This document shows, piece by piece, positions 1-42,622 of a stretch of 42,622 nt of DNA. The stretch covers positions 1 to 42,622 of the forward strand of contig CALITO010000011.1 in the NCBI GenBank assembly GCA_938041455.1, given 5' to 3'. Position 1 is the first letter of the stretch, and every line of letters starts with the position of its first letter. The notes beneath the pieces were generated by a model that saw nothing but the letters and a program-made list of their open reading frames with translations, was not told where the DNA came from and made no database searches. The stretch comes from an uncultured bacterium. Its GTDB lineage: Bacteria; Armatimonadota; JACIXR01. Both the position numbers and the translations under genes were made by a program.

Positions 1-1125
1 TATCGCTTCATCGTGCTTTCCCGCTTTTGAGAACATATCCCCCGCCCGAAGCAGCGCCTCCTTGGCGGACTCGCTACCAGGATACCGCTCCGCTACCCCC
101 TTGAAAGTCTCAGCAGCTTTCAAATAGTCCTTCTTATCCGCATAATACCATCCACAACCCATTATGTTTTTTATAGCTGATTCCACCCTTGGGTCCTTGG
201 GATATTTTTCGATAAATTCCTCATAAGCCACTATAGCCTCCTCCGGCTTCTTGGCATTTAGCAACATATCCCCCGCCCGAAGCAGGGCTTCGGGGGCGTA
301 TTCGCTCTGAGGGTAATCTCGGGCTACTTTCTCAAACGCTTCCCCAGCCTTTTCATACTCCTTCTTCATCACATAGCGCCAAGCGATGTTCATCCAAGCC
401 CCAGCATTATAGGTATAGTCATCCGAGTATTCCAAGCTCTTCTTCTCGTATTCAATCCCCTTATCTATCTCCCCTACCTGGGCGCATTTTCTCGCCAACT
501 CGTGGTAGAGGTCCCTTATCGCATCCTGTCTGGTTGCCTGCTGTATCTTTTTCAAATATTCTTTTTCTTCCTCTTGAAATCGCTCGTATTGGGATTGGCA
601 GGTCACGAGGCGGGCTCTTGCGGAGGAGAGGAGGGCTTCATCATCGCTCCCTAAAATCACCGCCTCCTCATAATCCTCTATAGCCTTAGCCAGCCAACCC
701 TTCCTCTCATAAGCTATCCCTCTATTGTAGTAAGCATAAGCAAGGGTGGTCTCAGTTGGTTTCTCCTCTATAAGGGAGGTGAGGGATTCTATAGCGGAGT
801 CGTATTTCTCCTCTTGGATATCACAGAGGGCGAGCCCAAGTTTTGCCTGAAAACCGATTTCCCCTTTGTCCTTCTTGGCTATTCCGAAATATTTACGAGC
901 GTTCTTCAAATCCTCAAGGGCTAAATAGCATTGTCCGAGGCGAAGGTTCGCCTTAGCTATCTCCTCGCTCCAACCTTCCCTGCTGACGACTTGGAGGAAG
1001 GCGTCTATCGCTTTTTTATATTGTTTCGCTTGAAAGTAAACCTCCCCCTCTTGCAGGGCTTTCTCCTCGGCGTAGACTAAAAGGGAAAGGCAGAGGATGA
1101 AAAGCAGAGAGAATTTTTTGACCAT
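1..1125 (-). CDS. Exported tetratricopeptide-repeat protein, 3' end beyond window
   Basis: The frame is open from ATG at 1125 to the left edge, giving 375 visible residues and no stop, so the C-terminus is missing. The N-terminus is a signal peptide (MVKKF, a hydrophobic stretch rich in L, F and S, then VYAEE). The rest is a run of helical TPR units with typical pairs such as Y-K-K-A-I and G-x-x-Y-x-x-A. Two late units share an identical 21-base stretch (34-54 and 265-285, 77 codons apart) encoding L-L-R-A-G-D-M, so the repeats arose partly by duplication. A good Shine-Dalgarno (AGGAGG, 9 bases away) supports the start. Known relatives of this shape (YbgF/BamD-like or TolA-associated) act as scaffolds in the periplasm or envelope; which one this is cannot be told. 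It is divergent from cmk. Confidence 0.85.
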   Translation of the reverse strand, partial: MVKKFSLLFILCLSLLVYAEEKALQEGEVYFQAKQYKKAIDAFLQVVSREGWSEEIAKANLRLGQCYLALEDLKNARKYFGIAKKDKGEIGFQAKLGLALCDIQEEKYDSAIESLTSLIEEKPTETTLAYAYYNRGIAYERKGWLAKAIEDYEEAVILGSDDEALLSSARARLVTCQSQYERFQEEEKEYLKKIQQATRQDAIRDLYHELARKCAQVGEIDKGIEYEKKSLEYSDDYTYNAGAWMNIAWRYVMKKEYEKAGEAFEKVARDYPQSEYAPEALLRAGDMLLNAKKPEEAIVAYEEFIEKYPKDPRVESAIKNIMGCGWYYADKKDYLKAAETFKGVAERYPGSESAKEALLRAGDMFSKAGKHDEAI

Positions 1126-1156
1126 TCCGCTTTGCCTCCTTTTCCGATTTGAATTT

Positions 1157-1186
1157 ATTATACCAGAAGAGGACAATCCTTATAAT
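1157..1186. promoter_or_regulatory. Overlapping divergent promoters for the TPR gene and cmk
   Basis: On the minus strand an extended -10 (TGGTATAAT, hexamer at 1162-1157) lies about 32 bases before the TPR gene start. On the plus strand a TATAAT at 1181-1186 ends 9 bases before the cmk ATG. Neither has a convincing -35. The two sites are so close that RNA polymerase could probably not occupy both at once. Confidence 0.5.
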
Positions 1187-1195
1187 TATTAATAA

Positions 1196-1873
1196 ATGAG
1201 CAAGCGTTTGAAGATAGCGATAGATGGACCAGCGGGAGCGGGGAAGAGCACCCTTGCCCGCTTACTAAGCGAGAGATTAGGAATTCCCTATGTGGATACA
1301 GGAGCCCTCTACAGAGCCCTTGCCCTTAAGGCGTATCGTCTCGGAATAAGAGAAGATGAGGAGGAGAAATTGGCAGAGTTAGCAAAGAACTCAAATATTG
1401 AGTTCAGAAGGGATGAAAGGGGATTAAGGGTCCTCCTTGATGGAGAGGATGTTTCGGAAGAGATAAGAGCTCCCCATATAACCCTCCTTTCTTCACCCGT
1501 TTCCCAACATCCTAAGGTGAGGGAGGCACTCCTAAAACTGCAAAGGGAGCTGGCTAAGGAAGGAGCAGTGATGGAGGGTAGGGATATCGGCACGGTCATC
1601 CTCCCCGATGCGGATGTTAAGATATTCTTGACAGCCTCGGTTAAGGAGCGAGCAAGGAGAAGATATTTTGAATTAAAACAGAAGGGCTACGATGTAGATT
1701 TGGAACAATTGGAAAAGGAGATAGAGGAAAGGGATAAAAGGGATGCAACCCGAAACACCGCTCCCCTCAAAATGGCTGAAGACGCAGTCCTTCTGAACAC
1801 TGATAACCTCTCCATAGAGAAGATGGTGGAGGAGGCACTGAGGATCGTGAGGGAGAGATGTGGTATAAAGTAG
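1196..1873 (+). CDS. cmk: Cytidylate kinase
   Basis: This enzyme phosphorylates CMP and dCMP with ATP in pyrimidine nucleotide metabolism, in the cytosol. The 225 residues match the usual length. The P-loop GPAGAGKST sits at residues 11-19, followed by the conserved V-D-T-G-A-L-Y-R segment. The M-E-G-R-D-I-G-T-V segment and the late basic R-D-x-x-D-x-x-R segment of the CMP-binding and lid regions are present. There is no Shine-Dalgarno: a TATAAT ends 9 bases before the ATG, so the message is probably leaderless. It overlaps the next gene by 16 bases. Cmk followed by plsC is a common bacterial arrangement, which supports both calls. Confidence 0.96.
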   Translation: MSKRLKIAIDGPAGAGKSTLARLLSERLGIPYVDTGALYRALALKAYRLGIREDEEEKLAELAKNSNIEFRRDERGLRVLLDGEDVSEEIRAPHITLLSSPVSQHPKVREALLKLQRELAKEGAVMEGRDIGTVILPDADVKIFLTASVKERARRRYFELKQKGYDVDLEQLEKEIEERDKRDATRNTAPLKMAEDAVLLNTDNLSIEKMVEEALRIVRERCGIK

Positions 1874-2481
1874 GTGTTTACCTTCTCAAACCCCTCTTCT
1901 ACGGGTTTCTCCGCCTGAAGGTAGTGGGGAGGGAAAGCATCCCCCGAGAGGGGGGATTGATAGTGGCGGCGAATCACCTCTCTTATTTAGACCCCCCTCT
2001 TGTAGGGCTGAGTCTGTGGCCATATCGCAAGCTCCATTATGTTGCCAAGAGGGAACTATTTAAAATCCCCTTCCTTGGGTTTATTTTGCGGCTGGTCAAC
2101 GCCTTTCCCGTGAAGAGGGGAAAGCCCGATAGAATAGCTATGGAGAGAGCTTTGAGGCTTTTGAGAAAAGGGGAAGCGGTGTGCATATTCCCCGAGGGCA
2201 CAAGGAGTATAAATGGAAGGCTTCAACGACCCGAGTTAGGTATCTCCCTTCTCGTTCTCCGTAGCGGGGCACCAGTGCTCCCCATAGCGGTGATAAATAC
2301 GGATAAGGCACTACCCCGTGGGGCAATTATCCTACATCCTGCCAAGATAAGAGTTTACATAGGTCAAGCATTTCATCCTACCAGGGAGGGCGACCCTAAA
2401 TACCTTAAGGAGGAAATAGCTAAGCAGGTGATGAAACGGATAGGAGAGCTTCTGGAGAGAGGTAAAAAGGAGGGATGTTGA
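1858..2481 (+). CDS. plsC: 1-acyl-sn-glycerol-3-phosphate acyltransferase, PlsC family
   Basis: This membrane enzyme is expected to add the second acyl chain to lysophosphatidic acid in phospholipid synthesis. The catalytic HX4D motif is visible as H40-L-S-Y-L-D45, and the substrate-binding FPEGTRS is at residues 111-117. At 207 residues it is a compact PlsC. The N-terminal 25 residues are hydrophobic with basic residues, which fits membrane attachment. The start lies inside the 3' end of cmk and the stop is directly followed by the next ATG, so the three genes are one operon. Other PlsC-family acyltransferases look alike, so the exact acyl donor and acceptor are not fixed. Confidence 0.92.
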   Translation: MWYKVGVYLLKPLFYGFLRLKVVGRESIPREGGLIVAANHLSYLDPPLVGLSLWPYRKLHYVAKRELFKIPFLGFILRLVNAFPVKRGKPDRIAMERALRLLRKGEAVCIFPEGTRSINGRLQRPELGISLLVLRSGAPVLPIAVINTDKALPRGAIILHPAKIRVYIGQAFHPTREGDPKYLKEEIAKQVMKRIGELLERGKKEGC

Positions 2482-2964
2482 ATGAAAATAGGAATTATCT
2501 CCGATTCTCACGATCACCTGGATAACATCAGGAAGGCTATGGATTTGTTCAAGAAGGAAAACATTGGCTATTTGATACATTGTGGGGATTTCGTCGCTCC
2601 TTTCACCCTACCTCTTTTCTCCCAACTTGGTGTTCCTTTTCTCGGCGTTTTCGGCAATAACGACGGTGAAAAGCTTCTCCTGCGAGAGAGGGCGAAAGAG
2701 TTTGGAGAGATAAAGGTTCAACCCGCTTTTCTTGAGATAGAGGGGAAAAGATTGGTTATAATGCATGAACCCGCTTTACAATCTGCCTTGGCGAAAAGTG
2801 GAGAGTTCGACGCAGTGTTTGTGGGGCATACTCATAAGCCAGAGATATCGGAGGGAAAGTGCTTGATAATCAATCCGGGGGAAGCCTGTGGTTGGCTTAC
2901 GGGGAAAGCAACCGTTGCCATCCTCGACCTGGCCACTATGAGCACCCGCCTACTTGAACTTTAA
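2482..2964 (+). CDS. YfcE/MJ0936-family metallophosphoesterase
   Basis: A 160-residue two-metal phosphodiesterase. The metal-binding blocks appear in order: D-S-H near residue 8, C-G-D near residue 35, G-N-N-D near residue 59, an M-H-E block near residue 94 and G-H-T-H near residue 113. The family ends with a conserved N-P-G block, seen here as N-P-G-E. Family members hydrolyse phosphodiesters such as bis-p-nitrophenyl phosphate in vitro, and physiological substrates are mostly unknown. The ATG follows the plsC TGA with no spacer, so translation is coupled. This is the last gene of the cmk operon; AT-rich DNA begins right after it. Confidence 0.9.
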   Translation: MKIGIISDSHDHLDNIRKAMDLFKKENIGYLIHCGDFVAPFTLPLFSQLGVPFLGVFGNNDGEKLLLRERAKEFGEIKVQPAFLEIEGKRLVIMHEPALQSALAKSGEFDAVFVGHTHKPEISEGKCLIINPGEACGWLTGKATVAILDLATMSTRLLEL

Positions 2965-2966
2965 AT

Positions 2967-2993
2967 GAAGATATTTATTCAACAAAACCCGAA
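2967..2993 (+). repeat. Direct repeat, left copy, flanking the methyltransferase island
   Basis: The stretch GAAGATATTTATTCAACAAA and the next seven bases nearly match 4483-4508 in the same orientation. Differences are one A/T, one C/G and one missing A. The two copies enclose the AT-rich island 2994-4482. A looser third copy (TTTATTCAACGAAACCGA) lies at 4663-4680 inside the next coding region. Confidence 0.6.
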
Positions 2994-2995
2994 AA

Positions 2996-3337
2996 TTATC
3001 CTCTAAATTTTGGGATAATATCTAAATTAGCAGAAAGTAGTGCCTCTACTGGATGAACCCCAAGAAAAATATCACAAAATAAGAAAATAGCTAACTGACT
3101 CCCCTTTCTACTTTGTGGGACATCAACTTTTGCTAATTTACATTTATTATCGAGCATTTGTTGAAGTTTCTCTGGTCTACCCTTAAAATTAACATCCTCT
3201 TGGTCTAAAATCCATTTTAGAGCATAAAGAATGTAATCTAAATTATATCCCGGAAGATGGGCTAAGTCTTCAAAGTATTTTCCCAAAACACTTTTTACTG
3301 GCTTACCTTGCCAAACTTCGATAATCGCTCTAAACAC
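2996..3337 (-). CDS. Unrecognised small protein downstream of the methyltransferase, probably frameshifted at its 5' end
   Basis: The intact frame from GTG at 3337 encodes 113 residues and I recognise no family. The frame continues to read like protein upstream of the GTG, with no usable start, back into the end of the methyltransferase gene. An ATG at 3435 overlaps the methyltransferase stop (ATGA) but hits TAA after five codons. Adding one G to the GGG run at 3423-3425 would join that ATG to the long frame and give a coupled 146-residue protein. So this is either a real one-base loss, a sequence error, or a slippage site. Position after a DNA methyltransferase would suit a restriction or accessory partner, but nothing in the residues shows nuclease activity. 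The base composition is AT-rich like the methyltransferase. Confidence 0.55.
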   Translation of the reverse strand: MFRAIIEVWQGKPVKSVLGKYFEDLAHLPGYNLDYILYALKWILDQEDVNFKGRPEKLQQMLDNKCKLAKVDVPQSRKGSQLAIFLFCDIFLGVHPVEALLSANLDIIPKFRG

Positions 3338-3431
3338 TTTTTCGGCTTTTTCCGGATTATGACAAAGTTTCCCATAAAAGTCTATGGCAAAATGAGCGTG
3401 TTTAGGGGTATAAAATTTTAATCCCTCTGGT

Positions 3432-4325
3432 TCATAAATTGTTCTTACTAATTAGGCTATTTCTAAAGGGGGTTAATTTTTCATCTCTCCCTAATTTTCT
3501 AAAGATAAACAAATGCTCATGGGCCAAAAGCAAAAAATCATATTTAGTCCCTCTCCATTTTTCCCTAGTGCTTTTCATTTTCCACTGGAGTTTAATCACA
3601 TCTTCTCTCAAGATAAACCCTGTTTTTAGAAAAATTTCCATTGCCCTTGTCGTAATGGGCACAAAATGCTTCTTTTTTCTCGTATCCCCAATAAGAATGG
3701 CGCAGTGTTTTCCAGGCTTTAATACCCGATAACATTCCTTGGCCACTTTTTCCATTTCGTTGATAAACTCGTCAACATTTCTTACATTAGAAAGATCGCC
3801 CTCAATTTTATTGTTTGTAAATCTCACTATATTAGCATATGGTGGATGTGTAGCTATAAGATCTACGCTTTCATCTTGAATCAAATCTAAATTTCTGGCA
3901 TCGCCAACATAAGTTTTTATTTCTGGTTCATATTTATATTTAAAATCCAACCTATTTCTTGTTACCATTATTGCGTCAGGATTTATATCCACTCCGATAC
4001 CTTTTCTGTTTAAGAGTTTGCATTCAACAAGTGTAGTGCCGGAACCAACCATTTGGTCTAAAACTAAATCATTCTCTTTTGTATATCGCAAAATTAAATT
4101 TCTCGGAATATAAGGAGACCAATTTGCTCTATAATTCCCTTTATGAGTTGCCCATTCTCCTCTTTCAGGAAACGACCAGACGGTAGTAGTTTCTAATTTA
4201 AATTCTTTGGGTTCATATTCACTTATTATATGATTTCTTATCAAGGGAACCTTAACATTTTCAATAACAACAAAATCGTGGTTTTTTAAAAATTGAATAT
4301 ATTCCTCTTGACCAATTTCTTTCAT
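3432..4325 (-). CDS. Site-specific DNA methyltransferase (N4-cytosine or N6-adenine)
   Basis: An amino-methyltransferase of 297 residues that should methylate an exocyclic base amine using S-adenosylmethionine. The AdoMet loop (motif I) is D90-Q-M-V-G-S-G-T-T98, followed by G-V-D-I-N-P-D near 111-117. The catalytic motif IV is H160-P-P-Y163. Motif I precedes motif IV. The W-S-P-Y-I-P block before motif I is, from memory, shared by a group of N4/N6 methyltransferases in thermophiles. No restriction endonuclease is recognisable beside it, so it may be an orphan or the remains of a restriction-modification system. The gene is visibly AT-richer than its neighbours and lies between direct repeats, which suggests transfer. 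The recognition sequence cannot be read from the protein. Confidence 0.88.
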   Translation of the reverse strand: MKEIGQEEYIQFLKNHDFVVIENVKVPLIRNHIISEYEPKEFKLETTTVWSFPERGEWATHKGNYRANWSPYIPRNLILRYTKENDLVLDQMVGSGTTLVECKLLNRKGIGVDINPDAIMVTRNRLDFKYKYEPEIKTYVGDARNLDLIQDESVDLIATHPPYANIVRFTNNKIEGDLSNVRNVDEFINEMEKVAKECYRVLKPGKHCAILIGDTRKKKHFVPITTRAMEIFLKTGFILREDVIKLQWKMKSTREKWRGTKYDFLLLAHEHLFIFRKLGRDEKLTPFRNSLISKNNL

Positions 4326-4536
4326 TCCTTTATAATATAAAAGATACTGACACGGTCCCCTTGTTCTCTTCCAATTTGGGTTTCATATTTTAAATTATAC
4401 AAAATTTTTGACTTTGTTAAATAATTAAACTGAAGAACTTGTTCAAGAGGTTAAGGAGGTAAGGTGGTTATATTTTTTAAAAGAAGATTTTTATTGAACA
4501 AACCCGAACATCATTTGTAAAGGAGAGCCGATTTCA
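4326..4536. other. AT-rich intergenic segment, upstream region of the methyltransferase
   Basis: This holds a possible minus-strand promoter for the methyltransferase (TATAAT within TTGTATAATTT near 4397-4407) and a second A/T-rich -10-like run just before its ATG. On the plus strand, a short frame of about 20 codons ends at the TGA near 4495 and reads like the tail of a lost protein, but it has no start. No gene is supported. Confidence 0.4.
4483..4508 (+). repeat. Direct repeat, right copy, flanking the methyltransferase island
   Basis: GAAGATTTTTATTGAACAAA plus ACCCGA nearly repeats 2967-2993 in the same orientation. It ends about 28 bases before the start of the next gene. The copies could be duplicated insertion-site DNA, recombination ends, or two members of a small interspersed repeat. 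Confidence 0.6.
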
Positions 4537-6552
4537 ATGACTTTTGACTTTAACGACACACTAACTTATGATGCCGGGGATGGGTTTAGCATCTTCCCCG
4601 ATAATCCCTACCAATTCATCGGGCTTTTGCTACTTATTATAGGTCTTCCTCTTGCACTAATGTTTATTCAACGAAACCGAATTTTGAGGATATGTTCTCT
4701 CCTCATCTTCTCTTTGCTTACCCTTTGCGAAGAATACCCCGTCCGTCCTTACATTGACCCCTCGCACTTGGATGTTCCCTGGCCTGGGCACAGCTTTTAC
4801 AAAATTCCCTGGCGAGCCTTTCTTGAGACCAAAAGTGGATATGATTTCCTCCAGGGAATAGGAATCAACTACAATGTGCCCGAGAATGAGGAACTTGCTA
4901 TTCGCCTCCTTGCGGAGGCGGGTTTCAAAACCTTCCGCATAGAAATAGGTTGGGGAAGCCTAAGCTGGGATGAGAAAGGACTTAACAACCAGGAACATAT
5001 AGAGAAAATCCTTGCTCTTTGTAAGAAATATAGCATTCGCCCAACAATCCTCCTCAACGCCCACCATGGAGTTCCCTGCCCTACACAGTTCTTCACCACA
5101 AAGCTTCTCGCCGATGCCCCTAAAGGAAGCAGAACGGTTCGCCTTGCCGATGTTTCCCAAATCATTCCCAGACGCAGTGGACTCTCTAACCTCACCGATT
5201 ATTGGGCAGGTGAGGTCCTCATAACCCAGATTGACGAATCCACGGGAGAATGCCAACTGAGCAAGCCTTTGCCAAAGGACTTGAAAGCAGGGGATAACCT
5301 CCTCATAGCCACCTTGAAATATCTCCCCCTTCATCCTCTGGGCACCAAGGAATTTGAGGAGACAGCCGATGGTTGGGTCAAATACGCCCTTATAGTCTGC
5401 GACCTCGTAAAGAAAGCAGGGTTAAATTCCTTTGACATAGAGATATGGAACGAGCTCACATTCGGCTCTAATTTCCTTGAAAGAGGTATAAACAACTACT
5501 ATGATCCACCAATAGTCGAGTTCAAAGTGAATTTCCTCCATCCGGGAGGGCATGCCTGGGAATTAGCAAGGAGGACAGTTTCCGCTATAAAAGAAAAGTA
5601 TCCCCAAGTTCGCTGTATCTGGGGTTTCTCCAACACCACTTTCTTCCACACTCCAATTGAGGAGCTCCCCCCTATGACCGATGGACAAAGCTATCATCCC
5701 TACGGCACGGGAACGAGAAGGTTCCCTCAAGACGAGCAATACAGGGATAAACCCGAACTGAATGTTGATGGCTACTCGCCCCAATTCGTGATGAGGATGC
5801 CCGAGGGCTGGGCACATACCTTCCTCCAGACGGAGAGCCTTATGCGTCTCCTCAACCCCACCGCTCGCCTCCGCCACCCTCCAAAGACCGAGCGCTTCTA
5901 CCACTATATGACCGAGCACGGAGTCCTCCCTCCTGAGTGTGGTGTCAATGACGAAGAAAAAGCCTGGTTGCTAAAAGCCAAGACCGTCCTCCGCTCCTTC
6001 TGCTTCTGGCTGAACAAGGGGATAGATGCTATGCACTATTTCTGCGCCTATGACCCCAACCCCTTGGGGATGGGGCTACTACCTACAAATCTTTCCTCTC
6101 TTCCTAAGGAGGCGGAGTTTCAAGAAGTGGCAACATTGCCCCTTCGAGCTCTCAAGAACCTCGTCTCCGCATTCCGAGATAGTGTCCCCTTAAAGGAAAC
6201 GGACAAATTGGAGGTTGATGTAATAGGTTTGGGGAAACAGGGGATTATATTTGAGGGAAACAGGGAGCATCCTCCACTCAGATACCCAGATGTCTTCGCC
6301 TTCCTCCCCTTTCAGATAGACGAGCAAAGTTATATCATAGCGGTTTATGTGATGACCTATGATGCAACGGAGCCTATGAAAGAGGAGCGCTACCGCCTCC
6401 AGATAAAGGGGTTTAAAAAGCCCATAAAGCAAATCCGCCTCTATGACCCCTTGACTAACAAATATACTCCCTTGAAGGTCATCCAAAGAGGGAAGAGCAT
6501 AACCATAGAGATTCCCCTAGTTGACTACCCCCGTCTCCTCCGACTCTCATAA
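4537..6552 (+). CDS. Clan GH-A-like glycoside hydrolase, membrane-anchored (GH39-like)
   Basis: A 671-residue enzyme with a TIM-barrel glycosidase layout. A clan GH-A acid/base motif is visible as W-N305-E306-L and a candidate nucleophile as T-E460-H-G, with S-Y-H-P-Y between them. The C-terminal 150 residues look like a beta domain. The spacing and the trailing all-beta part resemble GH39-type beta-xylosidases, but the substrate is open. The N-terminus is odd: about 26 polar residues, then two hydrophobic stretches (27-43 and 54-64). A start at ATG 4660 or TTG 4684 would leave a tidy signal peptide. AAGGAG 11 bases before 4537 favours the long form, which would be anchored in the membrane. 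The gene is convergent with the next one. Confidence 0.72.
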   Translation: MTFDFNDTLTYDAGDGFSIFPDNPYQFIGLLLLIIGLPLALMFIQRNRILRICSLLIFSLLTLCEEYPVRPYIDPSHLDVPWPGHSFYKIPWRAFLETKSGYDFLQGIGINYNVPENEELAIRLLAEAGFKTFRIEIGWGSLSWDEKGLNNQEHIEKILALCKKYSIRPTILLNAHHGVPCPTQFFTTKLLADAPKGSRTVRLADVSQIIPRRSGLSNLTDYWAGEVLITQIDESTGECQLSKPLPKDLKAGDNLLIATLKYLPLHPLGTKEFEETADGWVKYALIVCDLVKKAGLNSFDIEIWNELTFGSNFLERGINNYYDPPIVEFKVNFLHPGGHAWELARRTVSAIKEKYPQVRCIWGFSNTTFFHTPIEELPPMTDGQSYHPYGTGTRRFPQDEQYRDKPELNVDGYSPQFVMRMPEGWAHTFLQTESLMRLLNPTARLRHPPKTERFYHYMTEHGVLPPECGVNDEEKAWLLKAKTVLRSFCFWLNKGIDAMHYFCAYDPNPLGMGLLPTNLSSLPKEAEFQEVATLPLRALKNLVSAFRDSVPLKETDKLEVDVIGLGKQGIIFEGNREHPPLRYPDVFAFLPFQIDEQSYIIAVYVMTYDATEPMKEERYRLQIKGFKKPIKQIRLYDPLTNKYTPLKVIQRGKSITIEIPLVDYPRLLRLS

Positions 6553-6570
6553 ATTGAGAGGGTTCTCAAT
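6553..6570. terminator. Hairpin between two convergent glycosidase genes
   Basis: ATTGAGA (6553-6559) and TCTCAAT (6564-6570) form a perfect 7-base stem with the four-base loop GGGT. It starts right after one stop codon and covers the stop codon of the opposing gene. No T-tract follows, so it is at best a weak bidirectional terminator. Confidence 0.35.
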
Positions 6571-8209
6571 CCCTTTCAAGGTGGAATATGAGGACAAAGT
6601 CGTTTGAACTCTGCCTTGCCACAACAAGCTCCTCTTTACCGCTTACCTTCTTCTCACTCAGCCATCTTCCCTCGCTTAAATCATAGACATATACCTTATA
6701 ACTTCCCCTTAAATTGAGCCTGAGCTTAGCGTCGGCGGGTTGGACAAGGCGCAGGTAACAAGCCCTACCATTCCCGAAATCCTTTATCCCTCCCTTAACA
6801 TTCCGCAGATAGACCAAAGCCTGTTTTTCATCCTCGCTCAACAGATAGGCTGATTGATAGCCTGGTGACGGCTTAAAGGGACTTTGGAGAAGAGAAATGG
6901 AAGATGGTGGCGTTTCAATGTTTAAACACAACTTGTAATCCTTGCTCGGCTCGCTGAGGAAGTCAAAATCCAAGCCCCTATCAAGCATAAACCAAGCCCA
7001 TTTCATAGAAACTTCTCCCACTCCCTCCTTAGGAAGAACGAGAGCAGTATCTGGTCTTTTTCTCCTGAGATTTCTGACATCTAACCTCTTCAAAACCTCC
7101 TTCGCCTTGCCGAATTCTTTTACCTCGCCCTTTAGCTCGGGAGCCCAGAGGAAAGCCCCGCATTCACCATTGGCTATTGTCAGCCATATCTGGTCCCGCA
7201 CTCCTCTTACAGCCTCCTCCGCTGGCACCTTCTTGACATCTCTCTGCCAGCGGCTTTGATTTATCCCTCCCTCCCCCGTGAAGCGAGGCTTACCCACAAG
7301 CTTTGCCCACTTGCTTCTCGTATAAACGACAGCGCCATAGTCCGCATAAGGGAAACCATCATTATAGGGATGATAAGAATAAATATCTATATCCGCTGTT
7401 CGCCACTCCAAAGGAGTTGGGTAGTCTGAGGATAAGGGGTCGGCTAAGATGAGCCTCTTGGGGTCAAGTTCCCTTATGAAACTTGTTATCTCACTCACCC
7501 AAGAAATCGGAGCACCCACCATCTCGTTCTCCAATTCATAACAGAATATCTGGGGTTCGGAGGCAAGCTGAGGTATCAGTTGTCGGAGGTAATCCTTCTG
7601 GCAAGATAGGACATCGGGGTCGTTGTATTTATCCTTAGCAAGTCTCTTCTCCACAAGGAAACGCTTCCTATGAGAAGGCAAATTGCTCAAATCGCGCCCC
7701 TCATATTTGGGAAGAACTATCTTCTCCAATATCTCCTCGTTGACATATGGCGGTTTATCAAAGTCTTCAAATAGCACTACATCGAAGTAGATATTCAAAG
7801 GTTTGGCGAGGGCAAAGAGGTGCTTTACCGCCTTGAGCTGGACCTCGTCTACTTCTCCCACAAGGTCCATATTACGGAGCATTAATCGCAGGGCGGTGAC
7901 GCCCGAGCGAGCACAGAACTCAAGCCATTTCCTCACCATCTCCTCCCTCTGGGGAGCCCAGGGGTAACCCTCCCTATAGGGATTTGGACCACAAGGAAAT
8001 AAATCATAACCCTGCAAAGTCTCCTCTTCTTCCTTTACGATCGCTGGCCAATTTGCGTAAAAGCCTCCTAAGGGAAAGAAAGGACGCCCATCGGAGAAGG
8101 CAAGATAGCCCGAGGGGAGAAGGATGATCGTTGCTTCCTCCTTCCCCAGGGAAACAAGGTAGGAAGAAGTAACAAGCAGTATAAGCATCCATTTTGAGAC
8201 AAGCTCCAT
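6566..8209 (-). CDS. Secreted GH5-like glycoside hydrolase
   Basis: A TIM-barrel glycosidase of 547 residues with the clan GH-A pair visible: acid/base in E-N-E229-M and nucleophile in T-G-E313-G-G. The signal peptide has basic residues followed by a hydrophobic run (MLILLV and onward). A small beta domain follows the barrel. The frame opens at GTG 8218, but AGGAGG at the end of the upstream gene sits 8 bases before ATG 8209, so I chose 8209. The layout resembles GH5 mannanase/cellulase-like proteins; the substrate is unknown. It follows the 1230-residue glycosidase gene with essentially no spacer and is probably the last gene of a transcript that begins at the ATP synthase operon. Confidence 0.78.
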   Translation of the reverse strand: MELVSKWMLILLVTSSYLVSLGKEEATIILLPSGYLAFSDGRPFFPLGGFYANWPAIVKEEEETLQGYDLFPCGPNPYREGYPWAPQREEMVRKWLEFCARSGVTALRLMLRNMDLVGEVDEVQLKAVKHLFALAKPLNIYFDVVLFEDFDKPPYVNEEILEKIVLPKYEGRDLSNLPSHRKRFLVEKRLAKDKYNDPDVLSCQKDYLRQLIPQLASEPQIFCYELENEMVGAPISWVSEITSFIRELDPKRLILADPLSSDYPTPLEWRTADIDIYSYHPYNDGFPYADYGAVVYTRSKWAKLVGKPRFTGEGGINQSRWQRDVKKVPAEEAVRGVRDQIWLTIANGECGAFLWAPELKGEVKEFGKAKEVLKRLDVRNLRRKRPDTALVLPKEGVGEVSMKWAWFMLDRGLDFDFLSEPSKDYKLCLNIETPPSSISLLQSPFKPSPGYQSAYLLSEDEKQALVYLRNVKGGIKDFGNGRACYLRLVQPADAKLRLNLRGSYKVYVYDLSEGRWLSEKKVSGKEELVVARQSSNDFVLIFHLERD

Positions 8210-8214
8210 ACTTC

Positions 8215-11200
8215 TCACCTCCTAAGCAAGCTGGCTTCCCTCTCGTAATGAGCCTTTACCTCCTCAGGGGAGAGGGCAAATGGGTAAAGACGAACCTCGT
8301 CAAGATAGCCGTTGAACATATAAACCTTATCCCAAATCTCGTAGCGCCCCAGGTAGAGTGGGGCGCCGCTGGGGCGAAGTTGCCCCAGCGCCTCCTTACT
8401 TGTAATCACCTCACCATTCACATATAAGTGGAACCTCACCCCATCATAGGTGGCACAGATGTATACCCACTCATTAAGGGGGGGACGATACTGGGAATCG
8501 AAGTCGTCAACTCCCGCTATGCTGAAGCGTATTTGTCCTCCCAAAATTTGAAGAAAATAGCCGTTCTCTCTCCAGATTCCATGCCCCACTATAACAGGCA
8601 TTCCTTCCAGGGAAAGAACTTTCATCCATAACTCTATACTAAGTTCAAATTGGGGATTGAATTCTTCCCTAAATGGGTAAAAAACCCAGTTATCACCAGA
8701 AAGATAGAGGGAATTACCTATACCCTCACTGGCGAAGAGGGGAGGAGTATTAGCACTTCCTTCTCCCCCTGGTTCTGCCTTTAAGTTATCCTCAAATGAG
8801 AGAGCGAAGAAGGGAGTGGTGGGCAAGGGCAAAGGGGTAATGGTTATGGGCGGAGATGGTTCACTCATACTCCCATCGGGAGCTATGGCTCGCACCCTAT
8901 AGCGGAGGTTTCTGCCCGGCTCCCCTTTCACCCTCACCACATTTTGAGCGAAGTAATTTGGGGGGACTGCTTCAAATCCCTTTACTACCCTGAACTCTCC
9001 CTCCTCCGCAACCTCCACCATATATCCCACCACATCCGCATCAGCTCTCGCCCAAACGAGTTTAGCACCACCAGGTAGAGCCTCACCCTTCAGATCGCTG
9101 GGAGGGTGGAGGGGAGGAAATAGGCTTACTTTCACGCTTAGTTCAGCAGAACCTTTGCTCCTTCGTCCTGCCTCGTCCTCACTATATATCCTATATGTAT
9201 ATGTTTGTTTAGGTTTAATTGAAAAATCTTCATACCATATATCCCTCACACTGGCGAGCAGTTTCTCCTCCTTGCCGTCCCAAATATATATGAGATACTT
9301 GTCTATCCCTATGTCGTCCTTCCCTTCTTCCCAACTCAACCTCAAACTGTAGGCGCCCAGTTCGCCTTGAATATTTGAGGGGGGAGAAGGGGGTAGGCGA
9401 TCTGGGGGCTCTTGAATGGGTTTTGGAGGGGGAGGAAGCCAGATGCTCAGAGAAAATGGTCGGCTCGCACCCTCCTTGGGCAATGTCCATTTACCAAAGG
9501 GCGTTTTGGCTTCCAAGAACCAAACCAGCACATCACCCGTTGCGGGCGAAGGGAGGGGAAATTTAAAAGTATTGCGAACTTTCCCCCTCACAACTGCTTT
9601 TTTCCATCCCTTCTCTCCCAACAGTTTATAGTGTAGGATAATCTCTGAGGGTTCAGCACCTACCGCGAGCAAAGACAGGGAGAGCTTACTTTTTGGGGAT
9701 ATGGTGGAAGGCAGGGAAGGGATAACGAGATTTAATCCCTCGGGTTTTAGGTAGGGGAGGGGAATTTCCCTTCCCAAGATTTTCTCTATTTCTCGGAGTT
9801 TTTCTCGGAAGTCCCAAAAAGCCTTTGCGTTTATCGTCGCCAAAACGCCAAGCTCTCCCCTACTGGCTATGTTCTGGGCGTAGATTTTCAGCGCCTCAGC
9901 GAAGCGGGATATGGGGAGGATTGATAAGGCCTCCTCGGCTAACCGCTTTGCTCTTTCCTCCTCCCCCTTAAGCTGTGCCTCCCTCATTTTCATTAAAAGG
10001 GCGTTTGTGGTGATCATTGCCTCCGCGGTCTCGTGATAGAGAAGAGCCCAATCCGCCGTCCTTAGATAATAATCTACTCTTTCAGCCTCCCTAATATTTC
10101 CCTCTTCTGCCAGTCCTTCTCTCAATCTCGCTAACCTCTCCCTCAATTCCTTGAGTCTTTCTACCTTTGGGAGCTCGCCCGCGCTCCAACTGAAGCTACC
10201 ACATTCCGATTGCCCAGCTCCGCCTATCCAGCGGTAGCCGAGTTCCTGTAAGCTCCTCAATATCTGGGAGAATTCCCTCCCTTTTCTCTCACCAATGAGA
10301 CGGGAGGCATAGCGGTCGTAGAAACCCCTGAAAGTAAGATCGGGATGCCAACAAAATGAACTGAGGAAGGCACAGGTTTCCTCTATGCCCCTTGTTCGCC
10401 AGTGGATAGCGAGGATTCCCTGACATCCCTTACTCAAGGCATCCCTCATTAACTTTTCATAGCGGAGGTTCCAGGGTTGAGGAAACCATTGGTCGCCGTC
10501 GAACTCGAACCAAGGAATTGGCCACCTTTCCCTTTGAGGTGAAAGTTTACCATAAGCGGAAGCGACATCATCGGTGGGATTTATGTTGTCAAGCGCGGAG
10601 AAGATGATGTCCTTCGGCAAAATCTTGTCCATTCCGGGGAAAAAGTCGCTGAAATGTAGCCACCTATCTCCCCCCCATCCACTAACTATAAGCCTTACCT
10701 GGGGAGCAATGTTCTTCAGGAACCGGTGGGCAAGGATAGCATAGAGGCTCATCCGCACAGCCTCCGCTATTCTCTTCGGCTCTTCAAGATAGGCAAAGTG
10801 CTTTTCCCATCTTTTGTAGTAAGCCCCCGAAAAAGAGCGAAGGGAAGGGGGTTCTATGCCGTTAACCCCCATACCCTCGGGCTCCCATATCCAGATATAG
10901 TCAAGGAAGGGGTAGGTCTTTATAAGATGCCTTATCCTGGCTTTCAATCTCTCCTGTTCAAGGGGATTTGTCGGGTCACCCGAGACCTCAAAGCCAAGGC
11001 AAACCTTCATACCTTTTGATTTAGCGTAGCTCAAAGCTTCCCGAAGGAGCGATTGGGCTTTCTCTATCCCCTCCTCCCTCGTCTTATAATCAAGAGAAAC
11101 CTCCGCACCGAAATATTCCTCACAGAAATAGGCATCCGTGCCGAAGGCGAATTCGCTCGTCCGCATCGGATGGGTTCCCCAGTTGGGATGGCTTGTGTTC

Positions 11201-11907
11201 AGTAAGGGTTCCCCTCCCACTAACTTTCCTTCCCAAGGATAGGCGCAAAAAGGCTCAAAATCATAAGAGTGGAAACCGAGGAAGTTGAGCTTCTGTTTTG
11301 ATAACTGGTCTATGAAGAATATATAATCCTCGAGGTTCCAGGCGGTTGGGCTATTAAAGAAGTTATACCAGGGAAGGACGCCCCGAATTTTGAAGGCGGG
11401 TTTATAAGTTTGATGGAGTCTGGGTAATTGGAGGGTTTTTTTAGGTGGCAGGAAATCTCCAGCGAGGGTGAAGAGGGCTCCAAACCCATCCTCCAAAAGT
11501 GTATAAACACCGTAAAGAACAGCAATTGGCGATTTACCAGCCACGAGGAGAATGGTTTTACCCCCTGAACTTATAGTTTTTAAGAGGAAACCTTCTTCAG
11601 GAAGCGAGGATAGCGAAATGTCTGCCCCTTTAAGGTATTGAGAGAGAACTTGGTTGGTTTGAGGAGTGCCGAGAAGAAATATGGAGGAGAAAAGGGAAAG
11701 GTCTTTTTCCTTAATTATTGGGACATCCTCTCCAGTGAGGAGAAAAATATAACGCTTCAGTTCCTTGCTGGCGAGCTTCTCCAAAGGGGTAGCCCCATTG
11801 CCCTCGAGGATGGCGAATTCTCCCCCATATATGAAGAATGGTATGAGGAGCAAGCAGATAAACAGAAATGTTCTGCTTAGTATGTTAATCGCCCTCAAGT
11901 TCAACAA
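8215..11907 (-). CDS. Large secreted multidomain glycoside hydrolase (GH67/GH20-like) with FN3 and LamG-type domains
   Basis: A 1230-residue exported protein. In order: signal peptide (about 1-28); an alpha/beta N-terminal domain of the kind seen in GH67 and GH20 enzymes (about 29-165); a TIM-barrel-like part (about 170-560) with W-I-W-E-P-E-G and D-G-D-Q-W-F segments; a helical region (about 560-730); a beta domain; two fibronectin type III domains (about 855-1035); and a C-terminal concanavalin-like LamG domain (about 1040-1225). This suits an enzyme cutting uronic-acid or amino-sugar glycans, but I cannot assign a family. The start is uncertain: only TTG codons (11907, 11904, 11898) keep the signal peptide, and all lie inside the 3' end of atpC, so translation is probably coupled to the ATP synthase message. 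Confidence 0.75.
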   Translation of the reverse strand: MLNLRAINILSRTFLFICLLLIPFFIYGGEFAILEGNGATPLEKLASKELKRYIFLLTGEDVPIIKEKDLSLFSSIFLLGTPQTNQVLSQYLKGADISLSSLPEEGFLLKTISSGGKTILLVAGKSPIAVLYGVYTLLEDGFGALFTLAGDFLPPKKTLQLPRLHQTYKPAFKIRGVLPWYNFFNSPTAWNLEDYIFFIDQLSKQKLNFLGFHSYDFEPFCAYPWEGKLVGGEPLLNTSHPNWGTHPMRTSEFAFGTDAYFCEEYFGAEVSLDYKTREEGIEKAQSLLREALSYAKSKGMKVCLGFEVSGDPTNPLEQERLKARIRHLIKTYPFLDYIWIWEPEGMGVNGIEPPSLRSFSGAYYKRWEKHFAYLEEPKRIAEAVRMSLYAILAHRFLKNIAPQVRLIVSGWGGDRWLHFSDFFPGMDKILPKDIIFSALDNINPTDDVASAYGKLSPQRERWPIPWFEFDGDQWFPQPWNLRYEKLMRDALSKGCQGILAIHWRTRGIEETCAFLSSFCWHPDLTFRGFYDRYASRLIGERKGREFSQILRSLQELGYRWIGGAGQSECGSFSWSAGELPKVERLKELRERLARLREGLAEEGNIREAERVDYYLRTADWALLYHETAEAMITTNALLMKMREAQLKGEEERAKRLAEEALSILPISRFAEALKIYAQNIASRGELGVLATINAKAFWDFREKLREIEKILGREIPLPYLKPEGLNLVIPSLPSTISPKSKLSLSLLAVGAEPSEIILHYKLLGEKGWKKAVVRGKVRNTFKFPLPSPATGDVLVWFLEAKTPFGKWTLPKEGASRPFSLSIWLPPPPKPIQEPPDRLPPSPPSNIQGELGAYSLRLSWEEGKDDIGIDKYLIYIWDGKEEKLLASVRDIWYEDFSIKPKQTYTYRIYSEDEAGRRSKGSAELSVKVSLFPPLHPPSDLKGEALPGGAKLVWARADADVVGYMVEVAEEGEFRVVKGFEAVPPNYFAQNVVRVKGEPGRNLRYRVRAIAPDGSMSEPSPPITITPLPLPTTPFFALSFEDNLKAEPGGEGSANTPPLFASEGIGNSLYLSGDNWVFYPFREEFNPQFELSIELWMKVLSLEGMPVIVGHGIWRENGYFLQILGGQIRFSIAGVDDFDSQYRPPLNEWVYICATYDGVRFHLYVNGEVITSKEALGQLRPSGAPLYLGRYEIWDKVYMFNGYLDEVRLYPFALSPEEVKAHYEREASLLRR

Positions 11908-12141
11908 GGAGAGTCGTCCTTTCCCTTTCTACCCAGGCGAACCCCCCTTTTATATCCCATTCCTTGCTATCCCCGTTAGTTCTCGCCCTCACTTTCCCCG
12001 CCCTTAACTTCACTATGCTGGGAATGTGCCTGGCCAGCACACCCCAATATCCTTCCTCTGCTGGCATTACCAGAGAGGTAACAGTGGCTTGAAAGATGGG
12101 CTGGTTGGGTGTGAGGATGAGAAGTTCAAACCGCTTCGCCA

Positions 12142-12142
<1 letters not shown>
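11885..12142 (-). CDS. atpC: ATP synthase F1 epsilon subunit, short form
   Basis: The 85 residues cover only the N-terminal beta-sandwich of epsilon, which binds gamma and the c ring. The family hallmark is visible as M-P-A-E-E-G-Y-W-G-V-L-A-R-H. The usual C-terminal two-helix domain, about 45 residues that inhibits ATP hydrolysis in many bacteria, is absent. The ATG overlaps the atpD stop (TGATG), which fixes the start; the upstream in-frame extension is not epsilon-like. Short epsilons are known in some bacterial groups, so this need not be damage. The 3' end overlaps the start of the following glycosidase gene by up to 23 bases. Confidence 0.93.
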
Positions 12143-13548
<1,406 letters not shown>

Positions 13549-14391
13549 CTATCCTCCCTTCAGCGCCTCCGCACCTCCCACTATCTCGCTTATCTCCTTC
13601 GTAATCAAGGCCTGCCGCTCCTTATTATATTGGATGCGGAGATTCTGGAGGAGACGATTGGCGTTCTGGGTGGCCATATCCATAGAGATGAACCGAGCTG
13701 ATTGCTCGCTTGCCGAGGCTTCAAGCAAAGCGCGGAAAATAAAGCTGTGTAGATAATGGGTCAGGAGTGGGTCTAACAAATCCTCCAATTTGGGTTCGAA
13801 GAGAAATTCCCTCTCCTCCGCCTTTCTCTCTAAGGGAAGAAGCCTCCGAGTAGTGGGGATAAGTGCACCCGGAGCGTGGAAATGAGTATAAACTATATAA
13901 AGAGTATCTATCTCCCCCTGAAGAAAAGCTCCAATACTTGCCCTTGCCAAAGGTAATATGTCCTCCATACTAAATCCTAAAGAAGGGAAGGAGAAGCTCC
14001 CCCCTATTTTATAGGGACGCCTGGCAAAGTGCCTCTGCGCTATCCTCCCTACGAGGAAAAGTAAAACATCGGGAACCCCCCCTAATAAGTGTTCTACTTC
14101 TCTGAATATGTTCATATTATAGCCACCACAAAGCCCGCGCTCGGAGCTTACCACGATTATTCCCCCTCTCCTTACCTCCCTCTCCTCGAAGAAGGGATGG
14201 GATATATTGGGGAAGAAAATGCTCTCCGTCATTGAGGAGATTGCTTCCACATAGGGACGAGAGGCAAATAGTTGGCGTTGAGCACGCCTTAAGCGAGCTG
14301 CTGCTACCTTCTTCATTGCATCGGTAAGCTTGGCTATACCCATAATGGCTTTTATCCTTCTTCTCAATTCACGCAGGCTTTTTCCCGGCAT
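13549..14391 (-). CDS. atpG: ATP synthase F1 gamma subunit
   Basis: The central stalk of F1, 280 residues. Both long coiled-coil ends are visible: the N-terminal [19 protein letters not shown] segment and the C-terminal [14 protein letters not shown] segment. The R-G-L-C-G-G-Y-N block of the Rossmann-like domain is also present. The start overlaps the end of atpA by 23 bases, which is normal for tightly packed atp operons. Confidence 0.97.
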
Positions 14392-15898
14392 CTATAACGA
14401 ACATCTCCTTAAATTCTTCAATAGCCTTCCTCAATTGTTCTTCAATTTGAGGGGAGATCTCTTTCTCCTTTTTTATAGTCGCCCCTATATGAGGGTGTCT
14501 CTCTCGCATAAAGGCGAGAAACTCCTCAGCGAACCTTTCCACTGCCTCCGTGGGTATATCATCAAGATAATTGTGCGTGCCAACATAGAGTTCCATAACC
14601 TGCTCCTCCACAGGCATTGGTTTATATTGGGGCTGTTTGAGTAGTTGGACCATCTTGTCTCCCCTTGTTATCTGTAGTTGGGTTGCCTTATCGAGCTCTG
14701 CAGCGAACTGGGTAAACGCTTGAAGTTCACGATATTGGGCAAGTTGAAGCCTTAGTTGTCCCGCGACCTGCTTCATAGCCTTTATCTGCGCCGCTCCACC
14801 TACTCGAGAGACCGACAATCCAACATTCACCGCCGGTCTTATCCCAGCGTAGAAAAGGTCGGTCTCAAGATAAATCTGCCCATCAGTGATGGAGATGAGG
14901 TTAGTTGGGATGTAAGCGGATATATCGCCCAACTGGGTCTCAACTATTGGTAGAGCAGTGAGAGAGCCACCACCCAATTCATCAGATAGTTTGGCAGCTC
15001 GTTCCAAAAGGCGGGAATGGAGATAGAAGATGTCCCCAGGGTATGCTTCCCTTCCCGGAGGGCGTCGGAGGAGGAGGGACATTTCCCTGTAAGCCCAGGC
15101 GTGCTTGGTTAGGTCATCATAAACAACTAAGGCGTGCTTACCTGTATCCCGGAATTCTTCCCCTATGGCGCAGCCAGCATAGGGGGCAAGGTATTGGAGG
15201 GGAGCGGGGTCATCCGCCTCAGCAACCACCACTATGGTGTAATCCATAGCGCCGAATTGCTCCAACTTCGCTATCACCTGAGCGACGGTAGAGGCTTTCT
15301 GCCCTATTGCCACATATATACAGTAAACCCCTTCATTCTTCTGGTTTATTATTGTATCAATGCAGATAGCTGTTTTCCCTGTCTGGCGGTCGCCTATAAT
15401 AAGTTCCCTCTGCCCCCTTCCTATGGGGATTAAGGCATCTATCACCTTCAAGCCTGTTTGCAGTGGTTCACATACCGGTCTGCGGTCTACCACGCTGGGG
15501 GCAAGGACCTCTATCGGCCGAGTTTTCTTATATGGTATAGGACCCTTTCCGTCCAGTGGTTGCCCCAGAGGATTTATCACCCTCCCCAATAGTTCCTCCC
15601 CCACCGGCACCTCCATAACCCTCCCCGTAGTCTTTGCTCTATCTCCCTCCCTTATGTTCCTATCGGAGCCCAAAAGCACACAACCTACAGAATCCTCCTC
15701 AAGGGAAAGAGCCAATCCGAAAACGGCATCGGGGAACTCCACGAGTTCGCCATACATAACATCCCCTAATCCCCAAACTCTGGCTACGCCATCCCCAACC
15801 TCCGTCACTATACCCACATTCCTGACCTCGCTCTCAACATCCGCCTTCTCTATTAATTCTCTCAATATATTGGTTACTTCTTCTGGTCTTAAGCCCAT
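14369..15898 (-). CDS. atpA: ATP synthase F1 alpha subunit
   Basis: The non-catalytic nucleotide-binding subunit of F1, 509 residues. The P-loop G-D-R-Q-T-G-K-T is near residue 170, and the conserved [13 protein letters not shown] segment carries the arginine finger that reaches into the beta active site. The N-terminal [12 protein letters not shown] segment is typical. Flanked by atpH and atpG in the canonical order, overlapping both. Confidence 0.98.
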
Positions 15899-16416
15899 CT
15901 CTTCTCCTCTCTCCTCACAAGCCAGCTACGAAGTCTGAGGAGAAACCCCTTCAAGCTGGCATCTATCATCTCTCCATTCACCTCCACGATTAACCCCCCT
16001 ATAAGCGATGGGTCAACCTCCTCCCTCAGGATTATCCTTTCCCTGAACCGCTTTTCCAAAGCTCTGCTCAGCCTCTCCCTTTCCTCGGGAGTAAGGAGCA
16101 CCGCTGAGCGAACATAGGCTTCTTTTATGCCCTCTTTTTCCCTCTTCAGTCTAATAAGCTCCTCCACAATCTTAGGGAGTAGGGCAACCCTTCCCTTCCT
16201 CAGAAGGAGAAAGAGGAAGCGCTCGACTTTCTCTCTGAGAGAGGGTAAGGAACTTTTCAAGAACTCCTCCTTTTGGCGGAGGGTAAATGTGGGTAGGGAG
16301 AGATAGAAGAGGGTCTTCTCTTGCTGAAGCCGTTCAGCAGATTCCAGAAAGTTCTTTATCTCCTCCTCGGAGGCGGATTCAAGAAACGCCCTTGCGTATC
16401 TCGTTTCCGCCCTCAC
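15889..16416 (-). CDS. atpH: ATP synthase F1 delta subunit
   Basis: The delta subunit (OSCP type) joins F1 to the peripheral stalk. The 175 residues have the typical R-Y-A-R-A-F start and a C-terminal region that ends with the [15 protein letters not shown] signature. Overlaps atpF by 38 bases and atpA by 10 bases. The sequence is poorly conserved in general, so position in the operon contributes to the call. Confidence 0.94.
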
Positions 16417-16900
16417 TCTCTATCTCCTCCAATAACTTGGCGAGGAGCTCCCTCTGCTGCCCCTCATCCAATGTAGTGCGAAGGGCTTTCTCCGTTGCGG
16501 TTATCACAAGGTCCGCTACCGCCTCCCTCATACCAAGGAGCATCTTCTCCCACTCCAAAGCCATATCCCTTCTCGCCTTCTCCCTTATTCTCTCCGCCTC
16601 CCGCCTCGCCTCCTCCAACATCTCCTGCACCATTTGCTTCGCCCTCTCCCTCTCTCTTTCCAATATCTCCCTTCGCTCCTCAAAGATCCCCCGTAAGCGT
16701 GTTTCCAAGTCCTTCTTGAACATTTCTACCTCCTCTTTTTCTCTCTCTATGGCGGAAATCTGGGTGGCGATTTCCCGCCTGCGCTCCTCAGCTACCTTGC
16801 GCAAAGGGAGAAAGAGGAATTTCCTCAAAACAAGGAACACTACCAAGAAGCCGAATATCTGCACTATTATATTATGGATATTTAGACCAAGCTCCTCCAT
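16379..16900 (-). CDS. atpF: ATP synthase Fo b subunit
   Basis: One membrane helix at the N-terminus (about residues 8-28, with I-I-V-Q-I-F-G-F-L-V-V-F-L) is followed by a long, highly charged helical region rich in E, R and K, the dimeric peripheral stalk. The 173 residues are normal. There is a single b-type gene here, so the stalk is probably a homodimer. The end overlaps atpH by 38 bases. Confidence 0.95.
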   Translation of the reverse strand: MEELGLNIHNIIVQIFGFLVVFLVLRKFLFLPLRKVAEERRREIATQISAIEREKEEVEMFKKDLETRLRGIFEERREILERERERAKQMVQEMLEEARREAERIREKARRDMALEWEKMLLGMREAVADLVITATEKALRTTLDEGQQRELLAKLLEEIESEGGNEIRKGVS

Positions 16901-16906
16901 AACCTA

Positions 16907-17176
16907 TTATTTCCCTATAAATTGCATCATCTGCTGGAAGGTCGGCATCTTCGGAGCGAGGAAAACCATCACTACCACCAGCACATAAAGGACCAGCGAT
17001 TCAATAAGAGCAAGGCCAATTATCAAAGTCGTCCTTATGCTACCTGCTGCCTCTGGCTGACGGGCTATCGCTTCCAAAGCCCTCTCTATCGCTTTGCTCT
17101 GTGCTATCGCGGCCATCAAGACCGCTACCGGTAAGGCGAAACCAACTCCCACTGCTACCACAACGAAATAATTCAC
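16907..17176 (-). CDS. atpE: ATP synthase Fo c subunit with sodium-type ligand pattern
   Basis: A hairpin of two membrane helices, 89 residues, with the polar loop A-R39-Q40-P41-E-A. The ion-binding Glu is E59, followed by S60. Q26 lies 33 residues before it, the same spacing as Gln32 and Glu65 in the sodium-dependent Ilyobacter tartaricus c ring. Gln plus Glu-Ser is the pattern expected for sodium binding; the Thr that usually follows Ser is Leu61 here. Helix 1 has mostly Ala where the classic Gly-rich packing motif occurs, which may affect ring size. Preceded by a good Shine-Dalgarno (AGGAGG). Confidence 0.96.
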   Translation of the reverse strand: MNYFVVVAVGVGFALPVAVLMAAIAQSKAIERALEAIARQPEAAGSIRTTLIIGLALIESLVLYVLVVVMVFLAPKMPTFQQMMQFIGK

Positions 17177-17195
17177 AAGATTTGCACCTCCTTTT

Positions 17196-17942
17196 TCATT
17201 CTTCCTTCGTGGCGATCGATATGTATATCGTTGCCAGAACAGTGAAAATATAGGCTTGGAGAAATCCTATGAACATATGAAAGAGAACGAAAGGGAATTG
17301 GAAAGGAATAGCAAAGAAACGAAAGAAGACTGGGGAGAGAGCGACGAAGCTCAAAACCATCGTCTCCTCCCCATACATATTGGCGAAAAGCCTCACCGCC
17401 AAGGAGAAGGGCTTTGCAAGTTCACCAATTAGATGGATTATCCCAAAGAAAAGTGCTCCTAAAAGACAAAAGGGAAGTAAATATATGGGAGTATGGGCGA
17501 AAAGCTCCCATTCCGAGATATGCTTTATATAACCTAAAATCCCCTTTCTTCTTGCACCACTATACTGAACTACCACAAAAGTTACCAGAGCAAGGGCTAT
17601 TGTCACATTTAAATCCATAGTCGGTGGGATGAATCCAGGGATAACGCTTAGAAGGTTCAATATCAAAATATAGATGAAAAGGGAGCCGATAAAGGGGGTG
17701 AAAAAATCCGCATCCTCTTTCCTCAGATTCTCTCTGACAAAGTTCTCAAGGGCAGAAACGCCCAGCTCTATCCCACTTTGTAAGCGGGAAGGGGAAAGAA
17801 TAGAGAACCTCCGGGAAGCAAATGCGACAATAAAAGAGAGGAGAAGAATCGCCAAGCCAGCCATAATAGCCGTATCTGCCCAAGAGGGCAAGTGAAAATA
17901 CTTGCTCAACAGGATGTAAATCAAAGAGTGTTCTTTTTCCAT
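17196..17942 (-). CDS. atpB: ATP synthase Fo a subunit
   Basis: The ion-channel subunit, 248 residues and five to six membrane helices. The essential Arg is visible in the S-L-A-V-R-L-F-A-N-M-Y-G-E segment. The Q-S-G-I-E-L-G-V-S-A-L-E-N-F-V segment is the conserved cytoplasmic part. It lies between atpI and atpE, as usual. Whether the channel passes sodium or protons is better judged from the c subunit. Confidence 0.97.
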   Translation of the reverse strand: MEKEHSLIYILLSKYFHLPSWADTAIMAGLAILLLSFIVAFASRRFSILSPSRLQSGIELGVSALENFVRENLRKEDADFFTPFIGSLFIYILILNLLSVIPGFIPPTMDLNVTIALALVTFVVVQYSGARRKGILGYIKHISEWELFAHTPIYLLPFCLLGALFFGIIHLIGELAKPFSLAVRLFANMYGEETMVLSFVALSPVFFRFFAIPFQFPFVLFHMFIGFLQAYIFTVLATIYISIATKEE

Positions 17943-17948
17943 ACCGAT

Positions 17949-18290
17949 TCATTCCTTAGCGCTATAGGAAAGGAGCATAACAAAAATTATTATTACACAG
18001 CCAAAGACGAAAGTCAAGGGAGAGACCTTCTCCTGATAAAGAGCGAGGGAAAAAGCGATGGCGAAAAGGAGGGCAAGGCGCGGAACAAGGCTTAGGGAGA
18101 GATATTTTCCCCTCTTGCCCTTTAAGGAAGTATTCACCAAAAGATGAGAATATGATATGACCAGCACACCGCTTACCGCTCCCGCAAGAAAACCCAGCGA
18201 GGTGGAGAGTCCGAAGGGATAAGAAAGAAGCGGGAGAATAATAATGGCTAGGGCGGAGATAAGATAAAAATATTTTTTCTCTTTATTCAC
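17949..18290 (-). CDS. atpI: AtpI-like membrane protein of the ATP synthase operon
   Basis: A 113-residue protein with four predicted membrane helices, in the place where atpI normally stands. In other bacteria AtpI-family proteins assist c-ring assembly or supply ions to the enzyme. The GTG start overlaps the stop of the preceding gene (GTGA), which indicates coupled translation. Sequence conservation in this family is low, so the call rests on topology, size and place. Confidence 0.75.
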   Translation of the reverse strand: MNKEKKYFYLISALAIIILPLLSYPFGLSTSLGFLAGAVSGVLVISYSHLLVNTSLKGKRGKYLSLSLVPRLALLFAIAFSLALYQEKVSPLTFVFGCVIIIFVMLLSYSAKE

Positions 18291-18499
18291 TCCCCCTTCG
18301 CCACCTTATAAAGCTGGTAAAAACCAGCGGAGATACCGAGAAAGAGCCCAATGAGGGATAGATAGGGAGAGGTGCCAAGCTTTCCATCCAGCCAGTATCC
18401 AAGGAAATAGCCTCCCATTGTAAGAATCACCAAAGTGATTCCCACAGAGCCATAAAGCCCAAATTCACTTAAGGGACTTTTCCTTGGTTCCTTGCTCAA
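18287..18499 (-). CDS. atpZ: AtpZ-like small membrane protein
   Basis: A 70-residue protein with two hydrophobic helices separated by G-Y-W-L-D-G-K-L-G-T, the typical AtpZ/AtpQ-family hairpin (F0F1-ATPase gene 1 family). In studied bacteria AtpZ and AtpI form an ion or magnesium-related complex at the start of atp operons. The start is TTG with AGGAGG 14 bases before it, a long spacing, so the exact start is uncertain. First gene of the ten-gene atp operon. Confidence 0.8.
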   Translation of the reverse strand: MSKEPRKSPLSEFGLYGSVGITLVILTMGGYFLGYWLDGKLGTSPYLSLIGLFLGISAGFYQLYKVAKGE

Positions 18500-18532
18500 C
18501 TCTACCCAGATATCCTCCTTCTTCCGCTTAAT

Positions 18533-18560
18533 ATTTTAGTTAACTTTAAGAGTAAAGCAA
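18533..18560 (-). promoter_or_regulatory. Candidate promoter of the atp operon
   Basis: On the minus strand TTGCTT (18560-18555), a 16-base spacer and TAAAAT (18538-18533) lie about 34 bases before the first gene. It has the same two hexamers and the same spacer length as the candidate promoter of the divergent gene at 18918-18945. Confidence 0.4.
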
Positions 18561-18917
18561 ACACGGGTGCAATAATGTAATTAATTTCCTTACAGCCTTC
18601 CCCAAATGCCATTTTACCTACATTTCTTACATTAACAATTGTTTTTTTACATACACCAATTTCAAGATCGGGTTTTAGAGAAATGCCGCTAAAAAGATAT
18701 TTTTAGAAATTATAAACGATATGACGAATTACTTAGGTATGATTATCAAAAATGGTAGTTTATTATGCCAAAATAATTATTAATGGGAATTTTTACAACC
18801 AATTCCAATAACCGACATCAAAGAAGTTACATAACTTACAACTCAAAAATAATCACAAAGAAAGGTATATATATTATTTATTTTTAAAGAAGTCTTTTAT
18901 TGTAAAGTCATTTTCTA
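18561..18917. other. AT-rich intergenic region without a supported gene
   Basis: About 360 bases between two divergent promoters, strongly AT-rich. Short frames around 18690-18790 read for 20-40 codons with protein-like composition but lack a start or Shine-Dalgarno. They may be remains of a decayed gene. No tRNA-like fold, DnaA-box cluster or tandem repeat was seen. Confidence 0.5.
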
Positions 18918-18945
18918 TTGCTTCGTTGGAACAAATAATTAAAAT
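18918..18945 (+). promoter_or_regulatory. Candidate promoter of the phosphoesterase operon
   Basis: TTGCTT at 18918-18923, a 16-base spacer and TAAAAT at 18940-18945. The expected transcript start is about 15 bases before the ATG at 18968. No clear Shine-Dalgarno follows. Confidence 0.4.
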
Positions 18946-18967
18946 AAATTAGCGAGAAAATTTTGAA

Positions 18968-20350
18968 ATGAAGAAGAAAATATGGCTTTTTCTTTTGTTT
19001 TCTTGGTTGCCCATATACAACCTTGCTCACCAAAGGATAGAAGGTACCGTTTTTCTTGATATAAACAATAATGGTTTATTGGATAAAGGAGAAAGGGGGA
19101 TAGAAAATGTTCCTGTAAGTGATGGGAAAACGATAGTTTTAAGTGATAGCACGGGAAGATATGTCATTGAAACAACCAAGGAAAAACCTGTAATTTTCGT
19201 TTCATTTCCTTCGGGATATTTTCCTCAAAAATTTTGGCAGAAAATAGAGGATGATGGCGACCTCCAAAATATAAATTTTCCCCACTATAAAATAAAAGAA
19301 AAATCTCGTTTCTTTATAATACAGGTCTCAGATCTTCATATAACTTTTTCTGATGTATGTTATGAAGAAGTAGCGGAATTCATTAAAGAAACCAACAAGC
19401 TTAGCCCCGATTTCGTCATAGCAACAGGTGACCTCGTTATGGATGCCAATCCTCTAAAAAGCGATGAAGAAGTGGAAAAATACTATAAATTGTATATTCA
19501 TTTAATGAAGAATATTAAGTCCCCCCTATTTAATCTCCCGGGCAACCATGAACATCCTTGGCAAATATCTTCTTCCTCTCCTCTTTATAATAAGGGTGCG
19601 TATAAACATTTTTTTGGACCGCTTTATTACTCGTTTGATTACTCGGGTTGGCATTTCGTTATGCTTGAGGCAACTATTGGTGAAAAAGTTCGCTCGGGCT
19701 TTGATGATGAAGAATTAAGTTGGTTGGAAAAGGATTTGAGCCTTTCCAAAGATAAGCCAACTATAATTTTCACTCATCAACCTCCTTTTGAATGTCAAAA
19801 TTTCCTCCGATTTCTTGGGATAATAAGCAATAATCCGCAGGTTAAAGTTGTTTTCTCAGGGCATGAACATGCGAATATTTATTTATCATTGGGACGGATA
19901 TTAAACATCTTGACGGGAGCACTAAGTGGTTCTTGGTGGAGGGATAACGAACCAAATCTCGACGGAACCCCCCGAGGTTACAGATTGATACTACTTGAGG
20001 GGGACAATTACACAAGCGCTTACAAATGGGTAAGAGAAAAACATCCAATAGATGTTCCCTTTATGATGAAACAAGCTGTTATGAAGGGCAAGCACACCCT
20101 GTTGGTAAATGTTTTTGATATGGACGATTCCATAAAAGGTATAGCAGTTAGAGTAGGTAGTAAACCACCTTTAATAAATCTCAACCCCGTTAGTAGGAAC
20201 CAATTCTGGAAGACATATGAAATATCTATTGATACCACATTGCTTCCCAACGGCGACCATAGGCTTACCTTCTATGCTGTTAGTAGAAAGCCTGAGGATG
20301 GCAAGAGGCTCTGGAAATTGGAATACCCCATAAAGGTTGAGAACGAGTGA
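18968..20350 (+). CDS. Secreted calcineurin-like metallophosphoesterase with N-terminal SdrD-like domain
   Basis: A 460-residue exported phosphoesterase. A signal peptide (about 1-20) is followed by a small beta domain with D-I-N-N-N-G-L-L-D-K-G-E (31-42), the calcium-loop style of SdrD/B-type repeats. The catalytic metallophosphatase core follows, with D122-L-H124, G154-D155, G-N193-H194-E, T-H-Q-P-P and G-H-E-H in order. The last ~100 residues match the C-terminal beta domain usual in this family. Such proteins cleave phosphomonoesters or diesters outside the cytoplasm; the substrate is unknown. The gene is AT-richer than its neighbours, which hints at transfer. Its TGA overlaps the next ATG. 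Confidence 0.85.
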   Translation: MKKKIWLFLLFSWLPIYNLAHQRIEGTVFLDINNNGLLDKGERGIENVPVSDGKTIVLSDSTGRYVIETTKEKPVIFVSFPSGYFPQKFWQKIEDDGDLQNINFPHYKIKEKSRFFIIQVSDLHITFSDVCYEEVAEFIKETNKLSPDFVIATGDLVMDANPLKSDEEVEKYYKLYIHLMKNIKSPLFNLPGNHEHPWQISSSSPLYNKGAYKHFFGPLYYSFDYSGWHFVMLEATIGEKVRSGFDDEELSWLEKDLSLSKDKPTIIFTHQPPFECQNFLRFLGIISNNPQVKVVFSGHEHANIYLSLGRILNILTGALSGSWWRDNEPNLDGTPRGYRLILLEGDNYTSAYKWVREKHPIDVPFMMKQAVMKGKHTLLVNVFDMDDSIKGIAVRVGSKPPLINLNPVSRNQFWKTYEISIDTTLLPNGDHRLTFYAVSRKPEDGKRLWKLEYPIKVENE

Positions 20351-20892
20351 TGGAGGAAAAAGTAGTAGAATCCGAAACAATTTTTCAAGGCAAGCTGATT
20401 TCTCTTAGGGTTGAGAAGGTTGAACTTCCGGGTGGAGTTCGCTCTACCCGTGAGATAGTAGTGCATAGAGGGGCGGTGGCTATCCTGCCAATATTACCAT
20501 CTGGTGATGTTCTTCTCGTCCGCCAGTTTCGCCTCCCTGCCAAAAAGGTTCTTTGGGAGATACCTGCGGGGACTTTAACGCCGGGTGAAGAGCCCCTTGA
20601 ATGTGCCCGGAGAGAACTAAAGGAAGAGACTGGTTATTCCGCAGGCAAATGGAGAAAGCTAACTTCTTTATTTTTAGCTCCCGGCTACTCAACCGAATGC
20701 ATTCACATATTCCTTGCTGAGGAACTTTCCCAGGGGAAGGCTAAGTTGGACGAAGACGAGATAATATCGCTCTCTCCCATCCCCTTAGGAAAAGCTTTGG
20801 AGATGGTCATAAATGGTGAGATTGAAGATGCCAAGACCGTTTGTGCCCTTCTACTTTATGAGATCGATAAAAATATAAAAAAGGAGGAGTAG
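20350..20892 (+). CDS. NUDIX hydrolase, ADP-ribose pyrophosphatase type
   Basis: The NUDIX box is complete at about residues 74-96: G, five residues, E80, then the R-E-L-K-E-E-T-G-Y helix with its metal-binding glutamates. The 180-residue length, the V-V-H-R-G-A-V-A-I-L-P strand and the R-Q-F-R-L-P segment match the ADP-ribose pyrophosphatase group, which splits ADP-ribose into AMP and ribose 5-phosphate. ATG 20350 overlaps the previous TGA, so I chose it over the GTG one codon earlier. It is followed after two bases by the first UROD-like gene. Confidence 0.9.
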   Translation: MEEKVVESETIFQGKLISLRVEKVELPGGVRSTREIVVHRGAVAILPILPSGDVLLVRQFRLPAKKVLWEIPAGTLTPGEEPLECARRELKEETGYSAGKWRKLTSLFLAPGYSTECIHIFLAEELSQGKAKLDEDEIISLSPIPLGKALEMVINGEIEDAKTVCALLLYEIDKNIKKEE

Positions 20893-20894
20893 AT

Positions 20895-21977
20895 ATGGGT
20901 CTGCGCGTGCCCTTGGATAATCCCAAACCTGATGCCCGCGGCTTCATAAACTATCTCTTGGGCAAAGAAGGAAGGGAGAAGCCACCTCTCGTCGAATACA
21001 TCATAGATTGGTCTCACGCCCGCACTATTTTGGAGGAGATGATAGGAAGGGAATGGGTCGATTTAGACACCAATGATAGGGAAAAACAAGCCCTTTTCTG
21101 GGACAATTACATTGAACTTTGGTATAGGCTGGGCTATGATTTCGTTAAACTGGAGATAGGGATGCCCTTTGAGGAGAGGCATATATTCGCTCCCGATACC
21201 GCCTCGGAGGGGATCCGCTCCTGGGTGGATGAACATCAGGGAGCGATAATGACCTGGGAAGACTTAGAAGCCTATCGCTGGCCCAGGATAGAGGATGTCG
21301 ATTTCTTCCCCTACGAATATATAGCCGATCATCTCCCAGAGGGAATGGGACTCATCGCCTCCCATGGAGGCGGTATCTATGAGCACCTCAGTTGGATTAT
21401 GTCCTATGAGGGATTATCCTATGCCCTCTATGATGACCCAAAACTTGTGGAGGCGGTAGCGAATAAGTTGGGGCAATTGATGGAGGAATACTACGAGAGA
21501 CTATTGAAAATAGAGAATATAATAGCAATTTTCCCCGGAGACGATATGGGGTTTAAGAGCGGGACATTGATTCATCCTGACCACTTACGCAGATATGTCC
21601 TCCCCTGGCATAAGCGGTTCGCTGAGATGGCTCATGCGAAGGGAGTCCCCTATTTCCTTCACAGTTGTGGTAATGTGGAGGCGATAATGGAGGATTTGAT
21701 AGAGGATGTGAAGATAGATGGGAAACACTCATTTGAGGATGTGATTATCCCCGCAAATGAGTTTCATAGAAGATATGGGCATCGTATAGCCACACTCGGT
21801 GGTGTGGATGTTAATGTCCTCGCCTCCGCTACGCCCTCGGAGTTGAGGAAATATGTGCGAAACTTAATAGACGCCTGCGCTCCCCTGGGGCGCTTTGCGG
21901 TAGGCTCGGGCAACTCCATCCCCAACTACATTCCTTTAGAGAATTTCCTAACCATGCTTGATGAGGCTCTTACATAA
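20895..21977 (+). CDS. Uroporphyrinogen decarboxylase-family protein 1 (MtaA-like)
   Basis: A 360-residue TIM-barrel protein of the UROD superfamily. The zinc-type motif H256-S-C258-G-N, shared with methylcobamide:coenzyme M methyltransferases such as MtaA, is present, and the late A-T-L-G-G-V-D-V segment is typical. There is no adjacent heme pathway gene, and true HemE proteins lack H-x-C-G-N, so a methyl-transfer or demethylation role is more likely than heme synthesis. The substrate is unknown. A strong AAGGAGG precedes the ATG. It is the first of three family members within 7 kb. Confidence 0.85.
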   Translation: MGLRVPLDNPKPDARGFINYLLGKEGREKPPLVEYIIDWSHARTILEEMIGREWVDLDTNDREKQALFWDNYIELWYRLGYDFVKLEIGMPFEERHIFAPDTASEGIRSWVDEHQGAIMTWEDLEAYRWPRIEDVDFFPYEYIADHLPEGMGLIASHGGGIYEHLSWIMSYEGLSYALYDDPKLVEAVANKLGQLMEEYYERLLKIENIIAIFPGDDMGFKSGTLIHPDHLRRYVLPWHKRFAEMAHAKGVPYFLHSCGNVEAIMEDLIEDVKIDGKHSFEDVIIPANEFHRRYGHRIATLGGVDVNVLASATPSELRKYVRNLIDACAPLGRFAVGSGNSIPNYIPLENFLTMLDEALT

Positions 21978-21993
21978 AGGAGGTTTAAAAGAT

Positions 21994-22884
21994 GTGAGAA
22001 GGATTATAGTTTTGGGCTTTCTCGTTCTGGGGTGCTTCCTCCTTTCCTCATCCGCTGAGGAAGGGAAAATAGTTAAGATATACGAGGGGAAGCACTGGGT
22101 TTGGTTCGCTCGGGAGGACCAATTTGAAAAATACAAAGGGGAAATAGAGGAGTTTTATGCTTATGCGGATAGGGCTTTTGAGTATTTAAGCAGGGCTTGG
22201 GGACTTAAGCCTCCCTTGGAGAAGTATTTCCTCTTGGTGTGGCCCCTCACAGGTGGGGGGTTCGCCACAGGAGATATCGGGGAGATTCGCTCTGTGCGGG
22301 GCGAGGTTTCTCCCGGTATAGGCGTTTCCTATGATGCCTTCGTAAATGGGGTCAATGGCATCAAGGGATATTGGGGCTATGTGCTCATCACCCATGAAAT
22401 GGTGAATTTATTCACAGGGCAACTGGTGAGCGGTGGCTGGCCGGTTGATTGGTGGGCTAACCATCGCAGCCCCTTTCCCTTAATGACGGCGGTAGAGATA
22501 GAATATGCTCTAATCCCTGAGGTAGCCATTCATCATTCAAAGCAATTAAGCGACCCTCTTTGCCAGATGTTTTGGCAATTGAAAGACGAATTTGGCTGGT
22601 ATTTGTTCAGAAGAGCATTCAAGATGGCAAAGGAGGACGGGATAGACTGGGAACATATAGGGGAGAATCCCTCAAAGTTGCGCACGAACTATGTATGTGC
22701 CTATCTTCAGATGTCCGCTCCAGAGAATTTGACGCCCTATTTAAAGGATGTTGTGCCAGATTACGATGAGAAAATGGTGGAGGACATTATAAAAGCTCGG
22801 GAGCGGTGGCGTTCACTTCCTGAGGATGCCCCTTACCGTGAGGAGCTTCAAGGACGATTTTTGGAGGGACGATATATCCCTTGA
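21994..22884 (+). CDS. Secreted protein with degenerate zinc-peptidase-like HEMVN motif
   Basis: An exported protein of 296 residues with the signal peptide R-R-I-I-V-L-G-F-L-V-L-G-C-F-L-L. The mature part is rich in Trp and Tyr. The segment L-I-T-H134-E135-M-V-N138 looks like the HExxH motif of gluzincin metallopeptidases but has Asn in place of the second His. A possible further ligand, Glu in the A-V-E-I-E-Y or L-I-P-E-V-A segment, lies about 40 residues later. It may be inactive or bind metal differently. I chose GTG 21994 because AAAGGAGG stands 10 bases before it; the frame extends upstream into the UROD-like gene without a signal peptide. No family was recognised. Confidence 0.65.
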   Translation: MRRIIVLGFLVLGCFLLSSSAEEGKIVKIYEGKHWVWFAREDQFEKYKGEIEEFYAYADRAFEYLSRAWGLKPPLEKYFLLVWPLTGGGFATGDIGEIRSVRGEVSPGIGVSYDAFVNGVNGIKGYWGYVLITHEMVNLFTGQLVSGGWPVDWWANHRSPFPLMTAVEIEYALIPEVAIHHSKQLSDPLCQMFWQLKDEFGWYLFRRAFKMAKEDGIDWEHIGENPSKLRTNYVCAYLQMSAPENLTPYLKDVVPDYDEKMVEDIIKARERWRSLPEDAPYREELQGRFLEGRYIP

Positions 22885-22949
22885 AAAAAATAAGAGATGC
22901 CCTTTGAATTGCTCTGTGATAATATTCCCTAAAAAGGAGGTTGGTTTAT

Positions 22950-24014
22950 ATGACGAGTCGAGAGAGAGTTCAAATCGCTTTGGAACATAAGGAACCCGAC
23001 AGAGTCCCCATACATGATAGCCCATGGGGAGCAACGATTGAGCGTTGGAGAAAGGAGGGGATGCCAGCCGATATAAGCCCTCACGATTACTTCGGCTATG
23101 AGATAGCGGGGTTCGGTGCGGATACCTCCCCTCGCTTTCCAGCGGAGATTTTGGAGGAAACGGATGAGTATATAATCGCCAGGGATTCCTTTGGGGGAGT
23201 TAGAAAGAACTGGCGTGATTATAGCACTACTCCCGAGATAATAGACTGGCCAGTGAAAACTAAGGAAGATTGGCTGAGGATAAAGGAAAGGCTTTTCCCT
23301 TCCCAGGATAGGGTTGACTGGAAGGGACTTGAAGCGGCTTATAAGTATCATAAGGAGAAAGGGAGGTTCATAACATACGATGCAGCGGTGGGTTATGACA
23401 AACTCCAATCATATATTTATTCCCCTCAACTCCTTATGCTGATAATAGATGACCCCGCCTGGGTTATAGATATGTACGAGACGGACGCTCAACTGGCTAT
23501 GGATATGTGTGATATTATGATGAAGAAGGGCTACCGGTTTGACGGTGCCTTCCTCTTCTGCGACCTCGGCTATCGCAATGGTCCCCTCTTCTCCCCACGC
23601 CATTTCAAAGAACAACTCCATCCCGTTTTCAAAACTTTATGCGATTTCTTCCACAAAAGGGGTATGTTCGTCCTGCTCCATTCCTGCGGAAATGTGGCTC
23701 CTTTAATAGATTTCTTCATTGAGGAGGGAATAGATTGTCTCCAGCCTTTGGAAGTTAAGTCGGGGATGGATTTGATAGAACTGAAGAGAAGGTATGGGGA
23801 TAGAATAGCTTTTATGGGGGGTATAGATGTAAGGGCAATGGCTGCGGAAGACCCAAAGATAATAGAGGAGGAAATAAGAAGGAAGTTTGAGGTGGCAAAA
23901 GTAGGAGGAGGCTACATCTATCACTCCGACCACTCTATACCGAAGAATGTCTCGTTCGAGCAATATAAGAGAGTTATTGAGCTGGTGAACAAATACGGGG
24001 TCTATGGTGGATAG
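22950..24014 (+). CDS. Uroporphyrinogen decarboxylase-family protein 2 (MtaA-like)
   Basis: A 354-residue UROD-superfamily protein with the start S-R-E-R-V-Q-I-A-L-E-H-K-E-P-D-R-V-P typical of this expanded group. The metal-type motif is H244-S-C246-G-N. It ends with the F-M-G-G-I-D-V and G-G-G-Y-I-Y-H-S-D-H-S-I-P segments seen in the family. Function is unassigned; methyl-group or corrinoid chemistry is the usual guess. AAAGGAGG nine bases before ATG 22950 decides the start over an in-frame TTG at 22941. The 65 bases before it hold no gene. Confidence 0.85.
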   Translation: MTSRERVQIALEHKEPDRVPIHDSPWGATIERWRKEGMPADISPHDYFGYEIAGFGADTSPRFPAEILEETDEYIIARDSFGGVRKNWRDYSTTPEIIDWPVKTKEDWLRIKERLFPSQDRVDWKGLEAAYKYHKEKGRFITYDAAVGYDKLQSYIYSPQLLMLIIDDPAWVIDMYETDAQLAMDMCDIMMKKGYRFDGAFLFCDLGYRNGPLFSPRHFKEQLHPVFKTLCDFFHKRGMFVLLHSCGNVAPLIDFFIEEGIDCLQPLEVKSGMDLIELKRRYGDRIAFMGGIDVRAMAAEDPKIIEEEIRRKFEVAKVGGGYIYHSDHSIPKNVSFEQYKRVIELVNKYGVYGG

Positions 24015-24059
24015 CTGGTTAGAGAGAAATTAGCGAGTTCTTCTCTCCTGCTCCTCATA

Positions 24060-24087
24060 TTGACTTGGTGCGGTTGGAGGTTATAAT
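24060..24087 (+). promoter_or_regulatory. Promoter of the ABC transporter gene
   Basis: TTGACT (24060-24065), a 16-base spacer and TATAAT (24082-24087), about 20 bases before the ATG at 24107. This is the best sigma70-type match in the window. It separates the transporter transcript from the upstream operon. Confidence 0.6.
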
Positions 24088-24106
24088 TAAAAGAAGGTGA
24101 ACAAAT

Positions 24107-26350
24107 ATGTCCTTAAAAGAAGAATTGCCGAAGGAATTAGAGGGACTTCTTAGGGGGCAAGCAATAAGGGAGGAGGATATACTCCTCGCCATTCAAAGCG
24201 ACCTCGATGAAGAGGGGAAATTTTCCCCCACATGGTTAATCGCTACTAAAGAGAAACTGCTCATAATCCAGCCCGAGGGAGAGCCGAGGATACGGTGTAA
24301 CCTTTCCCTAGGGAATCTTTCCTTCTTCAAAGCGGAGATAGGGGTAGGGGGAGGATTTCTTTCCGCTTACTCCGATGGGCGGGAGACCCGTCTTCTCCGC
24401 TTTACCACCGCTACCGCCCGCAAATTTCAGATAGCAGCAAGTGCCTTGGGGAGGTTGGCACAGGAGGGGCGAATCCCTCCCGATATACTCGCTGAGGATG
24501 AAGGTAGGAAGGTCTGCCCCAAATGTGGCTTTCCCCTTGACCCAGTCTCCGGCATATGCGCCCAGTGCTCTCCTAAGGGCGTTGTTCTCCGCCGGCTCCT
24601 GTCCTATATAAAACCATATTACCCCACCATTTTGATCCTCATCTCCCTTCTCCTTTTAGGCACTGCTTTTCAAGTTATTTCACCCTTAATTATCCGCAAT
24701 CTAACGGATACCGCCCTTGTTCCCCGAGGTCCCGTTATACCCCCTGAGTCTGTTAGGCTCACGCTATTGCTATCTTTTGTTTTGCTTATGGCAGGTTTGG
24801 GGATAGGTTCTATGCTCCTTGAAATTTTCCAGCAGAGGATGTATGCCTTCCTGGGACAGACGGTGTTGTTTGATATAAGGAGACAATTATTTGAGCATCT
24901 CCAATTCCTCAGTGTCAGCTACTATGACAAGCGACAGGTGGGTGCGGTGATGAGCAGGGTCACCCAGGATACCAGCGCCTTGCAGGAATTTCTTGGCTGG
25001 CACATCCCCTTCCTATTTAGCCAGCTCATCCTCCTCATCGGCATAAGTTTAGTTGTCCTCTCCCTCAACTTGCGCATTGCTCTATTAGTCCTCATACCTG
25101 CTCCTGTTGTCGCTTATTTAACAAGGACAATTGGTAGGAGAATCCATCATCTTTTCCACAGGGTATGGGATAGGTGGTCAAAGGTAATCGCTGTGCTCAA
25201 TAGCGCTCTGGCGGGAATAAGGGTTGTAAAAGCTTTTGCCCAGGAGGAGAGGGAAGCTCGACAGTTCAGCCAGCGTGCTTATGACCTAACTATGAACACC
25301 ATATGGGCGGAACAGTTGTGGGCAACATATATGCCTCCCCTCTTCTTCTTGTTCGGCGCAACACCCCTTTTGATTTATTATTTCGGAGGTAAGCAGGTCA
25401 TCTTCGGAACTATGAGCATTGGAACCCTCCAGGCTTTCATCGCTTACACCTATATGCTCCTCGGACCAATCCAGGCGGTCACAAGGATTATAAACTGGCT
25501 TAATCGTGCCCTCGCCGCTACGGAGCGTGTGTTTGAAATTCTGGACACCCCTCCCGAGGTCCTGGATGAGGAGGGCGCTATTCCAATGCCTCGCATAGAG
25601 GGAAGGGTGGAGTTCCGCAATGTCACTTTCGGCTATGATAAATATGCCCCTGTGCTCCATAATGTCTCCTTTGAGGTAAAGCCGGGCGAGATAATCGGAC
25701 TTGTGGGAAGAAGCGGAGCGGGTAAGACAACGATAATCAACCTCATATGCCGATTCTACGAGGCGCAGGAGGGAGAGGTCCTGATAGACGGGGTTGACAT
25801 AAGGAAGGTTAAATTGAAGGACCTGCGCAATCAGATCGCCATTGTTCCCCAGGATGCCTATGTCTTCGCGGGCACGGTGAGGGAGAACATAGCCTACGGC
25901 AAACCCGATGCTACTTTGGAAGAGATAATAGAGGCAGCTAAGGCGGCAAATGCTCACGAGTTCATCATAAATCTACCCTATGGCTACGATACGCCCATTG
26001 GAGAAAGAGGAGTTATGATATCGGGAGGAGAACGGCAAAGGATAGCTATAGCCAGAGCAATCCTCAAGAACCCTCGTATCCTTATCCTTGACGAAGCCAC
26101 TTCCTTAGTGGATACTGAGACGGAGAAGCAAATACAGGAGGCGCTTGACCGCCTGATGCAGGGGAGGACAGTCTTTGCTATTGCCCACCGCCTCTCTACT
26201 CTCAGCAATGCTCATAGGTTGATAGTTATAGAGGATGGAAGGATTGTCGAGATGGGGACCCACAAAGAGCTTCTGCGAAACAAAGGTATCTACTATCAGC
26301 TTGTAAAGCTTCAGAGGGAGATGTCGAAACTCGTTGCAATCGGTGTTTGA
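24107..26350 (+). CDS. ABC exporter with N-terminal PH-like and zinc-ribbon parts
   Basis: A 747-residue half-transporter. Residues about 1-125 form a soluble beta domain that looks like a bacterial PH-like domain. A four-cysteine zinc ribbon follows (C137, C140, C151, C154), then six membrane helices (about 165-460) and a nucleotide-binding domain with G-R-S-G-A-G-K-T-T, the signature I-S-G-G-E-R-Q-R and Walker B I-L-I-L-D-E-A-T-S. As a half-transporter it should dimerise. From memory, relatives paired with DUF1854 have been labelled cyanophycin-associated in public family names, but no cyanophycin synthetase gene is in this window. The substrate is unknown. The last 17 bases may overlap the next gene. 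Confidence 0.85.
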   Translation: MSLKEELPKELEGLLRGQAIREEDILLAIQSDLDEEGKFSPTWLIATKEKLLIIQPEGEPRIRCNLSLGNLSFFKAEIGVGGGFLSAYSDGRETRLLRFTTATARKFQIAASALGRLAQEGRIPPDILAEDEGRKVCPKCGFPLDPVSGICAQCSPKGVVLRRLLSYIKPYYPTILILISLLLLGTAFQVISPLIIRNLTDTALVPRGPVIPPESVRLTLLLSFVLLMAGLGIGSMLLEIFQQRMYAFLGQTVLFDIRRQLFEHLQFLSVSYYDKRQVGAVMSRVTQDTSALQEFLGWHIPFLFSQLILLIGISLVVLSLNLRIALLVLIPAPVVAYLTRTIGRRIHHLFHRVWDRWSKVIAVLNSALAGIRVVKAFAQEEREARQFSQRAYDLTMNTIWAEQLWATYMPPLFFLFGATPLLIYYFGGKQVIFGTMSIGTLQAFIAYTYMLLGPIQAVTRIINWLNRALAATERVFEILDTPPEVLDEEGAIPMPRIEGRVEFRNVTFGYDKYAPVLHNVSFEVKPGEIIGLVGRSGAGKTTIINLICRFYEAQEGEVLIDGVDIRKVKLKDLRNQIAIVPQDAYVFAGTVRENIAYGKPDATLEEIIEAAKAANAHEFIINLPYGYDTPIGERGVMISGGERQRIAIARAILKNPRILILDEATSLVDTETEKQIQEALDRLMQGRTVFAIAHRLSTLSNAHRLIVIEDGRIVEMGTHKELLRNKGIYYQLVKLQREMSKLVAIGV

Positions 26351-26846
26351 AAGGGACAAATCACGAATAAGGCTTTTGGAACCTTCCCAAACGAAGGTGA
26401 TACGCAAAGAAGGCGGAGCCTTGGAGCTCCGCTACCGAGAGGAAGTTTATTACCCTATAAGGGTGAAAAGAGCTTTCCCCTTGACCAATCCCCAAAACTA
26501 CATCGTCTTTCTGAAGGAGAACAATAAACAGATCGGGATGGTGGAGGATGTGAACGACCTGGATGAGGAATCCCGCAAAAATATCCTTGAGGAATTGGAT
26601 GTGGTATTCTTCATACCCCAAATAAAGAGGATTATCTGGGTGAAGGAACGATTCGGCAGTTCTCGTTGGAAGGTGGAAACAGATAGGGGGATAAAGGAGT
26701 TCGCTACCCGTTCCCTCCACGAGAGCGTGAAGGAATTGGAGGATGGACATATCGTCATCACCGATACCGAAGGATTGCAATACGAAATAAAGGACATAAA
26801 CAGCCTGCCTCGAAAAAGCAGGGCCATATTAGGGAAGATAGTTTAA
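26334..26846 (+). CDS. DUF1854-family protein paired with the ABC exporter
   Basis: A soluble protein of up to 170 residues. The core has the DUF1854 features I recall: R-V-x-R-A-F-P-L-T-N-P near the start, a D-V-N-D-L-D-E-E-S-R segment, F-F-I-P-Q-I-K-R-I, and a C-terminal I-K-D-I-N-S-L-P. No membrane segment or catalytic motif is visible. The start is unclear: TTG 26334 or GTG 26343, both inside the transporter gene, so the two are translated together. The constant pairing with the exporter suggests a regulatory or accessory subunit. Confidence 0.8.
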   Translation: MQSVFERDKSRIRLLEPSQTKVIRKEGGALELRYREEVYYPIRVKRAFPLTNPQNYIVFLKENNKQIGMVEDVNDLDEESRKNILEELDVVFFIPQIKRIIWVKERFGSSRWKVETDRGIKEFATRSLHESVKELEDGHIVITDTEGLQYEIKDINSLPRKSRAILGKIV

Positions 26847-26879
26847 GGCAAATCGTTCATCTGAAAGGAGGGGATTAAT

Positions 26880-27962
26880 ATGTCCTTCAAGGAGATGATA
26901 ATGAAGGTTTTCCAGGGGGAAGAGCCGGGTGGGGTCATCTGGCAGCCTCGTATTGAATTCTGGTTCTGGGTAAACCAGAGGAGGGGAACTTTACCTCCCC
27001 AATTTAAGGACGCTACCCTGGAGGATGTATATGATGACCTCAACGCTTCCATTCGCTATTTCACCAATCCTATAAGAGTGCGCTATTCAAAAGTAAAACA
27101 TAACGCACAGTGGGTGGATGAAAACCACCTCCTTCAGACCTGGGAAACTCCCATAGGTTCCCTGCGGGAGGTTCTTAGATTCACCCATTACAACCTTTCC
27201 CATCACGCAGAGGAATACAGGGTTAAAACCGTAGAGGATTTGAAGATATTGGGGTTCATTCTGGAGGATGTGGAGTATTATTTTGACGAGGAAACCTTCC
27301 AAAGGGATTTGGAGAGGGTGGGAGATAGAGGCGTTCCCCAATGTTTCTTCTCTCGTTCGCCTTTACAAGAACTCTTCGTTACTTATATGGGGTTTGAGAA
27401 CACAATCTATGCCCTCCGCGATTATCCCCAGGAGGTGGAGCATTACCTTGGGATAGCGGAGAAATCACTTGAGAGAATGCTCGATGTCGTTATTGCTTCG
27501 CCCCTCCCTATTTTCAACTTCGGCGAGAACATAGACGCAAACTTGGATCCCCCGCCCCTCTTCACAAAATATCATCTTCCCTATTATCAGAAATGGAACA
27601 AAAAGTTCCACGCAGCGAACAAGTTCACCCATATCCATATGGATGGTTCTCTCAAACTACTTCTTCCCTACTTAAAGGAAACCCATTGTGACGGCATAGA
27701 AGCTGCCACCCCCATCCCTCAGGGGGATGTAACGCTTGAGGAACTAAAAAAGGCTATGGATGACCTTATCCTCCTTGATGGTATCCCCGCTTTGCTATTC
27801 CTGCCCCATTATCCCGAGGAGGAACTTATACGAACAACCGAGAGAATAATAGAACTCTTCCATCCCAGATTGATTTTGGGCGTCTCCGATGAACCCCCTC
27901 CAGATACTCCTTACGAGCGTCTTAAACTAGTCAGTAACATAATAAATCAGTGCTCAGGGTAA
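26880..27962 (+). CDS. Uroporphyrinogen decarboxylase-family protein 3, divergent
   Basis: A 360-residue UROD-superfamily protein with the barrel layout but a changed metal site: where the other two have H-S-C-G-N, this one has H253-M-D255-G. It also has V-I-W-Q-P-R-I-E-F-W-F near the start. The change makes zinc-thiolate chemistry like that of MtaA unlikely. AAAGGAGG precedes the ATG. Its last 16 bases overlap the end of the opposing GH2 gene, a tail-to-tail overlap. Spacing after the DUF1854 gene is only 33 bases, so it may be on the exporter transcript. Confidence 0.78.
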   Translation: MSFKEMIMKVFQGEEPGGVIWQPRIEFWFWVNQRRGTLPPQFKDATLEDVYDDLNASIRYFTNPIRVRYSKVKHNAQWVDENHLLQTWETPIGSLREVLRFTHYNLSHHAEEYRVKTVEDLKILGFILEDVEYYFDEETFQRDLERVGDRGVPQCFFSRSPLQELFVTYMGFENTIYALRDYPQEVEHYLGIAEKSLERMLDVVIASPLPIFNFGENIDANLDPPPLFTKYHLPYYQKWNKKFHAANKFTHIHMDGSLKLLLPYLKETHCDGIEAATPIPQGDVTLEELKKAMDDLILLDGIPALLFLPHYPEEELIRTTERIIELFHPRLILGVSDEPPPDTPYERLKLVSNIINQCSG

Positions 27963-30900
27963 GTGGGCTCGGCGTTCCATGCTTCCACTTTTAGCCCCTC
28001 GAGTTCCTTCTCCTCGCCCTCTGTATTGGGCATCATCTCCAACCTTATAACCCTTTCCTCTCCCGGTTCTAACCAGAAATATCCATCCTCCAATAGCAGG
28101 CAATCGGATATAGAAGGAGCGGATACATAAACTCCTACCGCCGGTAGATCGCCGATATTCTTAACGATTAACTTCTCTCCTTCCAAGCGAGCCCAAAGCT
28201 TTGTCCTGGGCAAACTGAACAAACAGCCGGGCTTCTCCCGAAAATTAAACCAATAGTAATTGCGAGTTATCAGCCTGCTATCTTTTTCTAAATCCAGGAC
28301 CAAAAGTAAGGGGATGTAATCCTCAGAGGGCACTGGCAAATCCAGAATTGATATTAGGTAGTTCTTTGCTCCCCTGCTTTGAAAACCAATCTTCTTTTTC
28401 ACCACTTCTTTGAGCTTTGCGTCATATAATCTGATTAATACTTCTCCTCTCCCTTTCCATTCCTCTAAATCATCTAACAGCCATATCTCGGTTTCAAGGG
28501 AACTGCCAGGGGAGAAACTAAAGGATTTAAAGAGGGCGACGACTTGAAGAGGTGCATAGGCATCCTGCACGAAGTAATGGGCTATCTTGGGAACCCCATA
28601 CCAATCAACCGTTGACCAGGAGCAACCCGGGAAAACATCCGTAAGCTTATAGTAAATCACTCCCGTGGAAAAAGGGAACCTCGTTCTCATTCTTTCCAAG
28701 ACGACGCGCACTCCCGTGGCCTGCGCCAGTTGACTTCCCCTGATGAATCCCTTTAAGTCCTCGCAAGGGTCAAACTCCTTTGCATAGCGAAGTAGATGCA
28801 CCATATCTTTGGGAGAAAATGTAGGGGTATGATGGATAAAGGCACTTTCGTCCTTAGGTGGCCAAGTCTCCCTTTCTTGGGGAGGGAGGTATTTCAGGGT
28901 GCTTTCATAGGCGCAAGGGGAAGCTAATCCGAACTCGCCTATGAAGGGAGCGACTAGTTCTAAATTCCTCTCCAGCGGTTGAAGTCCCCAGTAGACATCG
29001 TAGTTATGAATACTGCCTGCGAAGGGGTCTGTGCGGTGATAGGCACGTGTTCCGTCTAACTCATAACATCTGCGCCCCAAAAGTTCTATCAACCATCCTT
29101 GACCACTGTGTTCATTTCCGCCACACCAAAGGACGAGGGAAGGGTGGTTTCTCAATCTTCTAATGTTCAATTGTGCTATTTCATCCGCCACAGAGCCTCG
29201 TATAACATCGAACTTCTGCCAGGTTAAGGGGAATTCCTGCCACACCATAATACCGAGCTCGTCGCAGATATCGTAAAAAGTATCCGTCTCAAGCAACCCA
29301 CCGCCCCAGGAGCGGAGAATTTGGATATTGGCGTCCTTCGCAAGGGTTAGAAATCTTCTATATCTATGAGCATCTAAACGGAGGAAAGCATCAAGGGTTG
29401 CCCAGTTTGTCCCCTTAACAAAGACCGCTTTCCCATTTATTATAAATGTCCAATTATAAAGGTGTGATTGGGGACCATCGGGTAGAGGTTCCATCTTTAT
29501 TGTTCGTATGCCAAAACGAGTGGAACGCATATCTATGTAACGCTCCCCCTCCCTAAAAGCAACCTGAAGTTTGTAGAGATTTTGTTCTCCTAAGCCATTA
29601 GGATACCATAAACGAGGGTTAGGAATGGTGAATTGAAGATGACCTTCCCAAAAACCGTTTTTGCCTTCTACCTCTAAGGAAAAGTTATAAAACTCGCCCA
29701 AGAAATTAGCCGGACTTATCACTCCCTCAATAGTTCCTCGAAAGGTTTCCCGTCTTCCCCGTAGGGCTATGTATAAGCTCATCAACCCTTGCTGGGCATC
29801 CTGAGCGGATATGAATAAGTCGGTTATCTCAACCTCGGGTATCCTCTCCACCCTCACGGAATTCCATATACCGATGGGGGGGCAATTGACATAATGCCAG
29901 CCGTAGACGCAGTTAGTTTTGAAGACAAGCGTCCAATCAGGAGGCAGGGGGTCCAGACGAACGAGGAGTGTGTTGTGGTCTCTAACAAGACCTGTAATGT
30001 CAAAAATGGGTCCACCAAAGGGCCCCTCGTGCTCGCCCAAACGAACACCATTGAGATAAAATGTGGCACTATAATCCACACCTTCAAAAACCAGACGAGT
30101 AGGTTCCCCTGGCTTCCAGGAGAAATCTTTGCGGAACCACCACTCCTTTTCTGCTACTTCTTTCCTGGCTATTTGGTCATTGAAACCCACCGTGGGGTCA
30201 GGAATCTTTCCTGCTTTGAAAAGGGCGGTCTGCACACTGCAAGGTATTTCAGCTTCAATAGCATTATCCCAGCCCTCGCCCCTTAAAATCAAAAGAACTT
30301 CACTACCCCTGCCTCGAGGAAAACCGAGCATCAACCATTTACCATCCAATGAAAGCACGGGATTGGGATTTCTAAGATAGGTCTTCTTCGCACCTCTTAA
30401 CTCCACATAAATGGGGGGTAAACTAAAAGGCGAAGGTGCAGGAGAGAAAGTTTCTCTATCCAAATCATCAAGTGATCTCCCAACCCATCCTTCCTCCGCA
30501 AGAAGTTCTTGAAAACTCATAACTCTCAAACGCCCCTGTTTACAGGCCTCGGCAACCTTGAGGGCTGATTCTAACCAATAATCGCGCACTTTCTCGCTCA
30601 TATCTTCACCACCTCCCCAATGGAGAAGCCAACCCTTTCCATAGGGAATTGCTCTGAAGCAAGGGACACCGTCAGAACTCCAAACGAGAACGGCTGATTG
30701 GGTTACCTCCAAGGTGCGGATGGGACGAACGGGAAGCTCGGCTGGGTCAGGGAGGGACAATTCTTTGCCCTGCTTAGTGAGACGGAGCCCCCCAAGCCCA
30801 TAACTTACCGAAGCTCGCCAGCCGAAAAAATCTTCCCAATGCCCCACCTCCAATTTACCAGTTGTGATGTCCTTGCTTATATAGTGAGGCACCCCTATGG

Positions 30901-31237
30901 GCATTATATAAATACCCCCCTGACGAACATATTCCTTTAACGCTTCAGCAACCTCCCCACCCCATCCCCCTTTTTCCGGGTAAGTATGGTCAGTAGATAT
31001 TAGTATGGCATCGTATTTTAAAAACCCTTCTAAATTAAGTTCCTCAGCCGAAATTAAATCAGGTGAATATCCGAGCTTCTTCAAAAGCTCACGAACAGCC
31101 CCCCACTTCCACAGTATAGCGTGAGGCTTGGCCCATGTGGAGTAATCCACTAATTCGTCGGCGATAACTCCCACACGTAAGGAAGAGAAAGCTTGTAGAA
31201 AAATACCCCCTATTAGCAGGCAGAGAAAAAATTTCAT
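27947..31237 (-). CDS. Secreted GH2-family beta-mannosidase-like enzyme with N-terminal amidotransferase-like domain
   Basis: A 1096-residue exported enzyme. A signal peptide (about 1-18) is followed by a Rossmann-like domain (about 20-240) resembling the glutamine-amidotransferase fold found in beta-galactosidase trimerisation domains. Then come a GH2 sugar-binding jelly roll, an immunoglobulin-like domain and the TIM barrel. The acid/base is in G-G-N-E709-H and the nucleophile in G-E768-F-G. R-S-W-G-G-G in the barrel is typical of beta-mannosidases. It probably releases mannose or a related sugar outside the cytoplasm. AAAAAGGAGG precedes the ATG. Fusion of the amidotransferase-like part to the front is unusual. 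Confidence 0.85.
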   Translation of the reverse strand: MKFFLCLLIGGIFLQAFSSLRVGVIADELVDYSTWAKPHAILWKWGAVRELLKKLGYSPDLISAEELNLEGFLKYDAILISTDHTYPEKGGWGGEVAEALKEYVRQGGIYIMPIGVPHYISKDITTGKLEVGHWEDFFGWRASVSYGLGGLRLTKQGKELSLPDPAELPVRPIRTLEVTQSAVLVWSSDGVPCFRAIPYGKGWLLHWGGGEDMSEKVRDYWLESALKVAEACKQGRLRVMSFQELLAEEGWVGRSLDDLDRETFSPAPSPFSLPPIYVELRGAKKTYLRNPNPVLSLDGKWLMLGFPRGRGSEVLLILRGEGWDNAIEAEIPCSVQTALFKAGKIPDPTVGFNDQIARKEVAEKEWWFRKDFSWKPGEPTRLVFEGVDYSATFYLNGVRLGEHEGPFGGPIFDITGLVRDHNTLLVRLDPLPPDWTLVFKTNCVYGWHYVNCPPIGIWNSVRVERIPEVEITDLFISAQDAQQGLMSLYIALRGRRETFRGTIEGVISPANFLGEFYNFSLEVEGKNGFWEGHLQFTIPNPRLWYPNGLGEQNLYKLQVAFREGERYIDMRSTRFGIRTIKMEPLPDGPQSHLYNWTFIINGKAVFVKGTNWATLDAFLRLDAHRYRRFLTLAKDANIQILRSWGGGLLETDTFYDICDELGIMVWQEFPLTWQKFDVIRGSVADEIAQLNIRRLRNHPSLVLWCGGNEHSGQGWLIELLGRRCYELDGTRAYHRTDPFAGSIHNYDVYWGLQPLERNLELVAPFIGEFGLASPCAYESTLKYLPPQERETWPPKDESAFIHHTPTFSPKDMVHLLRYAKEFDPCEDLKGFIRGSQLAQATGVRVVLERMRTRFPFSTGVIYYKLTDVFPGCSWSTVDWYGVPKIAHYFVQDAYAPLQVVALFKSFSFSPGSSLETEIWLLDDLEEWKGRGEVLIRLYDAKLKEVVKKKIGFQSRGAKNYLISILDLPVPSEDYIPLLLVLDLEKDSRLITRNYYWFNFREKPGCLFSLPRTKLWARLEGEKLIVKNIGDLPAVGVYVSAPSISDCLLLEDGYFWLEPGEERVIRLEMMPNTEGEEKELEGLKVEAWNAEPTYPEH

Positions 31238-31262
31238 AAGCCTAACCTCCTTTTTAAGAATA

Positions 31263-31291
31263 TTGACATATTTACATTATAAACAGATAGT
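31263..31291 (+). promoter_or_regulatory. Promoter of the ADP-ribosylglycohydrolase gene, overlapping a divergent promoter
   Basis: On the plus strand a perfect TTGACA (31263-31268), a 17-base spacer and GATAGT (31286-31291) lie 9 bases before the ATG, so the transcript is probably leaderless. Within the spacer, on the minus strand, TATAAT (31281-31276) can serve the GH2 gene, though it lacks a clear -35. The two promoters would compete. Confidence 0.5.
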
Positions 31292-31300
31292 TAAATTACT

Positions 31301-32548
31301 ATGAAGAAAAAAAGTTTAACCTTGTCCTTGATGTTTTTGCTCTTGGCTATACCTTGGCAGGTAGAAGGTGCTTTCCTCCGCCTATCGGTGGGGGAATACA
31401 TAGATAAAATGGCGGGTGGATGGCTTGGACAGATGATTGGAGTAGGTTGGGGAGCCCCAACAGAGTTTCATTATTGCGATGGGATAATCCCCGACTCAGC
31501 CATTCCAGAGTGGAAACCTTCTATGGTAAACCAATTTCACCAGGATGACCTGTATGTAGAGGTATCCTTCCTCTCAGCCCTTGAGAAATATGGACTGGAC
31601 ATCAAGCCTAAACAAGCAGGCATCTCCTTCGCCAAAACTCGCTTCGGGTTAGCCCACGCTAACCAGCAGGGGAGGGAAAACCTCCGCAAGGGCATTGCCC
31701 CTCCCGATTCAGGGCATCCCCAATTTAATCCCCACGCCGATGACATAGATTACCAAATAGAGGCGGATTTCTCGGGGCTTATAGCCCCCGGTCTCCCTAC
31801 CGTTCCCATAAAGTTGGGCGAGATATTCGGAAGATTGATGAATTATGGAGACGGCTTATATGCGGGGCAGTTCATCGGTGGTATGTATTCCTCTGCTTTT
31901 TTTGAAAAGGATATGGAGAAGATCGTTGAGGCGGGGCTTCGCTGTATACCTAAGGGAAGCCAATATTATGAGTGTATAAGCGATGTCCTCAAATGGTATA
32001 GGGAAAACCCCACAGATTGGAAAACTACCTGGCGAAAAATTAAGGAAAAGTATCAAGAAAATCCGAATTATAGAAGGTTCTCCTGTAGCGGTCCTCTCTC
32101 CAAGTTCAACATAGATGCTAAAATAAATGGTGCCTATGTAGTTATGGGTCTCCTCTATGGGAAGGGGGATATAGAGAAAACGATAAAAATTGCGATGCAG
32201 TGTGGGCAAGATTCGGATTGCAATCCCTCCACCGCAGGGGGAATCCTCTTCACTACCATCGGCTTTTCCCGCATTCCTTCCCAATATAAAGAAGCACTGG
32301 ATAGAAAAGCCAAATTCTCCGGTTCCGATTACGATTTTGATAAATTGGTAGAAGTATGCGAGAAACTCGCCCGCCAAATAATAATGAGGACGGGAGGGAA
32401 AATCGTGAAGGACCTTAACGGAGAGGAAATGTTCCTCATACCCGTTAAATCGCCCATTCCCAGTAGATTGGAGCAATCGTGGAATCCCGCCCCCATAAAG
32501 GGCAGTAGATTCACAGCAAAGGAGATGGAAGAAATAATTAATGATTAA
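31301..32548 (+). CDS. Secreted ADP-ribosylglycohydrolase-family protein
   Basis: A 415-residue protein with a signal peptide (about 1-23) and the all-helical DraG-type fold. The magnesium motifs are present in altered form: Q-D82-D83-L instead of the usual T-D-D-T, and Q-D304-S-D306-C-N-P-S instead of the usual D-x-D-T. Cytoplasmic DraG enzymes remove ADP-ribose from arginine. An exported version amid glycosidase genes more likely acts on an extracellular glycoside or nucleoside-like compound; this is inference. No Shine-Dalgarno is present, in keeping with a leaderless message. Confidence 0.8.
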   Translation: MKKKSLTLSLMFLLLAIPWQVEGAFLRLSVGEYIDKMAGGWLGQMIGVGWGAPTEFHYCDGIIPDSAIPEWKPSMVNQFHQDDLYVEVSFLSALEKYGLDIKPKQAGISFAKTRFGLAHANQQGRENLRKGIAPPDSGHPQFNPHADDIDYQIEADFSGLIAPGLPTVPIKLGEIFGRLMNYGDGLYAGQFIGGMYSSAFFEKDMEKIVEAGLRCIPKGSQYYECISDVLKWYRENPTDWKTTWRKIKEKYQENPNYRRFSCSGPLSKFNIDAKINGAYVVMGLLYGKGDIEKTIKIAMQCGQDSDCNPSTAGGILFTTIGFSRIPSQYKEALDRKAKFSGSDYDFDKLVEVCEKLARQIIMRTGGKIVKDLNGEEMFLIPVKSPIPSRLEQSWNPAPIKGSRFTAKEMEEIIND

Positions 32549-32551
32549 GTT

Positions 32552-32586
32552 AGAGGAGATGTCACCCGCCCTATTCCTCTTTTTTA
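32552..32586. terminator. Possible terminator between convergent genes
   Basis: AGAGGA (32552-32557) and TCCTCT (32575-32580) can pair, and six T residues follow in the plus direction. The loop is 17 bases and the stem only six, so the hairpin is weak. It lies in the 35 bases between two convergent genes. Confidence 0.3.
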
Positions 32587-34017
32587 TCTGTTAGCGAGGA
32601 GTGTAGATGTAATTTTCTGGACGAGTTCGGCCAATTCCCTATCCTTGGTAAGTTCTTCCCTGATTTTGTTATAGCCCGTAATGACAGCAGGATGGGTCTT
32701 CCCCAAAGCTCTGGCAATATCTGTGACAGGGGCGGAGGTGAGTTCCCTGCAAAGATACATACATATCTGCCGAGGGAGGGAGACCTTCCTATCTCTCCTT
32801 TTCCCCTTTAAAACCCTTTGGGAAATATTGAAGTATTTACAAATTGTCCTGACGACATCCTCTATTGTGATAATCCTTTGCTTTTTACCAATGTAATCTA
32901 CCAAGAGTTCCTCCGCTATTGGTAGGGTGAGTGGGGCGTTGTTTATCGAGCTCCACGCCATCAGTTTAGCGAGGGCACCTTCCAAATCCCTTATGTTCGA
33001 CTTTATCTCCCTCGCTATATAGAGGAGGATCTCAGGGGATAGGTTGAATTTCTCCCCCTCCGCCTTCTTTTGAAGAATTGCTAACCTGAGCTCCAAATCC
33101 GGAATGGTTATGCTCACTACAGGTCCGTTTTTCAGGCGTGAGACGACCCTCGGGTGAAGGGGCGCGAGTTCCTCTGGAGCCCTATCGGAGCAGATTATTA
33201 TCTGCTTGCCCGTCTCGTAGAGGGTGTTGAAAGTATGGAAGAATTCCTCCGTCGTTCTTTCCTTATCTGCTATAAACTGTATATCATCCACGAGCCAGAC
33301 ATCTACATTCCTATATCTCTCTCTAAATAGAGACATCTGCCCCTTCTTAAGCGATTCCACATATTCAAATGTGAAGAGCTCCGCTGGCATATAAACTACA
33401 TCCATATCCGTTGTGGAAAGCAGTGCATTTCCCACCGCTTGTATTAGATGGGTCTTCCCCAGCCCCACTCCCCCGTGAATAAAGAGAGGATTATGACTTT
33501 TCCTTCCCGGTCTTTCCACCACAGCCTTCGCTGTGGCATAAGCGAGCCTGTTTGACTGCCCTACAACGAAGTTTTCAAAAGTATAGTCCTCGTTTAGGGA
33601 TAAACCGAAAGGCGGTTTCCTTTTCTTTTTTGGTTTTTTAGTCCTCAGGTGATCCGTGGGCACAACATTAATCTCCACCTTAACGGGATGACCTGTAAAC
33701 CTTTCCGCTGTTTTTTCCAGGAGGGCAAGGTAGTGCTTCTCTATCCATTCCTTCGTAAAACTTGCGGAGACGGTGAAAACGAATTTATCTCTCCCCAGAG
33801 AGAGAGGTTTCAACTGTCCCAGCCAGAGGTCTCGGGATGAATCTGGGTCCTGAGCGATGAGGTAATGGGAGATTATCTCCCATTTCTCCTTATCTGGGAG
33901 GATATTAAATTTGTCTCCAAAATCTAAATTTAACTGCTCTTTAGCCCCCATTTTGATCAGTCTATCCGAAGAGATATACCACAACCATAAAAGGACTTCC
34001 CTGCAAAAGGGAATCAT
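32584..34017 (-). CDS. dnaA: Chromosomal replication initiator DnaA
   Basis: The AAA+ initiator that binds DnaA boxes and opens the replication origin. Domain I (about residues 45-115), a short linker, then the ATPase with G-G-V-G-L-G-K-T-H (Walker A) and D-V-W-L-V-D-D-I-Q-F (Walker B), and domain IV at the C-terminus. The DNA-reading loop is T441-H-P-A-V445, where most DnaA proteins have D-H-T-T-V, and one residue is missing just before it. The frame begins at 34017, but the first 22 residues are not DnaA-like; ATG 33951 (M-G-A-K-E-Q-L) is an equally good start. No dnaN, recF or gyrB lies nearby. Confidence 0.96.
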   Translation of the reverse strand: MIPFCREVLLWLWYISSDRLIKMGAKEQLNLDFGDKFNILPDKEKWEIISHYLIAQDPDSSRDLWLGQLKPLSLGRDKFVFTVSASFTKEWIEKHYLALLEKTAERFTGHPVKVEINVVPTDHLRTKKPKKKRKPPFGLSLNEDYTFENFVVGQSNRLAYATAKAVVERPGRKSHNPLFIHGGVGLGKTHLIQAVGNALLSTTDMDVVYMPAELFTFEYVESLKKGQMSLFRERYRNVDVWLVDDIQFIADKERTTEEFFHTFNTLYETGKQIIICSDRAPEELAPLHPRVVSRLKNGPVVSITIPDLELRLAILQKKAEGEKFNLSPEILLYIAREIKSNIRDLEGALAKLMAWSSINNAPLTLPIAEELLVDYIGKKQRIITIEDVVRTICKYFNISQRVLKGKRRDRKVSLPRQICMYLCRELTSAPVTDIARALGKTHPAVITGYNKIREELTKDRELAELVQKITSTLLANR

Positions 34018-34042
34018 AGCAAAAGAAGCCTTGCCTACTTAT

Positions 34043-34072
34043 AGACTACCTTATCCACCACCTGGAGGTCAA
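34043..34072 (-). promoter_or_regulatory. Candidate dnaA promoter with a DnaA box in its spacer
   Basis: On the minus strand TTGACC (34072-34067), an 18-base spacer and TAGTCT (34048-34043) form a moderate promoter. The plus-strand sequence TTATCCACC at 34051-34059, one change from the DnaA-box consensus TTATCCACA, lies inside the spacer. Binding there would block RNA polymerase, fitting autorepression. I found no cluster of boxes to support an origin. Confidence 0.45.
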
Positions 34073-34259
34073 GAGAAGGGAAGGCAAGATAAAGCAATTG
34101 AATGACTTAAAGAAATCATTATTTCTCTTTTTTTCTCCCTTTTTCTTTAATTTTCTCAATTTTTAATGAAGCCCAAAAGGCGAAATCTTTAAGGATATTT
34201 ACAAGCACCCCTTCACCCTCCTCATTATAAGTTTCCTTCGCCTCGTTTCTAAAAGAAAT

Positions 34260-34265
34260 TATAAT
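34260..34265 (+). promoter_or_regulatory. -10 element upstream of the six-hairpin glycosidase gene
   Basis: TATAAT ends 26 bases before the ATG at 34292; a poor -35 (TTCGCC at 34237-34242) is 17 bases upstream. The rest of 34073-34259 is T-rich or pyrimidine-rich and holds no gene that I can support. Confidence 0.4.
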
Positions 34266-34291
34266 AGTTTTGAGCTCCTCAGAGGTTTGAA

Positions 34292-36682
34292 ATGAGATAT
34301 TGCCACTCTATTTTTATCAAAATGAAAATCGCGGTTTTTCTCCCCCTGCTTGCAGGATATGCCCTCTCCTCCGGCGGTTGGGATATACTCCACGGTAGGG
34401 CAAATTTTGAAGGAGACGAGATTCTCCTTGATAGGGCTGTCATCCTTTGGAAAGAGACAGCCCCTCAGAACTTTTGCCTGGATGTGAGGGTTCAGATAAT
34501 AGAGAAAAGGGAGAACGCCGAGGCTTGTATTGTGATAGGAGCGAACGACGATGCTTCCCAATTCTTACAGGTATATCTGGACCAGCCTTCCAACTCCCTA
34601 CGGACGATTTCCATAGGGGGCGAGGGAAGGGCGCCCGAGGTTGCCCAAATCCCTTTCAAAATAGAAATGGGAAAATGGTATCATATAAGAGTATTGGTGC
34701 AGGGTGACGAACTTCTCGCTTACCTTGAGGGCAAGCCCTTTATTCATCTCAAGGAAGTGAAATTAGTTGGTAAGAGGGTGGGACTAAGAGTTGGAGATGG
34801 GATAAGTGGCTTCAGCGGTTTCTCCCTTAGCGAGCTTAGTCCCGAGAGAAAATACTTAATTGGCGATGGGGAATTAAAGATAGGGATGCCCCTGATGGAG
34901 GAAATACTTGAACCCCTTGATATAAAACTGCAATATAATGGGGAAACATCCCTTAGGATAAGTCTGAAAGACGGAAGGGGGAAAACTTATTACTCTACTG
35001 TTTTAAGAAAAGGGACGAGGAGGCTAAGGGCTTTGGCAATGGGTGCCCTTGGGTCTCATAAAATGGAAATCGTAGATGATAAAGGGAAGGTGATAATTAT
35101 GCCCTTCGAAGTCTATGGCGAGACGAAAATCGAGACGGAAAGCGGTTTCTGGGAAGAACTTTTCTTAAATCTCCGAGAGACTGTGAGGAGGGATAGGTTC
35201 TTGTTCACAATAGATGGGGAAACAGTGGCTATGAACCCCACCTGGCTGAGGGACCATATCCATGAGATGAAGGGCTACAAGTGGTGGGAGAAGGATTTGC
35301 GCTCTGCCCTAAATCACTTCCTGAGAATTCAACATCCTGAGGGGTTCTTCTACGAGATGATAATCTCGCCTCAGGACCCTCACACCACCTATGTTGAACC
35401 GAAGCACCGCCTCATAGACGAGAAGAACAACCTGGCTTATGTGCGTCTGGAGATGGAAGCGGATATAGAATATCTGATGGTGGAGGGGGTATATCAAGCC
35501 TGGCAAGCAACCGGCGATGATGAGTGGCTCAAGAACGCTCTACCCAAACTGAAAAAAGGAATGGAATATTGTATGAGCCATCCTAAAAGATGGGATAAGG
35601 AACATCAATTGGTTAAGAGAACCTTCAGTATAGATACCTGGGACTTTACCTATGGCATACCCGGTGATAATAGGCGCATTGATGAGGGCATGCCCCTGAG
35701 CATAATGCACGGAGATAATAGTGGTATGTATTACTCATCCGTTCTTCTCTCCCGGATGTACAAGACAATAGGTGAGGAGAAGGAGGCTAAGAGGTGGGAG
35801 GATATAGCTCATCATTTCAAGAAAAGGACGAACGAACTTTGCTGGAATGGCAAATTCTATACCCATCAAATACATCTGAACCACCAAGGGGCTCCGGGAG
35901 TGGACGAAAGGGAAATTCTTAGCCTTAGCAATACCTACGATATAAACCGCGGTTTGCCCGACCACCAGCAGGCGGTAAGCATAATAAGGGAATATAAAAG
36001 GAGAAGGGAATTAGCGAAGGGGGAATACTTCGCGGAATGGTTCAGCATCCACCCACCATATTCCGTCTTCAAGGCTCACGAGTGGATGAAGCCGGGCACA
36101 TATATAAATGGAGGGATAGCGGGATTCGTAGCGGGGGAATTGGCTAAGGCAGCTCTCTGGCATGGGGAGGAGGATTACGGAGTTGATGTCTTGAAAAGAG
36201 TGGCGGAAAAGGTGAGGGAAGATGGGGAGATAGGCTTTCTCTATACTCCCGATGGTAAAGAGCAAGGTGGTGGTCCAAAGGGTTGGTCTGCCTCAGCGGT
36301 GATATCCGCGTTAATAGAGGGATTGGCTGGGATAAAGGACGAGGACAAGCTCCTTAGAAGAGCGCTAATCGCCCCTCGCTGGATTTCGGCAAGTGAAAGG
36401 ACGGCCAAAGTGCTCGTTCGTTATGGTCCGTCCGATGCCTATCTGGGCTACATCTTCCGCTATAAAGAAGATAAGAATATGATAGAGATGACATTGTTCT
36501 CAAGCGAGACAATTCCCCAATTCCACATCCTCCTACCCCCGGGCAAGAATGTAAAGGAGGTCAATGTGAACGGTGGAAAGGTCCCCTTCAAAGAAGAAAA
36601 GATAGAGGGGAGCTCTTATTGTGATTTCTCCCTTAATAAGCCTGTTGAACAAATTCGGGTGACGATAAGTTTCGTTGAATAG
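34292..36682 (+). CDS. Secreted six-hairpin (alpha/alpha)6 glycoside hydrolase with N-terminal LamG-like domain
   Basis: A 796-residue exported protein. After a signal peptide with several basic residues, a concanavalin-like beta domain (about 30-190) is followed by a linking beta domain and a helical (alpha/alpha)6 barrel (about 290-700), with a short C-terminal beta domain. The helical part resembles amylo-1,6-glucosidase, GH63 and GH78 type enzymes; family and substrate are open. Segments rich in acidic and aromatic residues (W-L-R-D-H-I-H-E, D-T-W-D-F-T-Y-G) probably line the active site. AGAGG seven bases before ATG 34292 supports that start over an internal ATG at 34322. A DUF1080-like reading of the first domain is possible. 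Confidence 0.75.
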   Translation: MRYCHSIFIKMKIAVFLPLLAGYALSSGGWDILHGRANFEGDEILLDRAVILWKETAPQNFCLDVRVQIIEKRENAEACIVIGANDDASQFLQVYLDQPSNSLRTISIGGEGRAPEVAQIPFKIEMGKWYHIRVLVQGDELLAYLEGKPFIHLKEVKLVGKRVGLRVGDGISGFSGFSLSELSPERKYLIGDGELKIGMPLMEEILEPLDIKLQYNGETSLRISLKDGRGKTYYSTVLRKGTRRLRALAMGALGSHKMEIVDDKGKVIIMPFEVYGETKIETESGFWEELFLNLRETVRRDRFLFTIDGETVAMNPTWLRDHIHEMKGYKWWEKDLRSALNHFLRIQHPEGFFYEMIISPQDPHTTYVEPKHRLIDEKNNLAYVRLEMEADIEYLMVEGVYQAWQATGDDEWLKNALPKLKKGMEYCMSHPKRWDKEHQLVKRTFSIDTWDFTYGIPGDNRRIDEGMPLSIMHGDNSGMYYSSVLLSRMYKTIGEEKEAKRWEDIAHHFKKRTNELCWNGKFYTHQIHLNHQGAPGVDEREILSLSNTYDINRGLPDHQQAVSIIREYKRRRELAKGEYFAEWFSIHPPYSVFKAHEWMKPGTYINGGIAGFVAGELAKAALWHGEEDYGVDVLKRVAEKVREDGEIGFLYTPDGKEQGGGPKGWSASAVISALIEGLAGIKDEDKLLRRALIAPRWISASERTAKVLVRYGPSDAYLGYIFRYKEDKNMIEMTLFSSETIPQFHILLPPGKNVKEVNVNGGKVPFKEEKIEGSSYCDFSLNKPVEQIRVTISFVE

Positions 36683-36707
36683 ATAATAATAAAAAGAGGT
36701 GTTTAAA

Positions 36708-39700
36708 GTGAGGAGCCTTTTGCTTCTTTGCCTTTTTGGTCTCGCTTTCGCCCCGATCTCCCTCTACGGAGAAGAGGTAAAAGGACCGGTGGAGATTTAC
36801 GGTGTTGTTTACGAAAGTGTTGATCCAGGGCCACCCTTTCAAGAAGCGCCCCGACAGTTGGAGGAGTGGGAGGCACCCCCGCCTAAGGAGAAAGAAAAAG
36901 TGGCAGGCTTCATTCCCTTCTCTCGCCCCGAACCTTTTGATATAAAACCCTGGAGCCGACCGAAATTGGGGGAGCGGATTGAAAGATTAAATTGCCAACT
37001 TGCGCAAGGAGAAATCACCTCGCTCTGGTTTGCCCTCTATGCCCTTGAGCCCCTTTCCTCCTTATCCATAACCTGCCAACCCTTGAGCAAGGGCAAGGTG
37101 CCATCAGTTGAGGTTCTGTATGCCCATTTCTGGGCGCAGAGGACGGACTGGCGAGGACGCACTTATTACATCACCCCAGAACTCCTCCTCCCAATGGGAA
37201 AGGGTTATGCCTTGTTTCCCTCCAAAGGGGGCACCCTCCTAAGGCGACCCCTTCATATCCCCCAGGGGGAAAGCAGGCTCTTCTGGCTCACTATAAGGTC
37301 AGCCGAGACCGCTCAACCTGGGGAGTACCAATTCGTCCTCAAAATACAAGCAAAGGCAAAGCGGGAGTTCACTTTACCCCTCGTCGTTCGTGTCCTCCCC
37401 TTTCGCCTCCAAAAACCAGAAGAGAAAAGATGGTTACTCTACCCCGATGTGTGGTGGTGGGGGAGCGCTCCCCAGGAAAAAGTATCGAGGATTCTTCAGG
37501 ATATAAAGGAGCACGGCATAGATGGTTTCACTGAGCTCCCCTTCGGAAAGATAGATTTGAGCAGGCTGAAGGAGGGAATCGTGGGTTATGACCCTTTCCC
37601 CCTACTCAAATTCAACGAGTTTATGAAAAAAGTAGGTATAAAGGGTCCTCATACCATAGGAGCCTGGGTGGAAGGGGAATGTGCCCAAGCCTTGGGATTA
37701 CAAGTTGACCTCAACAAGGAGTGGCCGGAGGAACTGAAAGAGGGAGTGAGAAAGGTTGCCAAGTGCGTGGTTGACACTCTTAAGCCTTATAAAATAGACT
37801 GGCTTTTTTACGGTTGGGACGAGCCTGGTCCGGATAACTTGGCTGCGCTTCAGCAATATCGCTGTTGGTATGAAGGTGGGGCTAAGACATATGTTACTTT
37901 CTTCACAAGAGAAACATACGAGGTAGCTGGACAATGGATGACTGCCCCCTGCTTCAGCGTCGGTTTAATAAATAGTCCCGAGACAGCTAAATGGGCGAGG
38001 CGTGAATGCGATAGGAGAAAGCAGAAATTCTTCTGGTATGGTTCGGGCTGTTACCTTGGTCAAGAAGGAAGGATGTTCCCCAATCGTTATCTTACCGGTT
38101 GGCTTTTTTGGAAGACTAAAGCGGACGCTCAGGTCTCATGGACACTCGTTCGCCCCCATGAGGACCCCTTCAACGACTTTGACGGAATCAAGGCCAACAA
38201 CTATGAGCCCAAGGACCAATGCATAGTGTATCCCTGGTTCCTTCGTCCTAACGAGAGCGATAGCATAGTAGACATCCTACACACCATACAGTGGGAGGCA
38301 ATAAGGGAAGGTATCAATGATTATCGTTATGCCTACACTCTAAAAAAGACGGTTGAGGAGTTGAGGAAGGTAGCAGATAGGAAAGAATTGGAAGAGCTTG
38401 CGAGGGAAGGAGAGGAGACCCTTCTGATGGTGGAGGAAAGCATCCCTTGGGGCAACGAAGTCGGTGCGAGAGGTTATTCCAATAAGGAGCTTCAAGAGGT
38501 AAGGGGAATATTGGCAAAGGAGATAGAGCGTTTAGTTTTAGCCCTTCAGGGGAAGAAGGTTTCCCCCCGGGGAAAAGTAAGGCGAGAGGTAACTCTCAAC
38601 ATTCACATTTTACCTCCAGAAATGGCGGATATATCAAGGGAGGTGCCCCTGCCCGTTCTCTCCATTCCCAAGATGGCTTCCCCTCCGAGGATAGATGGGG
38701 AAATTTCCGAGGTAGAATGGAGGGGTGCGGGCATTGCAGATATATTCTATGAGACCCAAATAGGTAAGCCGATGCCACCTCATCTCGCTACCAAAGCCTT
38801 CCTCGGCTATGATGATAACGCCCTCTATATAGGTTTCCTCTGCCGGGAGCCCGAGACCGGGAGGATCAAGGCGGAAAATTGGCAGAGGGATAGAGATGGG
38901 GTTTGGCAAGACGAAGGAGTAGAAGTTTTCCTTGCCCCTGCTGATGACCCAGCGCGTTATGCTCACTTCATAGTAAATGCAATGGGCTCAATTTACGATG
39001 AACTTGTTTTTGACACAAGTTGGAACCCCGATATAGATGTTGCTACGAGGATCGAGGTGGGGAGGTGGAATTGTGAGTTGGCTATCCCCTGGAGCGTTTT
39101 GCCCTTCGGCAAAACGCCCCACCTCCGCCTTAACCTCTGCAGAAATCACAATATCATAGGTGAGAGCGTTAATTACTGGGCTTGGTCCCCTACATTCGGC
39201 TGGTTCCACAATCCCTCTCGCTTTGGTATAGGGAAACTGACCACTGCTGAGATATTCATCACCAGCATCCTCCCTCCTATGCTCTTTGGAGAGAGCTCCG
39301 CGAAAGTGGGTCTCTATAATCGTGGCGAGGAAGGCAAAGAAGTTTTGATAAACGGTGTGAAAATTAACCTATCACCGAACGAGCAGAAGGTGGTGATGAT
39401 AAAGGTGCCGGGGGAAGTGGGGATGCACACTCATAAACTGAGGTTGAGTTGGGAGGGCGGAGAGGAAGAATGGCAATTCTCCTATGCTATACCTAAGCCA
39501 TTGAAGATTTTCTCCCCCCTAATTCTGGTGAATGAGCAAGGTTTGGCAAATTTGGCGATTGCCTTGAGCGTTAGTGAAGAAATTAAGAACAAGGGCGGGC
39601 TAATCCTGGAGACTGCTGGTAAACGATATCTCCTGCCTTTGAAGGAAGATAGGCAAACCCTTCCCCTTTACTTTCCCTCCCCAACTGAGGAAATCCACCT

Positions 39701-39902
39701 TTATATCAGGGAAGCCCCCCAGTTTCCCCTTAAAGCTCGTCTTTTTATCCCCACTTCTCCACATCATACCTCCCCTCGTCCCACCTCGCTATCTCCTCCC
39801 CTAAAGAGGGAGGGGAGGGGAAATATGTTGCTTCTTCTATTCTCTTTTTGCCCGTTATTAAATCCAAAAGCTCCTCCCCTTTCTGCCTCTGCCACCTCGT
39901 AG
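36708..39902 (+). CDS. Secreted GH123/DUF4091-like glycosidase with C-terminal CBM9-like domain
   Basis: A 1064-residue exported protein. A signal peptide starts at GTG 36708 (AAGAGGT upstream; an earlier GTG overlaps it). An N-terminal beta domain precedes a TIM barrel with W-D371-E372-P, matching the catalytic Asp-Glu pair of GH123 N-acetylgalactosaminidases and DUF4091 proteins. A CBM9-like domain follows (about 650-845, R-I-D-G-E-I-S-E-x-E-W). The last ~50 residues are Pro/Ser-rich low-complexity and are encoded by the palindromic GC-rich stretch at 39769-39818, so the tail looks like a late addition. It overlaps the opposing small gene by 158 bases. Confidence 0.8.
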   Translation: MRSLLLLCLFGLAFAPISLYGEEVKGPVEIYGVVYESVDPGPPFQEAPRQLEEWEAPPPKEKEKVAGFIPFSRPEPFDIKPWSRPKLGERIERLNCQLAQGEITSLWFALYALEPLSSLSITCQPLSKGKVPSVEVLYAHFWAQRTDWRGRTYYITPELLLPMGKGYALFPSKGGTLLRRPLHIPQGESRLFWLTIRSAETAQPGEYQFVLKIQAKAKREFTLPLVVRVLPFRLQKPEEKRWLLYPDVWWWGSAPQEKVSRILQDIKEHGIDGFTELPFGKIDLSRLKEGIVGYDPFPLLKFNEFMKKVGIKGPHTIGAWVEGECAQALGLQVDLNKEWPEELKEGVRKVAKCVVDTLKPYKIDWLFYGWDEPGPDNLAALQQYRCWYEGGAKTYVTFFTRETYEVAGQWMTAPCFSVGLINSPETAKWARRECDRRKQKFFWYGSGCYLGQEGRMFPNRYLTGWLFWKTKADAQVSWTLVRPHEDPFNDFDGIKANNYEPKDQCIVYPWFLRPNESDSIVDILHTIQWEAIREGINDYRYAYTLKKTVEELRKVADRKELEELAREGEETLLMVEESIPWGNEVGARGYSNKELQEVRGILAKEIERLVLALQGKKVSPRGKVRREVTLNIHILPPEMADISREVPLPVLSIPKMASPPRIDGEISEVEWRGAGIADIFYETQIGKPMPPHLATKAFLGYDDNALYIGFLCREPETGRIKAENWQRDRDGVWQDEGVEVFLAPADDPARYAHFIVNAMGSIYDELVFDTSWNPDIDVATRIEVGRWNCELAIPWSVLPFGKTPHLRLNLCRNHNIIGESVNYWAWSPTFGWFHNPSRFGIGKLTTAEIFITSILPPMLFGESSAKVGLYNRGEEGKEVLINGVKINLSPNEQKVVMIKVPGEVGMHTHKLRLSWEGGEEEWQFSYAIPKPLKIFSPLILVNEQGLANLAIALSVSEEIKNKGGLILETAGKRYLLPLKEDRQTLPLYFPSPTEEIHLYIREAPQFPLKARLFIPTSPHHTSPRPTSLSPPLKREGRGNMLLLLFSFCPLLNPKAPPLSASATS

Positions 39903-39984
39903 TTTTCAATATCCGTAAGGATAGATTGCCTCCTTGTTCTATAGCCGACTTCAATATCCCTACGACTTCCTCTATCTCCCTCAT
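39745..39984 (-). CDS. Small unrecognised protein, third gene of the right-edge operon
   Basis: ATG 39984 overlaps the stop of the previous gene (ATGA), so this 79-residue frame is probably translated. The first 55 residues are charged and helical (E-E-V-V-G-I-L-K-S-A-I-E-Q-G-G). The last ~24 residues (P-S-P-P-S-L-G-E-E-I-A-R-W-D-E-G-R-Y) are encoded by the palindromic element and look like a read-through tail. No family is recognised. The size and position after two odd genes fit a phage structural or accessory protein, but that is inference. The 3' part overlaps the end of the opposing glycosidase gene. Confidence 0.5.
   Translation of the reverse strand: MREIEEVVGILKSAIEQGGNLSLRILKTTRWQRQKGEELLDLITGKKRIEEATYFPSPPSLGEEIARWDEGRYDVEKWG
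39769..39818. repeat. Palindromic GC-rich element (REP-like) at a convergent junction
   Basis: CCTCCCCT at 39795-39802 and AGGGGAGG at 39811-39818 form a perfect 8-base stem with an 8-base loop, and another CCTCCCCT copy lies at 39769-39776. The element sits where two convergent genes meet and encodes their ends in both directions. No second copy was seen in the window, so interspersion is unproven. Confidence 0.45.
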
Positions 39985-41951
39985 AGCAAATCTTCTGCCT
40001 CTCCTTGCCAATCGTTGCGTTTGAAGTGAAAGATTTGAAATTTCCCTGTCCCGTCATCTTCCATATCTGTAAGTAGGGGAAGGAAAACTTCGCCTGTCCT
40101 TTTATCTATCGCAGGAAAAAGATACTGGATGGGATATTTCCCCAAACTTTTCACAGCCTTTACCCCCTCCCCTTTCCGCCAGACCATCATCTTCAAAGTT
40201 CCCCAGAGGAGAGGATGGGGATCTTGAGGATTGAGGCAGAATTCTTGTGGCACTTGAGCCCCTCTTTTTGACATTTCGGGGTAGCCTATGAGGACGGAAT
40301 AAAGGTGGGCGAGGTAGGAGTGGAAAATATATTCCCAGTAGAGGTCGTCTGGAGTAAACCAGAATAGGATGACCTCAGGCATTTCGGGACGCTGAAGGAA
40401 AGAGAGGAAGACGGCGTCCTTCCCCCATTCGCCGAGGTGCTCCTTAAGGACATCTGGCGGGGGAAGAGATACATCTAAAGCCTCTTCGCTTATCTGCGTT
40501 CCCTTATAGTCAAAGACTCGCCATTTTTTCTTCGAAGCCCACCAGTTAATCATAAGGAAGTTGCCCGAGTAGTGCCAGTTGTAGACTTGAGATGGGGAGG
40601 GATTACCGATGGGGAAAGTGGGATAAGGGGGGATGAGGGAATAGCATTGAGTAAATCGCCTGTGTTTTATTTGGGGATGAGAATGAATGTAAGCTACCCA
40701 ATACCAGGGGTCAGCCCAAAAGAGATAGGAAGGGAAGTCTTTGGGAGGGAGGCAGAGAAGATATGTGGGGTCGGGAAGCTTTCCGCCTCCCGCTGGGTAT
40801 GTCAGTTTTCGCCCAGAATAAAGGAGTATTCCCTCCCCGAGGGAGGCGTCTTTCCCCATTGCTTTGGGAAGGTAATCCATCTCGTAGATATATGCCCCGA
40901 TTTCCCCTTTAGTGGTGATGAAGGGATGGAATAGCCAGATGAAGGATGTTGAACTCATTTTGGGGATAATGGTCTCCTTTTGGAGAGTAGTTCCAAGATA
41001 CCACTTCGCCTTGTATTCCCAGATGGGCAAGTTTATGATATTGTAAATCCATCTTATCTTCTCCCCGCCAGTTTCTTTTTCTATCCGCCTCACATCCTTT
41101 AAGCTCTTTGAGATAGCCAAAAAACGCATTCCCTCGGGGGAAGGAAGGGGTATAATGTAGGGGCCGAAGAAGTCCCAGGAGCGATAGAAGAAGTTGAAGA
41201 GGATACTCTCCCCATATGCGTGCCCGATGAATTGCCCCACATAATAGACCTCTCTTTCTGTTTTATACACCACCTCCACATTTAGGAGTTTCCCAAGGGG
41301 CGAGTCCTTGATTTTCGTATCGGGGTATTCATAAAGGTAGATGTTGGTATCGTTTTTATAAGGAAGAAGGACAAGGAGGGAGGGAAGCGGATCAAGAGTA
41401 TAATGCTCCCCATAGGTGAATTCATAGCGCCAAAAAAGGTAGGGGTTGCCTATATATTCCCTTTCATCCCTCCCCAAGTTCGTTATTTTCCTCTCCCCTT
41501 GGTAGGAGTATTCGCCAGTTTTAGGATAGGTGATGAGGGTAGCCTTGGGGCCTTCGCAAACCATCTTCCCTGAGGAATTGAGCCTCCATATTTCCCTTCC
41601 TCCCTCCTCAAGGAGGTTGACCTCAACGGAGTAGCGTCCTTTGTTTCCGAATGTGTAATAGTCGTAGGGAGGCAAACCTGTATAAGGGACAACACCAAAA
41701 CGGCTATGCCAGAGTTCCGTTTCAAATTTATACTTTATGGGGTTTACCCGGGGTTCGTATGTCTCTATAGGCTCTCCAGGGTAGTGGGGATGGGGGCAGA
41801 GTGCTGTCGTAATATAGGTTTGTAGGACAAGTCCTGCTCCCTGCGAATTGGATTCAGAGCGGAAAGTAAAATACACTCCGCTCCGCTTTCCCGCCTCGTG
41901 AGCCCATTCCTCAACGAAGATATAGCGAGGTGCGTAGATGTAGTATATCAT
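39981..41951 (-). CDS. Large unrecognised aromatic-rich protein
   Basis: A 656-residue protein that I cannot place. It has no signal peptide or membrane segment, and unusually many Tyr, Trp, Phe and Pro residues (for example M-I-Y-Y-I-Y-A-P-R-Y at the start). The composition suggests an all-beta fold, as in viral structural or surface proteins. The ATG overlaps the previous stop (ATGA) and its stop overlaps the next ATG, so three genes are translated in series. A phage tail or capsid-related role is possible but not shown by any motif. Base composition is like the neighbouring genes. Confidence 0.6.
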   Translation of the reverse strand: MIYYIYAPRYIFVEEWAHEAGKRSGVYFTFRSESNSQGAGLVLQTYITTALCPHPHYPGEPIETYEPRVNPIKYKFETELWHSRFGVVPYTGLPPYDYYTFGNKGRYSVEVNLLEEGGREIWRLNSSGKMVCEGPKATLITYPKTGEYSYQGERKITNLGRDEREYIGNPYLFWRYEFTYGEHYTLDPLPSLLVLLPYKNDTNIYLYEYPDTKIKDSPLGKLLNVEVVYKTEREVYYVGQFIGHAYGESILFNFFYRSWDFFGPYIIPLPSPEGMRFLAISKSLKDVRRIEKETGGEKIRWIYNIINLPIWEYKAKWYLGTTLQKETIIPKMSSTSFIWLFHPFITTKGEIGAYIYEMDYLPKAMGKDASLGEGILLYSGRKLTYPAGGGKLPDPTYLLCLPPKDFPSYLFWADPWYWVAYIHSHPQIKHRRFTQCYSLIPPYPTFPIGNPSPSQVYNWHYSGNFLMINWWASKKKWRVFDYKGTQISEEALDVSLPPPDVLKEHLGEWGKDAVFLSFLQRPEMPEVILFWFTPDDLYWEYIFHSYLAHLYSVLIGYPEMSKRGAQVPQEFCLNPQDPHPLLWGTLKMMVWRKGEGVKAVKSLGKYPIQYLFPAIDKRTGEVFLPLLTDMEDDGTGKFQIFHFKRNDWQGEAEDLL

Positions 41952-42607
41952 ATCTCAAAGAGGAAAAGTTTCCCCAAGTTATCCACCTCCTCATCCTCTC
42001 TCTTATGGAAATCTCTCAGCCAACTGGCATAGCGGAGGAAGGTTACGAGGAGTGACTTCAACAAGTTCGTATCTTTTGAGGAGACCTCTCCCTCTTCCTC
42101 AATTATACGGCGGATTCTTCTCTCCAACTTTTCCAATATTTCATTCGTGGAGAGGAAGTGGGCAAGGACATTTTCCACGAAATCGGGTCCCTCCCTAAGA
42201 GTTATCTTCTCCAAAGATTTCTTAGAGGAGTGAGAAATGTCTAACTGGGGGTTGAAATGCTTTTGAAAATGCGTTTTGAGGTTTTTAAAAGTGATATGGC
42301 GTTCATCAAGGGAATGGGCAGCTGCGAGGACCCATTCAAGGTTTCTATTACAGGAAAGGTAATAGAGCTCATACTGCCAACGATGGGGGGAAGAGCAGAC
42401 GGGACATTTGGGGCTTGCCTTAACTGGCAAATATTTTTGCACTTCTCTAATCCTCTCCGTAGACCTTCCCTCTGAGAATTGGCAGATTTCATATCTTTTG
42501 AGGAGCGTTTCAAGGACGAGGGCAAAGATGGCGCAAATCTCGTATCTCCTCAGTTTCCGCTTATTGAGTAAGCGAGTGATTAGAGGGTATTTATCCTTAT
42601 CAATCAC
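41948..42607 (-). CDS. Zinc-finger-like protein resembling phage small terminase or DNA-binding proteins
   Basis: A 219-residue basic protein. C68-P-V-C71-S-S-P-H-R-W is followed about 40 residues later by T-F-K-N-L-K-T-H-F-Q-K-H-F, a Cys-Cys...His-His spacing found in DNA-binding small terminase-like phage proteins; I read this from memory of the pattern only. R-Y-E-I-C occurs twice, 17 residues apart (21-25 and 38-42). The C-terminal half is helical and charged. The start is GTG 42607 with AAAGGAGG six bases before it, right at the window edge. It is the first visible gene of the operon; genes further upstream may exist outside. Confidence 0.55.
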   Translation of the reverse strand: MIDKDKYPLITRLLNKRKLRRYEICAIFALVLETLLKRYEICQFSEGRSTERIREVQKYLPVKASPKCPVCSSPHRWQYELYYLSCNRNLEWVLAAAHSLDERHITFKNLKTHFQKHFNPQLDISHSSKKSLEKITLREGPDFVENVLAHFLSTNEILEKLERRIRRIIEEEGEVSSKDTNLLKSLLVTFLRYASWLRDFHKREDEEVDNLGKLFLFEI

Positions 42608-42622
42608 ATAATTCCTCCTTTT

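Follow-up and report, generated by a model that had tools for sequence, protein, structure and literature searches.

The window, a stretch of 42,622 nucleotides, is the entire contig C11 of the home genome (G000), and its right edge is only the end of that contig. Three genes, here called A, B and C, lie in series at this edge (Table 1), with an ATGA overlap at the A/B junction and, given that C starts at its ATG, at the B/C junction as well (ATATGATATAC and GCTATGAGGG), in agreement with the coupled series of the original prediction. An alternative TTG start of C at 40011 gives a protein of 88 aa and a 31-nt overlap with B. The Cys-Cys/His-His arrangement ascribed to A was found as C68-P-V-C71 and H113-x3-H117 and is conserved in all relatives. 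The neighbouring genes (DnaA, ADP-ribosylglycohydrolase, GH2, GH116-like, and CBM9) are host-like, and, within the tests made, the prediction that nothing else in the window resembles the three genes was borne out. Gene C shares 158 bp with the 3′ end of the CBM9 gene, and the final 50 residues of the CBM9 product resemble read-through of non-coding repeat sequence.

Table 1. Features of the cassette, the dispersed operons and the loci compared with them.
Feature	Sequence	Coordinates	Strand	Remarks
Gene A	Window	42607-41948	minus	GTG start, 219 aa; CxxC...HxxxH zinc-type motif, helical C-terminal half
Gene B	Window	41951-39981	minus	656 aa, aromatic-rich
Gene C	Window	39984-39745	minus	Small protein; 79 aa from the ATG at 39984
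5′ leader of A, start	Window	42608-42622	minus	Promoter element itself outside the window, on C14
CBM9 gene	Window	36699-39902	plus	1067 aa
GGTAGTCA of cassette	G000, C14	51130-51137		60 nt upstream of the GTG of A
Intergenic GGTAGTCA	G000, C3 (L080)	62921		Before gene for 213-aa secreted-type protein
Intergenic GGTAGTCA	G001, C1 (L056)	318662		Before PfkB kinase gene
Operon 1				Terminase/lysis/tail island
Operon 2				Portal
Operon 3				Capsid protease-decoration-major capsid-connector
Operon 4				649-aa tail protein
Operon 5				A-B-C cassette
Tape measure	Phage (L129)	11355-12917		
Short ORF	L023	15870-16385		
Short ORF	L035	1750-2253		
Short ORF	L037	11802-12395		
TerL-portal/portal locus	G163 (L130)			
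TerL-portal/portal locus	G040 (L131)	8327-10671		
TerL-portal/portal locus	G197 (L132)	8456-9523		
TerL-portal/portal locus	G115 (L135)	8883-11566		

Contig C11 probably continues into C14, one terminus of which exactly matches the reverse complement of the right end of C11 over 141 bases; the join is backed by the promoter motif that it restores (see below), which is also present in both sister species. The first gene past the join encodes a 1022-aa host-type protein on the opposite strand. A short match to A on C14 represents the contig overlap and not a second copy. That the two contigs overlap for 141 bp where A begins suggests a branch in the assembly graph, with strain variation at the cassette a possibility.

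The cassette occurs once per genome in all three genomes of the genus, always as A-B-C and amid host genes, and one of these copies is also found in the public record JACIXQ010000078.1; A and B are absent from the remaining 288 of the 291 genomes of the phylum. Prepilin-like proteins and the number of glycoside hydrolases might point to Armatimonadota as this phylum. Identities of 49–68% to the two other species (54–68% for gene C), together with the unchanged order, indicate that A-B-C is more than a chance arrangement. In G001 the neighbours of the cassette are a UDP-GlcNAc epimerase and an ABC transporter; those in G002 are an HD-domain protein and, on the other side, a reverse gyrase-like topoisomerase. 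The site of the cassette differs in each of the three species, so that its vertical descent rests on presence and order. An integrated prophage was rejected, as host genes lie on both sides of the cassette in the three genomes and there is no contiguous virion block, and the contig join and the sister genomes likewise rule out the edge of a prophage that had been proposed. A transposable element was also rejected, with no transposase and no convincing terminal repeats at the cassette.

Sequence searches of A, B, and C against Pfam, PHROGs, NCBIfam, and the PDB gave no convincing match. Matches to HobA (0.0013) and OS-D fell under the Pfam cut-offs, were absent in the G001 orthologues, and were attributed to chance. 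Gene A, its orthologue in G002, and the phage A described below all match PHROG 2807, a phage family of unknown function (E 2.6e-5 to 3.8e-4), though the match to A is weak and partial and hits to this profile occur in 3 of 14 control genomes as well. This was the only match bearing on the predicted small-terminase likeness of A, which it leaves unproven, and A matched no known TerS family in these searches. AlphaFold models based on two-sequence alignments were too poor for use for both A (pLDDT 47, all helical) and B (pLDDT 32).

The portal, large terminase (TerL), and capsid genes for which the original prediction had suggested a search are present in the genome, though scattered elsewhere and with none adjoining the cassette. 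At least five phage-type operons, ~17 kb in total, lie at separate places among host genes (Table 1). On the G001 contig, TerL with amidase and holin-like genes lies 45 kb from the cassette and a lone tail-like protein 11 kb from it, in each case with host genes between. TerL (68–78% identity between species) and the tail protein (64–73%) have single-copy orthologues in all three genomes, at loci separate from each other and from the cassette. The lysis genes, too, are intact and single-copy in the three bacteria. A capsid island and a lone Mu-type portal, both reached via the promoter motif, are present in all three genomes, and the protease, major capsid protein (MCP), and portal genes are single-copy and intact in each (the concatenated query in this genome search was a search aid only). 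The capsid island encodes a Mu-like protease, an HDPD decoration protein, a Phage_cap_E MCP, and a gp36-like connector. Family matches include Terminase_6N (2e-13), Portal_Mu (2e-45), Phage_cap_E (3e-29), HDPD (4e-23), and Amidase_3 (7e-35), with further Pfam and PHROG matches covering the connector and tail completion genes, and TerL keeps its nuclease residues. Integrase, repressor, and replication genes were not recognised in the islands of the three genomes, and tape-measure and gpF-like genes were not found in the host regions examined. An ORF of 167–197 aa in the host terminase islands takes the place of the 520-aa tape measure of the phage described below, and its G001 and G002 versions are alike at the C-terminal end (SLLKSLRKQLG and SLLLKSIKRKLG); speculatively, this replacement could mean a short tail.

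Several of the islands share host neighbours across species. The portal adjoins one LolA-like gene in all three, and the capsid island lies by a Fur gene in G000 and G002 and, in G000 and G001, by Wzz and a GHMP kinase. Between G001 and G002, the terminase island has a membrane protein, DppA, AspS, and HisS as common neighbours, and the tail gene a common GH2 enzyme, though in opposite relative orientation. These common sites suggest that the islands were present in the common ancestor and argue against misassembly. The HD-domain protein beside the G002 cassette is 42% identical to one beside the G001 tail gene, a hint that tail and cassette perhaps formed one unit in the past, as they do in the phage; alternatively, the two proteins may be paralogues.

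In the three species, the cassette, tail, capsid, and portal operons are all preceded by an exact copy of an 8-bp element, GGTAGTCA (12 of 12). It stands 38–62 nt ahead of the start codon, and an AT-rich −10-like box (judged by eye) follows 22–26 nt further on; the best unrelated 8-mer reaches 3 of 12 operons. The motif overlaps the called start of the G001 portal, which suggests that this start was called too early. The terminase island lacks the exact element. The examined host DNA contains 381 ORFs of 100 aa or more, and ten of them have GGTAGTCA within 110 nt upstream, of which nine are these operon heads and one is a PfkB gene. The home genome holds 31 copies in total, 26 inside ORFs and five intergenic, with four of the five intergenic copies belonging to these operons. 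The genome-wide count of a longer pattern (the motif plus AAG at a set distance) was no higher than that of a reversed control, and support for the motif therefore rests on location, not count. Intergenic copies with similar spacing also precede a gene for a secreted-type protein in G000 and a PfkB kinase gene in G001; these two genes may be extra members of a regulon or chance occurrences. A 125–126-aa protein resembling sigma-factor region 4 is encoded beside the terminase island in all three species, has no match in the phage contig, and would be a candidate activator of the motif operons. Upstream of its gene at the terminase island (L037, L023, and L035) are TTGTTGC-type repeats, a possible operator for its own regulation.

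A related temperate phage with contiguous virion genes is represented by an uncultivated contig of 25 kb in IMG/VR (IMGVR_UViG_3300035198_000132). It encodes a repressor, serine integrase, TerL, portal, gpF-like protein, protease, decoration protein, MCP, methylase, and connector, as well as a tape measure, Ig-like protein, tail completion protein, amidase, holin-like genes, and a 650-aa tail protein, followed by A and B. Phage A (184 aa) is 31% identical to gene A over 145 aa (E 2e-20, hhalign 98.8%) and is overlapped by phage B by ATGA. The contig stops after the first 196 residues of B, which are 65% identical to B of G001 and 44% identical to B of the home genome, and gene C falls outside the sequence covered. 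The order of the 650-aa tail protein, A, and B identifies A and B as genes of a phage virion module, at its tail end, and the virus-derived origin offered in the original prediction stands for these two genes. Searches of A and B against phages (tblastn) and early scans of viral contigs gave nothing; this contig, which breaks off within B and has a diverged A, was instead reached via TerL. The phage shares with the host loci TerL, protease, MCP, connector, Ig-like, amidase, holin, and tail genes and differs from them in its contiguity and in having a repressor, serine integrase, methylase, 520-aa tape measure, and gpF-like protein. No GGTAGTCA is present in the contig.

For most genes the phage is nearest to G001 (TerL, 93%; MCP, 85%; tail, 84%), for many it is closer to G001 than the other two species are, and the TerL tree places it beside G001 with moderate support. 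For the portal (60–65%) and A (about 30%), it lies outside the copies of the genus. This proximity makes gene exchange between phage and chromosome likely and tempers strictly vertical descent.

Gene A, derived from a phage, is possibly a small terminase or a tail-end assembly factor. Small terminase genes usually adjoin terL; on the phage contig, A is placed after the tail gene with terL towards the opposite end, and the two are not adjacent as read along the contig. A may still be the small terminase, since no other candidate was seen in the phage contig or in the host islands. Gene B, which in the phage follows the tail gene and A, is likely a tail-tip or fibre component.

Between G000 and G001, TerL differs at 21/11/54% of first, second, and third codon positions, and other species-pair differences are, for example, 19/12/51% for MCP, 34/19/61% for A, and 40/33/62% for B (host genes, 16–32/8–23/52–63%). 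All ORFs checked are intact in the three species, and by the codon-position pattern the genes are under purifying selection in each; their identities between species resemble those of host genes. A, B, and C diverge faster than the head genes; host-facing tail parts often evolve fast, and the rate seen for A-B-C would fit such parts.

Overall, the cassette is probably one operon of a dispersed and domesticated tailed-phage gene set, gene-transfer-agent-like, in this genus; the set looks like an undescribed gene transfer agent (GTA; a tamed virus that moves host DNA) and not the edge of a prophage. An ancient prophage broken up by chromosome rearrangement, whose pieces persist as remnants with no joint function, would agree with the existence of a contiguous temperate phage with the same genes and with a cassette position that changes from species to species. 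Such a remnant, which the original prediction had listed, fits poorly with open reading frames throughout three species in which third codon positions have diverged widely and second positions are conserved. The islands also lack integrase, repressor, and methylase yet retain virion, packaging, and lysis genes, and all 12 operons carry a promoter element that the phage contig lacks, all of which makes decay unlikely.

For the gene-transfer-agent-like system, the most likely mechanism is as follows. GGTAGTCA and the −10-like box would switch on operons 2–5 together, with the sigma-region-4-like protein encoded beside the terminase island perhaps as their regulator. The capsid island would make the head, which TerL would fill with DNA through the portal, the tail would be joined to the head, and the amidase/holin set would release the particle. 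A-B-C would supply tail-end (adsorption) parts, with gene A possibly the small terminase.

Packaged DNA is invisible from sequence and B and C have no known match, and the islands might instead encode a phage-derived particle other than a GTA, such as a phage satellite, a tail-like killing particle, or a protein-only capsid. This is quite improbable, as TerL nuclease residues, portal, capsid protease, major capsid, and decoration protein are kept, none of which a tail-only particle needs, and no replication or integration genes were seen in the islands. That A-B-C is a separate mobile or defence element acquired by both phages and bacteria, as its varying site and the faster evolution of A and B relative to the head genes might suggest, is very improbable given the single copy in every genome, the lack of a transposase, convincing terminal repeats, or target duplication, the position of A-B in the phage tail module, and a promoter signal in common with the capsid, portal, and tail operons.

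The gene-transfer-agent-like reading can be compared with the definition of GTAs, which have proteins derived from tailed phages, a fully endogenised genome often at several loci, mostly vertical inheritance with co-diversification with their hosts, and particles that carry mostly random host DNA, cannot fully package their own genome, and deliver DNA to other cells (PMC9662315). In the genus examined here, tailed-phage-derived proteins comprise TerL, portal, protease, decoration protein, MCP, connector, tail completion protein, and amidase, and at least five host-flanked loci are present in the three genomes. Mostly vertical descent would agree with the common sites and host-like divergence in the three species available, but the phage clusters with G001 for several genes. 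Packaging of the gene set as one unit appears implausible given at least five loci. The label 'gene-transfer-agent-like', and not proven GTA, is used because those parts of the definition that can be read from sequence are found in full or in part in a system known from its genes. No report of a GTA in this group was found in the open-access literature.

Across the phylum, 156 of 291 genomes (87 of 156 genera) contain a match to the portal, terminase, capsid, or tail protein, mostly to the Mu-type portal. In several other families, host genes enclose either a TerL-portal pair or a portal on its own (Table 1), with the G040 locus flanked by an NAD-dependent DNA ligase and alanine racemase. It is conceivable, though doubtful, that a dispersed GTA is an old trait of the whole phylum, of which the genus of the window would be a highly scattered form with a common promoter code.

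GTAs are known experimentally from few lineages, and the system, if true, would be one more, independent lineage. One member of the genus (G002) encodes a reverse gyrase-like protein, which suggests that its habitats are probably very hot. The promoter element is short and exact enough to list the parts of the system in any new genome. A temperate phage still exists in which these genes, A and B among them, are contiguous, and this offers before and after views of a virus dismantled and put under host control.

Among known systems, RcGTA and other Rhodogtaviriformidae are similar in having phage-derived genes in several host loci (five in Rhodobacter capsulatus) that are vertically kept (PMC9662315, PMC9638019). 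The RcGTA genes are jointly regulated (PMC9662315, PMC9638019), with the activator GafA binding near the −10/−35 region (PMC9638019), whereas joint regulation here is suggested by the motif, a short common promoter element unlike the arrangement in RcGTA. RcGTA has an HK97-like MCP, in contrast to the Phage_cap_E MCP with Mu-type portal and protease here, and the present system is, unlike RcGTA, known from genes alone. VSH-1/BhGTA of Brachyspira offers a likeness in being genus-wide, co-diversifying with its host, and having a single terL outside the structural cluster (PMC9662315), though its structural genes form one cluster of 16.3 kb, compared to at least five separate operons here.
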